Part shown: one piece after another, positions 1-64,000 of the stretch | Layout: each line of letters opens with the position of its first letter | Numbering within the stretch: the stretch's first letter is position 1 | Source: Hyphomonas neptunium ATCC 15444 | Lineage (GTDB): Bacteria; Pseudomonadota; Alphaproteobacteria; Caulobacterales; Hyphomonadaceae | Length of the DNA stretch: 64,000 nucleotides | Assembly: GCF_000013025.1 (NCBI RefSeq) | Contig: NC_008358.1 | Coordinates: 682,001-746,000, forward strand | Direction: 5' to 3' | Notes under the pieces: generated by a model | What the model was told of the DNA's origin: nothing | What the model saw: the letters and a program-made list of their open reading frames with translations, nothing else | The model's database searches: none | Translations under genes and position numbers: made by a program

Positions 1-28
1 CAGCGTCGATCAGCATCAATCTGCTCAT
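1..28 (-). CDS. rne: Ribonuclease E, N-terminal fragment (runs off left edge)
   Basis: Read leftwards from an ATG at 26-28, the nine visible codons give MSRLMLIDA. This matches the start of alphaproteobacterial RNase E/G proteins, where an MLIDA block opens the S1-like region. RNase E is the main endoribonuclease of mRNA decay and rRNA processing. It lies divergent to the amidase gene at 460, an arrangement common in this class. A possible ribosome site (GAAAGG) lies about 9 bases upstream. Only 28 bases are present, so the call rests on a very short match plus gene neighbourhood. Confidence 0.6.
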
Positions 29-459
29 TAAACAGAACCTTTCGGTCCGGCGCCGCTCGCCAGAGCGCAGCGCGCCTCTGGTTGGCTGGCAGGCCGGAAT
101 AGGGGGATAAGGGGAAGGCGCCTTCTGAGCGCAGGGAGCCATATCGCCTAAGCGATCCGGTCAAACCTGCGATGTCAGCGGCACCAATGCACATTTTTCC
201 TGCTTTCCGGAGCGCGCCGCCCGCTTGCCTTTCCGGGGAAGCCGGGCCAGGGCGCACTGTTGGGAAACCGTTGGGCCGACCCTTGACGGCGGCCACAAAA
301 GAATAGTGCCCACTTTTGCCTGCAATTGAAAGAGGCAAATTCCTGCGGCGGGCACTGCAACAGCTAATGCGCGGTCAAGGCGGGGTTAATCTTCCTGTGG
401 GTATCCACTGAGATGACCGCATATTGGGCACTCAACGCCCGTCTCATACCGCCGAGCTG
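29..459. promoter_or_regulatory. Divergent intergenic region between rne and amiC
   Basis: This 431-base gap separates the leftward rne-like start from the rightward amidase start, so it must carry both promoters. I see no convincing gene in it. The part next to rne contains a possible hairpin (CCAGAG at 60-65 pairing with CTCTGG at 76-81). A long leader fits the autoregulated 5' untranslated region known for rne in other proteobacteria, but no conserved leader motif could be verified by eye. Confidence 0.45.
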
Positions 460-1668
460 ATGCTGACACGTATTGTTTCAGTCCTGTTAATACTTTGCTT
501 TGGCGCCGTTTTTGGCGCCCGCGCCGACGTGTCACAAATCCGCGTTGTCGGTGACGGGGCGCCGACCCGAATCACGATCTGGACGGACGCGCCGGAAGAG
601 GCAGAAGCCTTTGTCAGCGAAACGGCGGGTGTGCGGCGCATCATTTTCCCGCTTAGGTCGAACGGCTATTCGGCTGAGGGTCTCGGCAGCGGCGGGGTCA
701 CGGTCTGGCAGCTGAACCCAGGGCGGCTGGAATTCGAACTCGATCGCGCCATGTCCGTCGCGCGCGTCCTGCGCCTGCCGCCGACCGGCAGCGAGATGTC
801 CTATCGCATCATCGTCGATCTCGACACGGTCTCCGACGCCCGCTTCTCCAGCGTGGCCCGTCGGGATCAGCGCCGCCTTGCCAAGGCAGAAACAGACGCG
901 GCCAGGGCCGCTGAAAAACAAGCCACGCTCCTCGCCGGCTCTGCCGCCTCAAGCGCGGGCCGCAAAGCACCGCCCAGATCGTCCAAAGGACATGTCGTTG
1001 TCATTGATGCCGGTCATGGCGGGAAAGATCCCGGCGCCATGGCGATCAATGGCGGTAAAGAGAAGGACGTGACCCTCAAAGCCGCCCTCGCCCTGAGAGA
1101 CCTTCTCGAGGCAGATGGCCGCTATGTCGTCAAGCTCGTGCGGGACACCGACGTCTATGTCGATCACGAAGACCGGGTCACCAAGGCGCGCAACTGGAAC
1201 GCCGAATTGTTTATCTCGCTGCATGCTGACGCCGCAGGCTCCAGCGCCGTCTCGGGGGCTTCGGTCTATACCATCTCAGCCCGCGGGGAGGGCCGGATCG
1301 ACCGGGAGGCGAGCAAGAACAACTGGGTTATTCCCATCGAGGATGGCACCCCCCAGCGCCTGACCGGCATTCTCTCCGATCTGGTCAAACGCGAAACCAA
1401 AACGCGTTCGGCCGAGTTTGCCGAACTTCTGCTGCCCGAACTGGAACGCGCAGGCCCCGTCTTGCGCAATACCCATCGCAGCGCCGGGTTCTATGTCCTG
1501 CTTGCGCCCGATGTGCCCGCAGTGCTGCTCGAACTTGGCTTCCTGACGAATTCCGAAGATGCAAAACGCCTCCAGTCCGAGCGGGGCAGAGCGGCGGCGG
1601 CCCTCGCCATCAAGCAGGCCATCGACACCTATTTCGACCGCCAGGATCTCCGCCTCGCGTCCCAATAG
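460..1668 (+). CDS. amiC: N-acetylmuramoyl-L-alanine amidase, AmiC type
   Basis: This periplasmic zinc amidase cuts the bond between MurNAc and the stem peptide of peptidoglycan, usually for daughter-cell separation. The 402-residue product has a signal peptide (cleavage near residue 22, after ARA), an AMIN-like beta domain at about 24-125, an Ala/Arg-rich linker, and a C-terminal Amidase_3 domain from about 177. The expected zinc/catalytic residues are present: H186 (GHGG), E201 (KEKD), H255 (SLHAD) and E358 (LLELGF). The ATG at 460 is preferred to an in-frame TTG at 424 because it begins the signal peptide directly. The TPR lipoprotein gene follows 73 bases later. Confidence 0.92.
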   Translation: MLTRIVSVLLILCFGAVFGARADVSQIRVVGDGAPTRITIWTDAPEEAEAFVSETAGVRRIIFPLRSNGYSAEGLGSGGVTVWQLNPGRLEFELDRAMSVARVLRLPPTGSEMSYRIIVDLDTVSDARFSSVARRDQRRLAKAETDAARAAEKQATLLAGSAASSAGRKAPPRSSKGHVVVIDAGHGGKDPGAMAINGGKEKDVTLKAALALRDLLEADGRYVVKLVRDTDVYVDHEDRVTKARNWNAELFISLHADAAGSSAVSGASVYTISARGEGRIDREASKNNWVIPIEDGTPQRLTGILSDLVKRETKTRSAEFAELLLPELERAGPVLRNTHRSAGFYVLLAPDVPAVLLELGFLTNSEDAKRLQSERGRAAAALAIKQAIDTYFDRQDLRLASQ

Positions 1669-1741
1669 GCGGCAATTGGCGCAGGTCCCCGCAGCGGGCG
1701 CCCACTTGTCGCTGCGGGCAGATACTGCAAGGGTTTGGCCC

Positions 1742-3487
1742 ATGAAACGCATCCTTCCGCCGCTCCTTCTTGCCAGCCTGCTCGTCCTGGGCGCTTGCGC
1801 CACCTCCGGCCCGCGTGGCCCGTCTTTTGACTTCTCCGACGATCGCCCGCCTGAGGCCGCCTCCTACCGGGACTTCATGATCGCGCGCATCGCCTCGCTG
1901 ACGAATGATCCGGGAACCGCCTCCCGGCGCTATGCCGCCATCATCGACGCCATGCCCGAGCAGGCCTCAATTGCAGAGCGCGCGGTGTTCTCGGCGCTGC
2001 TTGCCGGCGACTATCCGGCCGCTGCAGGCCTCTCCAGCCGCGCCCTGGCGGCGGGCAGCGATGCCAGCCTCGTGCGGCTCACCCTCGCCGTTGACGCCAT
2101 CGTGCGCGGCAAGCCCGAACAGGCGCGGCCTTATCTGGAAGAGTACGCTTACCAGCCCTTCAACCGGAACATCGCCAACAACATCTCCGCATGGCGCGCG
2201 CTGAGTAAAAGCGGCCTGACGGCGGCCACACCCTTTCTGGAGCAGGGGCTCACGGGGGACCTGCGCTTTGACAGCCCGTCGATCTACATGATGGGTCTGC
2301 TGCAGCTCTCCGGCGGCGCCGATGAGGAAGCCCTGGCCACTTTCGAGCGCGTCTGGTCCTCGGGCGCCCGCCTTGCAATCGGGGTCGAGGCTCATGCCGA
2401 ACTCCTTGCTGCACGGGGCGATAAGGCCCGCGCGCTGGAGATCATCGAAGCCTTCCGCGCCGAAGTCGGCACCAATGCCGCCCTTGCCAGCCTCGCCCGC
2501 CGCATCGAAGCTGGCGAGAAGATCAAGCCGCGCCGTCTCACCACCCGCCAGGGCGCCGCCCTCGCGCTGTACGTTCCGGCCGCCGCGCTGATGTACCAGA
2601 CCAATGATGATCTCTCCTCGGTCTATTTCGTCCTCGCCCTGGCGCTGGACCCCGACCTGCACGTTGCCCGCTCTCTCTGGGCGCAGGCGCTGGAAAATGG
2701 CGGCCGCCGCGACGACGCGATCGCCACGCTGCGTGAGGTGCCTGCTTCCTCGCCTTACTATCCCAACGCTCAAGGCCAGCTCGCCGGCCTCCTCAATGCG
2801 CAGGGCAAGAGCGAGGAAGCCCTTCGCGTTGCCGCCGAAGCCCTCGCCGGCACGCCCGATCGCGGCCTTCAGCTTCAGCTGGCCGATCTCTACATTTCCC
2901 TTGAACGCTATGGGGATGGCGAAGCGGTGCTCAGCGAAGTGATCGCCTCAGACGGCGAGCGCGAAGACTGGCGTGTCATCTTCGCCCGCGGCGCGGCGCG
3001 GGAGCGTCAGGGCAACTGGCCCGGCGCAGAAACCGATCTCAAGCGCGCGCTGGAGCTTCGCCCGGAAAGCGCTACCGTCCTCAACTATCTCGGCTATTCC
3101 TGGATCGACCGCGGCGAAAATCTGGAAGAGGGCTTCAACCTCATCCGCCGCGCCGTTATTCTGGAGCCGCTCGCGGGCCATATCATCGACAGTCTCGGAT
3201 GGGCGCACTACAAACTCGGCCAGTATGAAGAAGCCGTCGATTACCTCGAACGCGCGGTCGAACTGGTGCCCGGCGATCCCGTCCTCAACGACCATCTGGG
3301 CGACGCCTATTGGCGCATGGACCGCAAGCTCGAAGCCGGTTTTCAGTGGGAGCGCGCCCTGACGCTTGATCCCACCGAAAAAGACCGGGAACAGATCAAT
3401 GCCAAGCTCCATTCAAAGCTGGGCCCCGATGCGCCCGAAGCAGCGGCGGAGTCAAAATCTCCGACCGTCACGCAAGACTCTCCCTGA
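1742..3487 (+). CDS. TPR-repeat outer-membrane lipoprotein
   Basis: The 581-residue product begins with a short lipoprotein signal with lipobox LVLGAC, so the mature protein is probably anchored to the outer membrane from the periplasmic side. The rest is almost entirely helical tetratricopeptide-like repeats; the clearest lie in the last third (around LNYLGYSWIDRGENLEEG and the following AHYKLGQYEEAVDYLERA and YWRMDRKLEAG units). TPR lipoproteins act as scaffolds, but no partner can be named from the sequence. The ATG at 1742 was chosen because it opens the lipoprotein signal; the frame stays open upstream to 1559, but that part overlaps amiC. It sits 13 bases ahead of ispE. Confidence 0.85.
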   Translation: MKRILPPLLLASLLVLGACATSGPRGPSFDFSDDRPPEAASYRDFMIARIASLTNDPGTASRRYAAIIDAMPEQASIAERAVFSALLAGDYPAAAGLSSRALAAGSDASLVRLTLAVDAIVRGKPEQARPYLEEYAYQPFNRNIANNISAWRALSKSGLTAATPFLEQGLTGDLRFDSPSIYMMGLLQLSGGADEEALATFERVWSSGARLAIGVEAHAELLAARGDKARALEIIEAFRAEVGTNAALASLARRIEAGEKIKPRRLTTRQGAALALYVPAAALMYQTNDDLSSVYFVLALALDPDLHVARSLWAQALENGGRRDDAIATLREVPASSPYYPNAQGQLAGLLNAQGKSEEALRVAAEALAGTPDRGLQLQLADLYISLERYGDGEAVLSEVIASDGEREDWRVIFARGAARERQGNWPGAETDLKRALELRPESATVLNYLGYSWIDRGENLEEGFNLIRRAVILEPLAGHIIDSLGWAHYKLGQYEEAVDYLERAVELVPGDPVLNDHLGDAYWRMDRKLEAGFQWERALTLDPTEKDREQINAKLHSKLGPDAPEAAAESKSPTVTQDSP

Positions 3488-3500
3488 GGGGCGCTTCCGG

Positions 3501-4397
3501 ATGAGCACAGCAGACAAAAGCCTTTCGGGCTGGGCGCCTGCCAAGGTGAACCTCTATCTGCATGTCGGCCCGCCAAAACCCAATGGCCGCCATGACCTTG
3601 AGTCTCTTGTAATGTTCTCGGGTTCTGGTGCGGCAGACCATCTGACGGCAGAGCCTGCCGAAGGGCTCAGCCTTTCGGTTGCCGGCCCCTTCGCCGCTGC
3701 GGCCGGGGCGGGCGATGACAATCTGGTCCTTCAGGCGGCCCGCGCGCTACAGGCCGCCTCCGGCACGCAACAAGGCGCCCGTCTTTCGCTCAAGAAATGG
3801 CTGCCCGTCGCCGCCGGCATCGGCGGTGGCTCCTCCGACGCCGCCACAGCCCTCCGTCTGCTGACAAAACTCTGGGCGCTTGACCCAAACCATGCCATCG
3901 CCCTTGCGCCGGGCCTTGGAGGGGATGTGCCGGTAGCGTTGGCGGGGCAGCCATCACTCATGCGCGGGGAAGGGGAGCGCGTCACGCCGCTGCCCGCGCT
4001 GCCGCCCGTTTATGCCGTGCTGGTCAATCCCGGCGTCCCATGCCCCACAGGCCCGGTCTTCCGCGACCATGACGCGGCAGGGGGCGGCGCGGGCTTTGCC
4101 GAGATTGATCCGCCACCGGAGTTTTCAGGGCCCAAAGCATTCGCCGCCTGGCTCGGCCAGCAACGCAACGATCTGGAAAGCCCTGCCATCGCGCGCGTGC
4201 CGGAAATCGGCGCCGTGCTCGAATTCCTGCGCGCCCAGCCCGGCGTATTGCTGGCGCGCATGAGCGGGTCAGGTGCCACCTGTTTTGCCCTCTGTGAAGC
4301 GCTCGCCTTTGCGGAGCGCGCAACCGCCGTCATCGCCCATGATGCGCACAAGGCGCATTGGTGGACCGCTGCCTCCCGGCTCGGGGCGGCGCCATGA
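3501..4397 (+). CDS. ispE: 4-diphosphocytidyl-2-C-methyl-D-erythritol kinase
   Basis: This GHMP-family kinase phosphorylates CDP-methylerythritol with ATP in the non-mevalonate (MEP) route to isoprenoids. The 298-residue product has the family N-terminus (APAKVNLYLHV), the glycine-rich ATP loop (PVAAGIGGGSSDAA) and the C-terminal GHMP motif (ARMSGSGATCFAL). Its length is normal for IspE. An ATG at 3501 follows GAGGGGCG with suitable spacing. The stop overlaps the next start (ATGA), so the transferase downstream is probably translationally coupled. The prenyl synthase gene ispB, which uses the pathway product, lies close by on the other strand. Confidence 0.95.
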   Translation: MSTADKSLSGWAPAKVNLYLHVGPPKPNGRHDLESLVMFSGSGAADHLTAEPAEGLSLSVAGPFAAAAGAGDDNLVLQAARALQAASGTQQGARLSLKKWLPVAAGIGGGSSDAATALRLLTKLWALDPNHAIALAPGLGGDVPVALAGQPSLMRGEGERVTPLPALPPVYAVLVNPGVPCPTGPVFRDHDAAGGGAGFAEIDPPPEFSGPKAFAAWLGQQRNDLESPAIARVPEIGAVLEFLRAQPGVLLARMSGSGATCFALCEALAFAERATAVIAHDAHKAHWWTAASRLGAAP

Positions 4398-5461
4398 TCG
4401 CGCTTTCCCTTGTCTGGGCCGCGGCCCCGCTCATCATCAGCTTTCTCGTCTGCGCGCTTATGATCCGCCTTGGCCCGAAAGACGCGCCTGATGGCGGACG
4501 CAAGACCCAAAGCCGCCCCGTGCCCAGTGCCGGCGGCGTCGGGGTCCTGGCGGGCGTTCTCGGCGCGCTTTTCCTCGCCAGCCTTCTTCAGCCCGGCGGC
4601 CTCGGCAATCCGGTCGCTACCCTTGCGCAGATCGCGCTCGCCGGCCCCATGCTCCTTGTGCTGATCGCAGGTCTGCTCGGCTTTGCGGATGACAGGCTTA
4701 ACCTGCCGGCTGGCCGGAAGCTGCTCATCCTCGCTGCGGCCGCTTTGCTCGCGGCGATCTATGGCCCGCATGTCACCCATTTCTGGCTGCCCGGCGCCAA
4801 TGGGTCGGGCTATGTCCTGCCTGCCTTCCTGGCCATTGCCGGCGCGGCGCTCTGGCTATTCATCATGGCCAATGCGGTCAACTTCATGGACGGCGCAAAC
4901 GGCATTGCCATGGGCAGCGCGGCGATCCTGCTCGCCGCCCTCGCGGTGATCACCGCCCCGCCCACGGGCAGCGCGCCGGGCATTCTGTTCCTTCTGCTGG
5001 TCGCGGCAGCGGCCGCGGTCTGCGGCTTCCTCGCCTGGAATCTTGCCGGCCGCCTCTATGCCGGGGATACCGGCGCTCTCGCCATCGGCGCCCTCATGGG
5101 CGGGGCCGGGCTCTCGGCAGGTGTCATCCATTCGGTCTGGGTTCCCGCCACGCTGGCGCTCCCCATCCTCCTGGACGTCATCCTCACGCTCATCTGGCGC
5201 GCCCGCCTTGGCCGCCCGCTGATGCAGGCCCACCGCGATCATGCCTATCAGCTCTTTCTGCGCGCAGGCTGGAGCCATCTACAGGTGGCCGGTCTCTGGT
5301 GGGGCTTCTGCCTCATCACCTCGCTTGCCGCCATTACTGGCGCACGCAACGGCGCAGGCGTCGCCGCCGCCCTCTTTGCCTTCATGTTCCTTGCAGGTTC
5401 AGCGCTCTGGGGCTGGCAGCGCATCGCGCTCGGCCGCCACCTTGCCAGTGAGAACAAATAA
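4394..5461 (+). CDS. WecA/MraY-family polyprenyl-phosphate sugar-phosphate transferase
   Basis: This is a multi-spanning inner-membrane enzyme of glycosyltransferase family 4, which moves a sugar-1-phosphate from a UDP-sugar to undecaprenyl phosphate. The 355 residues form about ten hydrophobic segments with the family signatures: FADDRLNLPAGRK (cytoplasmic Asp pair), NFMDGANGIA, AGDTGALAIG and the WecA-type AHRDHAYQ near the C-terminus. The last motif argues for the WecA-like side over MraY. The likely role is starting an O-antigen or capsule glycan; the exact sugar is not readable. It overlaps ispE by 4 bases, which fixes the ATG at 4394. Confidence 0.85.
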   Translation: MIALSLVWAAAPLIISFLVCALMIRLGPKDAPDGGRKTQSRPVPSAGGVGVLAGVLGALFLASLLQPGGLGNPVATLAQIALAGPMLLVLIAGLLGFADDRLNLPAGRKLLILAAAALLAAIYGPHVTHFWLPGANGSGYVLPAFLAIAGAALWLFIMANAVNFMDGANGIAMGSAAILLAALAVITAPPTGSAPGILFLLLVAAAAAVCGFLAWNLAGRLYAGDTGALAIGALMGGAGLSAGVIHSVWVPATLALPILLDVILTLIWRARLGRPLMQAHRDHAYQLFLRAGWSHLQVAGLWWGFCLITSLAAITGARNGAGVAAALFAFMFLAGSALWGWQRIALGRHLASENK

Positions 5462-5462
5462 C

Positions 5463-6485
5463 TCAGTAAGCCCGGCTTACACAGAAATCGGCCAGGTCTT
5501 CCAGCGCGTCCCGGTAGGTCGAGGCGGGCAGGGTGCGCAACGCGCCCTTGGCCAGCGCGGCGTAGGCTTCGGCTTCCTGCACGGTGGCTTCGGCCGCCCC
5601 GGTCGCGCGGATCAGGTGCACGGCATGGGCAAGGTCGGAATCTTCCTGCGTTTCCGGGTTCAGCGCCCGGTCCCAGAACGCCCGGTCCTCGTCAGAGCCC
5701 CGCCGCCGCGCAATGATCACCGGCAGGGTGATTTTCCCCTCGCGGAAATCATCGCCCACCGATTTGCCGATCACAGAGGTCGTCCCACCATAGTCCAGTG
5801 CATCATCAATGATCTGAAAGGCGAGGCCCAGATTCTTGCCATACGTCGCCAGCGCGTCGGAATATTCCTCTCCGCCCGCAGACATCGCGCCGGTTTCGGC
5901 CGCCGCTTCAAACAGCGCGCCCGTCTTGGCTTCCACAATGGCGAGATATTCTTCGGTTGGCAGGTCGCGGGTTGCCATCGCTGCCAGCTGGCGCACTTCG
6001 CCCTCTGCAATCACGGTCGAGGCCGTGGCCAGCCGGTTGAGAATGTCCAGGCTGTTGGCTTCGACCAGCAGGTTGAATGCGCGCGCAAACAGGAAGTCGC
6101 CCACCAGGATCGCGGCCTTGTTGCCCCAGATCGCCTTCGCGGCGGGTTTCCCCCGGCGCAGGTCGCTCTCGTCCACAACGTCATCATGCAGCAAGGTCGC
6201 CGTGTGGATGAACTCCACCGCAGCGGCCAGCGCATGGGTCGCGGCATTGGCTTTGCCCACAGCATGAGCGGCGATCAGGGTGATCATCGGGCGCAGGCGC
6301 TTTCCGCCTGCCGAAACGATATAGCCTGAAAGATCCGGGATAACTGCCACAGGGCTGGCGGCGCGGGTCGCCAGCAGGCGTTCGACGGCCGCCAGATCGT
6401 CAGCGACAAGTGCCTGCATCCGCTCCGTAATCGAGGAAAGCTGGGCCTTGCTCTTCGGTTTTGGGGCGAGGGTCAAACGGAGCAC
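5463..6485 (-). CDS. ispB: Polyprenyl (octa/decaprenyl) diphosphate synthase
   Basis: This trans-prenyltransferase builds the long side chain of ubiquinone by condensing isopentenyl diphosphate units. The 340-residue product shows GGKRLRP (substrate binding), the first aspartate-rich motif as LLHDDVVDESDLRRG, GDFLFARAF, and the second aspartate motif as FQIIDDALDY. Length and motifs are typical of IspB. Chain length (8 versus 10 units) cannot be read with certainty. It lies tail-to-tail with the transferase gene (1 base apart) and divergent from the lipoprotein gene at 6650. The order ispB, DUF2007, TrmN6 is widely kept in alphaproteobacteria. Confidence 0.93.
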   Translation of the reverse strand: MLRLTLAPKPKSKAQLSSITERMQALVADDLAAVERLLATRAASPVAVIPDLSGYIVSAGGKRLRPMITLIAAHAVGKANAATHALAAAVEFIHTATLLHDDVVDESDLRRGKPAAKAIWGNKAAILVGDFLFARAFNLLVEANSLDILNRLATASTVIAEGEVRQLAAMATRDLPTEEYLAIVEAKTGALFEAAAETGAMSAGGEEYSDALATYGKNLGLAFQIIDDALDYGGTTSVIGKSVGDDFREGKITLPVIIARRRGSDEDRAFWDRALNPETQEDSDLAHAVHLIRATGAAEATVQEAEAYAALAKGALRTLPASTYRDALEDLADFCVSRAY

Positions 6486-6649
6486 TCCGGCAGGAAGAGT
6501 TTGTTATAAGTAAATTTACGCAATTACCCAGCCAAGCTCGACGTGGCACCGGGCCGCACGCCGCAGCCGCCCGCCTTTGAGCGCATTGGCGCAGGCCCGG
6601 CAATAGGTTAGCGTGCAACCCATCGACAGGTATGTGCGTTTAGATCGGT

Positions 6650-7144
6650 ATGAAACCCATGAAAACCTTTGCCATTGCCCTTGGGGCGCTCTCTCTCGCA
6701 GCCTGCGCAACGACGCCTGTTTACGGCCCCGCCGCAAAAGATGGCGCGATGGGCTATACCTCCCAACAGATCGAAGCGGGCCGCCACCGCATCGCCTACA
6801 CGGACAAGGACGCCGGCAAGGCGCGCAGTCTGGCGCTGCTGCGGGCTTCCGAGATCACGCTGATGGAAGGCAAGGACTGGTTTGAGGTTACCGCTGAATA
6901 TACCGATGTCGAGCAGGGCGGCGGGGGCGGTCCCTCCCTCAGCGTCGGCGGCGGCTCGGGCTCTTATGGCCGCTCCTCCAGCGTCGGCGTGGGCGTCGGC
7001 TTCGGCATTCCCCTTGGCGGCGGCTCGGGCGGCAAGGCCACAGCCGTCCTCGAAATTGTCACCGGCACAAATCCCAAACCGGACAAATCCACTGTCTATG
7101 ATGCTCAGTCAGTCGATATGAACCTGCGCGGCCAGATCGACTGA
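6650..7144 (+). CDS. CC0125/CC1285-family-like lipoprotein
   Basis: A small lipoprotein of 161-164 residues with lipobox SLAAC shortly after the start. The central block (QIEAGRHRIAYTDKDAG, then LLRASEITLMEGKDWFEV) resembles a conserved caulobacterial lipoprotein family that I know as CC0125/CC1285. A flexible stretch rich in Gly and Ser follows at about 90-130. Function is unknown; the likely location is the cell envelope. Two ATGs (6650 and 6659) are possible, the second giving a tighter signal peptide (MKTFAIALGALS). Its TGA overlaps the ATG of the DUF2007 gene. Confidence 0.75.
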   Translation: MKPMKTFAIALGALSLAACATTPVYGPAAKDGAMGYTSQQIEAGRHRIAYTDKDAGKARSLALLRASEITLMEGKDWFEVTAEYTDVEQGGGGGPSLSVGGGSGSYGRSSSVGVGVGFGIPLGGGSGGKATAVLEIVTGTNPKPDKSTVYDAQSVDMNLRGQID

Positions 7145-7350
7145 TGGAAGAAGTCCTGCGCACCAATGATCCGGTGAAGCTTTCCTATGCCCAGCACCTC
7201 CTGACAGAGGCGGGCATCGAGTATTTCGTCGCCGATCAGCACATCTCTGCCGTTGAAGGCAATATCGGCGCCTTTCCCCGACGCCTGATGGTGCGTGAAG
7301 CGGAGCTGGCCAAAGCCCGCCTCGCCCTTTCCGGAGTTGAGCCGGGGTGA
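7144..7350 (+). CDS. DUF2007 domain protein
   Basis: The 68-residue product covers one DUF2007 domain, a small alpha/beta fold sometimes called a putative signal-transducing protein. The core reads EEVLRTNDPVKLSYAQHLLTEAG followed by a FVADQHI strand and RRLMVREAELAKAR, as in alphaproteobacterial homologues that sit between ispB and a methyltransferase gene. The biochemical role is unknown. The start overlaps the upstream stop (TGATG), and its own stop overlaps the GTG of trmN6, so three genes are probably translated in a coupled chain. Confidence 0.8.
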   Translation: MEEVLRTNDPVKLSYAQHLLTEAGIEYFVADQHISAVEGNIGAFPRRLMVREAELAKARLALSGVEPG

Positions 7351-8090
7351 GCCTGCCACACGCCGAGACGAGCGAAGACACCGTCTATCAGGGCCGGGTC
7401 CGCCTGGTTCAGCCTGTCAAAGGATTCCGCGCGGGCTTCGACTCGCTCCTCCTCTCCGCAGCCCTTCCGGTGCTGGAGAAGGGGGAGATGCTGGAACTTG
7501 GCTGCGGGTGTGGCGGCGCGCTGCTGCCAGCCGCCTACAGGATGCCAGGGGTGTCCTTCACGGGTCTCGAAGTGTCCCGATCTGTCTCCGATATGTCCCG
7601 CAAAGGCGCCGCGCTGAACGGCTTTGGCCCCCGCGTAACCATCGAAAATACCGAAGCGTCAGAATGGGTTAAGTCCCACGAAAACCGCTTCGATGCCGTC
7701 TTCGCCAACCCGCCTTATTTTGAGCCCGGAAAAATATCCGAGCCCGGCGAGGGCAAGGCATCAGCCTATATCGAAACGCTTTCGCTGGAGGGCTGGATAA
7801 AGGCCATGCTCCACGCCGCAAAGCCGCGCGCCCCCGTCATCCTGGTCCACCGCGCTGCCGAGCTTGCCCGCCTTCTGGCCCAGCTCGACCGTCAGGCCGG
7901 CGAGATCACCGTGCTTCCCGTCGCCTCCAAGGCGGGCGAGCCTGCCCGCCGCGTCCTCGTGCGCGCCCGCAAGGGCCTGAAGCGCGGCCCGCTCACGCTC
8001 CTGCCGCCCCTCATCACCCACACCGATGATGGCAGCGCCCGAACGCCCGCCGCGCAGGCCATCGTCGAGGGGATTCCCCTGGCCTGGTAG
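7347..8090 (+). CDS. trmN6: tRNA1(Val) (adenine(37)-N6)-methyltransferase-like protein
   Basis: A 247-residue class I SAM-dependent methyltransferase. Visible motifs are the SAM loop (MLELGCGCGGALLPAA), an acidic strand end (FTGLEV) and the N6-adenine catalytic motif NPPYF, preceded by FDAVFA. By family it methylates N6 of A37 in tRNA-Val, although assignment within the NPPY group is by similarity and neighbourhood. It starts with GTG overlapping the DUF2007 stop. Codons 76-85 carry a phased set of TGTCCC repeats where homologues normally have a variable helix (see findings). Confidence 0.8.
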   Translation: MSLPHAETSEDTVYQGRVRLVQPVKGFRAGFDSLLLSAALPVLEKGEMLELGCGCGGALLPAAYRMPGVSFTGLEVSRSVSDMSRKGAALNGFGPRVTIENTEASEWVKSHENRFDAVFANPPYFEPGKISEPGEGKASAYIETLSLEGWIKAMLHAAKPRAPVILVHRAAELARLLAQLDRQAGEITVLPVASKAGEPARRVLVRARKGLKRGPLTLLPPLITHTDDGSARTPAAQAIVEGIPLAW

Positions 8091-8166
8091 GCCCGATTTT
8101 CCTTGAACGCGGCGGAAAAGGGCCCACACTATCCTTAACGCCGCTCCGGCGCGGGGAGACCCTCCC

Positions 8167-8280
8167 ATGTTCACATTGCTCTTTCTTGCCAGCCTCGCCC
8201 TTGGCATCTTCATTGCCTTTGTCGGCGCCTTTGGCACGCGCGACCATAACAGCCCCGACAAGAAGAAAGGCTGGTGGTAG
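8167..8280 (+). CDS. Small single-span membrane protein, 37 residues
   Basis: A short gene with an ATG at 8167 and TAG at 8278-8280. A good ribosome site (CGGGGAGA) lies about 7 bases upstream. The product starts with a hydrophobic helix (MFTLLFLASLALGIFIAFVG) and ends in a polar, lysine-rich tail (NSPDKKKGWW). It sits alone between trmN6 and glyQ. The strong ribosome site, clean membrane segment and positive tail support a real membrane peptide. I do not recognise a family. Confidence 0.6.
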   Translation: MFTLLFLASLALGIFIAFVGAFGTRDHNSPDKKKGWW

Positions 8281-8349
8281 ACGCGCCCGGTTGCGAACCG
8301 CCCCGGTCAGCGCTAGTCCGGCTGGGAAACAGCCCATCGGAAGATCGCA

Positions 8350-9237
8350 ATGTCTGCCCCAAAAGCCCACCCCAAGCCCAATTCCTTTCAGGACCTGATC
8401 CTGACCCTGCAGGCCTATTGGGGCGCCCAGGGCTGCGCGATCCTTCAGCCCTATGACATGGAAGTCGGCGCCGGCACGCTCCACCCCGCCACTGTCCTGC
8501 GCGCGCTCGGCCCGAAGAACTGGCGCGCCGCCTATGTTCAGCCCTCGCGCCGCCCCAAGGATGGCCGCTATGGCGAAAACCCCAACCGGCTTGGCCACTA
8601 TTACCAGTATCAGGTCATCCTGAAGCCCAACCCGGCCAATCTGCAGGACCTCTATCTCGAAAGCCTCTACCGCATCGGCATCGACCCCACGGTTCACGAC
8701 ATCCGCTTCGTCGAAGACGACTGGGAAAACCCCACGGTCGGCGCCTGGGGCCTTGGCTGGGAAGTCTGGTGCGACGGGATGGAAGTCTCCCAATATACCT
8801 ATTTCCAGCAGGTCGGCGGCCTCGACGTGTTCCCGGTCTCCGGCGAGCTGACCTATGGCCTAGAACGCCTCGCCATGTACGTCTTCGGCGTCGATAACGT
8901 CTACGATCTGCCCTTCAACGACCCCGCCAGCGAAGTGCCGCTCACCTATGGTGACGTGTTCCTCGAAAACGAACGCCAGCAGAGCGCGTTCAATTTCGAG
9001 CATTCCGATGTCGAGATGCTGAAACGCTGGTTCGCCGATTGCGAAAACCAGTCAAACGCCCTGCGCGAAGCCGGCAAACCGTTGCCGGCCTACGACTACG
9101 CCCTGAAAGCCTCGCACACCTTCAACCTGATCGACGCCCGCGGCGCCATCAGCCCCACCGAGCGCCAGGCCTATATCGGACGGGTGCGGGATCTGGCGCG
9201 GGGCGCGGCCGCCCAATGGGCCGAGCAGCAGGCCTGA
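8350..9237 (+). CDS. glyQ: Glycyl-tRNA synthetase alpha subunit
   Basis: This is the catalytic subunit of the bacterial heterotetrameric (alpha2beta2) GlyRS, which charges tRNA-Gly. The 295-residue product carries the family N-terminus ([20 protein letters not shown]), class II synthetase blocks ([18 protein letters not shown]) and the conserved [20 protein letters not shown] region. Its length is normal. The partner glyS lies downstream but is separated by a 522-base lipoprotein gene, so the usual direct glyQ-glyS junction is interrupted. Confidence 0.97.
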
Positions 9238-9317
9238 ACGTCGCAGTCAGCCTATTCACAGCTTACCTGTGAACGTATCGGCCTCCGGCGCGTTGGTGCG
9301 GGCCATAGGAGGCTGCA

Positions 9318-9839
9318 ATGAAATCTCTTTCCGTCCTGTCTGCGCTCTTGCTCCCCGCCATTCTTGGCGCGTGCAATCCCGCTCCAAACGCCCCTGAGCC
9401 CATCGTCCCACCCCCGCATGTGCCCGAGGTGTCCGGTTCTGCCACCGCAGACGACGTGCCCGCCCCGCCCGCTGCCGACAGCACGCTCAGCCTCACCACG
9501 TTTGAGCCCACAACCGTGGAAATCTATTGCAGCTTCCACCGGCCCAGCCAGGACGGCGTTCTGGGTGAGCGCCTCTTCATCACCGAAATTGCCGGCGTAC
9601 CGGCCCCCGCCGCCATCGGCCTTGAAGGCGAGCCTGTCACGCTCAAGGAAGTCTCCAAGACCGAAGCGGACGGCGCGGAGATCTGGACCTATCGCAATGA
9701 CGAGCGCCCCGTTGAAATCGAGCTGCGTCTGAAGGAGGTCGAGCAAGGCATGGAATACCGCAATTATACCGGCACCATCCGCATCTCCGACCCCGTAGAC
9801 GCCAGCGCGATCAACATCGAAGGCAGCTGCGGGGTCTGA
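9318..9839 (+). CDS. Predicted lipoprotein between glyQ and glyS
   Basis: The 173-residue product begins with a lipoprotein signal (MKSLSVLSALLLPAILGAC), then a proline-rich linker at about 22-55 (APEPIVPPPHVPEV), then a beta-rich domain containing EIYCSFHRP and ending in EGSCGV, which may form a disulfide. I do not recognise a family. AGGAGG lies 6 bases before the ATG, which supports the start. Its position inside the glyQ-glyS transcription unit probably ties its expression to the synthetase; a functional link is not implied. Confidence 0.8.
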   Translation: MKSLSVLSALLLPAILGACNPAPNAPEPIVPPPHVPEVSGSATADDVPAPPAADSTLSLTTFEPTTVEIYCSFHRPSQDGVLGERLFITEIAGVPAPAAIGLEGEPVTLKEVSKTEADGAEIWTYRNDERPVEIELRLKEVEQGMEYRNYTGTIRISDPVDASAINIEGSCGV

Positions 9840-9933
9840 CCCCCGCTGCGCAATCCATAGACCCGCCCGCTTGACCCCGGCGCCCGTAGCTGTAAGCCGT
9901 GCCCACCCCTAATTCCGGCGACTGACAGGGCCT

Positions 9934-12054
9934 ATGGCTGACCTTCTGATCGAACTTTTCTCCGAAGAAATCCCCGCGCGCATGCAGGCGAAGGCGGAGG
10001 CGGACCTTCTGGCGGCCCTCACGGGCAAGCTGAAAGAGGCGGGCCTCGCCTGGAAGACCGCCTTTGCCGTCTCCGGCCCGCGCCGCCTCACGGCGGTGGT
10101 CGAAGGGCTCGACGCGCGCTCGGCGGATGTGCGCGAAGAGAAGAAAGGCCCCAAGGTCGGCGCGCCCGAGCAGGCCATCGCCGGCTTCCTGCGCGGGGCG
10201 GGCCTCACTGACATCAGCGAGGCCTCCGTCGTCTCCGACCCCAAGAAAGGCGACTTCTACGTTGCCTATTCCACCGTGCCGGGCCGCGACGCGAAAGACG
10301 TGATCGCGGAAGCTGTGCCTGCCATCATCCGCGATTTCCACTGGCCCAAATCCATGCGCTGGGGCACCGGAGAGCTGCGTTGGGTGCGCCCGCTGCAACG
10401 CATTGTCTGCGTGCTCGATGGCGCCGTTGTGCCGTTTGAAGTGGGCGGCATTACCAGCGGCAACGAAACCGAAGGCCACCGTGTCCATGGCCGTGGTCCG
10501 TACACGGTCACTGGGTGGGCAGATTACAAATCCCAACTCGAAGGGCAGGGGCATGTCGTCCTCTCCCGCGATGATCGCCGCGCCGCCATCCTGGGCGGCA
10601 TCGAAAAAGCCTGCGCCAAAGCGGGTCTGCAATGGATCGAAGACAAGGGCCTTCTGGAAGAGGTCACCGGCCTCGCCGAATGGCCCGTGGTCGTCCTTGG
10701 ACAGATGGACCCGGACTTCCTCGATCTGCCGCCTGAAGTCATCACGCTGTCGATGCGCACCCACCAGAAATACTTCGCCGCAACGCACGCGAAGACGGGC
10801 AAGCTCGCGCCAAACTTCATCCTCGTCGCCAACATCGCCGCCACCGATGGCGGCGCAAAGATCGCCGAGGGTAACGCCCGCGTCCTCTCGGCCCGCCTCT
10901 CAGACGCCCGCTTCTTCTGGGAAAAGGACAAGGCCACACCGCTCGAAGTGATGGGCGAAAAACTCAAGACCATCGCCTTCAAGGAAGAGCTTGGCAGCCT
11001 CGGCGACAAGGTAGAGCGCGTCGCCGCACTCGCCCGCGAACTCGCGCCTGCCGTGGGCGCTGACCCCGGTCTTGCCGAACGCGCCGCGCGCCTCGCCAAG
11101 GCTGACCTCGTCTCCGAAATGGTCGGTGAGTTCCCCGAACTTCAGGGCGTCATGGGTCGCTACTACGCGCTCGCCGTCGGCGAAGACGCCCGCGTCGCCG
11201 ACGCCATCCGCGACCATTACAAACCCCAGGGCCCCAGCGACTCCGTCCCCACAGACCCGGTATCCATCGCCGTCGCGCTGGCTGACAAACTCGACACACT
11301 CGTCGGCTTCTGGGCGATTGATGAGAAGCCAACCGGCTCGAAAGACCCGTTCGCGTTGCGCCGCGCGGCGCTAGGCGTGGTCCGCATCAATTTGGAGAAT
11401 GGTGTGAGACTGAAATTGTCTAACGCTATTCTTAAAGCTCCGCTTGCAGTGAGGCCTGTAGTGAAGGGCGGGCAGTCAGATAGCGTGCGTTCGGCCGCCT
11501 CTAAAGCAATTGATGCTCTGATTGATCCGACTCTCCTCTCCTTCTTCGCAGACCGCCTCAAACAAGTCCTCCGCGACCAGGGAAAACGCCACGACCTGAT
11601 CGATGCCGTCTTCGCCCTCGGCGAGGATGACCTCGTCCTCATCGTCAAGCGCGTCGAGGCCCTCGCCGCCTTCCTCGCCACCGAGGACGGGGCAACGCTG
11701 CTGGCGGGCTATCGCCGCGCCGCCAACATCCTCAAGGCCGAAGAGAAGAAAGGCGCGCTGCCCGATGGCCTCAGCGTCGATCCCGCCCTCATCGCCAAAG
11801 GCCCCGCCGCCGAGCAGGCCCTCTGGGCGTCCCTGAATGAGACGACCGCCGCCCTTGAAGCGCCCCTGAAGACCGAAGACTTCGCCGGCGCCATGACGGC
11901 CCTTGCCGGCCTGCGCGCCCCGGTCGATGCCTTCTTCGAGGATGTGCTGGTCAATGATTCGGATGCCAAAGTGCGCGAAAACCGGCTCGCCCTGCTGATC
12001 GCGGTGCGCGGCGCCCTTCACAAGGTCGCCGATTTCTCGAGAATTGAGGGCTAA
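9934..12054 (+). CDS. glyS: Glycyl-tRNA synthetase beta subunit
   Basis: The 706-residue beta subunit of alpha2beta2 GlyRS binds tRNA-Gly and completes the charging enzyme with GlyQ. The N-terminus ([17 protein letters not shown]) and internal blocks ([75 protein letters not shown]) are all diagnostic. Near 11385-11530 the codon choice and base composition shift noticeably (AAATTG, TCTAAC, ATTCTTAAA) in a stretch that corresponds to a variable region of the family. No frame break is seen. Confidence 0.97.
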
Positions 12055-12205
12055 AGACGGCGCGGCAACCTTGTCACCTTGCGTCAGGGCGCCCCATGAC
12101 GTTTGCATGACTGGCAATTGCCTCGCGGTTGCAGCATAGGACTTGCAAGCTGGCCGCAAGGTCAGGTGGCCGGAAGATCAAAGTTGAACACGGGGAACGC
12201 TTCGT

Positions 12206-14923
12206 ATGGGCAACGCCGCAGTAAAAAACGCTGACGAAACATGGGTCTACGCTTTCGGAGGCGGAACCTCGGATGGCGATGCCTCGATGCGCAACCTCCT
12301 GGGGGGCAAAGGCGCCAACCTTGCCGAAATGGCAAAGCTCGGCCTGCCTGTGCCGCCCGGCTTCACGATTTCGACCGCTGTCTGCGTCGCTTACTATGAT
12401 ACCGGCCGGGTTTATCCCGCCACGCTCGACGCGCAGGTCTCTGACGCGCTGGCCGCGCTGGAAGGCAAAACCGGCAAGGGTTTCGGCGATCCGGAAAACC
12501 CGCTCCTCGTCTCGGTCCGCTCGGGCGCCCGCGCCTCGATGCCCGGTATGATGGACACGGTTCTGAACCTCGGCCTCAACGAAGCTGTCGCCGCCGGCCT
12601 CGCCGGCAAGGCAGGCGACCGTTTCGCCTATGACAGCTACCGCCGTTTCATCCAGATGTATTCCAACGTCGTCCTCGGCATGGGCCATGACGAGTTCGAA
12701 CACATCCTCGACGACTATAAGGAGCGCGAAGGTCTCGACCTCGATACCGAGTTGACCGCCGACAACTGGAAACAGGTCATCGTGCGCTACAAGGAAGCCG
12801 TCCAGAAGGAACTGGGCCGCCCGTTCCCCGAAGATCCGCGCGAACAGCTCTGGGGCGCCATCTCGGCAGTGTTCGACTCCTGGATGTCCGACCGCGCGAT
12901 CATCTATCGCAAGCTCAACGACATTCCCGCCAACTGGGGCACGGCCGTCAACGTCCAGTCCATGGTGTTCGGCAATCTGGGCGACACGTCTGCCACCGGC
13001 GTTGCCTTCACGCGTGACCCGTCAAACGGCTCGCCGATCTTCTATGGCGAATACCTGATCAACGCCCAGGGCGAAGATGTCGTCGCCGGCATCCGCACGC
13101 CTGCGCCCATCTCGCGCGAGCGCGCCAATACGCTCGGCTCGTCGGACGCCCCGCTCGAAGAGGCCATGCCGCCGGTCTACAAACAGCTGGTCGACGTCGC
13201 CAACACGCTGGAGCGTCACTACAAGGATATGCAGGACATCGAGTTCACCGTCGAAGACGGCACGCTCTACATGCTGCAGACCCGCAACGGCAAACGCACC
13301 GCCGCCGCCGCTGTGAAGATTGCGGTCGATATGGTCCGCGAAGGTCTGATCACGGAAGAAGAGGCGCTGCTGCGCATCGACCCCACCGCGCTCGACCAGC
13401 TTCTCCACCCGCGCATCCCCAGCGATGACGAGAACAAGAAAGCTGGAAACGCCGCCTATGACGTCGCCTTCAAAGGCCTTCCCGCCAGCCCCGGCGCGGC
13501 TGTCGGCCGCGTTGTGTTCGATTCCGAAGAAGCCTTCGCCCTTGCCGCAAAAGGGGAGGACGTGATCCTCGTCCGTGTCGAGACGAGCCCGGATGACATC
13601 AAGGGCATGCATGCGGCCCGCGCCATCGTCACCGCCCGCGGCGGCATGACCAGCCACGCCGCCGTTGTCGCGCGCGGCATGGGCCGTCCCTGCGTCTGCG
13701 GCGCGTCGGACCTGCGCATCAACACCGCCAAAGGCGAATTCACCGCCCGTGGCCGCACCTTCAAGAAGGGCGACATGATCACCGTTGACGGCGTCAATGG
13801 CCGCGTCATTGCCGGGGCCGTTTCGCTGATCAATCCCGACCTCTCCGGCGATTTCGGTGAGTTCATGGGCTGGGCCGACAAGCGCCGCACCCTGAAGGTT
13901 CGCGCCAATGCCGAAACCCCGCTCGACACGCGCACCGCCGTCGAGTTCGGCGCTGAAGGCGTCGGCCTCTGCCGCACCGAGCATATGTTCTTCGACGAGG
14001 AACGCATCCCCGCCGTGCGCACGATGATCCTCTCCAATGACGAAACCGGTCGCCGCGAGGCGCTCGCCAAGCTGCTCCCGATGCAGCGTTCCGACTTTGA
14101 AGAAATCTTCCGCATCCTCGGCGATCGCCCGGCGACCATCCGCCTGCTCGATCCGCCGCTGCACGAATTCCTGCCCCACACCGATGAAGACATCGCCGGC
14201 GTCGCCAAGGCTTCGGGCCTGAGCGCCGAGGAACTGCGCCGCCGCGCCGCTGACCTGCACGAATCCAACCCCATGCTCGGCCACCGGGGCTGCCGCCTCG
14301 GCATCACCTATCCTGAAATCTACGAGATGCAGGCCCGCGCCATCTTTGAAGCGGCGGTCAACATCTTCAAGGAAGGCAAGCTGAAGCCCGTTCCCGAGGT
14401 GATGATCCCGCTGGTCGCCACCCACCGCGAACTCGACATCCTGAAAAAGCTCGTCGACGAAACCGCCCAGAAAGTGTTCGCCGAAACCGGTGTCACGCTC
14501 GACTATATGGTCGGCACGATGATCGAGCTGCCCCGCGCGGCTCTCGCGGCAGGGGAAATTGCCCAGGCCGCCGAATTCTTCTCCTTCGGCACGAACGATC
14601 TCACCCAGACAACCCTCGGAATTTCCCGCGATGACGCCGGCAAATTCCTCCCGATCTATTCGGAAAAGGGCATCTATGAGAAAGACCCGTTCGTAACACT
14701 TGACCAGGAAGGTGTGGGCGAACTCGTTAAGATTGCGGCCGAGCGCGGGCGCAAAACCCGCCCCGACATCAAGCTCGGAATCTGTGGTGAACACGGGGGA
14801 GACCCGGCTTCGGTGGAATTCTGTCACCGCGCCGGTCTCGATTACGTTTCCTGCTCGCCCTACCGGGTGCCGATTGCCCGTCTCGCAGCGGCACAAGCCG
14901 CCATCCGCGGAGCGAAGAAGTAG
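12206..14923 (+). CDS. ppdK: Pyruvate, phosphate dikinase
   Basis: PPDK interconverts pyruvate, ATP and phosphate with phosphoenolpyruvate, AMP and pyrophosphate. The 905-residue protein has the N-terminal nucleotide-binding domain (LLGGKGANLAEMAKLGLPVPPGF), the swivelling phosphohistidine domain with TSH (His484 in GGMTSHAAVVARGMG) and the C-terminal PEP/pyruvate barrel with catalytic Cys860 (GICGEHGGDP). Its length is normal for bacterial PPDK. It is separated from glyS by about 150 bases and is followed by a strong intrinsic terminator, so it probably ends this rightward transcription block. The route allows PEP formation from pyruvate for gluconeogenesis. Confidence 0.97.
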   Translation: MGNAAVKNADETWVYAFGGGTSDGDASMRNLLGGKGANLAEMAKLGLPVPPGFTISTAVCVAYYDTGRVYPATLDAQVSDALAALEGKTGKGFGDPENPLLVSVRSGARASMPGMMDTVLNLGLNEAVAAGLAGKAGDRFAYDSYRRFIQMYSNVVLGMGHDEFEHILDDYKEREGLDLDTELTADNWKQVIVRYKEAVQKELGRPFPEDPREQLWGAISAVFDSWMSDRAIIYRKLNDIPANWGTAVNVQSMVFGNLGDTSATGVAFTRDPSNGSPIFYGEYLINAQGEDVVAGIRTPAPISRERANTLGSSDAPLEEAMPPVYKQLVDVANTLERHYKDMQDIEFTVEDGTLYMLQTRNGKRTAAAAVKIAVDMVREGLITEEEALLRIDPTALDQLLHPRIPSDDENKKAGNAAYDVAFKGLPASPGAAVGRVVFDSEEAFALAAKGEDVILVRVETSPDDIKGMHAARAIVTARGGMTSHAAVVARGMGRPCVCGASDLRINTAKGEFTARGRTFKKGDMITVDGVNGRVIAGAVSLINPDLSGDFGEFMGWADKRRTLKVRANAETPLDTRTAVEFGAEGVGLCRTEHMFFDEERIPAVRTMILSNDETGRREALAKLLPMQRSDFEEIFRILGDRPATIRLLDPPLHEFLPHTDEDIAGVAKASGLSAEELRRRAADLHESNPMLGHRGCRLGITYPEIYEMQARAIFEAAVNIFKEGKLKPVPEVMIPLVATHRELDILKKLVDETAQKVFAETGVTLDYMVGTMIELPRAALAAGEIAQAAEFFSFGTNDLTQTTLGISRDDAGKFLPIYSEKGIYEKDPFVTLDQEGVGELVKIAAERGRKTRPDIKLGICGEHGGDPASVEFCHRAGLDYVSCSPYRVPIARLAAAQAAIRGAKK

Positions 14924-15006
14924 CGGATTTCGGGCAGTTGAGGCGCAAAACCCGCCGCCCTTGAACGTTGCATTTGTGCAACAACTTGACAGGAAGATTC
15001 TAACCA

Positions 15007-15033
15007 ACGGGACCGCGCGCGGTCCCGTTTTTC
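15007..15033 (+). terminator. Intrinsic terminator after ppdK
   Basis: A perfect GC-rich palindrome (ACGGGACCGC / GCGGTCCCGT, 15007-15028) runs into five T residues. It lies 84 bases after the ppdK stop and is the strongest rho-independent signal in this part of the window. Confidence 0.85.
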
Positions 15034-15289
15034 TGTTATTTTTCAGATAATTACACCCATATATTCGTGCGTCGCGCGAATCGCCGGATTCGGCTCGGTT
15101 CCCAGGCTTTCTGAATTGTCACTCAGGAAACTGGCTGAAATATTGCTAGATAGTTGCGGGTGGGCCAAGTCCCTCCAGTCCCTCCGGGGTCTGGCCGGGT
15201 ACGTTCGGCCTCTACAAACAGATAAATCTCGGACTCTCCGGGGCATCAGGCAGAACCATAACTGCCAGCCGGGGAACAGAGGAGTGGTG
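15034..15289 (+). promoter_or_regulatory. Leader and promoter region of the cell-wall hydrolase gene
   Basis: Between the ppdK terminator and the next start lie about 256 bases with a lower-GC left half (to about 15160), as expected for a promoter. An open frame extends back to 15116, but it lacks hydrolase features and a ribosome site, so it is treated as leader. No other gene or confident operator was seen. Confidence 0.4.
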
Positions 15290-16519
15290 ATGTTAAGGTT
15301 TCTTAAACCAGGCCGGGCCAGTGTATTCCGGGTTAATGGGCTGCGTGAAAAGCTCACACGGTGGTGGCTTGGAATGACTGATCAGGAACAGAGAGACGTG
15401 TTCATTCGCGGCGGCATGATTGCCGTTGTCGCGGTTACGGCGTCCGTGTCCCTTCCGGCGATCGCAGAACAACAGGCCGGCCTGCGCGCCGACGCGGAAT
15501 TCCGCGCCGAAGCCGAGCGGCTCGCCCTTTATGAAGATGGCGGCCTCGCCGTCCGCACCGCCAGCCACACGCCGTCCCTGATGGACTCGCCCTGGCTGCG
15601 TACCGTCGAATACACCCTGAAGCGCGACATCGACTCCTCGATGAGCCGCTATGCCATGCGCGACCGCGATGGCGCCGCACTCGCCTCCCTCGCGTCTTTC
15701 CGCCCCGAGCAGATCCAGCGCGCCGAGACCATCGATGCCGAGCTGATGTGCATGGCGCAGGCCGTCTATTACGAATCGGCCTGGGAACCCCTCAACGGCC
15801 AGCTCGCCGTTGCCGAAGTCATTTCCAACCGCGTCCGCGACCACCGCTACCCGGACAGTGTCTGCGGCGTGGTCTTCCAGGGCGCGACCCGCACCACCGG
15901 CTGCCAGTTCACCTTCACCTGTGACGGGTCGATGGACCGCAACAAGCCGGCCGGCGAAGCCTGGGAGCGTGCCCAGCGTATTGCCGCCCATGTGCTGATG
16001 GACCTCAATGAGGACCGCACCGGCGGCGCCACCCATTATCACGCTACCTATGTCGATCCGGTCTGGAATTCGGGCCTGGTCAAGACAGAGCAGGTTGGCC
16101 TGCACATCTTCTACCGTTTCCCCCGCGGCGCCGAATGGGCCAGCGTGGAGCGCAACTTTGAAGCCCGCAAGCGCCAGACCGAGCTGCGCCTGGCTGAGCT
16201 GGATGCCACGAAGGAAGCCGACATGGCCGCCCTCGACGAAGGCCTCCTCTTCGCAGACGCCTCCACCGCAGCAGACGATGGCTATTACACGATCACGCCG
16301 ACCGTCGCGCCCGCCGGTGTCACCACCTCCACCCGCACGGTCTCGACCCCGGCCCCGCGCCTGATGTCCATCCAGACCGTGAAGAAGGCCCCCGAGGTCG
16401 CGCCCGTCCAGGCAGACGTCGCGCCGCAAGCCGAAGCTGTCGAGGCCGTTCCCGAGCCCGTCGTGGTAGACGAATACCTCGCCCGCCAGCTCGAAGCCGC
16501 CCGCGCCGCCGCCGAGTAA
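15290..16519 (+). CDS. SleB-type cell wall hydrolase (Hydrolase_2)
   Basis: The 409-residue product has a basic N-terminus, one hydrophobic segment at about 42-58, a spacer, then a Hydrolase_2/SleB domain at about 150-260 (ELMCMAQAVYYESAWEP, EVISNRVRD, CGVVFQG, CQFTF). The glutamate at about 162 in YYES is the expected catalytic acid of this lytic transglycosylase-like fold. The C-terminal part is Ala/Pro/Val-rich and probably flexible. It likely cuts peptidoglycan during growth or division. The start at 15290 follows AGAGGAG at about 15278-15284. A strong terminator follows. Confidence 0.85.
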   Translation: MLRFLKPGRASVFRVNGLREKLTRWWLGMTDQEQRDVFIRGGMIAVVAVTASVSLPAIAEQQAGLRADAEFRAEAERLALYEDGGLAVRTASHTPSLMDSPWLRTVEYTLKRDIDSSMSRYAMRDRDGAALASLASFRPEQIQRAETIDAELMCMAQAVYYESAWEPLNGQLAVAEVISNRVRDHRYPDSVCGVVFQGATRTTGCQFTFTCDGSMDRNKPAGEAWERAQRIAAHVLMDLNEDRTGGATHYHATYVDPVWNSGLVKTEQVGLHIFYRFPRGAEWASVERNFEARKRQTELRLAELDATKEADMAALDEGLLFADASTAADDGYYTITPTVAPAGVTTSTRTVSTPAPRLMSIQTVKKAPEVAPVQADVAPQAEAVEAVPEPVVVDEYLARQLEAARAAAE

Positions 16520-16545
16520 GCGCCAGGTCACGGTTCAAAAATTTC

Positions 16546-16579
16546 AAGGCCGCTGATGAAACGCATCAGCGGCCTTTTT
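16546..16579 (+). terminator. Intrinsic terminator after the SleB-type hydrolase
   Basis: A 13-bp stem (AAGGCCGCTGATG / CATCAGCGGCCTT) with a 5-base loop is followed by TTTTTG. The A residues on the left side are too few for an equally strong terminator in the other direction, although it also faces the end of the SDR gene at 16604. Confidence 0.85.
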
Positions 16580-16603
16580 GTTTCCCTCAATTGACCTGCC
16601 AGC

Positions 16604-17413
16604 CTAATCCCGCGCGGGCACGTTCTTGCGGATCGCCTTGCGCACCACGCCCGGCAGCCAGCGCGTCATGAAGCGCGCCCGGTCGGCCTCTGCGCCCACC
16701 ATGTAATAGATGTCATCGCCGTGCACGGCGTCCCACACCTTCTCGGCAGCCATCGACACGGGATAAACCTTCGCGCCATTCGCTTTCATCTGATCGGACA
16801 TCTTCTCATTGGCGCCGGCCGTCTTGCCCATCTCCAGGATCGGCGTGTCGACAAACCACGGCATCAGCGTGGTGACCCGAATGCCCAGATCCCGGAATTC
16901 TGCGTCGAGCGCCTCGGTCAGCCCCCGCACGGCCCATTTGGAGGCCGAATAAACCGAAAGCTGAGGCGCCCCGACAATCCCGGCGGACGAGGCCGTATTC
17001 ACGATCCGCGCGCCCGGCGTGGCCTTCAGCAAGGGCAGGGCGGCATAGACCCCGTTCACCACGCCCTTCACATTGATGTCGATGATGAGGTCGGCCTCTT
17101 CGGCGGGGATCTCTTCAAACCAGCCATGGCGCCCGATGCCGGCATTGTTGAAAAGGGCGTTCATCTTGCCGCCGGTTGCGGCGCTGAAGCCGTCCATGGC
17201 GGCGGCCCAGTCGGCCCGCCTGGTCACATCCAGTTTTGCGACATGGCAATTCTCCGCGCCGATCTCACCGGCAACGGCCTTCAGCCCCATCTCGTTGACG
17301 TCATAGAGCCCGCAGAACCAGCCCTTCCGCGCAAAATGGCGCGCCGTTTCTGCGCCGATGCCCGAGGCGGCTCCCGTGATGAAAATCGCCTTGCGGCCGT
17401 TTGCGCCTGCCAT
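16604..17413 (-). CDS. SDR-family oxidoreductase
   Basis: A 269-residue short-chain dehydrogenase/reductase using NAD(P). The Rossmann motif is ITGAASGIGAETA near the N-terminus, NNAGIG follows strand 4, and the catalytic YSASK lies around residue 155 after a Ser-containing strand (IVNTASSAG). The substrate cannot be predicted. The C-terminal segment is basic (RWLPGVVRKAIRKN). It lies downstream of nadC on the same strand but with a 55-base gap, so it may or may not belong to the NAD transcript. Confidence 0.85.
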   Translation of the reverse strand: MAGANGRKAIFITGAASGIGAETARHFARKGWFCGLYDVNEMGLKAVAGEIGAENCHVAKLDVTRRADWAAAMDGFSAATGGKMNALFNNAGIGRHGWFEEIPAEEADLIIDINVKGVVNGVYAALPLLKATPGARIVNTASSAGIVGAPQLSVYSASKWAVRGLTEALDAEFRDLGIRVTTLMPWFVDTPILEMGKTAGANEKMSDQMKANGAKVYPVSMAAEKVWDAVHGDDIYYMVGAEADRARFMTRWLPGVVRKAIRKNVPARD

Positions 17414-17468
17414 GTTTTCCTCCGCCAGTATCTTTCACTGACTGTGTCAGCGTCTCTGGCAGAGACTG

Positions 17469-18326
17469 TCAGACCACATCGAGGCCAAGGTCAAGATTGG
17501 GCGCCGAATGGGTCAGCGCGCCCGAGGAAATGAAGTCCACCCCCGTCTCAGCAATTGCCGCTACGGAAGTCAGCGTCACCCCGCCCGAGGCTTCGAGCGG
17601 CACGCGCCCGCCGGTAATGGTGACCGCTTCGCGCAATTGCTCCAGGCTCATATTGTCCAGAAGGATCGCATGCGGACCATATTTCAGCGCTTCTTCAAGC
17701 TGGGCCAGCGTATCCACCTCAATTTCGATCATCCGCAGATGCCCGGCATAGGCTTTCGCCCGCTCCAGCGTAGCTTCAATCGACCCGCCGCAGGCGGCAA
17801 TGTGATTGTCCTTGATCAGGATCGCGTCATCCAGCCCATAGCGGTGCGACGTTCCCCCGCCACAGCGGACCGCCCGCTTCTCCAGCGCCCGGTGCCCCGG
17901 CGTTGTCTTCCGGGTGCAGACGATGCGTGTTTTCGTGTGGGCCACCGCGTCCACATACTGCCGCGTCAGGCTCGCGACGCCCGAAAGCCGCCCCAGAAAG
18001 TTCAGCATCGTGCGCTCCGCCGTCAGGATCGACCGCGCCGATCCCGAAAGCCGCGCCACCACATCGCCGGGCGTCAGCGCGCTGCCATCGGGCTTTTCGA
18101 TTTCCAGCTTCAGTGCCGGGTCCACAAGGCTTGCCGAATAGGCCGCCACGTCCAGCCCCGCAATCACGCCGGGCTTGCGCGCGGCGATCACCACCGAAAG
18201 CTGTGTCTCCGGCGGAATGGTAGCGTCAGTCGTCAGGTCGCCCGCCCGGCCCAGATCCTCGGCCAGCGCCAGGCGGACAATCGGATCAAGGATGATCGGG
18301 GAAAGCGGGGGAATATAGGTCGTCAT
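17469..18326 (-). CDS. nadC: Nicotinate-nucleotide pyrophosphorylase (carboxylating)
   Basis: NadC converts quinolinate and PRPP to nicotinate mononucleotide, the third step of de novo NAD synthesis. The 285-residue product has the expected blocks: EDLGRAGDLTTDA, TERTMLNFLGRLSGVA, CTRKTTPGHRALEK, GGGTSHRYGLDD and ILIKDNH, with Arg and Lys residues that bind quinolinate. Its start overlaps the nadB stop by 4 bases. It is the last gene of the nadA to nadC cluster. Confidence 0.96.
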   Translation of the reverse strand: MTTYIPPLSPIILDPIVRLALAEDLGRAGDLTTDATIPPETQLSVVIAARKPGVIAGLDVAAYSASLVDPALKLEIEKPDGSALTPGDVVARLSGSARSILTAERTMLNFLGRLSGVASLTRQYVDAVAHTKTRIVCTRKTTPGHRALEKRAVRCGGGTSHRYGLDDAILIKDNHIAACGGSIEATLERAKAYAGHLRMIEIEVDTLAQLEEALKYGPHAILLDNMSLEQLREAVTITGGRVPLEASGGVTLTSVAAIAETGVDFISSGALTHSAPNLDLGLDVV

Positions 18327-19891
18327 ATGACAAGCGCCTCGCGGCTTGTGTGGAACAGGAACTGGCGCTCGGGCGCGCCGGTGTCGGGATAGTCGGACCG
18401 GAAATGTCCGCCGCGGCTTTCGGCGCGGGCCAGCGCTCCGCTTGCGATCAGGCGCGCAGCCGTCAGCTGCGGCGCGCCGGGCATGCCTGCCTCCAGCCGC
18501 TCGATCAGGCTCAGAAGATCAGTCAGCCCGCCCGCCTCGCGCACCACGCCGCAATGGCGCGACATCGCCTCACGCAGTTCCAGCATGTCCGGGCCGGTCA
18601 GGGGCCGCGTTGCGGATGCCGTGCTCGCGCCCGCTTCGTTGAGGTCCGCGTCGCGCAGGCGCCGCGCAATCCGCTCGGCAAAGACGACAGCCTCCAGCAG
18701 AGAGTTGGAGGCGAGCCGGTTGGCCCCATGCGCGCCGGTCGAGGAACATTCTCCGCAGACGGAGAGCCCATCCAGCGTCGAGCGCCCCCAGAGGTCAGAG
18801 ATAATCCCGCCCATATGATAATGCGCGGCGGGCGCTACCGGGATCATCGCGCGGCGCGGATCGATGTTGGCGCTCATGCACGCGCCAAAAACCGTCGGGA
18901 AGTGATGCGGAAACTCTTCGCCCACGGCCGTGATGCAATTGAGAAAAGCGCCACGCCCGGCGGCCCGCTCCGCATGGATCGCGCGGGCCACTTCATCGCG
19001 CGGCGCAAGCTCCGCCAGCGGATGATAATCTGCCATGAAGGCGCGCCCGTCGGTATTGTGCAACGTCGCGCCTTCGCCGCGCAGCGCCTCGGTCGCCAGC
19101 GGGGCAGGGTCACGGCCAATGTCGATGCCGGTCGGGTGAAACTGCACGAATTCGAGGTCGGCCAGCACCGCGCCCGCCACATGCGCCATGGCAATCGCCT
19201 CGCCCTGGGCTTCCTTCGGATTGGTCGTCACGCGGTAAAGCCCACCGGACCCACCGGTGCACAGCACTGTCTCCCGCGCGGTCTTCACAAACGCTCGCCC
19301 GGTATTCCCGCGCAGCACGACCCCCGCCACGCGGCCATTGGTATCCTGCAACAGAGCCTCAGCCCGCGCGCCCTCGATCAGCTCGATATGCGGGGCTGCC
19401 GCCACCGCCGCCACCAGCGCGTCCATGATCGCCTTGCCCGCCAGGTCGCCTGAAACCCGCGCCACACGCGGATGCGAATGTGCCGCCTCCAGCGACAGGG
19501 CGAGCTGGCCATCGGGCGTCCGGTCAAACGGTACACCGAGGGCCACCAGGTCGCGCACGCGCGCGGGGCCGTCTTCCGCGATCAGCCGCGCAATCACCGG
19601 GTCCACCAGCCCGGCGCCTGCTGCCACGGTATCGTCGGCATGCTGGGCCGGGCTGTCGAGCGGATGCAGCGCAGCGGCCAATCCCCCCTGCGCCCAGGCC
19701 GAGGAAGACGCCTGCCCGAGCGGCGCCGGTGAGATCACCAGGCAGGGCCGCGGCGCCAGCTTCAGCGCAAGGAACAGGCCCGCAAGGCCCGCCCCGACGA
19801 TCAGAACATCTGTCGTGGCGCCCGCGCCGGCATGCAGGCGGTCATCCGTTCCGGAAAGCATCGTGATTATCCGATCAGGAAATGCCGTCAT
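18323..19891 (-). CDS. nadB: L-aspartate oxidase
   Basis: This FAD enzyme oxidises L-aspartate to iminoaspartate, the substrate of NadA. The 522-residue product has the dinucleotide-binding motif VLIVGAGLAGLFLALKL, the AWAQGGLAAAL block, the substrate-loop region (EFVQFHPTGID) and GECSSTGAHGANRLASNSL typical of aspartate oxidases. The ATG at 19891 overlaps the end of the upstream secreted-protein gene by 17 bases; an in-frame ATG at 19861 would start just ahead of the FAD motif and is also possible. Confidence 0.94.
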   Translation of the reverse strand: MTAFPDRIITMLSGTDDRLHAGAGATTDVLIVGAGLAGLFLALKLAPRPCLVISPAPLGQASSSAWAQGGLAAALHPLDSPAQHADDTVAAGAGLVDPVIARLIAEDGPARVRDLVALGVPFDRTPDGQLALSLEAAHSHPRVARVSGDLAGKAIMDALVAAVAAAPHIELIEGARAEALLQDTNGRVAGVVLRGNTGRAFVKTARETVLCTGGSGGLYRVTTNPKEAQGEAIAMAHVAGAVLADLEFVQFHPTGIDIGRDPAPLATEALRGEGATLHNTDGRAFMADYHPLAELAPRDEVARAIHAERAAGRGAFLNCITAVGEEFPHHFPTVFGACMSANIDPRRAMIPVAPAAHYHMGGIISDLWGRSTLDGLSVCGECSSTGAHGANRLASNSLLEAVVFAERIARRLRDADLNEAGASTASATRPLTGPDMLELREAMSRHCGVVREAGGLTDLLSLIERLEAGMPGAPQLTAARLIASGALARAESRGGHFRSDYPDTGAPERQFLFHTSREALVI

Positions 19892-20354
19892 TCGCGCGGC
19901 GGAATTCCACCGGCGCTGTGACAGCAGAGACGAGCGCCCCGAACATCCGTTCGTGGGACTGGATCGTCAGCGTGAAATTGTCAGGAACATAGAGCAGGCC
20001 TTCATTCTTCGACTCCAGCATCTCCTCGATGGTGGAGCGGATCGACACCTGATCGCCAAAGCGCTGGGCCTCGCAGGACTGGCGCACGACCGAGCGGCCC
20101 CACATCGAGCACATCTCCACCGCCGTCAGCTCACAGGCATACCGGTCCTCTGCCTCATGCGGCGACAGGCGCATCGTGCCGGTCATCACGCATTGGCCGC
20201 TGCGATAGGGGCTCGTCTGGAAGCTCCAGCTCCCCAGCACATCAGAGGGATCTTTGTCCTTGCCGGAACTCGCACCGGATTTGGCAAGCGACGGGCTCGC
20301 CATAAGGCACGCCATCGCCAGCACCATTACAGTGCGTCCACCGAACATCCGCAT
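19875..20354 (-). CDS. Secreted protein of unknown function within the nad cluster
   Basis: The 159-residue product begins with a signal peptide (MRMFGGRTVMVLAMACLMAS, cleavage near SLA-KS). The mature part has four cysteines (in GQCVM, YACEL, EMCSM and QSCEA) that could form two disulfides in the periplasm. I do not recognise the family. AGGAGAG directly before the ATG at 20354 fixes the start; the frame is open further upstream but without support. The gene lies between nadA and nadB, with 68 bases to nadA and a 17-base overlap with nadB, so it is likely co-transcribed with them. Confidence 0.7.
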   Translation of the reverse strand: MRMFGGRTVMVLAMACLMASPSLAKSGASSGKDKDPSDVLGSWSFQTSPYRSGQCVMTGTMRLSPHEAEDRYACELTAVEMCSMWGRSVVRQSCEAQRFGDQVSIRSTIEEMLESKNEGLLYVPDNFTLTIQSHERMFGALVSAVTAPVEFRRANDGIS

Positions 20355-20422
20355 GGCCACTCTCCTGAACACGCCCGTTGACTTCACTCCGGCCTGCCCC
20401 CTCTGGCAAGCCGGTTTACGCA

Positions 20423-21565
20423 CTAGTTTACCAGTTCAAGCTCCATCGGCTTGAGGCCGGTCACGAAATCCAGCGGCCGCTCCATTTTCGGCAGGGCCAG
20501 CATCGCGTCGAGCGCTTCTTTCGCCCGCACCCGCACGTCTTCGGGAATGGTCACCTCATGCGTGCCCGTCATCAGGCAGTCATAGATGTTTTCCAGCGTG
20601 ATGCGCTTCATGTGCGGGCAGAGGTTACACGGCCGGATGAAATTCACGCCGGGGTTCACCGCCGCCACATTGTCGCTCATCGAACATTCGGTCAGCAGCA
20701 CCACCTTGTTCGGGCGTTTCTCCGACACATAGTTCGCCAGCGCCGCCGTCGAGCCGGCATAGTCAGCGACTTCCAGCACATCCGGCGGGCATTCAGGGTG
20801 CGCCAGGATCACGACACCGGGATGTGCTTCGCGCAGCTGCGCCACATCCTCGGCCGAAAACTGCTCATGCACCTCACAGGCGCCCGGCCAGGTGAGAATG
20901 CGGATATTCGTCTGCGCCGCCACATTCTTCGCCAGATACTGGTCGGGCACGAGGATCACGGTGTCCGAATTCCATTCCTTCGCGATGGCTTCCACCACCT
21001 GCGCGGCGTTGGAGCTCGTGCAGGTAATGTGGCACTCGGCCTTCACCTCGGCGGTGCAGTTCACATAGGTCACGATCGGATAGTTCGGGAATTTCTGCTT
21101 GATCAGGCGCACATCCGCGCCGTTGATCGAGCTGGCCAGCGAGCAGCCTGCTTCCAGCGAGGGGATCAGCACGGTCTTCTCCGGCGCGAGGATTTTCGAC
21201 GTCTCGGCCATGAAATGCACGCCCGCCTGCACGATCACGCTTTGGGGCACCTGTGAGGCCTCGCGCGCCAGCTGAAGGCTGTCACCGCGGAAATCGCCCA
21301 CCAGGCTGAAAATGTCCGGCGTCATGTAATTGTGCGCCAGGATCACGGCATTCTTTTCGCGCTTCAGCCGGTTGATACCGGCCACGAGCGGTGCAATCGC
21401 GGGCCATTCCATCGGCGTCACGAAATCCTGCACCAGCGGATAGAGCGCATCGGTCTCCGCTTTCACGGCGTCATCATAGACAAGGCCACGCGCCTCAGCG
21501 GCGGATTTACCGCGCAGCGGGGTAGGGGTAGGGCAGCCGGGACCGGCATCAATGAGACGTGCCAT
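20423..21565 (-). CDS. nadA: Quinolinate synthase
   Basis: NadA is a 4Fe-4S enzyme that condenses iminoaspartate with dihydroxyacetone phosphate to quinolinate. The 380-residue product contains VILAHNYMTPDI near the N-terminal third, the cluster-cysteine neighbourhoods (EAGCSLASSI and CNLCPHMKRI) and HPECPPDVLEVADYAGST. Its length is normal for the long alphaproteobacterial form. AAGGAGG lies 8 bases before the ATG. It is the first gene of the NAD cluster, and a near-perfect inverted repeat lies about 30 bases upstream. Confidence 0.96.
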   Translation of the reverse strand: MARLIDAGPGCPTPTPLRGKSAAEARGLVYDDAVKAETDALYPLVQDFVTPMEWPAIAPLVAGINRLKREKNAVILAHNYMTPDIFSLVGDFRGDSLQLAREASQVPQSVIVQAGVHFMAETSKILAPEKTVLIPSLEAGCSLASSINGADVRLIKQKFPNYPIVTYVNCTAEVKAECHITCTSSNAAQVVEAIAKEWNSDTVILVPDQYLAKNVAAQTNIRILTWPGACEVHEQFSAEDVAQLREAHPGVVILAHPECPPDVLEVADYAGSTAALANYVSEKRPNKVVLLTECSMSDNVAAVNPGVNFIRPCNLCPHMKRITLENIYDCLMTGTHEVTIPEDVRVRAKEALDAMLALPKMERPLDFVTGLKPMELELVN

Positions 21566-21594
21566 GGAGAACCTCCTTCAACCAATCGAGCCAT

Positions 21595-21615
21595 TTATGC
21601 TCGATTTGAGTATAA
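21595..21615. promoter_or_regulatory. Candidate operator of the nadA operon
   Basis: An imperfect palindrome, TTATGCTC-N5-GAGTATAA (one mismatch in 8 bp), lies 30-50 bases before the nadA start. Its position and symmetry fit a repressor site overlapping the promoter. NAD genes in proteobacteria are often controlled by NrtR- or NadQ-type repressors; which one acts here cannot be seen. Confidence 0.5.
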
Positions 21616-21801
21616 GTTAGGCCTGAAAAGAAGCGTTTCAAGGGGTAACCTTAAAAACGCTCTGGCTTTCAGGGCTCATTTGCGACCGGTCGGTGAACCT
21701 TTTACGCAGTCTGAGCAAAAGGGTATCTAGCGCAGACAGCCCCCCAAGGCAAGGCCACCCGCCTCAATCCTGCCTTTATTGACGCTGCGAACCCTGCCGG
21801 G

Positions 21802-23178
21802 TCAGCAATAGGGATTGCCGGTCCGGCAGGAGGCGGAATAGCCGGTATTGTAGCTGTTCACCTTATTGATGAAGGCGTTGAAATCGGCCGTGTCCTGCGC
21901 CCGGCTGGCCGAGCTGCTGGACGATGAATAGCTGGACGAGCTGCCCGTCGAGTAAGAGCTCCCATAGGACGCGCTGACGCCGGCGCTGTAGCCCCCTTGC
22001 TGGCGCGCAGCGAACTCTTCCGCCTTCCGATCATTCTCGGCTTTCAGGCGGGCCGCTTGTTCGCGCTGGGTGTCTATTGCCGAAACTATGCGGCAGGAAT
22101 CCTGATAGCCTGCGGTGCAGGATGTCGCGGCAATTTTGCGGGCTTCCTCGCGCCCCCCTTTGACCGTGCCGTTATAATACATGACGGCGAGGTTGTAGCA
22201 GGCCTCCTGATTGAATGGCGCAGTCAGGCACCGGTTGGCAAAATACCGGGCGGCCTGGTAGCGCGCGTCTTCGTCAGCGCCAAACTTCGCCTTGGCAACC
22301 GCGAAGGCCTGAAACTGGCAGCCATACATCTCGCCCGCGTCGCAGGCCTTCTTGAGCGGAGGCAGGGCCTCGGCAACCGAGACGGAGACGCCGGGCGCCC
22401 CATTCGCGAGGTAGTTGCCGTAATAGGCGCAGGCCTCCATGTCGGCCTCATCGCATAGCTTGCCGAAGAGGGCGACCGCGCCTGAATGGTCGCCTGCCAG
22501 CATCTTGTCGAAGGCGGCGCGGCTGGCCACTTCCTTGAGGCGGTCGATGGCTTCGGCCGCTGCGGGCTCGCCTGCCACCTCGGCCCGGTAATAATAGTCT
22601 CTGGACAGATTAACGTCCTGAAGGCCGGTCAGCCCGGTTTCGTAGATATAGCCGAGCGTCATCAGCGCCTTGCCTTCATTGGCCTTGGCGGAGAGCTCGA
22701 TATACCGGATCGCCTTGACATGATTGGGCGGGATAACGCCCTCGCCCATCAGGTGGATCTGCCCGGCATTATAGGCCGCCATCGTGTCGCCCGCTTCTGC
22801 GGCGCGCTCATAATAGCCCAGTGCGCGCGGCAGGTCTTTGGTGACGCCCCGGCCAACGTCATAATCAAGCCCCAGGCTGAACAGCGCCATCGAGAACTCC
22901 TGCGCCGCCGAAGCCTCGATCCATTTGCGATAAAGCTCCTGCGATGCCGTGGCGGTCGGGCCATCGCGGTAAAGCATGGCGAGGTTGAACTGCGCCTTGG
23001 CAAAGCCTGCTTCGGCGGCGCGTTTTATTTCCGGAAACGCTTCTGCGTAGCGCCCTTCCATCATGGCGGTGCGGGCGGCCTGATAGACAGGGTCCTTGTC
23101 GTAATCGATCTGGGCGGTCGCCGGCTGCCCCAGGAGGCAAACAAAAGCGGCGGCGATCAGCAGGGCGTTTCGGAGCAT
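21802..23178 (-). CDS. Secreted Sel1-repeat protein
   Basis: The 458-residue product has a signal peptide (MLRNALLIAAAFVCLLG, cleavage near ATA-QI). Several Sel1-like repeats follow (AAEAGFAKAQFNLAMLYRDG, then ALFSLGLDYDVGRGVTKD and AAYNAGQIHLMGEGV), plus a second helical repeat block with conserved cysteines. The C-terminal 70 residues are rich in Ser, Tyr and Gly and end in a Cys pair (SCRTGNPYC). Sel1 proteins are protein-binding scaffolds; no partner is evident. The ATG at 23178 follows AGAGAGG; a longer open frame upstream is ignored. Confidence 0.8.
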   Translation of the reverse strand: MLRNALLIAAAFVCLLGQPATAQIDYDKDPVYQAARTAMMEGRYAEAFPEIKRAAEAGFAKAQFNLAMLYRDGPTATASQELYRKWIEASAAQEFSMALFSLGLDYDVGRGVTKDLPRALGYYERAAEAGDTMAAYNAGQIHLMGEGVIPPNHVKAIRYIELSAKANEGKALMTLGYIYETGLTGLQDVNLSRDYYYRAEVAGEPAAAEAIDRLKEVASRAAFDKMLAGDHSGAVALFGKLCDEADMEACAYYGNYLANGAPGVSVSVAEALPPLKKACDAGEMYGCQFQAFAVAKAKFGADEDARYQAARYFANRCLTAPFNQEACYNLAVMYYNGTVKGGREEARKIAATSCTAGYQDSCRIVSAIDTQREQAARLKAENDRKAEEFAARQQGGYSAGVSASYGSSYSTGSSSSYSSSSSSASRAQDTADFNAFINKVNSYNTGYSASCRTGNPYC

Positions 23179-23218
23179 GACAGCCTCTCTTTTCCTTCTC
23201 GCCGCTTCCGGCGGATGG

Positions 23219-24667
23219 TTACTCCTTGAACAGATCAATCGCCGCTGTCGTCATCGCTTCCACGCCTGTGGCAATCGCCGGGTCATAGTCCGGGCCAAAC
23301 AGCGGCGAATGCAGCGAGGGCAGGGGCATCCCGTCAATCTGCGAGGCGGCATATTTGTCGGGGTCAACCGCGCCCAGCCAGAAGATCACACCGGGCACTT
23401 CCTCATCGGTACGCGCAAACTGGCTGAAATCTTCCCCGCCCATCACCGGCGGCACAGAGCGCACATTGCCTTCGCCGAGTTTCCTGGCCACGGCTGCCAT
23501 CGCCCGCTTGGTCAGTTCCGGATCGTTATAGGTCGCCGGCGTATAATCGCTCTCCACCGTAATCTCAGGCTCGGGCGCGCCAAAGGCGGCCGCTGTCCCC
23601 TCGGCAATCCGCGTGATGCCATCCAGCAGCATCTGCCGGGTCTTGTCATCATAGGAGCGCACGGTGATCAGCAGTTCGGCTTCATCGGGAATGATGTTGT
23701 GTTTCGCGCCCGCCTTGAACGAGCCGACCGTTACAACCGCAGACTCCAGCGGATTGGTATTGCGCGAGACAAGGCTCTGCAACGCGGTAACGATATGGCT
23801 GGCGATCAGGATCGGGTCGCGTGTCGTGTGCGGATAGGCCCCGTGCCCGCCCGCGCCTTTCACGGTGATGTCCACACTGTCGACATTGGCCAGCGCATAG
23901 CCCGAAGAATAGTTGATCACGCCGGCCGGCGCGCCGGCTGAAACATGCAGGGCAAGGTTATAGTCCGGCAGCGGAAAATCCGAATACAGCCCATCGGCCA
24001 GCATCGCCTGCGCGCCCAGGCCAATCTCCTCGGCAGGCTGGGCGATCATCACCAGCGTGCCCTTCCATTTGTCAGCTTCGGCCACCAGCCGCCGCGCCGT
24101 GCCCACCCAGACCGTCATGTGAATATCATGGGCGCAGGCATGCATCACCGGGCTCTCAACGCCTGTCCAGGTCTGCGAGACAATCGTGGAGGCAAATTCA
24201 AAGCCCGTCTGGTCGGGTACAGGCAGGCCGTCCATGTCCGCGCGGATCAGGATCGTCGGCCCGCGCCCGTTCTCGAACACGCCCACGACCCCATAGCCGC
24301 CCACGCCGGGCAGCACCTGCCCTATATCCTTCATCGCCTTCTCGCGCACCCAATCGTCGCCCAGGCCCTCGGTCACCGTAAAGCCCAGCGCGCGCAGCTC
24401 ATCCGCCATCAGCTTGGACGTCTCCACCTCACGGAACGAAAGCTCGGGGTTGGCGTGCAGCTTCTTGTAAAGCTCCACCAGGCTCGGGTCCGCCGTGCGC
24501 AGCTCGCCCTGCGGCATCCCGCTGACGGCGCTCTCGGTCGAAACGCCCGCGCCCTCATCCGGCCGCAGCTCGCGCGGCCCGCCCTCGGCGGCGTCGCGAT
24601 CATCGCCTCCACATGCGGCCAGTCCCAGCGCCAGTACGGCAACAAGCAAACTCCGGCGGATCATCAT
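23219..24667 (-). CDS. M20-family amidohydrolase lipoprotein
   Basis: This 482-residue metal-dependent amidohydrolase/carboxypeptidase of the M20D type has a lipoprotein signal (LVAVLALGLAAC), so it acts in the periplasm or at the outer membrane. Metal-ligand blocks are LIRADMDGLPV, HACAHDIHM, IAQPAEEIGLGA and, near the end, MGGEDFSQFA. Family members release acyl groups from amino acids or peptides; the substrate here is unknown. The start at ATG 24667 (or 24664) is chosen because it begins the lipoprotein signal. Confidence 0.88.
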   Translation of the reverse strand: MMIRRSLLVAVLALGLAACGGDDRDAAEGGPRELRPDEGAGVSTESAVSGMPQGELRTADPSLVELYKKLHANPELSFREVETSKLMADELRALGFTVTEGLGDDWVREKAMKDIGQVLPGVGGYGVVGVFENGRGPTILIRADMDGLPVPDQTGFEFASTIVSQTWTGVESPVMHACAHDIHMTVWVGTARRLVAEADKWKGTLVMIAQPAEEIGLGAQAMLADGLYSDFPLPDYNLALHVSAGAPAGVINYSSGYALANVDSVDITVKGAGGHGAYPHTTRDPILIASHIVTALQSLVSRNTNPLESAVVTVGSFKAGAKHNIIPDEAELLITVRSYDDKTRQMLLDGITRIAEGTAAAFGAPEPEITVESDYTPATYNDPELTKRAMAAVARKLGEGNVRSVPPVMGGEDFSQFARTDEEVPGVIFWLGAVDPDKYAASQIDGMPLPSLHSPLFGPDYDPAIATGVEAMTTAAIDLFKE

Positions 24668-25018
24668 GGCAGCACCCCTGTAATCAAATTCCATAAACCA
24701 GGGCCAAGCCTAGTCATGATTGTTCCTGGGGGGAAGGGGCCGTCTCCGGCGAAGCGGGGAATGTCCGCCTTCCCTGCTTGCGGGGCCTGGAGGGATCAGA
24801 AAATCGCAGTGCGGTTTCCCCGAGAACGCCCCGCAGGGACAGAAGGGGGGTACGGCAAGCGCCCTCCCGATACATCTCAGGTAAAAACCCGGAAATCGCG
24901 AACGAGATTATCCGGGACCTTCTCTCCGCACGTTTCCGAAGCCTTCAACCCAATCCCAAACGTAAACCGGCCGCGCCCCAGAGGAGCGCGGCCGGCTAAA
25001 GGTGCTGGAAAAAACGCG
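24668..25018. other. Gene-free region between the M20 gene and the helicase gene
   Basis: About 350 bases separate the start of the leftward M20 gene from the end of the leftward helicase gene. The region must hold the M20 promoter. It also carries the hairpin described next. A run of G residues near 24727 and 24845 and weak open frames are present, but nothing resembles a gene. Confidence 0.5.
24967..24995 (-). terminator. Probable terminator after the DEAD-box helicase gene
   Basis: A 10-bp GC stem (CCGGCCGCGC / GCGCGGCCGG) with a 9-base loop lies 23 bases beyond the helicase stop. On the minus strand it is followed by the weak T-tract TTTACGTTT, so it is plausible but not ideal as an intrinsic terminator. 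Confidence 0.55.
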
Positions 25019-26629
25019 TTAGCGTTTCAGGAAGTTGGGCACATCATTGCCAAAGCCGACCACACGGTCAGGCGCCGGCTCCAGGATCAGATCGTCATCC
25101 TTGCGCTTATAGTCGCGTTGCGGACGTTCGCGTTCGCGGTCACCGCCGCTGCGCTCGCGTTTTTCGGCGCGGGGCTGGGGCGTTTCTTCTGTGCGTTCAC
25201 GGCGTTTTTCGCCGCGCGGCGCGCGTTCGCGCTTGGGCTTTTCCTGCACGGCGGCGGGCTCTGCAGCCTCCACTGTTTCGGTGGCAACCGTCTCAACCGG
25301 CGCATCGGCGACGGCCACATCGCCGTCTTCCTTCTCGCGGCGGCGGCGCGGGGCGCGTTCGCTCCGGTCGCTCTGCTCGGTCCGCTCGGTACGGCCACGG
25401 GCGCTGCGGCCACCGCGGTCGCGGTCTCCGCCACGTCCGCCCGTCTTGCGGTCGCGCTTTTCTTCCGGGGGCAACGTTTCGAGTTCTTCCAGAAGGCCCT
25501 CCGGCATGAATTCCGGAACGTCCTTCTTGATCATCTTCACCACGAAGCCCCAGGACTTATCGTCCGCAGGCGTCACAACCGTATAGCTCTCGCCGGTGCG
25601 TCCGGCGCGGCCCGTGCGGCCGATGCGGTGGACGTAATCTTCATCCTTCGGCGGTGGGCCGAAATTGAACACATGGCCCACATCCGGAATATCGAGGCCG
25701 CGCGCGGCCACGTCAGACGCGACGAGCAGTTTCAGCTTGCCATCACGGAAACGCTGGAGCGTTTCGGACCGCACGCTCTGCGGCAGGTCGCCATGGATCG
25801 GCGCAGCGTCATGGCCATGCTTGGTCAGCGAGGCAGCAACGATGTCGACCTCGACCTTGCGGTTACAGAACACGATACCGTTCTTCACATTGGTCGCTTC
25901 GATCACGCGGCGCAGCGCCGTGCGGCGGGCCTTGCCATCATTGGTCGGCAGCTTGACCACGAATTGCGAAATCGTCTCGGCGGTCTGTGCCGGCCGGGTG
26001 ACTTCGATCTTCTTGGGATCTTTCTGGAAGGTCTTGGCAAGGCGCTGAATGTCCGTCGGGAAGGTCGCGGAGAACAGCAGCGTCTGGCGGTTTGCCGGCA
26101 GCTTGGCGCAGATCTTCTCGATGTCGGGGATGAAGCCCATGTCGAGCATCCGGTCGGCTTCGTCGATGATCAGCGTCTCAACGCCCATCATCAGTAGCTT
26201 GCCGCGATCGAACTGGTCCATCAGGCGGCCCGGCGTCGCGATCAGCACGTCCACGCCGCGCTGGAGCAGGGTTTCCTGTTCCTTGAAGCTGACGCCGCCA
26301 ATCAGCAGCGCCATCGTCAGCTTGAGGTATTTGCCATACTTCTCGAAATTCTCGGCAACCTGCGCGGCAAGCTCGCGCGTCGGGCAGAGGATCAGGCAGC
26401 GCGGCATCCGCGCGCGGGCGCGGCCTGTGGAAAGGCGCTGGATCATCGGCAGCACGAAAGCGGCCGTCTTGCCGGTGCCCGTCTGGGCTACGCCGGTTAC
26501 GTCGCCACCCATCAGGATATGCGGAATGGCTTCGCGCTGGATCGGGGTGGGGATGGTGTAGCCGGACTCGGTCACGGCTTTGAGGATGTTTTCGGCCAGG
26601 CCGAAATCCGCAAATGTTGTCTCAGTCAA
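25019..26629 (-). CDS. rhlE: DEAD-box ATP-dependent RNA helicase, RhlE type
   Basis: This RNA helicase remodels RNA duplexes during ribosome assembly or mRNA decay. The core (to about residue 370) has the Q motif region (FADFGL, TPIQ), motif I AQTGTGKT, Ia PTRELAAQ, motif II DEAD, motif III SAT and motif VI HRIGRTGRAG. The last 150 residues are a low-complexity, Arg/Glu-rich tail (repeated RGGDRDRGG-, RRREKE- and KRER-like units) typical of RNA-binding extensions. I prefer a TTG start at 26629, with GGAG upstream and MTETTFADFGL as N-terminus, giving 536 residues. An ATG at 26740 would add 37 residues unlike the family. Confidence 0.88.
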   Translation of the reverse strand: MTETTFADFGLAENILKAVTESGYTIPTPIQREAIPHILMGGDVTGVAQTGTGKTAAFVLPMIQRLSTGRARARMPRCLILCPTRELAAQVAENFEKYGKYLKLTMALLIGGVSFKEQETLLQRGVDVLIATPGRLMDQFDRGKLLMMGVETLIIDEADRMLDMGFIPDIEKICAKLPANRQTLLFSATFPTDIQRLAKTFQKDPKKIEVTRPAQTAETISQFVVKLPTNDGKARRTALRRVIEATNVKNGIVFCNRKVEVDIVAASLTKHGHDAAPIHGDLPQSVRSETLQRFRDGKLKLLVASDVAARGLDIPDVGHVFNFGPPPKDEDYVHRIGRTGRAGRTGESYTVVTPADDKSWGFVVKMIKKDVPEFMPEGLLEELETLPPEEKRDRKTGGRGGDRDRGGRSARGRTERTEQSDRSERAPRRRREKEDGDVAVADAPVETVATETVEAAEPAAVQEKPKRERAPRGEKRRERTEETPQPRAEKRERSGGDRERERPQRDYKRKDDDLILEPAPDRVVGFGNDVPNFLKR

Positions 26630-26772
26630 AGGGGTAGTCTCCGGGATGTCTGGTTGATTTGCCCGGCCGCCCGTATTGGCGGCTCTGTCCTGCAGCTGCT
26701 GATCCCCATGACCGGCAAGCCGCAGCCGGGCGAATCCCATGCCCGGAGCGTTTGATGAGCCGCCTTTATATC

Positions 26773-26802
26773 AAAAACGCCCGCCGGGGAAGGGCGGGCG
26801 TT
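26773..26802 (-). terminator. Intrinsic terminator after sodB
   Basis: A 10-bp stem (AACGCCCGCC / GGCGGGCGTT) with a 7-base loop lies 28 bases past the sodB stop. Read leftwards the stem runs into TTTTTG, a good rho-independent signature. Confidence 0.85.
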
Positions 26803-26829
26803 CTTATTTCGTGCAAATTCAGGAAAGGC

Positions 26830-27438
26830 TTAGGCGCCCGCGTCGGCGAGGTTCTGGTTCACGAAGTCCCAGTTAACCAGGCTGCCCAGGAAGGTATCGA
26901 TGTAATCGGGGCGGCGGTTCTGGTAATCCAGATAGTAGGCGTGCTCCCAAACATCCATCGTCATCAGGGGCGTGGTGCCCTCTTCTGTCAGCGGGGTTTC
27001 GGCGTTCGGCGTCTTGGAGATCACCAGCTTGCCACCCTTGTAGGAGAGCCACGCCCAGCCCGAACCGAACTGGGTTGCGCCCGCCTGTTTGAACTCTTTG
27101 ACGAAGGCGTCATAGCCGCCAAGGTCGCGCTCAATCAGCTCGGCTGCCTTGCCGTGGGGCTTGCCGCCGCCACCGGGCTTCATCGAGTGCCAGTAGAAGG
27201 TGTGGTTCCACACCTGGGCGGAGTTGTTGAAGATGCCGGCCTTGGACTTGTCGGCCGCAGAAATCTTGATGATCTCTTCCAGCGATTTGCCGGCAAGGTC
27301 GGTGCCCTCAACGAGGCCGTTCAGGTTGGTCACATAGGCCTGATGGTGCTTGCCGTAGTGGAAGTTCAGGGTCTCTTCCGAAATGTGCGGGGCAAGCGCA
27401 TTGCGGGCATAGGGAAGTTCGGGAAGGGTGAAGGCCAT
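26830..27438 (-). CDS. sodB: Superoxide dismutase, Fe type
   Basis: The 202-residue enzyme dismutes superoxide to oxygen and hydrogen peroxide. The four metal ligands are at His27 ([11 protein letters not shown]), His79 (NHTFYWHSM), Asp162 and His166 ([18 protein letters not shown]). The [10 protein letters not shown] and GSGWAWL segments fit the iron-type group, though metal choice cannot be proven from sequence. The ATG at 27438 follows GAGGA; the frame continues upstream without relevance. It is divergent from the NDUFAF6-like gene with a short shared promoter region. Confidence 0.95.
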
Positions 27439-27503
27439 GGCGGTGTCCTCTTTGCGCGTTTTGGTCTCTTTCGCTCGGAAGCGGTTTCGCACATATGGGG
27501 TCC

Positions 27504-28154
27504 ATGTCAAACGAGACCAGACCTCTGACCCAAACGCCTTGGGAAGAAATTGATAAAAGAGTCCGCCGGGTAGACGAGGACCGGTGGATTTCCAGCCGGT
27601 TTGCACCCGCTGCCGAGCGCCGGGCCCTGGTTGCGCTCTATGCCCTGGCTTACGAACTTGTAAGGGTGCGCGAGGCGGTTTCGGAAGAAACACTCGGTCT
27701 GATCCGCTTTCAGTGGTGGCGCGAAGCGATCGAGGAGATCGAGGCGGGCAAGGCCCCCCGCGGGCATGATGTCTGCCTCGCCATTGCCGAAGAAGTGGTC
27801 GCCGGCAGGCTCAAGCCCGGCGCGTTGCAGAAGCTGGTGGATGGCTATCAGCTTGCCTTCCTCGACGCAGACCGCGCTAAGGAACCCGAAGGCTGGCTCG
27901 GCCTGACCGCCGCCCATATCCTCAGCCCCGTCCATAACTGGGCCGGTGACCTGCAGGCGGTTGCCCCCGCTTACGCCGCGGCGCGCCGTCATGCGTCCAA
28001 GGCATTCGGCCCGATTGTCTCGCCCGCGCCCAAACAGCTGCGCCCGGCTATCGCGCACTACCGCCTGCGCAAGCTCTACTGCGAAGGCAAGACGCCCAAC
28101 CCCTTCACCAAACGCTTCTCGATCATGAAAGCGATGAATACCGGCGAAGTATGA
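27504..28154 (+). CDS. Squalene/phytoene synthase-fold protein, NDUFAF6-like
   Basis: A product of about 216 residues with the fold of head-to-head prenyl synthases ([49 protein letters not shown]), but I see no canonical paired DxxxD substrate motifs. That pattern fits the NDUFAF6-like branch, whose mitochondrial member helps assemble respiratory complex I. A complex I role here is an inference. Two close ATGs exist (27495 and 27504); the second has GGGG upstream. Confidence 0.72.
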
Positions 28155-28285
28155 AAACCTTCGGGCTTTTCCGCGCGGGCAAGATTGCCGGAAAATGAGC
28201 GCAGGTGTAATTATCGTCCGCTGACAGCTTTCCTCCGGAAGGCCGCGCGGGGAGCGTGCCGCCAGCTCATTGGAGGAATGCACAG

Positions 28286-28822
28286 ATGAAGTCCGGTTTC
28301 CTTGCGCTTTGCAGCGCGCTGATGCTTGCCGCCTGCGCGCCGCAGGCTGATAGCCCCCCTGCCGAGAGCGCAGAAACATCGCTCGCCAGCAGCGTTGTGC
28401 GCGGCGCTTATCTGGCTGACATCGGCGGGTGTCATGACTGCCACACGCCCGGCTGGGCGCCGGGTGGCGGGGCCGCGCCAGAGGCGCTGCTGCTGACCGG
28501 ATCGCCCGTCGGCTATTCCGGCGGCTGGGGAACAAGCTACGCCACCAATCTGCGCCAGTCTGTTCAGACAGCGGCATCGCGCGAAGCGTGGATTGAAACG
28601 GCGCAGTCCCGCCAGAGCCTGCCGCCCATGCCCTGGTGGGCCCTCCACCGGATGGAGCAGGCAGATGTCGGCGCGCTCTACGATTACATCTATTCGCTGG
28701 GGGAAGGCGGCGGGGATATTCCGGCGCCGGTGCCACCTGGGAGCGTGCCTCAGGGCCCCTTCATCTGGTTTGAGCCTGTCGGCCCGGAGATGCATCCCGC
28801 CTCGGCCCCGCTGGCAGAGTAG
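28286..28822 (+). CDS. Monoheme cytochrome c lipoprotein
   Basis: The 178-residue product has a lipoprotein signal with Cys17 (LMLAAC) and one heme c site, CHDCH at 49-53, in the context RGAYLADIGGCHDCHTP. This is typical of class I cytochromes c that serve as electron carriers for periplasmic dehydrogenases. A candidate Met axial ligand lies in LPPMPWWAL. No dehydrogenase or oxidase gene is next to it, so the redox partner is unknown. GGAGGA lies 8 bases before the ATG at 28286, which decides the start. Confidence 0.82.
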   Translation: MKSGFLALCSALMLAACAPQADSPPAESAETSLASSVVRGAYLADIGGCHDCHTPGWAPGGGAAPEALLLTGSPVGYSGGWGTSYATNLRQSVQTAASREAWIETAQSRQSLPPMPWWALHRMEQADVGALYDYIYSLGEGGGDIPAPVPPGSVPQGPFIWFEPVGPEMHPASAPLAE

Positions 28823-28831
28823 GCCAACGCC

Positions 28832-29809
28832 TCAGCTGATCCCCGCCTCGCGCCAGGCTTCCTTGGGCCAGCGGCGATGCTGCCAGAACCATTGGCCGGG
28901 GTGGGCGCGCACCTGGTCTTCGATGAAGGCGGTGATGCGCTGCACGGCGCGCTCAATGTCCGCCTCCGGATGACCGGTATCCTCGGGCACGAAAGGCGTG
29001 TGGAACTCGATACGGAAGCGGGCAGGGCCCGTGCGCACGGTTGAGACCGGCACAATCGGCACGCCGTATTTCAGCGCCAGCCGGGTCGGCCCCGGCGCGG
29101 TCATGGCGAGGTGGCCGAAGAAGGGCACCGCAATCCCTTCATTGAACTTCTGGTCATTCATCAGCGCAACCGGCGCGCCCTTGGCAAGCGCCCGCATCAG
29201 CTCGCGCGTGCCGATGCCCTTGGGGGCGTTGACGGCGGTGCCGTAATCATGGCGCAGGTCGGCGATGCGCTTGTCGATATGCGGATTGTTCAGCGCACGG
29301 TAGGTCATCACCGCATGGGGAATGCGCTTGACGATGGCCGCCGGCATGATCTCCCAGTTTGCGAAATGCCCGGAGACAAAGACCGCGCCCTTGCAACTGG
29401 TATTGATCTGGTCGAGCACATCCAGCCCGATGATCTCCACGCGGCCGGACGTGTAGGGATCAATCTTCGGCAAGTGGGGCAGCTCGCCCGCCGTGCGCCC
29501 GGCATTTTCCCAGGCCGCCAGGGCGGTCTCTTCCACCTGCGCCTCGCTCCAGTCCGGAAAGGCAAGGCGCAGATTGCGCTTCGTTGTCTTGTGCTGGGAA
29601 AAAAGCGGGCCGATCTTCTTCACCAGCCAGCCGCCGAAGTCTGACGCCTTGTCCGGCCCCAGCATTTTCATCGGCGCCCAGTAAATCAGATCCCAGGCAA
29701 TCGTTTCCAGCCGCCAGGCGATCCGCTGGCCGAGGGTGGCGCGGTTATCGATGTCCTTCGGGCGGACATAGGCGCCGCCAGGGTTGGAGGGGGGGGGCTG
29801 GGTGTTCAT
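28832..29809 (-). CDS. Lipid A biosynthesis acyltransferase (LpxL/HtrB family)
   Basis: The 325-residue inner-membrane enzyme adds a late acyl chain to Kdo-lipid A precursors. The hallmark HxxxxE motif is GHFANWE in the context GAVFVSGHFANWEIMPA, and a conserved DQKFNEG block with downstream FFG supports the family. Whether it acts as LpxL or LpxM is not readable. Its start overlaps lpxK by 4 bases, making it the last gene of a four-gene lipid A/Kdo operon. Confidence 0.9.
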   Translation of the reverse strand: MNTQPPPSNPGGAYVRPKDIDNRATLGQRIAWRLETIAWDLIYWAPMKMLGPDKASDFGGWLVKKIGPLFSQHKTTKRNLRLAFPDWSEAQVEETALAAWENAGRTAGELPHLPKIDPYTSGRVEIIGLDVLDQINTSCKGAVFVSGHFANWEIMPAAIVKRIPHAVMTYRALNNPHIDKRIADLRHDYGTAVNAPKGIGTRELMRALAKGAPVALMNDQKFNEGIAVPFFGHLAMTAPGPTRLALKYGVPIVPVSTVRTGPARFRIEFHTPFVPEDTGHPEADIERAVQRITAFIEDQVRAHPGQWFWQHRRWPKEAWREAGIS

Positions 29810-30804
29810 GGTTTGCCAGCGCGTTTGAAGATCGGGGCGAGCACGGCGTCAAGCGCTGCGGTGTCCTCGAACACGGCGGTGACCGGCCAGGCGAGGATTT
29901 CTGATTGCGCGTCCAGCGGCAGGCGAACGTGGTCTTTGGTGGTCGTGATCAGACGTGCGCCGTGATCGTGAGCAAGGCTGCGCAGGAACTGAACGTCGCC
30001 CTTGGTGTAAGGATGGTGATCCCCAAATGGCACCGCATCGGAGACATTGCCGCCTGCCTGCGCAAGACTATCGAAGAATTTCTGCGGGCGCCCGATGCCG
30101 GCGAAGGCGACCAGCGGGCCGGGCGGGGGCGCGGCCAGGGGCGCGAGCCGGGCGCGCAGCACGGGCAGGCTGCTGGCAGTCACTTCGGGCGGCACAGGGC
30201 CTGCGCCCATAAGGATCACGGCATCGGCGCGGGCGAGGCCCTCGGGCACTTTTTCCCGCAGCGGGCCTTTGGGCAGAACATGGCCATTGCCGAAGGGGGC
30301 ACCCGCATCGATGACGATCAGGGTAAGATCTTTCTTCAGAGACGGGTTCTGGTGGCCGTCATCCATGAGGATGATCTCGGCGCCGTCTGCCGCCATGGCG
30401 CGCGCCGCTTCGGGGCGTTTGCGCCCGATCCAGGCTTCACCGGACCCGGCGAGCAGCAGAGGCTCATCCCCCACATCGCGGGACGTATGCCGGGCGGGAT
30501 CGACCTTCAGCGGGCCAGGCTCGGCCCCGCCATGACCGCGGGAGAGGCTGGCGGCGCGCAGGCCGGCAGACCTGATCCGGTTACGGATGGCTTCGGTAAC
30601 GGGGGTCTTGCCCGCCCCGCCGGCAGTGAGATTGCCGATGCAGACGACCGGCACGGGCGCGGCCTCCGGCCGAGCCTTGGCGAGCTTGCGGCGCAAGGCC
30701 CAGAGATAGAGCATTGCGAAGGGCGTCAGCAGCAGACGGGTCAGCGGGGCCGCTTCGCGGGATTTCGGATCGAGATCCGCCGACCAGAAATACGGCGCCT
30801 TCAC
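29806..30804 (-). CDS. lpxK: Tetraacyldisaccharide 4'-kinase
   Basis: LpxK phosphorylates the 4' position of the lipid A disaccharide. The 332-residue product has the P-loop CIGNLTAGGAGKTPVTEA, preceded by an N-terminal segment with LLLTPFAMLYLWALRR, and later blocks LIVIDAGAPFGNGHVLPKGPLRE, FAGIGRPQKFFDSL and TTKDHVRLP. All are diagnostic. It overlaps both flanking genes by 4 bases (waaA upstream, acyltransferase downstream), which implies translational coupling. Confidence 0.95.
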   Translation of the reverse strand: MKAPYFWSADLDPKSREAAPLTRLLLTPFAMLYLWALRRKLAKARPEAAPVPVVCIGNLTAGGAGKTPVTEAIRNRIRSAGLRAASLSRGHGGAEPGPLKVDPARHTSRDVGDEPLLLAGSGEAWIGRKRPEAARAMAADGAEIILMDDGHQNPSLKKDLTLIVIDAGAPFGNGHVLPKGPLREKVPEGLARADAVILMGAGPVPPEVTASSLPVLRARLAPLAAPPPGPLVAFAGIGRPQKFFDSLAQAGGNVSDAVPFGDHHPYTKGDVQFLRSLAHDHGARLITTTKDHVRLPLDAQSEILAWPVTAVFEDTAALDAVLAPIFKRAGKP

Positions 30805-32090
30805 CGCTGGCGCTCCCAGTCGCCGTCGCTGCCCTCCAGCAGGGGTTGGGGCAGGAGGGGCAGCAGCGCGCCCAGCGTGAGCAGCATCGGCTCGTCGGCC
30901 TCCGCCGTCAGGGCGGCAAGGGCGTCTTCGGGCACAGCAGACGGCTGGCGCAGGAAAGCTGTGAGGGCGCCGGCATCGGCAACAGTGTGCACGAGGCCGC
31001 TGGCTGCAAGGCTCGCCATCAGGTCTGCAAAGTTGTGGACATGCGGGCCGGTGGCGACCGGGCGGTTGAGACGGATGGGTTCAAGCGGATTATGCCCGCC
31101 GACACCTTCAGTATGGCCGCCGCCAAGATAGACGGCGTTCGCAAGGCGCATCCAGAGGCCCATTTCGCCCATCGTGTCGGCGAGCAGAACGCGGTCGCGC
31201 TTGTCGGGCTGCACGCCTTTGGAGCGGCGCGCATGGCGCAGGCCGCGCTGTTTCAGCAGCGCTTCGATTTCCTCACCGCGATCTGGATGGCGCGGGGCGA
31301 TGATGAGGGCGATGTCTTCGTCCAGCGCGGCGGCAGCATCGAGGAAGATTTCCTCCTCACCGGCATGCGTGGACGCGGCCAGCAGGCAGCGGCGCCCGGC
31401 GATGAAATTGCCCGCGATGCGGGTCAGCTCCACCTCGTTGGCGGCAGGTGGCGGCAGGGCAGATTTGAGATTGCCGGCGGCGCGCACCGGCCGGCCGAGC
31501 AGGCCTTCCAGGCGCTGGCCGGTATCGAGGTCTGCGGCCAGGACAATGTCGAACCGGCCGACGAGCTGTTGGAAGAGGCCGCGCACCCTCTGCCAGCCTT
31601 CGGCCGATTTCTGGGTCATCCGCGCATTGACCAGCGCCGTGCGTGCGCCGCTCTTGCGGGCTTCATGGATCAGGTTGGGCCAGATCTCGCCTTCGGCGAA
31701 GACGCAGAGATCGGGCTTCCAGTGCTGGATGAAGCGGCGGGCGGCCTGGGGCGTATCGAGCGGGGCCATGGCGTGGATGGCATTATCCGGCAGGAGCGGG
31801 CCGAGGAGGCGGGCGGAGGTCTGGGTCTGGCTGGTGAAGACCAGCATCACGCCGGGGCGGGCCGCAATCAGGCGGCGGCCGAGTTCCAGCAGCAGGCCGC
31901 TTTCGCCGACACTGGCGCCATGCAGCCAGATCAGCGGGCCGGGGCGGCGGGGCGGCAGGCGTTTGGCATAGCGCTCATGCAGGCGCAGATAGTCTTCCTT
32001 GCCCTCTTTGGCCCGCTGGCTCAGCAGGAAACCCAGGAAGGGCGACGCCGCATAGGTGGCGAGCCGGTAGGCGAACAACGCGGGCGTCAT
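30801..32090 (-). CDS. waaA: 3-deoxy-D-manno-octulosonic acid transferase
   Basis: WaaA (KdtA) attaches Kdo to lipid IVA using CMP-Kdo, linking lipid A to the LPS core. The 429-residue product has the membrane-associated N-terminus (FAYRLATYAASPFLGFLL), the catalytic-Glu region (LIWLHGASVGESGLLLELG), VFAEGEIWPNLI, and the C-terminal donor site (YLGGGHTEGVGGHNPLEP). It lies between the DUF374 acyltransferase gene and lpxK in overlapping order. Confidence 0.95.
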   Translation of the reverse strand: MTPALFAYRLATYAASPFLGFLLSQRAKEGKEDYLRLHERYAKRLPPRRPGPLIWLHGASVGESGLLLELGRRLIAARPGVMLVFTSQTQTSARLLGPLLPDNAIHAMAPLDTPQAARRFIQHWKPDLCVFAEGEIWPNLIHEARKSGARTALVNARMTQKSAEGWQRVRGLFQQLVGRFDIVLAADLDTGQRLEGLLGRPVRAAGNLKSALPPPAANEVELTRIAGNFIAGRRCLLAASTHAGEEEIFLDAAAALDEDIALIIAPRHPDRGEEIEALLKQRGLRHARRSKGVQPDKRDRVLLADTMGEMGLWMRLANAVYLGGGHTEGVGGHNPLEPIRLNRPVATGPHVHNFADLMASLAASGLVHTVADAGALTAFLRQPSAVPEDALAALTAEADEPMLLTLGALLPLLPQPLLEGSDGDWERQR

Positions 32091-32830
32091 TCAGGGGTAA
32101 GCTCCGGCCTTGCAGGTTGAACGGGGTGGCCGGCGAGACTTTCGGCACGCCGGGTTGCCTCATCCATGCCGCGTTGCAGCGCGTCTTGCAACAATTCGGG
32201 GGCCGCCTCACGCGGGCAGTCGATGAGATCGCCGAACACGATGGCGCCGCGTGTGAAGGGCAGGGGAATGATGAACCGGTCCCAGCTGTTGAGGCGCGGG
32301 GCCGGCCGGGTTGAAATGGCATACGGCAACACCTTTGCGCCGGTGCGCTGGGCGAGCGTCACGGCGCCCTGGCTGGCATTGCGGCGGGGCCCTCGCGGGC
32401 CATCGGGCGTCATACAGATATAGTCGCCTTTGCGCAGGCGGGTGGAAGCCTCGGCGATGGCGCGCATGCCGCCTTTGTCCTTGCCGGCCTTCTTCTTGTT
32501 ACCGGTCGAGCCGCGCACGACATCCAGATCGAGATGTTTGATGGCGCGGGCAACCGGCTCGCCATCTGCCGACAGGGAAATCATCATGGCGCCGCGCCCG
32601 CGCTTTTCGGGCCAGTGGCGCACGGCTCTCGTCCAGCCCGCGGGCATGAGGAGGATCGTTTCGTGCCAGCAGGCAACCACCAGGCCGGGGGTATCTGCCG
32701 CCAGCGCGGCGCGGGCTTTGGCTTCGCCTTCGATCGTCCAGCGCACCGTGCGGCCAACCAGCGCCATCCACGCCCAGATGACAAATCCAAGCACGGTTAC
32801 AACAGGCGCGGAGCGGAAAAACGCTTTCAT
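32087..32830 (-). CDS. DUF374 lysophospholipid acyltransferase-family protein
   Basis: A 247-residue membrane-associated protein of the PlsC-like acyltransferase fold. One hydrophobic helix lies near the start (VVTVLGFVIWAWMALVG). An HxxxxL-type HETILL motif replaces the usual HxxxxD, and GSTGNKKKAGK and TPDGPRGPRR follow, as is normal in the DUF374 branch. It is found with Kdo/lipid A genes in many alphaproteobacteria, so an envelope-lipid role is likely. The ATG at 32830 gives the usual family N-terminus; a GTG at 32866 would add 12 residues. Confidence 0.82.
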   Translation of the reverse strand: MKAFFRSAPVVTVLGFVIWAWMALVGRTVRWTIEGEAKARAALAADTPGLVVACWHETILLMPAGWTRAVRHWPEKRGRGAMMISLSADGEPVARAIKHLDLDVVRGSTGNKKKAGKDKGGMRAIAEASTRLRKGDYICMTPDGPRGPRRNASQGAVTLAQRTGAKVLPYAISTRPAPRLNSWDRFIIPLPFTRGAIVFGDLIDCPREAAPELLQDALQRGMDEATRRAESLAGHPVQPARPELTPE

Positions 32831-32901
32831 CGGGCGGCTTATACTGCGCTTCGTATTGAGCGCCACGTATCAGTTCAGCAGAGGGTCGCGGGCCGGAAAG
32901 A

Positions 32902-32976
32902 TGGTGGGCGATACAAGGTTCGAACTTGTGACCCCTGCCGTGTGAAGGCAGTGCTCTACCGCTGAGCTAATCGCCC
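32902..32976 (-). tRNA. tRNA-Val (anticodon CAC)
   Basis: Read on the minus strand, the 75-base sequence folds into a full cloverleaf. The acceptor GGGCGAT pairs with ATCGCCC, the D-arm region is TTAGCTCAGCGGTAGAG, the anticodon stem CTGCC/GGCAG encloses loop TTCACAC (CAC, valine GUG codons), and the T-arm contains GTTCGAA. The CCA end is encoded. The 3' end points toward the DUF374 gene. Confidence 0.95.
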
Positions 32977-33477
32977 GACCGCGAGCGGGGTGCCTAATCT
33001 TGCAGCGCGGGGAGGTCAAGCACATATCGCAAAGCAGATGTGCGATAGGCAGAGGCAGAATTTCGTGGTTAAGTACGAAAATATGGATGCATAGTTTGCG
33101 AGCTAGCTATGCGGAACTGCATAAATCGGGTGGCGAGTCGGGGCGAACGCCCTTCAGGCGAGTGACACCGGTGGAACTTCGCAGTTTTGCGGCTCCGGCG
33201 CAAACGGTTGCAATTAAAAGGGCATTCCCATTCTGAGGAATGCATGATGAACGCCAGATGAATGGCCGTTCATGATGAATATCTGTTCATCTTAGTTGAT
33301 TAAGATAAAGTTATATAGAATTACCCTTGAGAAACCCTGCAAACATTGTCATCTACCGGACATACACAGACGGGCCGGCAAGGTCCGCGTGATGAACCTT
33401 AAGAAGGACAGGCACAGATGGTCCCCCCTTGGACCGTCTCAACATCTAGAACGATAAAATCGCCTGGAGAGAGCAGA
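32977..33477. other. Gene-poor, lower-GC region between tRNA-Val and the small conserved gene
   Basis: This 500-base stretch is clearly less GC-rich than its surroundings, most strongly at 33020-33130 and 33240-33350. It should contain the tRNA promoter (reading left) and the promoter of the gene at 33478. It also holds a tandem palindrome at 33258-33290 and a 7-bp hairpin GCATTCC/GGAATGC at 33222-33243. A 78-codon open frame at 33000-33236 has no start signal or recognisable protein features and is not called. Confidence 0.5.
33258..33290. promoter_or_regulatory. Tandem palindromic operator-like sites ATGAAT-N4-GTTCAT
   Basis: Two 16-bp copies of ATGAAT-N4-GTTCAT (33258-33273 and 33275-33290) lie one base apart, giving a 17-bp period. 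A further half-site ATGAAC sits at 33247-33252. The four spacer bases differ (GGCC and ATCT), which points to conservation of the arms as a protein-binding site. The form resembles sites bound by TetR-family dimers. An AT-rich promoter-like stretch follows at once. Confidence 0.5.
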
Positions 33478-33720
33478 GTGAAAGATTGGTGTGACGAAGA
33501 AGGCGCTAAGCGCCTCCGTGAAAAAATCAATTCGTATTGGGCAGAACGTGGCTACGAAGTCGATGTCGACCTTGTAGACGCGGGATTTGTTCCTGCGATG
33601 CGGAGCGCGCGTTGTGACGTGCGTTCCAATATGGTCAATGGCATGCCGCGCCGCCGTGCTGCCGGTGAAGTGGGCTCTTCCCGCCCGACTTACCGTCCGC
33701 GCAATGAGGCGATGGCCTGA
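33478..33720 (+). CDS. Small conserved alphaproteobacterial protein, 80 residues
   Basis: The product has an N-terminal helix (AKRLREKINSYWAERGYEV) and a conserved-looking second half (VDAGFVPAMRSARCDVRSNMVNGMPRR). I believe similar proteins occur across Caulobacterales, but no function is known to me. The GTG at 33478 has GGAGAG about 6 bases upstream; an in-frame ATG at 33418 with AAGGA upstream would add 20 residues. The last 31 bases overlap the end of gph on the opposite strand. Confidence 0.65.
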   Translation: MKDWCDEEGAKRLREKINSYWAERGYEVDVDLVDAGFVPAMRSARCDVRSNMVNGMPRRRAAGEVGSSRPTYRPRNEAMA

Positions 33721-34403
33721 TCCCTAAGGACTGACAAAGCGTCAAACAGCTGAGCATAGTGACCGATGATGCCATCGGGCGCGATCATCTCAGGCGTTTC
33801 CGCTTCGTAGCCAAAGGTCACAAACAGGAAGGGCAGCCCGGCATTCCGGGCTGCCCTTTCATCTGTTCGGCTATCCCCCACGAACAGCGCGCGCTCCGGC
33901 GTGCCGCCTGCGGCGCGAACGGCCTCGAACACATGGTCCTGGTGGGGCTTGCGGTTGGTTGCCCGGTCTGCGCCGAGGATGGCGGCAAACCGGTCCGTGA
34001 GGCCAAGTTCGCCGATCAGACGCTCGCTGAGATCCTGCCGCTTGTTGGTGCACACGCAGAGTGTGGCCCCCGCATCCAGCAGCGCGTCGAGCGCCTCGGT
34101 GCAGCCCTCGAAGGGCCGCGAATCTACCGCGATGTTGGCAATATAATAGGCGATGAACCGCTCGAAAGCAGCGTCCATTTCCGCAGCTGGCAAGGTAACG
34201 CCCTGAACCCCGAATCCCTTTTCCATCATGGCGCGGGCGCCATTGCCGATCAGCGTCGCGATGGTGGGCAGGTCGACAGGCTCGAGGCCCGCATCGGTGA
34301 GCACATGGTTGAGCGCGCCCAGAAGGTCGGGCGCGGTATCCACCAGCGTACCGTCCAGATCGAACGCGACCGTCCAGCCGTCAAACCTGCCGTTTTCAGC
34401 CAT
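33690..34403 (-). CDS. gph: Phosphoglycolate phosphatase-like HAD hydrolase
   Basis: This 237-residue haloacid-dehalogenase phosphatase shows motif I FDLDGTLVDTAPDL (nucleophile Asp15, acid Asp17), motif II CVCTNKR, a Lys in the RKPHQDH region, and the metal motif VGDSRTDERAA. The cap insertion fits the Gph group, which removes 2-phosphoglycolate formed during DNA repair or oxygenase side reactions; substrate assignment is by family. GGAGG before the ATG at 34403 fixes the start. It is divergent from glmU. Confidence 0.85.
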   Translation of the reverse strand: MAENGRFDGWTVAFDLDGTLVDTAPDLLGALNHVLTDAGLEPVDLPTIATLIGNGARAMMEKGFGVQGVTLPAAEMDAAFERFIAYYIANIAVDSRPFEGCTEALDALLDAGATLCVCTNKRQDLSERLIGELGLTDRFAAILGADRATNRKPHQDHVFEAVRAAGGTPERALFVGDSRTDERAARNAGLPFLFVTFGYEAETPEMIAPDGIIGHYAQLFDALSVLRDQAIASLRGR

Positions 34404-34483
34404 CTGGAACCCTCCTTCGCCCTCGCCAAGATGCGGGGTTTCGTCTAGGCGATGGGGCAGAGGAAAGCGAGAGGGAGCCCGCA

Positions 34484-35869
34484 TTGACCGACACCCGCAA
34501 ACAGCGCGCCGCCGTCATCCTTGCCGCCGGCAAGGGAACCCGCATGAAGTCGCCCCTGCCCAAGGTGATGCATGCCGTGGGCGGCCGCCCGATGATGGAC
34601 TGGTCGATCGCGCTCGCCCGTCAGGTCGGCGCGGAGCGTATCGTGGCCGTCGTGCATCCCTCGCAGGACGTGCTGATCGCCCATCTCGGCAAGCACCATC
34701 CAGATGTGGCGATTGCCTATCAGGACCCACCCCAGGGCACCGGCCATGCCGTGCGCTGCGCAGAGGAGGCCCTGCGCGGGTTCGAGGGCGACCTTGCCGT
34801 GCTCTATGGCGACAGCCCGCTGGTGCCGGCCGCGACAATCGAAGACCTGTTCGGGACACTTTCGGACAAAACCGGTCTCGGCGTACTCGGTTTCGAAGCC
34901 GAAGACCCCGGCCTCTATGGCCGCCTGATCACCGGTGAGGATGGCAGCCTGGAGGCGATCGTCGAAGCGCGCGAGGCCACCCCGTTCCAACTCAGGGTGC
35001 GCCTGTGCAACTCAGGCGTCATGGCAGGCCGCGCGGCAGACATGTTCCGCCTTCTCGCGAAGGTCACCAACTCCAACGCCAAGGGCGAGTATTACCTGAC
35101 CGACCTTGTCGGCCTCGCCCGCGCCGAAGGCATCCGCTGCGCGGTCGCGGTCTCCGGCGAAGACGATCTGATCGGCTGCGATTCCAAGGCAGACCTTGCC
35201 GAGGCTGAAGCGATCTTCCAGCAAAAGCGCCGCCGCGCGCTGATGGAGGCGGGTGTCACGATGGTGGCCCCGGAAACCGTGTTTCTGTCCCATGATACGC
35301 AGATCGGCGCTGATGCCGTGATCGAACCGAATGTCGTGTTCGGTCCCGGCGTGAAGGTGGCTGGCGGCGCGCAGATCCGCGCGTTCAGCCATCTGGAAGG
35401 CGCCGTGGTGGGCGAGGGTTGCAGTGTTGGTCCCTACGCCCGTCTGCGTCCCGGCACGGTGCTGGCAGCAAACGTTCACATCGGCAACTTTGTCGAGACC
35501 AAGAACACCGCCATGGGCGAAGGCGCCAAGGCGAACCACCTCGCTTATCTCGGCGATGGCACCATCGGCGCGGGCGCCAATATCGGCGCGGGCACGATCT
35601 TCTGCAATTATGATGGCTTCCTCAAACATCAGACCGATGTGGGCGAGGGGGCGTTCGTCGGCTCCAACTCGGCCCTCGTCGCGCCGGTGAGAATCGGCGA
35701 TGGCGCCTATATCGGCTCGGGCAGCGTGATCACCAAGGATGTGCCAGACGACGCCCTCGCCGTCGGGCGCGGCCAGCAGATCACCCGCGAGGGCTGGGCC
35801 AGGAACTACCGGGCAAAGAAGGCCGCAGAAAAGGCCGCCCGCACCACAGACCAGAACAAGAAGGGCTGA
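34484..35869 (+). CDS. glmU: Bifunctional GlmU (GlcN-1-P acetyltransferase / GlcNAc-1-P uridyltransferase)
   Basis: GlmU makes UDP-GlcNAc, the precursor for peptidoglycan and lipid A. The 461-residue product has an N-terminal nucleotidyltransferase domain (VILAAGKGTRMKSPLPKVMH, YGDSPL) and a C-terminal left-handed beta-helix acetyltransferase made of hexapeptide repeats (IGADAVIEPNVVFGPGVKVAGG onward), with the acetyl-CoA region ANIGAGTIFCNYDGFLKHQT. It starts with TTG at 34484, preceded by GAGGGAG. It leads a rightward set with rpiA and a glutathione reductase gene. Confidence 0.96.
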   Translation: MTDTRKQRAAVILAAGKGTRMKSPLPKVMHAVGGRPMMDWSIALARQVGAERIVAVVHPSQDVLIAHLGKHHPDVAIAYQDPPQGTGHAVRCAEEALRGFEGDLAVLYGDSPLVPAATIEDLFGTLSDKTGLGVLGFEAEDPGLYGRLITGEDGSLEAIVEAREATPFQLRVRLCNSGVMAGRAADMFRLLAKVTNSNAKGEYYLTDLVGLARAEGIRCAVAVSGEDDLIGCDSKADLAEAEAIFQQKRRRALMEAGVTMVAPETVFLSHDTQIGADAVIEPNVVFGPGVKVAGGAQIRAFSHLEGAVVGEGCSVGPYARLRPGTVLAANVHIGNFVETKNTAMGEGAKANHLAYLGDGTIGAGANIGAGTIFCNYDGFLKHQTDVGEGAFVGSNSALVAPVRIGDGAYIGSGSVITKDVPDDALAVGRGQQITREGWARNYRAKKAAEKAARTTDQNKKG

Positions 35870-35878
35870 TTGCCGGAC

Positions 35879-36580
35879 ATGGCTAGCGACACCGAAAAGC
35901 AGAATGCGGCCGCCGCCGCGATGGACTTTGTTGAAGAGGGCATGACGATTGGCCTCGGCACCGGCTCAACGGCGAAATTCTTCGTCGAGATGCTGGCCGA
36001 CGAGATCGCTGATGGCCTGATCGTGCGGTGCATCGAAACCAGCAACCAGACGCGCGAACTGGCGCGCAGCCTCGGTGTGCCGCTGATCCCGTTCGAGCAG
36101 GTGGACCGTATCCATCTCACCGTTGATGGCGCCGATGAAGTCGGCCCCGGCGGCGTGCTGATCAAGGGCGGCGGCGCCGCGCTGCTGCGCGAAAAGATCA
36201 TCGCCAACGCCTCCGATCATATGGTCGTGATTGCCGACAGCTCGAAGGAAGTGCCCCATCTCGGCGCGTTTCCGCTGCCGGTCGAAGTCACGCCGTTCGG
36301 CTACACGATTACGGCCAAGAAGGTGCATGACGCGCTGGTCGCCTCCGGCGTGGAGCGCCCGCGTATCGAGCTGCGCAAGGCCGCCGGCAGCACTGATCTT
36401 CTGGTCACGGATGGCGGAAATCATATTCTGGACTGCCATTGCGGCCGCATTCCAGACCCCGCCAAGACAGGTGCCTATCTCTCCGGTGTGCCCGGCGTTG
36501 TCGAGCATGGCCTGTTCATCGGCATCGCCCGCACGGTGATCATCGGCGAGGAAAATGGCGCCCATATCATTGAATACTGA
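35879..36580 (+). CDS. rpiA: Ribose-5-phosphate isomerase A
   Basis: RpiA interconverts ribose-5-phosphate and ribulose-5-phosphate in the pentose phosphate pathway. The 233-residue product shows the phosphate-binding loop GLGTGSTAKFF, catalytic DGADEVGPGG, and KGGGAALLREKI, all standard. It begins 9 bases after the glmU stop. The ATG at 35879 is preferred; a TTG at 35870 in the same frame would add three residues. Confidence 0.95.
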   Translation: MASDTEKQNAAAAAMDFVEEGMTIGLGTGSTAKFFVEMLADEIADGLIVRCIETSNQTRELARSLGVPLIPFEQVDRIHLTVDGADEVGPGGVLIKGGGAALLREKIIANASDHMVVIADSSKEVPHLGAFPLPVEVTPFGYTITAKKVHDALVASGVERPRIELRKAAGSTDLLVTDGGNHILDCHCGRIPDPAKTGAYLSGVPGVVEHGLFIGIARTVIIGEENGAHIIEY

Positions 36581-36634
36581 GGCGGGCGCCTCACATCTGT
36601 TGCCGATAACCCGCTGATACCCAAGGACCTTCCC

Positions 36635-38020
36635 ATGACCGACACCGCCTACGACTATGACCTGTTCGTGATTGGCGGTGGTTCGGGGGGCGTGCGCGCG
36701 GGCCGGATTGCGGCGCAGGCAGGCGCAAAGGTCGCCCTTGCTGAAGAATACCGCATGGGCGGCACCTGCGTCGTGCGCGGCTGTGTGCCGAAGAAGTTCA
36801 TGGTGTATTCCAGCACCTATGGCAAACACATCAAGCTCTCTGCCGGGTACGGATGGTCCGTGGGCGACGTATCCTATGACCATAGCGCGTTCATGGTGGC
36901 GCTGCACGCCGAGGTCGAGCGGCTGTCGGCGATCTATGACCGCAACCTCAAGAATGCCGGGGTTGATGTGTTCGATGACCGGGCCGAATTCGTGGACGCG
37001 CATACGCTGCGCCTGAAGAAATCCGGCAAGACGGTCACGGCCGGGAAAATCCTGATCGCCACGGGTGGCCGCCCCTGGATGCCGTCGGCAGACGAGCTGC
37101 CCGGCATTGAGCACGCCATCGATTCCAACGGCGTGTTCGAAATGGACACGCTGCCAAAGCGGATGCTGATCGCGGGCGGGGGCTATATCGCAGTCGAGTT
37201 TGCCCACATCTTTGCCGGGCTCGGCGCTGAGGTAACGCTGGTCTATCGCGGCGAGACCGTGCTGCGCGGCTTTGACGATGAGATCCGCCTCGCCGTGCAT
37301 GAGGGCCTGAAGGAGGCCGGCGTGCGCGTCGTCACCAAGTGCACCTTCAAATCCATCGAGAAAACCGGGGGTGGCCTTATGGTCACCATGAGCAGCGGTA
37401 ACGAGATCGACACCGATGTGGTGCTGATGGCGGTTGGCCGCCGGGCGAATACGGATGATCTTGGCTGCGACAAGGCAGGCGTGAAGCTGGCCGAGCAGGG
37501 CGAGGTGATCGTCGACGAATGGTCGCGCACAAATGTGGAGAACATCTGGGCGGTGGGCGATGTCACGGGCCGCGTGGCGCTCACCCCTGTCGCCATCCGC
37601 GAAGGCCACGCCTTTGCCGATACAGAATTTGGTGACAAGCCCTGGAAGATGGATCACTCGAACATTCCGACCGCCGTGTTCACCCAGCCGGAAGTCGGCA
37701 CCGTCGGCATCTCCGAAGCCGAGGCACGCAAGACGTTCGGCGAGATCGATATCTACAAGACCAAATTCCGCCCGATGAAAAATATGCTGAACGGCGACCA
37801 GACACGCACGTTCATGAAGCTCGTCGTGCGTGCCTCTGACCAGCGCGTCCTGGGCGTGCATGTGGTGGGCGAGGACGCTGCCGAGATGATCCAGACCGCC
37901 GCCATCGCTGTGAAGATGGGCGCCACAAAGCAGGATTTCGACCAGACCTGCGCGCTGCACCCGTCATCTGCCGAAGAACTCGTCACGATGCGGACCAAAT
38001 GGGTACCTGAGGGCGTTTGA
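36635..38020 (+). CDS. gor: Glutathione-disulfide reductase
   Basis: This FAD flavoprotein reduces glutathione disulfide with NADPH. The 461-residue product has the FAD motif FVIGGGSGGVRAGRIA, the redox-active disulfide in GGTCVVRGCVPKK (Cys45 and Cys50), a second dinucleotide fold (LIAGGGYIAVEFAHIFAGLG) and the C-terminal interface His region (CALHPSSAEELVTM). The family and the VRGCVPKK variant fit glutathione reductase. It is downstream of rpiA, an association common in alphaproteobacteria. Confidence 0.92.
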   Translation: MTDTAYDYDLFVIGGGSGGVRAGRIAAQAGAKVALAEEYRMGGTCVVRGCVPKKFMVYSSTYGKHIKLSAGYGWSVGDVSYDHSAFMVALHAEVERLSAIYDRNLKNAGVDVFDDRAEFVDAHTLRLKKSGKTVTAGKILIATGGRPWMPSADELPGIEHAIDSNGVFEMDTLPKRMLIAGGGYIAVEFAHIFAGLGAEVTLVYRGETVLRGFDDEIRLAVHEGLKEAGVRVVTKCTFKSIEKTGGGLMVTMSSGNEIDTDVVLMAVGRRANTDDLGCDKAGVKLAEQGEVIVDEWSRTNVENIWAVGDVTGRVALTPVAIREGHAFADTEFGDKPWKMDHSNIPTAVFTQPEVGTVGISEAEARKTFGEIDIYKTKFRPMKNMLNGDQTRTFMKLVVRASDQRVLGVHVVGEDAAEMIQTAAIAVKMGATKQDFDQTCALHPSSAEELVTMRTKWVPEGV

Positions 38021-38026
38021 CCTTGA

Positions 38027-38051
38027 AGCCCCTCTCCCCTGGGAGGGGGCT
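38027..38051. repeat. GC-rich hairpin between convergent genes
   Basis: AGCCCCTCTCCC and GGGAGGGGGCT form a stem with one bulge and a 2-base loop between the convergent ends of gor and the TIR-ParA gene. There is no T-tract, so it may be a REP-like intergenic hairpin that protects or ends transcripts in both directions. Other genomic copies cannot be checked here. Confidence 0.45.
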
Positions 38052-38054
38052 AAA

Positions 38055-39362
38055 TCAATGCCGCGTCATCGCGTCATTCAGTCCACGGATTTCGAGTGCC
38101 ACCTGTGTCAGGCTTTCGCGGATCGCTTTCAGCCCGCCGCCGCGCCCGGCATGGATGACGAGCTGCCGCCACGCAGGTTGACCATCCTGCGGGGCTTTCA
38201 CCGCGAAATGCCCCGAGCGGGGCAGGGCGGCGGTCAGCAGCGCTTTGGACAGCGCAAAGCCCGCCGCGCCATCAAACACGCCATTGCGGGCATCTGCCTC
38301 GAAGGTCGATTGTTCATTGCGGTTCACCGCGTTGAACAGGATGCGCAGGTCGGGCCGTTTATAGTCTTCCACCTGGTTCTGGATCACCTGGTTGAGCAGG
38401 CGCACGCCGCGCAGGGAATAAATGTCCGCATGCATCGGCGCGATTACGCGGTCGGCTGCTTCCAGCGCGCAGCGCGTCAGGAAGGTGGCGTTGGGGTTGG
38501 TATCAAACACGATGAGGTCATACGCGCTGCGGTAATGCTCCACGCAGCGCAGGAAATGCTGCTTCACGGCGGCGAGCGCGTCGGGATCGCCTGAGAAGGC
38601 GTATTTGGAAATCTCGAACTGGCCGGAGATGATGTCGAGGCGCCCCGGCGGGCCGTCGCTGCCAAGAATGGGGTGTGCGAACTGATCGCGCGGCGCAGGT
38701 GTAAACGGCTGAGTGGTGAGGCCGAGCCAGTTTTCTGCCGGGGAGGCCGCGTCGCGCGCATGCAGGCGCGAGCGCTCGAACAGGGAGATCACCGAGCGGT
38801 CCTGCGCGGAGGACGCATCGGCCAGCTCCATCGGATAGAAGGTCTGGGTGAGGTTATATTGCGGGTCGAGGTCGATCAGCAGGACGCGCCCGCCAAAGGC
38901 CGCCTGCCAGGCGCCGAACACCTGCCCGGAAACGGTGGTTTTGCCCACCCCGCCCTTGAGGTTCATGACCGCAATGACCGGGCATTTTTTCCGGTAAGCT
39001 TCCTGCGTCTCCGAGACGAGCTGCGCCAGCCCGTCCGGCATCGAGGAGGAGAGGCGCAGATCGGGCTGAACTTCCTGTTTGAAGAAGCCGTTCAGACGCG
39101 CCTTGTCGACCTGATAGGGAATGCGTTTGAGGCCAAGCGCCTTGGCCGCTTCGACATCCTGGCGCACCCATTTGGAGCGCACAGCCGCGGCCGAAACCAG
39201 CACGATGACGGCAAATGCCTTGTCGATCGCCGCATCAGCCTCCTCGCGTGAGGTGTCTTCGCCAGGGTAGAATACCGTAACGGAAGCGGCCCGCAGCGCT
39301 TCATGCAATGCGAGCAGGGCGTCCGGGTCTTTGCCCGAATGGCTTATGTATACGTGCGACAT
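38055..39362 (-). CDS. TIR domain fused to a ParA-type ATPase
   Basis: The 435-residue product joins two domains. Residues 1 to about 90 look like a TIR_2-type fold: VYISHSGKD opens strand A, EADAAIDKAFAVIVLVSAAAV gives strand C and its preceding helix, then SKWVRQDVEAAKALGLKRIPYQV. In NAD-cleaving TIRs the residue four after the conserved Trp is Glu; here it is Asp69 (W65-V-R-Q-D). Residues about 128-430 form a ParA/MinD-like ATPase with deviant Walker A KGGVGKTT (136-143), Walker A' LLIDLDPQYNLT and Walker B DLIVFDTNPN. No ParB or parS-like partner is adjacent. The ATG at 39362 begins the TIR fold. Function is unknown; partitioning, signalling and defence are all possible. Confidence 0.8.
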   Translation of the reverse strand: MSHVYISHSGKDPDALLALHEALRAASVTVFYPGEDTSREEADAAIDKAFAVIVLVSAAAVRSKWVRQDVEAAKALGLKRIPYQVDKARLNGFFKQEVQPDLRLSSSMPDGLAQLVSETQEAYRKKCPVIAVMNLKGGVGKTTVSGQVFGAWQAAFGGRVLLIDLDPQYNLTQTFYPMELADASSAQDRSVISLFERSRLHARDAASPAENWLGLTTQPFTPAPRDQFAHPILGSDGPPGRLDIISGQFEISKYAFSGDPDALAAVKQHFLRCVEHYRSAYDLIVFDTNPNATFLTRCALEAADRVIAPMHADIYSLRGVRLLNQVIQNQVEDYKRPDLRILFNAVNRNEQSTFEADARNGVFDGAAGFALSKALLTAALPRSGHFAVKAPQDGQPAWRQLVIHAGRGGGLKAIRESLTQVALEIRGLNDAMTRH

Positions 39363-39514
39363 GTGGCCCCGCGCCTCATGAATCTTCTGTCTGAATCGGC
39401 CTTGTAACGGGCCAACCCGCGATTCCGCCACCTTCTTGCAGTGAAATTATGGTGAAACTTGAGCAATGGGCGCTCATATGTTTTATGCGGCAAAATCCAA
39501 GTGAGAACCGAGCA

Positions 39515-40891
39515 ATGACCTGGCATCCTTCCGACTGGCGCAATCTGCCTGCCAAGCACATCCCGCAGGATTATCCTGATGCGGCGGCCCTGGCAGCTGT
39601 CGAAACCCGTTTGAGAAGCTATCCGCCGCTGGTGTTTGCCGGGGAAGCGCGCCGCCTGAAGACGCGCCTGGCAGAAGTTGCGGCCGGCAAAGCCTTCCTG
39701 CTGCAAGGCGGGGACTGCGCTGAGAGCTTCAAGGAATTCCACCCGGACAACATCCGCGACACCTTCCGCGTCATCCTCCAGATGGCTGTGGTGCTGACCT
39801 TCGCCGCCGCAAAGCCGGTCGTGAAAGTCGGCCGTATCGCCGGCCAGTTCGGCAAGCCGCGCTCTGAACCCATCGAGACCATCGACGGCGTGACGCTGCC
39901 TTCCTATCGCGGCGACAATATCAACGGCATGGAATTCACGCCCGAGTCCCGCATCCCGGACCCCGAGCGCCTGATCCAGGCCTATTCGCAGTCAGCCGCC
40001 ACGCTGAACCTCCTGCGCGCCTTCAGCCAGGGCGGCTATGCCAGCCTTGCGAACGTCCAGCGCTGGATGCTCGGCTTCGTTGACCGCTCCCCGCAGGGCG
40101 AGCGCTATCAGAAGCTGGCTGACCAGATCTCCGCCTCGCTACGCTTCATGGAAGCGGTCGGCCTCAATGCCGAGAGCGTTCCGCAGATGTCGCAGGTGGA
40201 GTTCTATACCAGCCATGAGGCGCTGCTGCTGGGTTATGAGGAAGCGATGACCCGCATCGATTCCACCAGTGGCGACTGGTATGACACCTCCGCCCACATG
40301 CTGTGGATCGGCCACCGCACGCGCCAGATCGACCATGCCCATGTCAATTTCTGCAAGGGCGTCAAAAACCCCATCGGCATCAAGTGTGGCCCCGGCATGG
40401 AGACCGACGAACTCCTCCGCCTGATCGACACGCTCAATCCCGCAGACGAGCCCGGCCGGATCACGCTGATCTCGCGCTTCGGTTCCGAAGGCGTGAAAGC
40501 GGGCCTGCCCCCGCTCGCCCGCGCGGTGAAGAAATCCGGCCGCACGGTCGTCTGGTCATGCGATCCGATGCACGGCAACACGCTGAAAACCGGCACCGGC
40601 TTCAAGACACGGCCCGTTGACCGCATCCTCTCCGAAGTGCGCCAGTTCATCGACGTGCTCTCGGCCGAAGGCTGCTATCCCGGCGGCGTCCATTTCGAGA
40701 TGACCGGCCAGAACGTCACCGAATGTATCGGCGGCGCGCAGGCGATCTCCGAAGAAGACCTCTCCAGCCGCTACCACACCCATTGCGACCCCCGTCTCAA
40801 TGGCGAACAGGCCCTGGAACTTGCCTTCCTCGTGGCTGAGAAACTCCAGGCCGCTGAAGTCGAAGCCGCCACGGCCCGCAAAGCGGGCTAA
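39515..40891 (+). CDS. Class II 3-deoxy-7-phosphoheptulonate synthase
   Basis: This DAHP synthase condenses phosphoenolpyruvate and erythrose-4-phosphate as the first step of aromatic amino acid synthesis. The 458-residue protein is of the plant-like class II type: [48 protein letters not shown] and [12 protein letters not shown] are family blocks that include Mn and substrate ligands. The ATG at 39515 ([21 protein letters not shown]) matches the family N-terminus; the open frame upstream is discounted. It is divergent from the TIR-ParA gene with about 150 bases between. Confidence 0.94.
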
Positions 40892-40959
40892 AACCCGCCC
40901 CGCCTGCATCCAAACCCCTCTGCCGCTGCATCTGAGCAATGGCAGAGGAGGCGGGATGC

Positions 40960-41676
40960 ATGGACGAGCTGATCCGGACATTGATCGAAACCGGCATTCT
41001 CGCGGGGCTCGGCCTCGCGGGCGCGCTGGTGTTGCGCAGCGGGTTTCGCTGGCGCTGGCTGATCGCGGCGCTCCTCCTCAACCTTGTCTATCAGGCACTG
41101 CTGACGCGGGCCTTCTGGACCATTCCGGACCCGTTTCCCGGCGCAGACTGGAACTGGGCAGGCAAGCTCGCCGCCTTTGCGGGCACGCTGATCGTCATGT
41201 CGCTGCCCGCCTTCGGCTGGGCGCGCTGCGGCGCGAGGCTGGATCAGGGGCCCCATTGGCGCGGGGCGCTGTTGATGTTCATGGCGCTCTCGGGTCTCTT
41301 CTTCTGGCTCGCACTCAGTGGCGCGGATGGCAAACCAGACGATCTAGAAACTATCGCCTTCCAGTGGGCCCTGCCGGGACTGGATGAAGAGTTCTTCTAT
41401 CGTGGCACCCTGCTGCTGGCGCTGAATGAAGCCTTCCGCCCCCGGCTGAACGTGATCGGCGCGCCCATCGGCTACGGCGGCGTGCTCACCAGCCTTCTCT
41501 TCGGCCTCACGCATGCGCTCGGCTATGAGGCGGGCGCGGTGGATTTTGACCTCATGACCTTCGCGATGACGGGTCTTCCAGCCTTCCTGCTCCTCTGGCT
41601 GCGCGAGCGCACAGGCAGCCTCGTTCTGCCGGTCATCGCGCACAACATCGCCAATGGCGCCTCGACGCTGCTTTGA
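40960..41676 (+). CDS. CPBP-family intramembrane glutamic endopeptidase
   Basis: A 238-residue polytopic membrane protein with about seven hydrophobic segments. The ABI/CPBP signatures are present: EExxxR as DEEFFYRG, then FGLTHAL and HNIAN near the C-terminus, giving Glu, Arg, His and Asn active-site residues. Relatives process prenylated proteins or act in bacteriocin immunity; the substrate here is unknown. GAGGAGG before the ATG at 40960 supports this start over the ATG at 40939. Confidence 0.82.
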   Translation: MDELIRTLIETGILAGLGLAGALVLRSGFRWRWLIAALLLNLVYQALLTRAFWTIPDPFPGADWNWAGKLAAFAGTLIVMSLPAFGWARCGARLDQGPHWRGALLMFMALSGLFFWLALSGADGKPDDLETIAFQWALPGLDEEFFYRGTLLLALNEAFRPRLNVIGAPIGYGGVLTSLLFGLTHALGYEAGAVDFDLMTFAMTGLPAFLLLWLRERTGSLVLPVIAHNIANGASTLL

Positions 41677-41850
41677 TACCAGTCCGATATTCCTCCGCGC
41701 GCTGAGCTTTGCCTGGCCCAGGTGTTGCCGTCCCGCATCGCCCGAAAAATCATTATCGGAATATCTTGCCCTCCATTCGCCTTTGAGGCATCACGCCCGG
41801 CTGCTCAGAAATCAGGCACTGACCTGGAAAAGACCAAAGGGAGGGCAGTC

Positions 41851-43266
41851 ATGACGGCGACGTCGCGCCTGCCCGCCTGGGCCAGGCCAAAGGATATAGC
41901 GGATCTGATCCGCCTGTCGGTGCCGATCGCCGTCAGCCGCATGGCCATGATGCTCATGGGCCTGACGGATGCCATCGTTCTTGGCCAGTATGCGCCGGGC
42001 GAGCTGGCCTATGTGTTGTCGGCATGGCTACCCATCAGCATCTCGCTGGGCTTCGGCGTCGGCATCCTCCTGGGCATTCAGGTGCTCACCTCTGAACTGC
42101 TCGGAACGGGCAGGGAGGCGGGCTCCGGCCGGGTGTTCCGGCGCGGTCTCTGGTGGGCCGTGGTGATGGGCGCCGTGCTCACGGCGGTGCTCCTGCCTAT
42201 TTCCGATCCGTTCTTTCACTGGGTGTTCGTCACGATTGCGCCTGCGAGCGATGCCCCGTCGGCTGTCACGCCAGAGATCGTGGCCAGCTCGACCGCATCG
42301 GTTACGCGCATCCTCGCGCTTGGGCTTGCCGGGCACATGATTTCCCAGGCCTGTTCGTACTATCTGGAGGCGCTGCGCCGGCCGCTGCTCGTCACGGTCG
42401 TGATGTATGTTGGCGTGGTCATCAACCTCTTTGCAAACCTTGCGCTCGTGGCAGGCTGGTGGGGCTTCCCCCAGATGGGCGCCGAAGGCGTTGCCTGGGC
42501 CACTACGGGCACACGCTGGCTGATTACGATTGTCCTGCTGATCTTCGTGGCAACGCTGACGCCCGCTTTCCGCCGCTCGCCGCCGGCGGAAAAAGGGGAG
42601 TCACGTCGTCAGCTCGCCGTTGGCGTGGGCACGGCCATTTCCAACATCGCCGAATATGGCGGCTTCAACATCACCTTCATCATCGCCACCTGGGTCTCCA
42701 TCGCGGCCAACGCCGTCTATGGCTATTCGGTACAGGTCATCGGCGTGTGCTTCATGTTCTATCTGGGCATCGCGACAGCCACCTCCGTGCGCGTGGCCGA
42801 AGCCATCGGCCGGGGCAGCCAGGAAGAAGTGCGCAATGCCGGGCGGCTCGGCGTTGCGGCGACCTTCGTGATGGGGATCATTCTTGGGGTCTTGCTGGTT
42901 CTCCTGAGCGGGCCGATCTCGCGCCTGTTGGTGCGGGAAGATGCGGTCATCGGCGGCATCGCCATAGCGCCCGCGATTGCGGCGCTCCTCTGGCTGGCGG
43001 CGGCGGTTACGGTGTTTGACGGCCTTCAGGCAACCGCCTCCTTTGCCCTGCGCGCGCAGGGCATGGTCTGGCTGCCCAGCGCCATCCATATCAGCTCATT
43101 CTTCCTGGTGATGATCCCGGTCTGCTACTGGCTGGCCATTACGCTCGGCCGCGGGGCTGCCGGTGTGCTCGAAGGCGCGTTTATCGCTGTGTTCGTGGCG
43201 GGGATGGCGCAGTTCATTCTGCTGGAATGGAAAGCGGCGCGCCCCGATGTGGAGCGCGCCGCCTGA
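41851..43266 (+). CDS. MATE-family multidrug efflux transporter
   Basis: This 471-residue inner-membrane antiporter has twelve predicted spans in two related halves, beginning with LIRLSVPIAVSRMAMMLMGLTDAIVLGQY and a second half with NIAEYGGFNITFIIATWVSI. MATE proteins export drugs or metabolites in exchange for H+ or Na+; coupling ion and substrate are not readable. GGGAGGG lies 8 bases before the ATG at 41851. It ends tail-to-tail with the HU gene, with two short palindromes between them (43264-43290). Confidence 0.88.
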   Translation: MTATSRLPAWARPKDIADLIRLSVPIAVSRMAMMLMGLTDAIVLGQYAPGELAYVLSAWLPISISLGFGVGILLGIQVLTSELLGTGREAGSGRVFRRGLWWAVVMGAVLTAVLLPISDPFFHWVFVTIAPASDAPSAVTPEIVASSTASVTRILALGLAGHMISQACSYYLEALRRPLLVTVVMYVGVVINLFANLALVAGWWGFPQMGAEGVAWATTGTRWLITIVLLIFVATLTPAFRRSPPAEKGESRRQLAVGVGTAISNIAEYGGFNITFIIATWVSIAANAVYGYSVQVIGVCFMFYLGIATATSVRVAEAIGRGSQEEVRNAGRLGVAATFVMGIILGVLLVLLSGPISRLLVREDAVIGGIAIAPAIAALLWLAAAVTVFDGLQATASFALRAQGMVWLPSAIHISSFFLVMIPVCYWLAITLGRGAAGVLEGAFIAVFVAGMAQFILLEWKAARPDVERAA

Positions 43267-43297
43267 TCCGGATCAGTCCTCGGTGAGGACCAGAACC

Positions 43298-43564
43298 TTA
43301 GATGTCTTTCAGAGCCGATGCCGGTTTGAAAGCCAGCGAGGTTTTCTCAGGAATTTTGATCGTCTCTTTGGTTGCCGGGTTGCGGCCTTCGCGCGCATTC
43401 CGGGTTTTGGCCGAGAAAGTGCCAAAGCCAGCGATTGCAACCTGCTGGCGTGACTTTGCTGCCGCAGCGACGGTCTCAAAGAGCGCGTCAACGGCTTTGC
43501 CCGCGTCGCTTTGCGACAGGCCGGAAGCTGCTGCCACCGCTTTGGTCAGTTCACCCTTGTTCAT
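43298..43564 (-). CDS. hup: HU-family DNA-binding protein
   Basis: The 88-residue protein is a typical HU subunit: N-terminal helices (MNKGELTKAVAAASGLSQSDAGKAVDALFETV), the body strand VAIAGFGTFS, and the DNA-binding arm with TRNAREGRNPATKETIKIPEKT ending in FKPASALKDI. It bends and compacts DNA as a dimer. It stands alone with its own promoter in the 100-base, lower-GC gap upstream. Confidence 0.95.
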   Translation of the reverse strand: MNKGELTKAVAAASGLSQSDAGKAVDALFETVAAAAKSRQQVAIAGFGTFSAKTRNAREGRNPATKETIKIPEKTSLAFKPASALKDI

Positions 43565-43663
43565 AGGGGTTCTCCTCTAGGTTAAATGACGTTTGCACGC
43601 CATTGGGCCGACTTACCCACGATTCGTTACCCGTGAATATGCCGGACGCCCTATAAACACGGG

Positions 43664-44575
43664 CTAAACCCCGAGAATCCAGCCCTCTTCTTCTGTTACG
43701 TGCTGGTTTTGTTCAGGGGAAAGTGATTTGGCTGTGGAAAAAGCCGCCGAAAGTGTCCCTTTTTCGTCCAGATCGGCGTAGTGGCGGGCTATCTGGCGGA
43801 CCTGGGCCTCGTCGGCCACCTCACCTTTTTCCGGTTTTGGCTTCACGAGAGCGGGGTAAATCTCCGCCATGACCACGTCGATACCCTCCAGAGACCCGGC
43901 GGTAAGTGGCTCCGTACCAAGCTCGAAGGGCCAAATTCTGGAGGTCGGCCAGGCTTGCCGCAGCGCATGCACATGTGGAATTCCGGTCAGGGTCTGACTG
44001 CCGACAGACCCGGTATAGGCCAGCTGCCAGACCGACTTTGGCTGGCCAATTTTTTTCTCTCTGAGGTAGTTCTCACAGAGGCGATACTCGGCCAGCGCGG
44101 CGTCCTTGTATTCAGGGCGGGTGGCCGAAAGCGTGGAGACCACGTCGCGCGCCGGCGCGCCCCAGAACGGAAACGCGCCTTTGGAGATGGCGTAGTTGAG
44201 GCCGGCTGCGATGGCATAGCGGGCGTTGGAATTGTCCGGCTTGTCCTTCAGCTTGGCCGCGAGGTGGGCGTGGGTCGCCGCCCAGGGCGCCTGTTTCGAC
44301 GTATCCAGACCGAGCGCTGCCGCCGTCCCCGCTGGAAAACCCAGCGAGAAGTCGAACCCGATCAGCACCTTGTCGCCGCGCTTTTTCAGCTTGGCGACCA
44401 TGTCCTCAAGGAAGGCGCGGGCCTTCAGGCGCGTGTCGATATTCACGCCGCGATATTGCAGCTTGAGGCGGGCATCCTTGGCCAGGATGCCGATCCAGAT
44501 CGAATTGGCGCCGAGCGACGGCTTTGCAGCCGCGCTCCAGTCCACCATGATGTATGCGTCGAACAGGGCAGCCAT
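43664..44575 (-). CDS. RNase H-fold protein of unknown function (DUF429-like)
   Basis: The 303-residue product opens with YIMVDWSAAAKPS (Asp12) and later has VLIGFDFSLGFPAG (Asp75). This spacing of acidic residues on beta strands resembles DUF429 and other ribonuclease H-like folds. Related alphaproteobacterial proteins are sometimes annotated near molybdopterin or cobalamin genes, but none lies here. No enzymatic role is assigned. Only 3 bases separate it from the oxidoreductase gene upstream, so the two are probably one transcript. Confidence 0.6.
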   Translation of the reverse strand: MAALFDAYIMVDWSAAAKPSLGANSIWIGILAKDARLKLQYRGVNIDTRLKARAFLEDMVAKLKKRGDKVLIGFDFSLGFPAGTAAALGLDTSKQAPWAATHAHLAAKLKDKPDNSNARYAIAAGLNYAISKGAFPFWGAPARDVVSTLSATRPEYKDAALAEYRLCENYLREKKIGQPKSVWQLAYTGSVGSQTLTGIPHVHALRQAWPTSRIWPFELGTEPLTAGSLEGIDVVMAEIYPALVKPKPEKGEVADEAQVRQIARHYADLDEKGTLSAAFSTAKSLSPEQNQHVTEEEGWILGV

Positions 44576-44578
44576 CGG

Positions 44579-45601
44579 TTAGCCCAGCTTGACCAGCATC
44601 TTGCCGGTGTTGGCACCGGTGAAGAGGCCGAGGAAAGCGGCAGGCGCCTTCTCGATACCGTTCATGACTGTTTCCTCGTATTTCATTTTGCCACTCGCGA
44701 TCCATTTCGCCATATCGGCATGGAAGGCGGGCGTCATATCCGCGTGGCTCGAGACAATAAAGCCCTGAAGTTTGAGCTGCTTGCCGACGGCCTGGATAAT
44801 GTTGTGCGGGCCGGTGGGTTTGCCGGTCTCGTTATACTGGGCGATCATTCCGCAGAGGGCAAAGCGTGCCATCGGCCGGGCCGCTTCGATCGCCGCGGAG
44901 AGATGATCCCCGCCGACATTGTCGAAATATACGTCGATGCCTTTGGGCGCCGCAGACTTCAGCGCCGCCACAAGACCGTCAAAGCCGCCAGCCTCTTTGT
45001 AGTCAATCACATGATCGGCGCCGAGGGATTTGACGACATCGCACTTTTCCTTGCCGCCTGCGGTGCCGATCACCGTGCAGCCCTTGATCTTGGCGATCTG
45101 GACAACGGTTGAGCCAACCGCGCCAGCCGCGCCGGAGACAAACACCGTGTCGCCCTCTTTGAGTTCACCCACGCGCAGGAGGCCGGCATAGGCCGTGAGG
45201 CCCGGCATACCCGCAACGCCGAGATACGCGCTTTCCGGCAGGCCGATATTCGGCAGCTTCTGCACCATCGCCGCTTGCGGCGCAGCCACCCAGGCTGTGC
45301 GCCAGCCGAGCATCGAGTTGACGAGATCACCCGTCTTGAAATCAGGATGGGCCGACGCCGTCACCCGGCCAACCGCGCCGCCTTGCAGCGTCTCGCCAAT
45401 CTGGAACGGGGGCACATAGCTCTCCCGGTCATACATCCGCCCGCGCATGTAGGGGTCCACCGACATCCAGGTGTTCACGACCTGGATCTCGCCATCCTTA
45501 GGGTCGGCCACGTCAACTTCGCGGCTGGCGAAGTCAGATAGCTTGGGCATGCCAACTGGGCGGGCGGCGAGGCTCCAGTCAGTCGAGGTCAGTTTGGACA
45601 T
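44579..45601 (-). CDS. NADP-dependent medium-chain oxidoreductase (CurA/PTGR-like)
   Basis: A 340-residue zinc-free MDR-family reductase of the leukotriene B4 dehydrogenase/CurA type, which reduces the double bond of alpha,beta-unsaturated carbonyls. The N-terminus includes VDPYMRGRMYDRESYVPPF, a family block, and the NADP Rossmann motif is GAAGAVGSTVVQIAKIKG, followed by GTAGGKEKCD. The catalytic zinc ligands of alcohol dehydrogenases are absent, as expected. It is preceded 31-80 bases upstream by the phased TGTCCC array. Confidence 0.88.
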   Translation of the reverse strand: MSKLTSTDWSLAARPVGMPKLSDFASREVDVADPKDGEIQVVNTWMSVDPYMRGRMYDRESYVPPFQIGETLQGGAVGRVTASAHPDFKTGDLVNSMLGWRTAWVAAPQAAMVQKLPNIGLPESAYLGVAGMPGLTAYAGLLRVGELKEGDTVFVSGAAGAVGSTVVQIAKIKGCTVIGTAGGKEKCDVVKSLGADHVIDYKEAGGFDGLVAALKSAAPKGIDVYFDNVGGDHLSAAIEAARPMARFALCGMIAQYNETGKPTGPHNIIQAVGKQLKLQGFIVSSHADMTPAFHADMAKWIASGKMKYEETVMNGIEKAPAAFLGLFTGANTGKMLVKLG

Positions 45602-45823
45602 GGGCGTTCCTTCCTAAGGGGTGTGTTTTTGTGTCCCGAAGTGTCCCGGTTTGTCCCGAGTTGTCCGGTTTTGTCCCACTCAGATGACCTGCCTGACCCG
45701 GCATGTGAAGGGGGTGACCCGAAGAAAGCCCGGAGTTTGCCGCAGTGCCAGCCTGCCGCGAAGGCTTGCAGAAGCCGCCCGGCGCATGTCATGTCGCCCA
45801 TATAAAAAGCGATCGGGGCAGGA
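45602..45823. promoter_or_regulatory. Divergent promoter region with TGTCCC array
   Basis: This 222-base gap separates two divergent oxidoreductase genes. It contains the ribosome site AAGGAA of the leftward gene, the five-unit TGTCCC array, and GGGGCAGG before the rightward start. Short open frames here are not supported by start signals or protein features. Confidence 0.5.
45632..45681. repeat. Five-unit, 10-bp-period TGTCCC array
   Basis: TGTCC(C/G) begins at 45632, 45642, 45652, 45662 and 45672, an exact 10-bp period. Units differ in the last four bases (GAAG, GGTT, GAGT, GTTT-like, ACTC), so the constant part is TGTCC. One turn of DNA per unit would place every copy on nearly the same face of the helix. 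Confidence 0.75.
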
Positions 45824-46750
45824 ATGACCAGGCTCAAGGTAGGCGTCGCGGGCGCCGGTGTTTTCGGCAACTACCACGCTCAGAAAGCCGCCGCCTCAGC
45901 GCGCGCAGACCTCGTCGGCATCTTCGATGTAGACCTCTCCCGCGCCCGGAAACTCGCCGATACCTTCGGCACAAAAGGCTATTCCGATTACGCTGAATTC
46001 CTCGGCCTCTGCGACGCGGTCGTCATCGCTGTCCCTGCCATCTGGCACGAGAAACTCGCCCGCCAGGCCATCGAAGCCCACTGCCATGTGCTGGTCGAAA
46101 AGCCCCTCGCGCTGACCCGCGTAGGCGCGCGCGATCTGGCCGATGAAGCCGCCGCGCGCGGCCGTATCCTGCAGGTCGGCCATCAGGAACGCTTCGTCGC
46201 GATGGCCATGGGCGTGCTGGCAATTGAGGAAACGCCGCTCCTGATCGAGTCCGTTCGTTCTGGTCCCCCAACGCCCGGTGGCCGGGCAGGGGATGTCTCG
46301 GTGATCTGGGATCTCATGATCCACGATCTTGACCTTGCCGCCATGATGCTCGGCCGCGAGTTCACCCATGTCGAAGCCACCGGCCGCAAGGTCCATTCAG
46401 CCCATATCGACGAGGCCGAAGCGGTGTTCGATTATGCCAGCGGTGGCCAGGCAAAACTGCGCGCCAGCCGCGCCGCCGAGTTCCGCGAACGCACCATGCG
46501 CGTGGTTTATCCGTCCGGCGAAATCGATATCGATTTCCTCACGCGGCGCCTGAAGAACACGACGCCCTATGAAGTGCGCGTGGACATTGCCACTGACCTG
46601 CCAGACCCGCTCGGCGCCGCCGATGAAGGTTTCTATGCAGCGTGTCTCGGCCTCGCGCGCAGTCCTGTGCCCGCGCATGGCGCGGTCGCGGCGGTGGCGA
46701 TGGCAGAAGCCGCCGAGGCAAAAGCCTTAGCCGGCGCGCCCGCCAAATAG
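45824..46750 (+). CDS. Gfo/Idh/MocA-family oxidoreductase
   Basis: The 308-residue NAD(P)-dependent sugar-type oxidoreductase begins with a Rossmann motif (VGVAGAGVFGNYHAQKA), has the family EKPLALT strand with catalytic Lys, and a C-terminal alpha/beta domain with HDLDLAAMMLG. Substrates in this family are mostly sugars, inositols or UDP-sugars; none can be named here. The ATG at 45824 follows a GGGGCAGG site. The gene ends 1 base from the convergent SDR gene. Confidence 0.88.
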   Translation: MTRLKVGVAGAGVFGNYHAQKAAASARADLVGIFDVDLSRARKLADTFGTKGYSDYAEFLGLCDAVVIAVPAIWHEKLARQAIEAHCHVLVEKPLALTRVGARDLADEAAARGRILQVGHQERFVAMAMGVLAIEETPLLIESVRSGPPTPGGRAGDVSVIWDLMIHDLDLAAMMLGREFTHVEATGRKVHSAHIDEAEAVFDYASGGQAKLRASRAAEFRERTMRVVYPSGEIDIDFLTRRLKNTTPYEVRVDIATDLPDPLGAADEGFYAACLGLARSPVPAHGAVAAVAMAEAAEAKALAGAPAK

Positions 46751-46751
46751 T

Positions 46752-47468
46752 CTAGTTTGCCGCCACTTCGCGATAGACCACGCGGGCACCCGTGCGGGTT
46801 TCTTCCGGCGTCAGAAGTTTCACCAGTTCCTTGGCGACATCATCGGGCGTTGGCAGCGTCATCGGGTCTTCGCCCGGCATGGCTTCGGCGCGCATACCTG
46901 TGCGCACGGCGCCGGGATCGAACAGGTTTACCCGCAGAGCCATCTTCTCGCTCTCATCGGCCCAGGCTTTGACGAGGGCTTCCAGGCCTGCCTTGGAGGC
47001 CTGATACGGCCCCCAGAAGGCGCGGGGGCGTGGTACCACGCCAGAGGTAATGAACACGGCGCGCGGGCTCTCTGAGCGATGCAGGGAGGGGCCAAGCGCG
47101 CGGATGAGATGCGCGTTGGCGGTGAGGTTCACCTGGATGGTTTCCTCAAAGCTGCGCGGGCCGCAGGTTTCCAGCGGACCAAGCGTGCCGAGCAGGCCGG
47201 CATTGGCAACGAAACCGTCCAGCTTGCCGAACTTCTCAGCGATGATTTTGCCCAGCGTCTCGATGCCCTTGGTGTCTTTGAGGTCCATGGGCACGAGGAC
47301 GGCCTCGGAGCCGAGCTTGCGGATTTCATCGTCGAGTTTTTCCAGCGCCGCTTTGGAACGGGCGATGGCGACGACGATATTGCCCTGGCGGGCAAGCTCA
47401 AGGCTGATGGCGCGGCCGATGCCGCGCGAGGCGCCGGTAACGAGAACAAGGCGAGGTGTAGAGGTCAT
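46752..47468 (-). CDS. SDR-family oxidoreductase
   Basis: A 238-residue short-chain dehydrogenase/reductase: LVTGASRGIGRAISLELA at the N-terminus, VANAGLLG, a Ser-containing ITSGVVPRPR strand and the catalytic YQASK. It is the last gene of the radA-cvpA-purF cluster, 21 bases after purF. This SDR next to purF is a common alphaproteobacterial arrangement. The substrate is unknown. Confidence 0.88.
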   Translation of the reverse strand: MTSTPRLVLVTGASRGIGRAISLELARQGNIVVAIARSKAALEKLDDEIRKLGSEAVLVPMDLKDTKGIETLGKIIAEKFGKLDGFVANAGLLGTLGPLETCGPRSFEETIQVNLTANAHLIRALGPSLHRSESPRAVFITSGVVPRPRAFWGPYQASKAGLEALVKAWADESEKMALRVNLFDPGAVRTGMRAEAMPGEDPMTLPTPDDVAKELVKLLTPEETRTGARVVYREVAAN

Positions 47469-47489
47469 CGCGCGGCTTTAGCGCGGGGC

Positions 47490-48941
47490 TCACACATCGT
47501 CCAGCAGGGAGAGCTGACGCTCTTTGTCTGCCTGGGCGCGCTGATGGTCGAGCAGCTGGGTCGGGTAGTCGCCGGTGAAGCAATGGTCGGCAAATTGCGG
47601 CTGCATGCCATTGCGGACCGGCTCGCCAATAGCTTTGTAGAGGCCGGGGACAGACAGGAAGCCGAGGCTTTCCACCTTCAGCTCACGGACCATCTCTTCA
47701 TGCGTATGGGTGGCCGCGAAGAGTTCCGATTTCGCGGCCATGTCGATGCCGTAGAAATCCGGGTTGACGATCGGCGGGCTGGCCGACCGGAAGTGGATCT
47801 CGCGGGCGCCGGCTTCGCGCACCATCTGCACGATTTTCTTCGACGTGTTGCCGCGCACGATGGAATCGTCCACCAGGATCACACGCTTGCCCTCAAGCAC
47901 GGCGCGGTTGGGGCTGTGCTTTTTGGAGATAGCGGTCTGGCGGCCCGTATGGGTGGGCTGGATGAAAGTCCGGCCGACATAATGGTTCCGGATGATGCCC
48001 ATCTGGAAGGGAATGCCGGAGGCCTCGGAAAAGCCGAGCGCGGCGGGCACGCCGGAGTCTGGCACAGGCACGATCACATCGGCGTCGGCATGCGTTTCGA
48101 GTGCAAGCTGGTTGCCCATGCGGCGGCGCACTTCATAAACCGAGCGGCCCTGAATGAAGCTGTCCGGGCGGGCGAAGTAGACATACTCGAAAATGCACGG
48201 GCTGGGCGGGCGCGGCGGGAAGGCGCGGATCGATTCGATGCCTTCCTCACTGATGACGACCACTTCGCCATTCTCGATCTCGCGGACAAATTCTGCGCCG
48301 ATAATATCGAGCGCGCAGGTTTCCGAGGCGAGCACATAGGATTTGCCATGACGGCCGAGGATCAACGGACGCAGGCCGATGGGGTCGCGCGCGCCGATCA
48401 GCTTCTTGCCGGTAATGCCGACGAGAGCGTAGCCGCCTTCGATCTGGTGCATCGCATCGACGAGGCGCTCGACGAACTTCTTTTTCGGGCTGCGGGCGAC
48501 CAGGTGCAGGATCACTTCGGTGTCCATCGTGGACTGGAAGATCGCGCCATTGCGCACCAGTTCCTGGCGCAGGATGCGGGCATTGGTCAGGTTGCCGTTA
48601 TGCGCCACGGCGAAGCCGCCGGTATCAAGGTCTGCAAAGATCGGCTGGATGTTGCGGGCCATCGGGCGGCCCTGCGTGGAGTATCGGTTGTGGCCGATGG
48701 CGGCATGGCCGGGAAGACGCTGGCGAAGGTCTCCGCCGAAACTCTCACCGACAAGGCCCATATGGCGCTCGGAGGAGAAGCGCTTGCCGTCATAGCTGAC
48801 GATGCCGGCCGCTTCCTGTCCTCGGTGTTGAAGGGCATGAAGCCCCAGGGCTGTCAGCAGACTTGCTTCAAGGCTGCCAAAGACTCCGAAAACTCCACAT
48901 TCTTCGTGGGGTTTATCGTCATCATGATCGAAAAAGACCAT
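47490..48941 (-). CDS. purF: Amidophosphoribosyltransferase
   Basis: PurF performs the first committed step of purine synthesis, making phosphoribosylamine from PRPP and glutamine. The 483-residue product has a short propeptide, then the glutaminase nucleophile Cys15 (EECGVFGV), LQHRGQEAAGI, GHNRYSTQG, and the C-terminal PRPP-binding motif VILVDDSIVRGNTSKK. A Cys set (CDI) further along may bind an iron-sulfur cluster, as in the B. subtilis type. N-terminal cleavage before Cys15 is expected. Confidence 0.96.
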   Translation of the reverse strand: MVFFDHDDDKPHEECGVFGVFGSLEASLLTALGLHALQHRGQEAAGIVSYDGKRFSSERHMGLVGESFGGDLRQRLPGHAAIGHNRYSTQGRPMARNIQPIFADLDTGGFAVAHNGNLTNARILRQELVRNGAIFQSTMDTEVILHLVARSPKKKFVERLVDAMHQIEGGYALVGITGKKLIGARDPIGLRPLILGRHGKSYVLASETCALDIIGAEFVREIENGEVVVISEEGIESIRAFPPRPPSPCIFEYVYFARPDSFIQGRSVYEVRRRMGNQLALETHADADVIVPVPDSGVPAALGFSEASGIPFQMGIIRNHYVGRTFIQPTHTGRQTAISKKHSPNRAVLEGKRVILVDDSIVRGNTSKKIVQMVREAGAREIHFRSASPPIVNPDFYGIDMAAKSELFAATHTHEEMVRELKVESLGFLSVPGLYKAIGEPVRNGMQPQFADHCFTGDYPTQLLDHQRAQADKERQLSLLDDV

Positions 48942-49056
48942 CGGACGTTCCGGCTTTGCTGGTGGGGGCCTATGCCTAAGGCCGGGATATAGGCCGGTTC
49001 GACTTCCGGCGAAAGCCCGCCAGTGACATTCCTGTCATCAAATCACAGAGAGTGTC

Positions 49057-49905
49057 TCAGAATGGCTCTGCCGGCGTGGTGGCCGCATGGCGGAAAAGGA
49101 TGTCGGCGGCAGAGGGATGCTGCTGCCTGAGGAGGGGCAGGGCCGAAGCGGTTTCCTCTCGCCAGGCTGCCACATCTGCGCTGGCAGGCAGCGCGCGAAG
49201 ATCAATCCAGCCAGAAGCCGGAATGACGCTTGAGACCGCCGCGTCATCCGTCTGAACGATAAAGACAGGGTTATCCGCCGGTTCACCATCGCGGGCCGCG
49301 GCAGCCATATCCTTTTCTCCGGTATGAGCGGGAAGCTGGTCGAGCCCCCAGAAGATCGCGAGCCTGGCGGGGTCTGCTTCGGCAACGCTCGCGCACTGCA
49401 TTCCCGCGACGCGCACGGGTTGGTCAGCGTTAACGGCGTTCCAGCCGCGCAGCAGTGTCAGCATGTCAGCGAGGGCAGTCGATTTCTGGCCCTGATAGAT
49501 GGGCGCCTCGCGCACCAGGTCAGCGGCCAGCGTGGAAGTGGCGCCGCCCCGCGTATATTCATTCAGCACGGCGGCGCCATCGCAGGGCACGTCCAGCAGC
49601 AGAAGGCTGAGCTTGCCGGACTGGACGAGAGCTTCCGTCAGCGCGCTTTTTAGCGCGGCGTCTTCGCGCGTGCGCAGACCGCCGCCTTCGAAGCTGACCA
49701 GATCGGCGCCAGATACGGCGCGTGCGAGCGCCGCAATTCCCGGATCATCGGGAGAGAGCACGGCAACGCTCACTGCCTGGTTTTTGAGTGTATCGGAAAC
49801 CGCCTCGGGCGCAGCGCGCGTCTCAGCGGGGACAGGCTGGGTGGCACAGGCGGCGAGCAGGGCGGCGGCAAGCCCGGCGAGAAGCGGCGCGCAGATTTGC
49901 GTCAT
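49057..49905 (-). CDS. Lipoprotein with an erythromycin-esterase-like fold (apparently inactive)
   Basis: The 282-residue product has a lipobox (LAAALLAAC). The rest resembles the EreA/EreB-type hydrolase layout: an early Glu-Gly loop followed by a helix (FEGGGLRTREDAALKSALTEAL), a strand/Asp segment with YTRGG, a STALADMLTLLRGWNA helix and a GM(Q)C strand. The His usual in the G-E-x-x-H-G-x-x-E motif is not seen; the loop reads EGGGLRTRE. This assignment is a weak structural guess from pattern alone. It sits between purF and cvpA, where other alphaproteobacteria usually have no gene. Confidence 0.55.
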   Translation of the reverse strand: MTQICAPLLAGLAAALLAACATQPVPAETRAAPEAVSDTLKNQAVSVAVLSPDDPGIAALARAVSGADLVSFEGGGLRTREDAALKSALTEALVQSGKLSLLLLDVPCDGAAVLNEYTRGGATSTLAADLVREAPIYQGQKSTALADMLTLLRGWNAVNADQPVRVAGMQCASVAEADPARLAIFWGLDQLPAHTGEKDMAAAARDGEPADNPVFIVQTDDAAVSSVIPASGWIDLRALPASADVAAWREETASALPLLRQQHPSAADILFRHAATTPAEPF

Positions 49906-49969
49906 GAATGTCCCCGATGGTTGCTGGGCGAGAGACTAATGGGCCTGTCAGACCTGACAAGCGCAAGCG

Positions 49970-50497
49970 CTATTGCTGACGCAGCGCTTCGATTTCGCGG
50001 CCGGCTTCCTCGGCTTCGCCGGTCACCGTATCTGCAATCTGCTCCAGATAGGGATAGCTGAAGCTTTCAGAAATGAAGGGCGGCACGCGGTCATGTTCGA
50101 CGGCGACGTTCAGAAGCACCGCAAAGAAGACCAGCGCAATGAAGCCGCGGAAAAGGCCAAAGACCAGACCGGCAATATGGTCGAACATGCCAATCTCGCC
50201 ATTGGTCATGATGGATTTTGACAGGCTCTGCCCGAACCAGGCCACGATCACATAAACGATGAGGAACGCCGTCACGACCAGGATGATGTCAGGCGCCAGC
50301 GGATGGGTGCCCTCCGGCATCAGGCCGGCAACCGTCGTGCTGAAGAATTTGCGGGCATAGTAGGCGGCAGCCAATGCGCCAATAAACGCGCCCAGCGTGG
50401 CGAGTTCTCGCAGGAACCCGCGCGCAAAGGCCATGATCGCCGAAACGATGATCACGCCCACGACGATTCCGTCAAAAGCTGAAATGTTTTCAAGCAT
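49970..50497 (-). CDS. cvpA: CvpA-family membrane protein
   Basis: The 175-residue product has four hydrophobic spans beginning ISAFDGIVVGVIIVSAIMAFARGFLRE, the CvpA/colicin V production family pattern. CvpA is linked to envelope homeostasis and, in E. coli, to colicin V secretion and the purF transcript. The ATG at 50497 overlaps the end of radA by 8 bases. It lies in the radA-cvpA-purF order, with one extra lipoprotein gene before purF. Confidence 0.9.
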   Translation of the reverse strand: MLENISAFDGIVVGVIIVSAIMAFARGFLRELATLGAFIGALAAAYYARKFFSTTVAGLMPEGTHPLAPDIILVVTAFLIVYVIVAWFGQSLSKSIMTNGEIGMFDHIAGLVFGLFRGFIALVFFAVLLNVAVEHDRVPPFISESFSYPYLEQIADTVTGEAEEAGREIEALRQQ

Positions 50498-51872
50498 CAG
50501 GCGCGTCCGGCGCGAGTAAATCGACGAGGCCGATAAGCCGCGCAATCGGGGTCACCGTCAAGCCGCTCTCTGCTGCTGGGCTGCCCTCGGGAACGAATGC
50601 CGTGTGGAAACCGAGCCTTGCCGCCTCCTTCAGGCGCTGGTCCATACGCGGGGCTGGCCTGACGGCGCCAGACAGCGCGATCTCGCCGAAGAACACAGAG
50701 CGCTTGGGCACCGGGTTTCCGGCCAGCGATGAGAGGAGGGCTGCCGCCGCCGCCAGATCGCCTGCCGGCTCGGTAATCTTGTACCCCCCCGCGACCGACA
50801 GATAGACATCCATACCTGCAAAGTTCACCCCGCAGCGGGTCTCCAGAACCGCCATCAGCATGGCGAGCCGCCCGGCATCAAAGCCGATCACGCTGCGCCG
50901 GGGCGTGCCGAACGGGCTCTTGGCCACCAGCGCCTGCACCTCGGCCAGCACCGGGCGCGAGCCTTCCATGGCGGCAAACACCGCCGTGCCGCCCCCGCCT
51001 TCATCCTCGGTGGAGAGGAACAGCGCCGAAGGCTCCTTGGCCGGGGCGAGGCCGTAGGTGTGCATCTCGAAAATGCCAATTTCGTCAGTGGGTCCGAAGC
51101 GGTTCTTCACGGCCCGCAAGATGCGGAACTGGTGCCCGCGCTCGCCTTCAAAATAGAACACAGCGTCGACCATATGCTCCACCACGCGCGGCCCGGCGAT
51201 GGTGCCCTCCTTGGTGACGTGGCCGACCAGCACCAGCGCGGCGCCGGACTTCTTCGCCCAGCGCACCAGCTCCTGCGCGCACGCCCGCACCTGCGCGACG
51301 GAGCCCGGCGCAGCCTCCAGGCTGTCCGACCAGAGCGTCTGAATGGAATCGATCACCACAAAATCGGGCGCGCCTTCCTTCAGCGCGGCGAGGATCTTGC
51401 GCAGGTCTGTCTCGGTGGCGAGCTGGACCGGCGAATTGGCCACCTTCAGCCGCTTGGCCCGTTCCTGGATCTGCGCAGCGGCTTCCTCGCCCGACACATA
51501 AACCGTCTTCACGCCATTGCGGGCGAGACGCGCGGCCGCCTGCAAAAGAAGCGTGGACTTTCCGATACCCGGATCGCCCCCGATCAGCGTGGCAGAGGCA
51601 GGCACGATGCCGCCGCCGAACACCCGGTCGAGTTCTTCCACGCCGATGACGATCCGGTCCGGCGTCTCTGTCTCCGCGTCCAGCGCGACAAACTCCGCCT
51701 TCGGCCCGCGCTTGGTCCCCGTTTTCTCAGCCTTCAACGCGCCGGGGGGGGCAGAGACGGCCTCTTCAACCAGCGTATTCCATTCCCCGCACGCCTCGCA
51801 GCGCCCGGCCCATTTGGCCGCAACCGCGCCGCAGGACTGGCAGACAAAAGCGGACGTGGGCGTTTTCGCCAT
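50490..51872 (-). CDS. radA: DNA repair protein RadA
   Basis: RadA is a RecA-like helicase that helps process recombination intermediates. The 460-residue product has the N-terminal zinc ribbon (Cys11, Cys14, Cys25, Cys28), Walker A GGDPGIGKST, the RadA-specific KNRFG motif (VKNRFGPTDEIG) and a C-terminal Lon-protease-like domain (SVAGGYKITEPAGDLAAAAAL). It is the first gene of the leftward radA-cvpA-(lipoprotein)-purF-SDR run. Confidence 0.96.
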   Translation of the reverse strand: MAKTPTSAFVCQSCGAVAAKWAGRCEACGEWNTLVEEAVSAPPGALKAEKTGTKRGPKAEFVALDAETETPDRIVIGVEELDRVFGGGIVPASATLIGGDPGIGKSTLLLQAAARLARNGVKTVYVSGEEAAAQIQERAKRLKVANSPVQLATETDLRKILAALKEGAPDFVVIDSIQTLWSDSLEAAPGSVAQVRACAQELVRWAKKSGAALVLVGHVTKEGTIAGPRVVEHMVDAVFYFEGERGHQFRILRAVKNRFGPTDEIGIFEMHTYGLAPAKEPSALFLSTEDEGGGGTAVFAAMEGSRPVLAEVQALVAKSPFGTPRRSVIGFDAGRLAMLMAVLETRCGVNFAGMDVYLSVAGGYKITEPAGDLAAAAALLSSLAGNPVPKRSVFFGEIALSGAVRPAPRMDQRLKEAARLGFHTAFVPEGSPAAESGLTVTPIARLIGLVDLLAPDAPDA

Positions 51873-52014
51873 GGGGAATCGGTTTCCATTGGAATTGCAA
51901 GGTCAGGAGTCTAGGCGCGGGGCCGGGCGAGCGCAAACGGCAACCCCACCTGAACCGGTGGTTTCCAGACCGGCAAAGACTGTGCAATCTCACCCAAAAT
52001 GGGGACGACACATC

Positions 52015-52464
52015 ATGATCCGCACACTTGCCTCTCTCGCCTTGCTCGCCGCGGCTTGCCTGCCTGCCCTGGCGGACGATTCTGAAGACGCCGCTGACAT
52101 GAACGACATCTTCGTGCAGGGACTGGCATCGGGGGCCACGCCGCAAACCGTGAACGAAAAATGGACCTGCGCTGTCTTCTGGAATGTCTGGACAGAATTT
52201 GCGGAAAAGGATCTGGGCGCAGAGTTTGTGGCGCTGCTCGATCCCGAGCTGGGCACGGGCCCGGCGCGCGCAGCCTCGGCGCACTGGGAGAGAGAGGCCG
52301 TGCTGGCGATGGGCATGGGCATGGGCGAGCTGGACGCCGAAACCGAACTTTATCTGGAGCAGCAGACTGAAAGTGCCTGGGACCTCGCTGAAGGCGTGGT
52401 CTGGGGTGACGATTACACCTATCTCTTCATCCTCGGCGAATGCGCCGCGCCGCCTGCGCAATAG
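52015..52464 (+). CDS. Small secreted protein of unknown function
   Basis: A 149-residue product with a signal peptide (MIRTLASLALLAAACLPALA, cleavage before DD). The mature protein is acidic, with one Cys in KWTCAVFWNVW and another near the end (ILGECAAPPAQ), which might pair. I do not recognise a family. GGGG lies upstream of the ATG at 52015; the frame extends further upstream without support. It stands between divergent radA and the flavoprotein gene. Confidence 0.7.
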   Translation: MIRTLASLALLAAACLPALADDSEDAADMNDIFVQGLASGATPQTVNEKWTCAVFWNVWTEFAEKDLGAEFVALLDPELGTGPARAASAHWEREAVLAMGMGMGELDAETELYLEQQTESAWDLAEGVVWGDDYTYLFILGECAAPPAQ

Positions 52465-52500
52465 CTGGCCACGCCCGCGCCCGCCCGCTAAAGGGGCGGG

Positions 52501-53694
52501 ATGAAACAGGTCGCAATCATCGGGGCAGGGCCAGCGGGCCTGATGGCGGCAGAGGCTGCGCTGGAACGCGGCGCGCGCGTCGCGATCTATGACGCAATGC
52601 CCAGCCCTGCGCGCAAATTCCTGATGGCCGGCAAAAGCGGTCTCAACATCACGCATTCGGAAGACGAGAGTTTATTCCGTTCCCGGTATACCGCGCCGGA
52701 CGCCCGCCTTGCCGCAATGGTGGCCGCCTTCGGCCCGGCAGAGATCACCGCCTGGATGGCTGGGCTCGGCATCGAAAGTTATGCCGGTTCCTCAGGGCGC
52801 GTGTTTCCCATCGGCATGAAAGCCTCGCCCCTGCTGCGCCGCTGGCTCGCCCGGCTGGGCGAAGGCGGCGCCACGCTGCACACGCGCCATCGCTGGACGG
52901 GCTGGGACGCGGCCGGCGCGCTGGTGTTCGATACGCCCGATGGCGAAATGCGCGTGGCGGCAGACGCCACCATCCTGGCGCTGGGCGGGGCAAGCTGGTC
53001 GCGCCTTGGATCAGATGGGGCGTGGGCGGACATTCTGGCCGCGCGCGGCGTTGCGATAGAGCCCTTCGCGCCGTCCAATTGCGGCTTCATGGTGGACTGG
53101 TCCGCGCGCCTGCTCGCCGCTCATGAAGGCGCGCCGATAAAGAGTGTTTCTCTGTCGGCGGGCGGCAAGACCCAGCGCGGCGATTTCGTAATCACGCGCG
53201 CCGGCATTGAAAGCGGCGCGGTCTATCCGCTCTCGGCGGCATTGAGGCAGGAACTGGCGGGCAGGGGCGCGACCACGCTCCTGATCGATCTTCTGCCGGA
53301 TACGGACGAAGCTGCCCTCGCTGCGCGCCTCACCGGCGCCAACGCAAAAGACTCCGTTTCAAACCGCCTGCGCAAGGCGGCGCGGCTGGACGCGACAAAG
53401 ATCGCCCTTCTCAATGAAGTGACCCAAGGCGGCGCGCCCAAAGACCCCGCCGCGCTCGCCCGCCTCCTCAAGGCGCTGCCCCTCATGCTCACCGGCACCG
53501 CCCCGATGGACACCGCCATCTCCACCGCCGGCGGCGTCGCCTGGGATGCGCTGGACAACCACCTGATGCTGAAGGCTGTTCCGGACACGTATTGTGTGGG
53601 CGAAATGGTAGCGTGGGATGCGCCTACGGGCGGCTATCTGCTGACGGCGTGTCTGGCGATGGGGCGGGGTGTGGGGTCTGCTGGAGGAAATTAG
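52501..53694 (+). CDS. BaiN/TIGR03862-family flavoprotein
   Basis: A 397-residue NAD(P)/FAD-dependent oxidoreductase of the HI0933/BaiN type. The FAD motif VAIIGAGPAGLMAAEAAL begins at residue 4, and KFLMAGKSGLNITHSE is the family-typical second block. A VLALGGASW-like segment and the C-terminal GEMVAWDAPTGGYLLTAC complete the pattern, which I associate with the TIGR03862 branch. The physiological substrate is unknown. The gene starts 36 bases after the small secreted protein gene. Confidence 0.85.
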   Translation: MKQVAIIGAGPAGLMAAEAALERGARVAIYDAMPSPARKFLMAGKSGLNITHSEDESLFRSRYTAPDARLAAMVAAFGPAEITAWMAGLGIESYAGSSGRVFPIGMKASPLLRRWLARLGEGGATLHTRHRWTGWDAAGALVFDTPDGEMRVAADATILALGGASWSRLGSDGAWADILAARGVAIEPFAPSNCGFMVDWSARLLAAHEGAPIKSVSLSAGGKTQRGDFVITRAGIESGAVYPLSAALRQELAGRGATTLLIDLLPDTDEAALAARLTGANAKDSVSNRLRKAARLDATKIALLNEVTQGGAPKDPAALARLLKALPLMLTGTAPMDTAISTAGGVAWDALDNHLMLKAVPDTYCVGEMVAWDAPTGGYLLTACLAMGRGVGSAGGN

Positions 53695-53737
53695 CGAACG
53701 GAACGCGGCCCTCGAATACTATTTCGAGCCATCTGCA

Positions 53738-54556
53738 TTAAACCTTCGGGGTTTCAAGCCGTAGAAATACATTAGGCAGATCACCAACTTTTGAGCCGAT
53801 TAAAACCGAGTAATTCTTGTGCTGCTCAATTAGAACACCAACGACACGAATTTTTCCATATTCGATTTTTGGGGCGCTGAGTTGAGCATCTGATCCTAAA
53901 TAAAGTACCGGGCCGCCGCTCATTCCGATTAATTTAGGCGAATTGGTTCTGGTGCCATCAGAGAAAAATCCATGACGCTTCGAATGATGAATGAACAAGT
54001 GTGTCGAATCAGAAAAGCCGAAGTCTTTAAGTGCGTTTGGGCAAAGCTTTGCGGCGCCTGAAATGAGATAAGGTTGAACCTGAATATGCCGTAAGCGATG
54101 GTCTGGTTCATTCTTGGTGCTGGGGAGTCCAGCCGCAGCCAAAATGTGGCCTGAATTGGTGTCCGGAACGCTGTTCAAGCAATCTAGTGCTAAGCCTTCC
54201 AGGTTTTTCAACTTATGAAGTAGATTGTTGCTGAGAGGCAAGAAGGCGATGTCAATAATGTCTGTGCTCGGATTTCCGTTGCGGACTACACTTCGGAAAA
54301 ATGGTTCATCAAGATCGCAGAACCCGGTCGGCGTGAGCAGCTTGAGCGACATTTCACTTTTGTTGTTAAGAACATGTCCCGCTGTAATCAGATATCGATC
54401 ACTGATGCCGTTGACCAAAAAACAAGTCCCCAAATGGGTTGGCCGCGAGTCGTCGCCAACTCCGTAGATACCGAGTATGAAGTTGTTTAGTTGCTTGGCA
54501 TTTGCATCTAGCCAACTTTGTAAAACAATTTGAGCTCTGGAGGTATCGAGCGCCAT
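53738..54556 (-). CDS. Trypsin-like serine peptidase, AT-rich accessory gene
   Basis: The 272-residue product has a chymotrypsin-fold triad: His61 in YLITAGHVL, Asp102 in DIIDIAFLPL and Ser213 in GMSGGPVLYL, a classical GxSGGP nucleophile. No signal peptide or membrane span is evident, so it may act in the cytoplasm. Base composition and codon use are markedly more AT-rich than all neighbours (many TTT, AAT, AAA codons), suggesting recent acquisition. The ATG directly follows the mlaF stop (TAGATG) with no clear ribosome site, so translation may rely on re-initiation after mlaF. Stand-alone peptidases of this shape are found in several stress and defence contexts, but none is shown here. Confidence 0.82.
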   Translation of the reverse strand: MALDTSRAQIVLQSWLDANAKQLNNFILGIYGVGDDSRPTHLGTCFLVNGISDRYLITAGHVLNNKSEMSLKLLTPTGFCDLDEPFFRSVVRNGNPSTDIIDIAFLPLSNNLLHKLKNLEGLALDCLNSVPDTNSGHILAAAGLPSTKNEPDHRLRHIQVQPYLISGAAKLCPNALKDFGFSDSTHLFIHHSKRHGFFSDGTRTNSPKLIGMSGGPVLYLGSDAQLSAPKIEYGKIRVVGVLIEQHKNYSVLIGSKVGDLPNVFLRLETPKV

Positions 54557-55321
54557 CTAAATCGCCGGCTGTATCGGCCCGTCTGCCCGTCCGTTCACGA
54601 ACTGGTCGACATATTCATTGCCGCTCGCATAAACATTCGCCGCCGGTCCGCGCCAGATGATTTCGCCTTCATAAAGCATGGCGATTTCGTCGGCGATTTT
54701 CTTGGCGCTGGCCATGTCGTGGGTAATGGTCACGGCGGCGGCGCCGAGGCCGCGGACCATTTCGAGGATCAGGTCATTGATCGCGTCGGCCGTGATCGGG
54801 TCGAGGCCGGTGGTCGGCTCGTCGAAGAAGATGAGGTCGGGTTCGGAAATGATCGAGCGGGCGAGCGACACGCGCTTCTGCATGCCCCCAGAGAGCTCTG
54901 CCGGATAGAGCGCGCCAACATCTGATCCAAGGCGTACTTTCTTGAGCGTCTCGATGGCGCGTTCCTTGGCGTCCTTGCGGCGCATGCCTTCGGAATTGAT
55001 GAGGCGGAAGGCGACGTTTTCCCAGACGGTGAGCGAGTCAAAGAGCGCGCCGGACTGGAACAGCATGCCGATGCGCGCGCGCATCTTTTCGCGCGTCTTG
55101 CCGGTAGCCTTGGTCACGTCGTCCCCGCCGAACAGGATGCGGCCTTTGTCCGGCGTCATCAGGCCGAGCGCCGTTTTCAGCATCACGGATTTGCCAGAGC
55201 CCGAGCCGCCGATAATGACGAGGCTCTGCCCGCGCGCGACATCGATATCGACCCCGCGCAGCACCTGGTTCTTGCCGAAGGACTTCTCGACGCCTTCAAG
55301 TCTCAGCAGGGGTTCGGTCAT
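54557..55321 (-). CDS. mlaF: ABC transporter ATP-binding protein, MlaF type
   Basis: This 254-residue ATPase energises the phospholipid transporter that keeps outer-membrane lipid asymmetry. Walker A is GGSGSGKSVML, the signature LSGGMQKRVSLARS, and Walker B DLIFFDEPTTGLDP. The MlaF/Ttg2A type is indicated by the adjacent MlaE permease. Its start overlaps the mlaE stop by 4 bases. The expected MlaD and MlaC genes are not in this window. Confidence 0.9.
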   Translation of the reverse strand: MTEPLLRLEGVEKSFGKNQVLRGVDIDVARGQSLVIIGGSGSGKSVMLKTALGLMTPDKGRILFGGDDVTKATGKTREKMRARIGMLFQSGALFDSLTVWENVAFRLINSEGMRRKDAKERAIETLKKVRLGSDVGALYPAELSGGMQKRVSLARSIISEPDLIFFDEPTTGLDPITADAINDLILEMVRGLGAAAVTITHDMASAKKIADEIAMLYEGEIIWRGPAANVYASGNEYVDQFVNGRADGPIQPAI

Positions 55322-56103
55322 AGGCCGATCTCCACGAACACGGTGGACATGACATAGTTGAAGGCAAGGATCAGCACCGCTGCGCCCACCATCGAAAGGG
55401 TGGCTGCGCGGCCAACGCCGGTGGCGCCTGCCTGGCTGCGGTCGCCCTGGTAACAGCCCATGATGGCGATTACGCCGCCGAACACGACCGCCTTGATGAG
55501 GCCGGCGAAGATGTCATTCAGGGTGAGGAAATCGAGGGTGTTGCGCAGGTAAACCGTCGAGTCGAAGTCGAGCCCGTAAACGCTGACCAGCCAGCCGCCC
55601 ATGACGCCGATGATGTCGGCCAGCGCCACCAGCATCGGCAAGGTGATAAGGGCGGCGATGAAGCGCGGGGCATAGAGATAGCGGTAGCGGGAGGCTGAGA
55701 GCGTTTCCAGCGCGTCGATCTGCTCGGTCACGCGCATCGCGCCGATCTCGGCGGCGATCCCGGCAGAGACCCGCCCCGCCAGCATCAGGCCGGTGATCAC
55801 CACGCCGAGTTCCCGCGTGATGCCCAGCACCACGATGCTCGGCACGAACTGTTCGGCGCCATAGCGGCTGCCGCCTTCATAGATGTTGAGCGCGAGGGCG
55901 GCGCCAATGAACACGGCGGCCAGGCCCACGACGGGCAGGGAGTAGAAGCCGATGCGCACGATCTGGCGCAGGATTTCCCCGCCATACCAGCGCGGCGTGA
56001 AGGCGGCGCCTTTGACGCGGCCGGCAAAGACGGCCAGCCGGCCGACTTCCCCGAACAGCCCAAGCGTTGCCCGGCCAATGAGTTGAATAGGGTTCTGCAT
56101 CAT
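55318..56103 (-). CDS. mlaE: MlaE-family lipid transporter permease
   Basis: The 261-residue permease has five to six spans and MlaE/YrbE hallmarks: ILRQIVRIGFYSLPVVGLAAVFIGAAL, REEGVVITGL-like helix with GRVSAGIAAEIGAMRVTEQIDALE, and a C-terminal GAAVLILAFNYVMSTV. It pairs with MlaF to move phospholipids between membranes. The alr gene lies 6 bases upstream, so alr, mlaE, mlaF and the trypsin-like gene are probably one transcript. Confidence 0.9.
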   Translation of the reverse strand: MMQNPIQLIGRATLGLFGEVGRLAVFAGRVKGAAFTPRWYGGEILRQIVRIGFYSLPVVGLAAVFIGAALALNIYEGGSRYGAEQFVPSIVVLGITRELGVVITGLMLAGRVSAGIAAEIGAMRVTEQIDALETLSASRYRYLYAPRFIAALITLPMLVALADIIGVMGGWLVSVYGLDFDSTVYLRNTLDFLTLNDIFAGLIKAVVFGGVIAIMGCYQGDRSQAGATGVGRAATLSMVGAAVLILAFNYVMSTVFVEIGL

Positions 56104-56109
56104 CAGGCC

Positions 56110-57165
56110 TCAGCGGTAGACACGTTGCACTCTGGGGCCAAGGCCGGTCAGCAGTTCGTAACCCAGCGTGCCGCAAGCAGCCGCCTGAACCTCCAGTTTG
56201 GCGTTCTCGCCCAAAAATTCAACCCGCGCGCCCGGCTTTGCGTGTTTGACGCAATCGGTCACGTCCAGAGTGATCAGATCCATCGAAATCCGCCCGAGGA
56301 CCGGGCAAGGATTGCCCTCCAGCCAGCCCGTGATCTGGTTCGCCCCGGCGCGGGGAATGCCGTCGGCATACCCGAGCGCGCAGGTGGCCAGAATGCGGTC
56401 TTCGGGGAGCGTATGTGTCCCGCCATAGCCCACTTTTGTCCCGGTTTGTCCCGAAAATGTCGCCAGAATGCTCGCTTCGAGGATCACGCCGGGCTTCAGT
56501 TTGACCTTCTCTGGCGGGGTCGTGCCGCCATAGAGGGCCAGGCCCGGCCGGGTCAGATCATAGGCAAAGCCTTTGCCGAGATAGCATCCGTTGGAATTGG
56601 CGAGGCTGGCGGGCGTATCGGGGAAGGCGTCCGAAATCTCGTTGAAGGCCTTCCGCTGCGCTGTATTTGCAGGGTTTTCCGGATCGTCCGCACAGGCCAG
56701 GTGACTCATGATCAACACTGGCTGCAACCGGCGCAGCGCGGCGAGATCCTTCTCGCTCATGTCCATCGGCAGGCCGAGCCGGTTCATCCCCGTATCAAAG
56801 TGCAGCGCGCATGACCCCTTCGGCGCTGTCCCCCACAGTTTCACGTGCGCTTCACTGGAAAGAACAGCTGTCAGGTCTGCGTCGCGATAGGTGGCCATTT
56901 CACTGCGCACCGGGCCGTTGAGCACGAAGATCCGCGCGGCTTTTCCGGCCGCCTTGCGCACGATCAGACCCTCTTCTGCATAGGCAACGAAGAAGGTCTG
57001 GCAGCCTGCTATCCTCAGGGCGCGGGCGACGCGCATGGCGCCGAGCCCGTAGGCGTCGGCCTTGACGACCGCAGCCGTTGTCGCGCCTGGATGAAGGGCG
57101 TCCAGGGTTCTCCAATTGTCGGCAATATTACCGGTCAGCACGGTGGCGCGGGGCATCTGGCTCAT
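56110..57165 (-). CDS. alr: Alanine racemase
   Basis: This PLP enzyme makes D-alanine for peptidoglycan. The 351-residue product has the PLP lysine at Lys35 in VVKADAYGLG, FDTGMNRLG, and the catalytic Tyr region KVGYGGTHTLPED; the C-terminal beta domain is present. The length is slightly short but normal. On the plus strand, the codons for the beta-domain stretch around SGQTGTKVGYGGT carry four TGTC(C/G)C motifs at 56416, 56437, 56447 and 56458, phased at 10-11 bp. Confidence 0.94.
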   Translation of the reverse strand: MSQMPRATVLTGNIADNWRTLDALHPGATTAAVVKADAYGLGAMRVARALRIAGCQTFFVAYAEEGLIVRKAAGKAARIFVLNGPVRSEMATYRDADLTAVLSSEAHVKLWGTAPKGSCALHFDTGMNRLGLPMDMSEKDLAALRRLQPVLIMSHLACADDPENPANTAQRKAFNEISDAFPDTPASLANSNGCYLGKGFAYDLTRPGLALYGGTTPPEKVKLKPGVILEASILATFSGQTGTKVGYGGTHTLPEDRILATCALGYADGIPRAGANQITGWLEGNPCPVLGRISMDLITLDVTDCVKHAKPGARVEFLGENAKLEVQAAACGTLGYELLTGLGPRVQRVYR

Positions 57166-57197
57166 GGGCTCACCGCTAGGCGAGTTTCAGCCCGTTG

Positions 57198-58685
57198 TCA
57201 TCCTGCCTGCTTGCCGCCTTCGTTGTGTGCCAGCCAGGCTGAGCCCTTCATATTCCAGACCGGTGTGAAGAAGATCATCCAGAGGATCAGCGCGATCATG
57301 CCCCCCGCCGGCACCACGGCAATCTTCTGCGGGCCGAACATGTCGACCAGGAGGCCCATCAGGGCGGCCCCAAACGGCGCGCCGGCCATGAAGCCCAGCT
57401 GGTAGATAGAGAGCACGCGGGCGAGCTTTTCCTTGGGCGCGGCATCCTGCACGATTGATCGGCTCATCGCGATCGAGATGCCGGCGGCATTGCCCCAGAT
57501 AAACACGATCATCAGGAACGCCCAGTGCGGCACCACCCAAAGCATCGGGATCATGGCGGCTGAGGCAATGAACTGGGCAATCAGCAGAAGGCGCCCCTGG
57601 CGCTTGATCCGCCGGAAGATCGCCAGCACCACAGAAGAGGCGAAGGCGCCCATCCAGAAGGTGACGAACATGTCTCGAATGCCGGATGAGCCGAAATGAT
57701 AGACATCGCGGTTGATGATCGGCAGCACCACCAGGAAGGAGCCGATCACGAAGACGCCGACGCCGAACATGAGCATCGTCATGGCCGAGAGCTTGCCATC
57801 GCTGCGCACAGCCTTGACCCCGTCCAGAATGTCCCCGAAAGCCGCGCCGATTCCCTTGCGGCCCGTGCGGATCTGCTTCCCGCGCGCCATGAAAAGGGCA
57901 AAGCCCGCGCCCAAAGCAAGCGCTCCGCCCTGAGCAATCAAAAGCGTCTCGGCCGAAATCGGGCCAACCGAAAAGCCGCCGAGCCAGGTCGGCATACGGG
58001 TCGCCTTGTCAGCATATCCGGCAAGGATCAGGCCGCCGATCTGGGCCAGGAACTGCGCCATGGTGGCAAGTGTTACGCCCAGCTGCAGGGTCACGCCGGA
58101 GCCGACGCGCATGCGCCGTTCCACCACTTCGTTCACGATGGCGTCGCGCGCGGGCATCATGAAGGCGCCAATGGTGCCGATGCTGACCGCGTAGAAGATC
58201 ATTGCCGGATAGCTGAGATCACCGCGCGAGACGGCCAAGGCCAGGAACATCGAGGGCACCGCCGCCAGAAGGTGCAGCAGGATCAGCAGGCGGCGACCAT
58301 CGGCGCGCTCTGCCACAACCCCGCCGATCAGCAGGAACACCACTGAAGGGGCCGACAGCGCCATGTTTGCGAGGCCCAGCGCCAGACCGTCGAGATGGAG
58401 GTGGCTACGCCCGGTGATCAGATAGGGGAACAGGACAAGCTGAAGCCCGAACGCCATGAACCAGCTGCATTGGACGCCGAGATAGGCGGGCAGCTCGATC
58501 TTGACGCCCCGGCGCAGCTTCCGGGCGCGCCAGTTGGTGGCTGTAACCAGAAAGGACGCGCCTGCGGTAATCGCTTCGCTGACGCCGCTGACGGGAGACG
58601 TCACGCTAACGGTCGCGTCCACAGCGTCTGGTGGGCTGTCAGAGGCGCCCATATCTCCGGCGTCTTTTCCGGTTTCATCTGTCAC
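57198..58685 (-). CDS. MFS transporter
   Basis: A 495-residue major facilitator protein with about twelve spans after a polar 75-residue N-terminal tail. GGVVAERADGRRLLIL marks the loop 2-3 signature, and a long middle loop (MARGKQIRTGRKGIGAAFGDIL) separates the halves. The profile resembles the enterobactin-exporter/MFS_3 branch; substrate unknown. GTG at 58685 (after GGGGACAG) is my choice; the frame continues far upstream but overlaps the divergent gene. Confidence 0.82.
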   Translation of the reverse strand: MTDETGKDAGDMGASDSPPDAVDATVSVTSPVSGVSEAITAGASFLVTATNWRARKLRRGVKIELPAYLGVQCSWFMAFGLQLVLFPYLITGRSHLHLDGLALGLANMALSAPSVVFLLIGGVVAERADGRRLLILLHLLAAVPSMFLALAVSRGDLSYPAMIFYAVSIGTIGAFMMPARDAIVNEVVERRMRVGSGVTLQLGVTLATMAQFLAQIGGLILAGYADKATRMPTWLGGFSVGPISAETLLIAQGGALALGAGFALFMARGKQIRTGRKGIGAAFGDILDGVKAVRSDGKLSAMTMLMFGVGVFVIGSFLVVLPIINRDVYHFGSSGIRDMFVTFWMGAFASSVVLAIFRRIKRQGRLLLIAQFIASAAMIPMLWVVPHWAFLMIVFIWGNAAGISIAMSRSIVQDAAPKEKLARVLSIYQLGFMAGAPFGAALMGLLVDMFGPQKIAVVPAGGMIALILWMIFFTPVWNMKGSAWLAHNEGGKQAG

Positions 58686-58832
58686 TGAACTGTCCCCACG
58701 CGGCGCATACTCATACAAACCTGCCGATAATGGAACGCGACCGCTAGCAGCAGCCGGGCGTGGTTGCAAAGCCAAGGCTGTACCGATAGGTTTTTTTCCA
58801 ACTTGTAAACCAAGCGGGCGAGGTCTCTTCCC

Positions 58833-59318
58833 ATGCGGATGTTCCGGCACGCGGTCAGCTGGGGGCTCGCCCTCGCCCTGGCAGCCATGTTTCTCCATCT
58901 GACGCTGCATCCCTGGCCGAACCCGGTTCCGGGCGAGGTGAAATTCTTCGATCCTCCCGGCCAGCATACGGTTTTCGCCACATTGGCTGAAAAATCAGGC
59001 ATCACATTGTTTGAACCGGCCGGCCGGTTTGTCGCGGGCATTCTGGAGCTGGTCGCTGCGATCCTGATCCTTTTGCCGTTCAGCCGGCGCTTCGGCGCTG
59101 TGATCGCTGTGATCATCTTTGGAGCCGGTCTCGCCCTTCATCTCTCGCCGTGGCTGGGGAGAGAACTTGTTCTGGCAAATGGATCGGCGGATGGCGGCAC
59201 GCATTTTCTGGCCGTGGTGATTTTGCTGGCGTTGAGCCTGCTGCTGCTGGTGGTCCATCCGGGCCGGCCGCGCACAAGCCGCGTCCTCACGCCCGCACAA
59301 TATTGGCGGCAAGCGTAA
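58833..59318 (+). CDS. Small four-span membrane protein, DoxX-like
   Basis: The 161-residue product has four hydrophobic helices (GLALALAAMFLHLTLHPW, GILELVAAILILLPF, AVIAVIIFGAGLALHLSPW, LAVVILLALSLLLLVV). Its layout resembles DoxX/DUF4281-like integral proteins, but the match is only general. Function unknown. The ATG at 58833 is divergent from the MFS gene, with about 147 bases between the two starts. Confidence 0.7.
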   Translation: MRMFRHAVSWGLALALAAMFLHLTLHPWPNPVPGEVKFFDPPGQHTVFATLAEKSGITLFEPAGRFVAGILELVAAILILLPFSRRFGAVIAVIIFGAGLALHLSPWLGRELVLANGSADGGTHFLAVVILLALSLLLLVVHPGRPRTSRVLTPAQYWRQA

Positions 59319-59382
59319 ACGGCGTTCCATTTCTCATTAATCAATTGATGTAATTCTGCTGCGCAACGCCTGAGGTTTGCGC

Positions 59383-60585
59383 ATGGCTGACGCAATAGAC
59401 TCCATGAAGAGCGCGCCATCGGGCGCGGCTCAGGATGCGCTGCTTCGGCGTATTCTGGATGTTGTGTCCATGCCCGCATCGCGAATACCGCCGCAAGACC
59501 GCCAGATGGCGGGCGATATTCTGCTCGACATGCTGTTTCATGCCGGCGAGCGCGAGCGGCTTATGTGCGCAAACCGGTTGGCAGGCAGCCGCGAAGCGCC
59601 CCGTCGGCTTCTGCGCTATCTGGCTCAGTCGAACTTTCAGGTTGCCCGGCCTCTGCTGGAGGAGAGCGATGCGTTTGATGACTGCGATCTTGCAGAGATC
59701 ATTCGCCAGACCACCCCTGAGCACCGTCTGACAATCGCGCGGCGCCGGAATCTGTCGGCGGCTGTAACGGCCGTGCTGGCAGATGTCTCCGAGCCGCATG
59801 TCGTGCGTGAAATTCTGGCCAATCGCACGGCCGTGTTTGCCGAAACCACCATGGATAAGCTGATTGCCGCTTCCAGGGACGAGCCGAGCTATTGTCTGCT
59901 GCTGGTGGACCGGATCGAGATCAAACCCTCCCATGCCATGGCGATGTTCTGGTGGGCGGATGCGGTCACCCGCCGCAAGATATTGACCCGCCATGCGGCA
60001 GAGCGTCAGGAGATGATAACCCTGTGCTCGGACGTGTTCGAACTCGCAGCGGCCGAAGGCTGGCAGGACCCGGTTGCCCGCAAGGCGTTGCAGCTGATTG
60101 AGCGGCGCCAGCGCAATCGCGCCGCCATTGAGCGCAGTCCCTATGACAGTCTCGAAAGCGCCGTTCAGGCGGCGGCTGCGTCCGGAATGGACGCGAAGGT
60201 TGCGCAGGAGATCGGATACCTGTCCGGCATCAAGCCGGTAACCGCCGCCAAGATCCTCTCTGATCCGGGCGGTGAGGCATTGGCAGTTCTGTGTAAGGCT
60301 ACAGGTCTCAAGCGCGAATATCTGGGAATGCTCTGGACAGCGCTAAACCGGCCACTGGATCTGGAGCCTGGAGTCGCGCATCCGCAGTTTCTGATTGTCT
60401 CAGAGACGTTCGAAGTTCTCTCCGTACTCAAGGCGCAGACCACCTTGCGCTATTGGAACTGGGCTTTGTCCTCCGCTTACTCGCCTGCGGCGCTACGTCA
60501 CGCGCAGTCATTGGGCGAACCAGCCAATGAAGAGGCTGAATTCTCGACAGCTCAGCGCACCGCTCGCCTCGTCTTCGGGCGCTAG
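59383..60585 (+). CDS. DUF2336 domain protein
   Basis: A 400-residue, mostly helical protein made of HEAT-like repeats, matching the DUF2336 family widespread in alphaproteobacteria. Typical blocks are LARRRNLSAAVTAVLADVSEPHVVREILAN and ALCKATGLKREYLGMLWTALNRP. Some relatives are linked to the PhyR general stress or cell-cycle networks, but the molecular role is not established. The ATG at 59383 follows AGG; an upstream TTG at 59377 would add two residues. Confidence 0.8.
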   Translation: MADAIDSMKSAPSGAAQDALLRRILDVVSMPASRIPPQDRQMAGDILLDMLFHAGERERLMCANRLAGSREAPRRLLRYLAQSNFQVARPLLEESDAFDDCDLAEIIRQTTPEHRLTIARRRNLSAAVTAVLADVSEPHVVREILANRTAVFAETTMDKLIAASRDEPSYCLLLVDRIEIKPSHAMAMFWWADAVTRRKILTRHAAERQEMITLCSDVFELAAAEGWQDPVARKALQLIERRQRNRAAIERSPYDSLESAVQAAAASGMDAKVAQEIGYLSGIKPVTAAKILSDPGGEALAVLCKATGLKREYLGMLWTALNRPLDLEPGVAHPQFLIVSETFEVLSVLKAQTTLRYWNWALSSAYSPAALRHAQSLGEPANEEAEFSTAQRTARLVFGR

Positions 60586-60678
60586 TGTCTTTTTCGGGGC
60601 AAACAGGCTTCCCAATCACCTTTCTGGCCTTTAGGTGGGGCATTCACCAAACTAGATCGTTCGGAGCTGAGGGGCGCT

Positions 60679-61164
60679 GTGGCGTATTTCTTGGGATTAC
60701 TGGCGGCCTTGGTGGCTTTCTGGCTCGGCAATTCGGGTCATTATAAGCCATTGATGCTCGGTTTTGGCGGCATTTCTGTGCTGCTAACGATGATACTTGC
60801 CTACCGGTTGGACATTATCGACCGGGAGGGCGCGCCCTATGTGCGCCTGCCGCAGCTCCTGAAATATTACCCCTGGCTGGCGGTCGAGGTCGTGAAGTCG
60901 AACTGGATCGTGATCCGGGCCTGCCTGCGGGCCGACCTCGACATCACGCCAACGCTCGCCAAAGTGAAGACGACCTGCAAGAGCGACCTGGCAAAGGTAA
61001 CGTTCGCAAATTCGATCACGATGACGCCGGGTACGGTGACTGTGGAGATCGAAGGCGACAAATTGCTGGTGCACGGGCTTTACGAGAACAACACCGAGCC
61101 TGAAGGTTTCATCGAAATGGACACGCGCTGCGCCGCTGCGTGCGACCCCAAGGAGATGCGCTGA
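60679..61164 (+). CDS. mrpE: Cation/proton antiporter subunit E (MrpE/MnhE)
   Basis: The 161-residue product has two or three N-terminal spans (FLGLLAALVAFWLGN, LGFGGISVLLTMILAYRLDII) and the family cytoplasmic part with KYYPWLAVEVVKSNWIVIRACL and MTPGTVTVEIEGDKLLVHGL. It is a subunit of a Mrp-type Na+/H+ antiporter, needed for assembly. It is the first gene of a seven-gene rightward operon and overlaps mrpF. Confidence 0.92.
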   Translation: MAYFLGLLAALVAFWLGNSGHYKPLMLGFGGISVLLTMILAYRLDIIDREGAPYVRLPQLLKYYPWLAVEVVKSNWIVIRACLRADLDITPTLAKVKTTCKSDLAKVTFANSITMTPGTVTVEIEGDKLLVHGLYENNTEPEGFIEMDTRCAAACDPKEMR

Positions 61165-61460
61165 TGACGGCTGCCGCCCTGATCGCCATCCTTATCGGGA
61201 TGGGCCTTCTGCTTGTGCGCGTTCTCATCGGGCCTACGCTCTATGACCGTATCCTCGCGGTAAACGCCATCGGCACAAAGACTGTCCTGGTGATCGGGCT
61301 GCTTGGCTACGTGATGGGCCGGCCCGACTTTCTCGACATCGCCATGCTCTACACGTTGATCAACTTCGTCACGACGATCGCGATCCTGAAATTCTTCCGT
61401 TACCGCTCGTTCCAGGTGCCGCTGGCGCGGCGCCCGGATACGGCCAAGAAGGGCGAGTAG
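61164..61460 (+). CDS. mrpF: Cation/proton antiporter subunit F (MrpF/MnhF)
   Basis: A 98-residue small membrane subunit with three spans: LIAILIGMGLLLVRVLIGPT, YDRILAVNAIGTKTVLVIGLLGYV, and LDIAMLYTLINFVTTIAILKF. The PTLYDRILAVNAIGTK motif is the standard MrpF mark. The ATG overlaps the mrpE stop (TGATG). The next gene follows after 1 base. Confidence 0.93.
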   Translation: MTAAALIAILIGMGLLLVRVLIGPTLYDRILAVNAIGTKTVLVIGLLGYVMGRPDFLDIAMLYTLINFVTTIAILKFFRYRSFQVPLARRPDTAKKGE

Positions 61461-61461
61461 G

Positions 61462-61830
61462 ATGGGTGATTTTCTCGCAAACCTCGGAAATTTCTGGGAT
61501 ATTGTTCGCCATCCGCTAGGCGCCGCAGCGTGTCTTGCCGGCGCGCTGCTGTGCGTAGTCAGCGCGATTGGCGTGCTGCGCTTTCCCGATTTTTACACCC
61601 GCCTTCACGCGGCCAGCATCACGGACACGTCCGGCGCAGCGCTGGTCCTCATCGGCATGGCTCTGATGGCGCCTCACTGGCTCGTGCTGGTGAAGCTGCT
61701 GTGCATTTTCATATTCCTGTTCCTGACCAGCCCCACAGGCAGTCATGCGCTGGCCAATGCCGCCCATGTGGCCGGGCTTCAGCCCCGGATCGGGCGCATT
61801 GGCGCGGATACCCCGGAGGATGAGGCATGA
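61462..61830 (+). CDS. mrpG: Cation/proton antiporter subunit G (MrpG/MnhG)
   Basis: The 122-residue membrane subunit has three spans and the family motif GVLRFPDFYTRLHAASITDT. It follows mrpF by one base and overlaps the next gene by 4 bases (ATGA). The C-terminus is hydrophilic (GLQPRIGRIGADTPEDEA). Confidence 0.93.
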   Translation: MGDFLANLGNFWDIVRHPLGAAACLAGALLCVVSAIGVLRFPDFYTRLHAASITDTSGAALVLIGMALMAPHWLVLVKLLCIFIFLFLTSPTGSHALANAAHVAGLQPRIGRIGADTPEDEA

Positions 61831-62444
61831 GAGAGCTGTTCACCACTGATGCGGGACCGGCCCTGATCAACATCGCGCTTCTGGCGATCCTGTTCATTGT
61901 CGCCATTGCCATTGCGCGGCTGCGCAGCCTTTTTGCGATCGTGATGCTGTCGGGTGTCTACTCGGTTGTTTCCGCGGCATGGTACATTGCCGTTGATGCA
62001 GTCGATGTGGGGTATACCGAGGCTGCGGTCGGCGCGGGCATGTCGACAGCGGTTCTGCTCGGCGCAATGCTTCTGACCGCGCGGACGGCAAAGCCCGACA
62101 AGCCTTTCAAGCGCCTTGGCCCCTTGCTGATCTGCGGCGCGGTCGCCGTCATGCTGATCTACGCTTCGGTCGATCTGCCGGGGCTCGGTGATCCCAATTC
62201 GCCTGCCAATACCGGCGCCGGCATGACCTATGTACATGTCAACTGGTACGATACCGGGGTTCCAAACGTCGTGACATCGGTGCTGGCGAGCTATCGCGGG
62301 TTCGACACGATGGGAGAAACGGTTGTGGTCTTCGTCGCGGGCCTGGCTGTCGCCATGCTGCTTGGATTTGGAGAACGCTCCCTGGCCGAAACGCTGCGCA
62401 ACACGAAGAAGCGCAGCGGAAAAGGCAAGGAGGGCGACGCATAA
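61827..62444 (+). CDS. MrpA C-terminal-like subunit (DUF4040 plus MbhE-like part)
   Basis: This 205-residue membrane protein corresponds to the C-terminal part of MrpA: a DUF4040 (MbhD-like) half with LFAIVMLSGVYSVVSAAWYIAVDAVDVGYTEAAVGAG, then an MbhE-like half with DTGVPNVVTSVLASYRGFDTMGETVVVF. Standard MrpA is about 800 residues and encodes this fused to an NuoL-like antiporter. Here it stands as a separate gene after mrpE-F-G, as in membrane-bound hydrogenase-type Mrp modules. Glu residues in YTEAA and TMGETVV are conserved for proton transfer. Confidence 0.85.
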   Translation: MRELFTTDAGPALINIALLAILFIVAIAIARLRSLFAIVMLSGVYSVVSAAWYIAVDAVDVGYTEAAVGAGMSTAVLLGAMLLTARTAKPDKPFKRLGPLLICGAVAVMLIYASVDLPGLGDPNSPANTGAGMTYVHVNWYDTGVPNVVTSVLASYRGFDTMGETVVVFVAGLAVAMLLGFGERSLAETLRNTKKRSGKGKEGDA

Positions 62445-62896
62445 TGAAGGGCGATCATCACGTGATTTTGCGCGTCATCGGCAAGTGTTTCATTCCGCTC
62501 ATCGTGATCTACGGCTTTTATGTCCAGTTTCACGGGGAAGTCGGGCCGGGTGGGGCGTTTCAGGCCGGTGTGGTGCTCGCGGTTGCGATCATCCTGAACT
62601 CGCTGACATTTGGTCTTGCCCCCACCATGCGCGCCGTTCCGCCGGTCTTCGCCCGGACGCTCGCGGCCGTCGGTGTGCTGATCTATGTCGGGGTCGGTTT
62701 CTGGTCGATGATCCAGGGCGGTCTTTTCCTGGAATATCAGGCGCTGTTTGGAGAGCCGCCCGGAGGTCATGACGGCCAGCATGCCGGCATCATCATTGTA
62801 GAGCTCGGTGTTCTGTTTGCCGTGACCGGCGCCATGATCACCATCTTCTATGCGCTGGCCGGGCGCGTAGGCGAAATTCGCGACGAGGACTGGTAA
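62444..62896 (+). CDS. mrpB: Cation/proton antiporter subunit B (MrpB/MnhB)
   Basis: The 150-residue membrane subunit has four spans and the family block FYVQFHGEVGPGGAFQAGVVLAVAIIL (GPGGGFQAG in most relatives). A short loop with histidines (GGHDGQHAG) precedes the last helices. It overlaps the upstream gene by one base and is separated from mrpC by 4 bases. Confidence 0.92.
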   Translation: MKGDHHVILRVIGKCFIPLIVIYGFYVQFHGEVGPGGAFQAGVVLAVAIILNSLTFGLAPTMRAVPPVFARTLAAVGVLIYVGVGFWSMIQGGLFLEYQALFGEPPGGHDGQHAGIIIVELGVLFAVTGAMITIFYALAGRVGEIRDEDW

Positions 62897-62900
62897 GGCC

Positions 62901-63401
62901 ATGGTCGAATTTGTTCTCGAGCGCGCCGGATACTGGGCGATCATCGGCCTGATGATGATCGGTCTCTTTATTGCGTTCTCGGCGGAAAACCTGATTAAGC
63001 GGCTTGTCGGCCTGTCGATCTTCCAGACGACGATCTGCCTGTTCTACGTGTCTTTGGGCAAGGTGAACGGGGGCACTGCGCCCATCCTGCTGCCGGCCGA
63101 CACGCCGGCAAGTTATGGCGCTGGCCATGCTGCTGCGCCGGGTGCCGACGCGCTGGTCGCAGCGGGCGGTGAGCGGTTCGCCGACCTGCACCATGTTTAT
63201 TCCAATCCGCTGCCGCATGTCCTGATGCTCACGGCGATCGTGGTGGGGGTTGCCACCCTCTCGCTCGGCCTGGCGCTGATTGTCCGTATCCGCGAAGCCT
63301 ATGGCACAATCGAAGCCGATGAGGTCCGCGAAATCGATATGGAGACCGCGCTCGCTCAGGAACTCGAAGCAGCCAAAGACATCAATGAGGCTTCGGCATG
63401 A
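62901..63401 (+). CDS. mrpC: Cation/proton antiporter subunit C (MrpC/MnhC)
   Basis: This NuoK-like subunit has three spans. The 166-residue product shows GYWAIIGLMMIGLFIAFSAENLIKRLVGLSIFQT, then a family-typical PLPHVLMLTAIVVGVATLSLGLAL. Between them lies an extended loop of about 55 residues with a His/Ala-rich segment (ASYGAGHAAAPGADALV), longer than in most MrpC proteins. The stop overlaps the next start (ATGA). Confidence 0.9.
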   Translation: MVEFVLERAGYWAIIGLMMIGLFIAFSAENLIKRLVGLSIFQTTICLFYVSLGKVNGGTAPILLPADTPASYGAGHAAAPGADALVAAGGERFADLHHVYSNPLPHVLMLTAIVVGVATLSLGLALIVRIREAYGTIEADEVREIDMETALAQELEAAKDINEASA

Positions 63402-64000
63402 TGCTCGAATCTGTGCTGACTTCTGCGCCCGCCTGGGCGTTGGCGCATGCGCCGGTATTGCTGGTGGCAATTCCAATGCTGATTGCGCCTTTGGTGGCGA
63501 TCCTGCCCAGTGGCCGGCTGGCCTGGCTGCTCGCTATGGCGACCACTGCAGTCTCTTTTTACCTCGCCATAGTCACGCTGGGCCTCGTTCAGTCTTCGCC
63601 GACGGGCATCCTGTCCTATGAGATCGGCCGGTGGCCCCCGCCGATCGGGATCGAATTCCGGACCGATGCGCTCAATGCGATGATCCTTCTGCTGGTAACG
63701 GGCATAGGCTTTCTGGCGTCCGTGTTTTCCTGGCCAACGATTTCGTCGGAGCTTGGCAATCATAACAAGCTCGGCATGTTCTACGCCGCGTTCCTGCTTT
63801 GCCTTGCCGGTTTGCTGGGCGTTGCCTCGACCGGGGACGCCTTCAACCTCTTCGTATTCCTCGAGATCAGCTCGCTGGCGACATATGTGATGGTTGCCAT
63901 GGGCGCCCGGCGGGATCGCCGCGCGCTGCCTGCGGCTTTCAACTATCTGATCATGGGAACGCTCGGGGCGAGCTTTTACATTATCGGCATCGGCTTCCTT
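63398..64000 (+). CDS. mrpD: Cation/proton antiporter subunit D (MrpD), partial at right edge
   Basis: From ATG 63398 an open frame runs to the window end (201 codons). The product begins MMLESVLTSAPAW and continues as a NuoL/M/N-like antiporter, with hydrophobic segments VLLVAIPMLIAPLVAIL, WLLAMATTAVSFYLAIVTL and, later, STGDAFNLFVFLEISSLATYVMVAMG, which is the family core with the transmembrane Glu (FLEISSL). The stop lies outside the window. Confidence 0.9.
   Translation, partial: MMLESVLTSAPAWALAHAPVLLVAIPMLIAPLVAILPSGRLAWLLAMATTAVSFYLAIVTLGLVQSSPTGILSYEIGRWPPPIGIEFRTDALNAMILLLVTGIGFLASVFSWPTISSELGNHNKLGMFYAAFLLCLAGLLGVASTGDAFNLFVFLEISSLATYVMVAMGARRDRRALPAAFNYLIMGTLGASFYIIGIGFL

What the first reader, a model, noticed from the sequence alone, without database searches (positions are those of the whole stretch)
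38055..39362. TIR domain fused to a ParA/MinD-type ATPase, with Asp in place of the catalytic Glu
The sequence directly shows VYISHSGKD ... SKWVRQDVEAA ... IPYQV (a TIR_2 pattern) followed by a full ParA ATPase with KGGVGKTT. TIR domains in bacteria usually make or cleave NAD-derived signals or bind protein partners, and ParA ATPases form ATP-dependent dimers or filaments on DNA or membranes. A fusion could couple ATP-driven assembly to TIR activity. The position that is Glu in SARM1-type and many prokaryotic TIR NADases (Trp + 4) is Asp69 here, so the domain may be catalytically weak, specialised, or used only for TIR-TIR contacts. No ParB, parS or known effector lies next to it, so it may be a one-gene system. 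I know of no described role for this architecture.
Basis: partly seen in the sequence, partly recalled or inferred. Interest (0 to 1): 0.78.

Follow-up and report, generated by a model that had tools for sequence, protein, structure and literature searches.

The report
TIR-domain ParA ATPase, catalytic residue lost
Hyphomonas bacteria carry a conserved chromosomal ParA-type ATPase, of the kind that moves or positions things inside cells, fused to an immune-type TIR domain that has lost its NAD-cutting residue but is still kept by selection, so the TIR domain probably serves as a protein-binding part rather than as a toxin.

Summary
Window 38055-39362 (-) encodes a 435-residue TIR-ParA fusion (Pfam TIR_2 4e-10, AAA_31 1e-25; confident AlphaFold2 model). 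Residue 69 is Asp where SARM1-type TIR NADases have Glu. The gene is not defence-island cargo. It is single-copy in all 37 Hyphomonas genomes searched and lies head-to-head with aroG in every Hyphomonadaceae locus that retains its upstream flank. In 54 distinct orthologues residue 69 is Asp or Gln, never Glu, and Trp65 is kept in three. The TIR region is nevertheless under purifying selection as strong as that on the ParA part (dN/dS about 0.03-0.15 for most pairs).

A second family of the same order has relatives at the same aroG locus. Most keep Glu, and nearly all are followed by an overlapping gene for a small, very basic, helical protein (29 of 31 genomes), which looks like a ParA partner. 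That partner is absent from Hyphomonas.

Best explanation: an orphan ParA-type positioning or assembly ATPase whose TIR domain is a non-enzymatic interaction module. Cargo unknown. I found no published description of this architecture in the open-access library searched.

The parts
38055..39362 (-). TIR-ParA gene, 435 aa plus stop
39054..39362 (-). TIR domain, residues 1-103
   Evidence: TIR_2 match at 4-103; alternating strands and helices in the AlphaFold2 model, pLDDT about 88-95
39156..39158 (-). Asp69 codon, position of the SARM1-type catalytic Glu
   Evidence: Asp or Gln in 54/54 distinct lineage members
39168..39170 (-). Trp65 codon, retained in only 3 of 54 lineage members
38982..39053 (-). 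linker with helix joining TIR to ParA, residues 104-127
   Evidence: least conserved part, mean pairwise identity 0.475; helix 111-126
38058..38981 (-). ParA/MinD-type ATPase domain, residues 128-435
   Evidence: (Soj/ParA folds)
38934..38957 (-). deviant Walker A KGGVGKTT (residues 136-143), signature Lys136
   Evidence: K136, G137, G138, G140, K141, T142 invariant in 48 homologues
38859..38873 (-). Walker A' DLDPQ, residues 164-168
   Evidence: D164, D166, Q168 invariant
38502..38516 (-). Walker B region ending at invariant Asp287
39515..40891 (+). aroG (class II DAHP synthase), divergent neighbour kept next to TIR-ParA
36635..38020 (+). gor-like glutathione reductase, converging neighbour on the other side of the slot
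39441..39462 (+). 11-bp direct repeat (GTGAAATTATG GTGAAACTTGA) in the shared intergenic region, possible operator
   Evidence: conserved in Hyphomonas

Best explanation
The gene encodes an orphan, chromosomal ParA-type ATPase with an N-terminal pseudo-enzymatic TIR domain. Inferred mechanism: ATP binding dimerises the ParA part, which then binds the nucleoid; the TIR domain, brought together by that dimerisation, docks onto itself or onto a TIR- or receiver-like partner and so carries or recruits a cargo or regulator; ATP hydrolysis resets it. The ancestral form was probably a two-gene cassette (TIR-ParA plus a small basic partner that, like ParB, McdB or MinE, would stimulate the ATPase). 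In the Hyphomonas/Henriciella lineage the partner and the TIR catalytic residues were lost while the TIR fold was kept, so TIR contacts may have taken over the partner's role. Shown here: architecture, conservation, absence of Glu, selection, synteny, partner association. Inferred: dimer cycle, nucleoid binding, interaction role of TIR, direction of partner loss. Unknown: the cargo.
For: Domains and model. Intact ParA ATPase motifs, invariant in 48 homologues. One copy in each of 37 Hyphomonas genomes and the aroG-adjacent position in all Hyphomonadaceae loci whose aroG side is held, so a vertically kept core gene. The same slot between aroG and gor, in the same orientation, in L108 of a second family; the slot is empty, with gor next to aroG, in relatives lacking the gene (L194-L197). 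Residue 69: Asp 37, Gln 17, Glu 0 in this lineage, against Glu in 23/28 and 7/7 in the relatives. TIR dN/dS mostly 0.03-0.15, like ParA. Small basic overlapping downstream gene in 29 of 31 second-family genomes, pI 10.3-10.4 in the two checked, all-helical model. [quoted passage not shown]
Against: No cargo, partner or localisation data for this protein. Nucleoid binding was not tested; the C-terminal basic patch was judged by eye only. Some close relatives have lost the gene, so it is not essential across the family. Asp might support weak catalysis. The partner's link to ParA is by gene position and composition only.
Confidence: 0.5

Rival explanations
1. Anti-phage defence: the ParA part and partner sense infection and switch on a TIR NADase or cyclase; the Hyphomonas version is a defence protein with altered chemistry.
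For: TIR domains are common defence effectors; weak PADLOC matches to TIR-SAVED and ThsB families; seven scattered relatives all keep the Glu.
Against: Core gene at a fixed housekeeping locus, no defence neighbours beside it, no copies found on phages or plasmids, catalytic residues lost throughout this lineage. PADLOC PDC-M28B, the one ATPase-type hit, lacks a TIR.
Confidence: 0.17
2. A regulator of the adjacent aroG (aromatic amino-acid pathway) or of its own divergent promoter, using ParA-type DNA binding.
For: Head-to-head with aroG in two families; a conserved direct repeat in the shared intergenic region in Hyphomonas. Some ParA proteins autoregulate (general knowledge).
Against: The repeat was not found in Henriciella or second-family loci; several relatives keep aroG in place without the gene.
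Confidence: 0.15
3. A specialised, still active TIR enzyme using Asp or Gln at position 69, gated by ATP-driven ParA assembly.
For: TIR region under strong purifying selection; Asp is acidic like Glu.
Against: 17 of 54 lineage members have Gln and 51 of 54 lack the Trp, which is hard to square with a conserved active site.
Confidence: 0.08
4. The still unidentified driver of the second chromosome-segregation step (through the stalk) in Hyphomonas neptunium.
For: That step is active and its mechanism is reported as unknown (PMC6650430); this is an additional ParA-type ATPase in every Hyphomonas genome searched.
Against: Also present in Henriciella, which to my knowledge does not bud through a stalk.
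Confidence: 0.04

Closest known systems
ParA/Soj nucleoid-binding partition ATPases (e.g. T. thermophilus Soj 1wcv, H. pylori Soj 6iub, pNOB8 ParA 5k5z)
   Same: Deviant Walker A with signature Lys, DLDPQ, Walker B, overall fold
   Different: Extra N-terminal TIR domain; no adjacent parB or parS; a small basic protein of another family in relatives
SARM1 and bacterial TIR NADases (AbTIR, 7uxr TIR protein)
   Same: TIR sequence profile with the residue-69 column aligned to the SARM1 catalytic Glu
   Different: Catalytic Glu replaced by Asp or Gln; Trp mostly lost; fused to ParA
McdA-McdB, ParA-ParB and other ParA/MinD-partner pairs (PMC10241942)
   Same: ATPase followed by a small charged protein in the two-gene relatives
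   Different: Partner family reaches no Pfam cut-off and has no meaningful match among solved folds; absent in Hyphomonas
CpaE/TadZ (receiver-like domain fused to a ParA/MinD ATPase; from my own knowledge)
   Same: Flavodoxin-like N-terminal domain on a ParA/MinD ATPase
   Different: N-terminal domain here matches TIR, not receiver; no Tad pilus genes adjacent
PADLOC PDC-M28B
   Same: About 438-residue protein with a ParA-like ATPase from about residue 128
   Different: KGGVGR motif, no TIR, different operon

Membership tests
ParA/MinD (deviant Walker A) ATPases | KGGxGKT Walker A with signature Lys, Walker A' Asp, Walker B Asp | tested here: met
   invariant in 48 homologues; AAA_31 E=1e-25
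ParA/MinD (deviant Walker A) ATPases | ParA fold | tested here: met
   model pLDDT 89.7; best PDB matches are ParA/Soj, E=2e-12
ParA/MinD (deviant Walker A) ATPases | ATP-dependent dimer; nucleoid or membrane binding | not testable with these tools
   needs biochemistry
ParABS partition system | adjacent ParB and parS | tested here: not met
   neighbours are gor and aroG; no small gene conserved downstream in the lineage; parS sites were not searched for separately
TIR domain superfamily | TIR profile match | tested here: met
   TIR_2 over cut-off; 48/48 homologues at E up to 0.001; SARM1 profile match
TIR NADase/cyclase enzymes | catalytic Glu at the SARM1 E642 position | tested here: not met
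   Asp69 here; 0/54 Glu in the lineage
TIR NADase/cyclase enzymes | NAD cleavage activity | not testable with these tools
   assay proposed
Anti-phage defence system | patchy distribution, defence-island or mobile context | tested here: not met
   vertical core gene in Hyphomonas at a fixed locus; not found on phages or plasmids

The most novel reading that the evidence does not exclude
A TIR domain recruited out of immunity to serve, without catalysis, as the cargo- or self-assembly module of a chromosomal ParA-type positioning ATPase, replacing the lost small partner protein; its Glu-bearing two-gene relatives would link TIR signalling to ParA-driven spatial organisation.
Probability: 0.35. 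Interest if true: 0.75.

Novelty: new variant of a known kind. Interest (0 to 1): 0.52.

Why it matters
TIR domains in bacteria are studied mostly as NAD-consuming immune effectors. A vertically inherited TIR without the catalytic Glu, held by purifying selection and fixed to a ParA ATPase in every searched genome of a model budding genus, would be a clear case of a TIR used for cell organisation or regulation. Relatives that keep the Glu and a dedicated partner provide natural comparisons, so whether TIR activity, TIR contacts or both are coupled to a ParA cycle becomes directly testable.

Tried and rejected
PADLOC PDC-M28B looked like the same architecture by profile position, but its members are KGGVGR ATPases with an unrelated N-terminus in a different operon. 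Searches for TIR-ParA on plasmids, phages and viral contigs gave only the ParA half or RepA; the viral scan used exact peptide patterns, so it reaches close relatives only. Class and phylum surveys gave no full-length TIR-ParA outside the order, but scored only 4 candidates per genome. The partner model (pLDDT 79, pTM 0.49) has no meaningful PDB match; weak Pfam hits for partners are below cut-offs. A search of the own genome for the intergenic repeat used a mis-spaced pattern and is not evidence; it was not repeated genome-wide with the correct spacing. Literature searches for TIR plus ParA gave nothing on this fusion.

Full report
Observation. The minus-strand ORF 38055-39362 encodes 435 residues. 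Pfam finds TIR_2 at residues 4-103 (E=4e-10, over cut-off) and AAA_31/CbiA from residue 129 (E=9.7e-26). An AlphaFold2 model from 48 homologues has mean pLDDT 89.7 and pTM 0.86; its best PDB matches are ParA/Soj proteins. A profile of the TIR segments matches SARM1 and other TIR structures, with SARM1 'WVHKE' aligned to the family's 'WVxxE', so residue 69 is the catalytic-Glu position and is Asp in the window.

Where it lives. Relatives come from Hyphomonas and Henriciella; the 3,705,021-base single-contig genome fits Hyphomonas neptunium (inference from size and relatives; PMC6650430 gives 3.7 Mb). The gene is present once in 37 of 37 Hyphomonas genomes. In the Hyphomonadaceae loci it sits divergently beside aroG wherever that side is held, and usually gor, rpiA and glmU follow on the other side. 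Some close relatives lack the gene, with gor directly next to aroG (L194-L197). A second family of the order has roughly 25-35% identical full-length homologues, many next to aroG and head-to-head with it; in L108 the gene lies between aroG and gor as in Hyphomonas. Shared slot and orientation argue for one ancestral locus. The ParA tree puts 47 of the 48 TIR-bearing rows in one clade (93/90) but is uncertain at long branches and does not prove a single origin.

The TIR domain. In 54 distinct members of the Hyphomonas/Henriciella lineage, residue 69 is Asp (37) or Gln (17), and residue 65 is Trp in 3. In the second family's core set Glu is kept in 23 of 28 and Trp in 20 of 28; in seven scattered, more diverged TIR-ParA proteins Glu is kept in all. 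Loss of the catalytic residue therefore looks derived in this lineage. Pairwise Nei-Gojobori dN/dS for residues 1-103 is mostly 0.03-0.15 (one pair 0.24), similar to the ParA part. The domain is constrained although the enzymatic signature is gone. This favours a structural or interaction role (inference).

The ParA domain. Walker A, A' and B residues are invariant across 48 homologues, so ATP binding and hydrolysis are probably intact. A conserved basic C-terminal stretch in the lineage (GRGGGLK) is compatible with nucleoid binding, but this was not tested.

A partner gene that the window lacks. In the second family and in the scattered relatives, TIR-ParA is followed, usually with overlapping stop and start, by a gene of about 130-140 codons. 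A profile finds it in 29 of 31 TIR-ParA genomes of that family; of the other two, one has a divergent version and one contig ends inside TIR-ParA. It was found in none of the Hyphomonadaceae genomes searched with that profile, although one of these (G136, not of the Hyphomonas lineage) carries a scattered TIR-ParA with a divergent partner (L114). Neither profile finds a significant match in the own genome (best E=0.36; none at E up to 10). Two checked examples have pI 10.3-10.4; the model is all-helical with no PDB match. By position and charge it resembles the partner proteins of other ParA/MinD ATPases, which act through positively charged stretches (PMC10241942). No small gene is conserved downstream in the Hyphomonas lineage. 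Partner loss rather than gain is inferred from its presence in both the second family and the scattered relatives.

Mechanism. I judge an orphan ParA-type positioning or assembly ATPase with a non-enzymatic TIR module most likely (0.5). Defence (0.17), regulation of aroG (0.15), an unusual active TIR (0.08) and stalk-directed DNA movement (0.04) are the rivals considered. The cargo is not known.

Limits. Genome surveys sampled part of each group, and the class and phylum surveys scored few candidates per genome. dN/dS is a simple counting estimate. The literature library holds open-access papers only.

Noticed in passing
L002 856-1770 (-), own genome about 1993603-1993860: A second TIR protein in the genome (304 aa, apparent transmembrane segment), between an ATP-synthase b-like gene and a ychF-like gene, with Ala at the catalytic-Glu position: possibly another non-enzymatic TIR.
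   Followed up: partly
window 39441-39462: 11-bp direct repeat GTGAAATTATG/GTGAAACTTGA between TIR-ParA and aroG, found once per locus in most Hyphomonas loci; possible operator or part of the aroG promoter.
   Followed up: partly
L108 6654-8123 (-); L199 6029-7245 (+): The gor-aroG slot in some relatives holds a different, TIR-less ParA with its own small protein ending in KLFDY, unrelated in sequence to the TIR-ParA partner.
   Followed up: partly
L124 1498-3527 (+); L125 1399-3533 (+): TIR-less ParA followed by about 145-residue and 235-residue proteins, a three-gene cassette of unknown role in other class members.
   Followed up: no
L126-L140: PADLOC PDC-M28B: KGGVGR ATPase with a second large ATPase-like gene and often a small upstream gene; unrelated to TIR-ParA beyond the ATPase.
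   Followed up: partly
L097 6729-8470 (+): Downstream of one Glu-bearing TIR-ParA pair lie two genes of 199 and 349 aa without confident Pfam matches.
   Followed up: no
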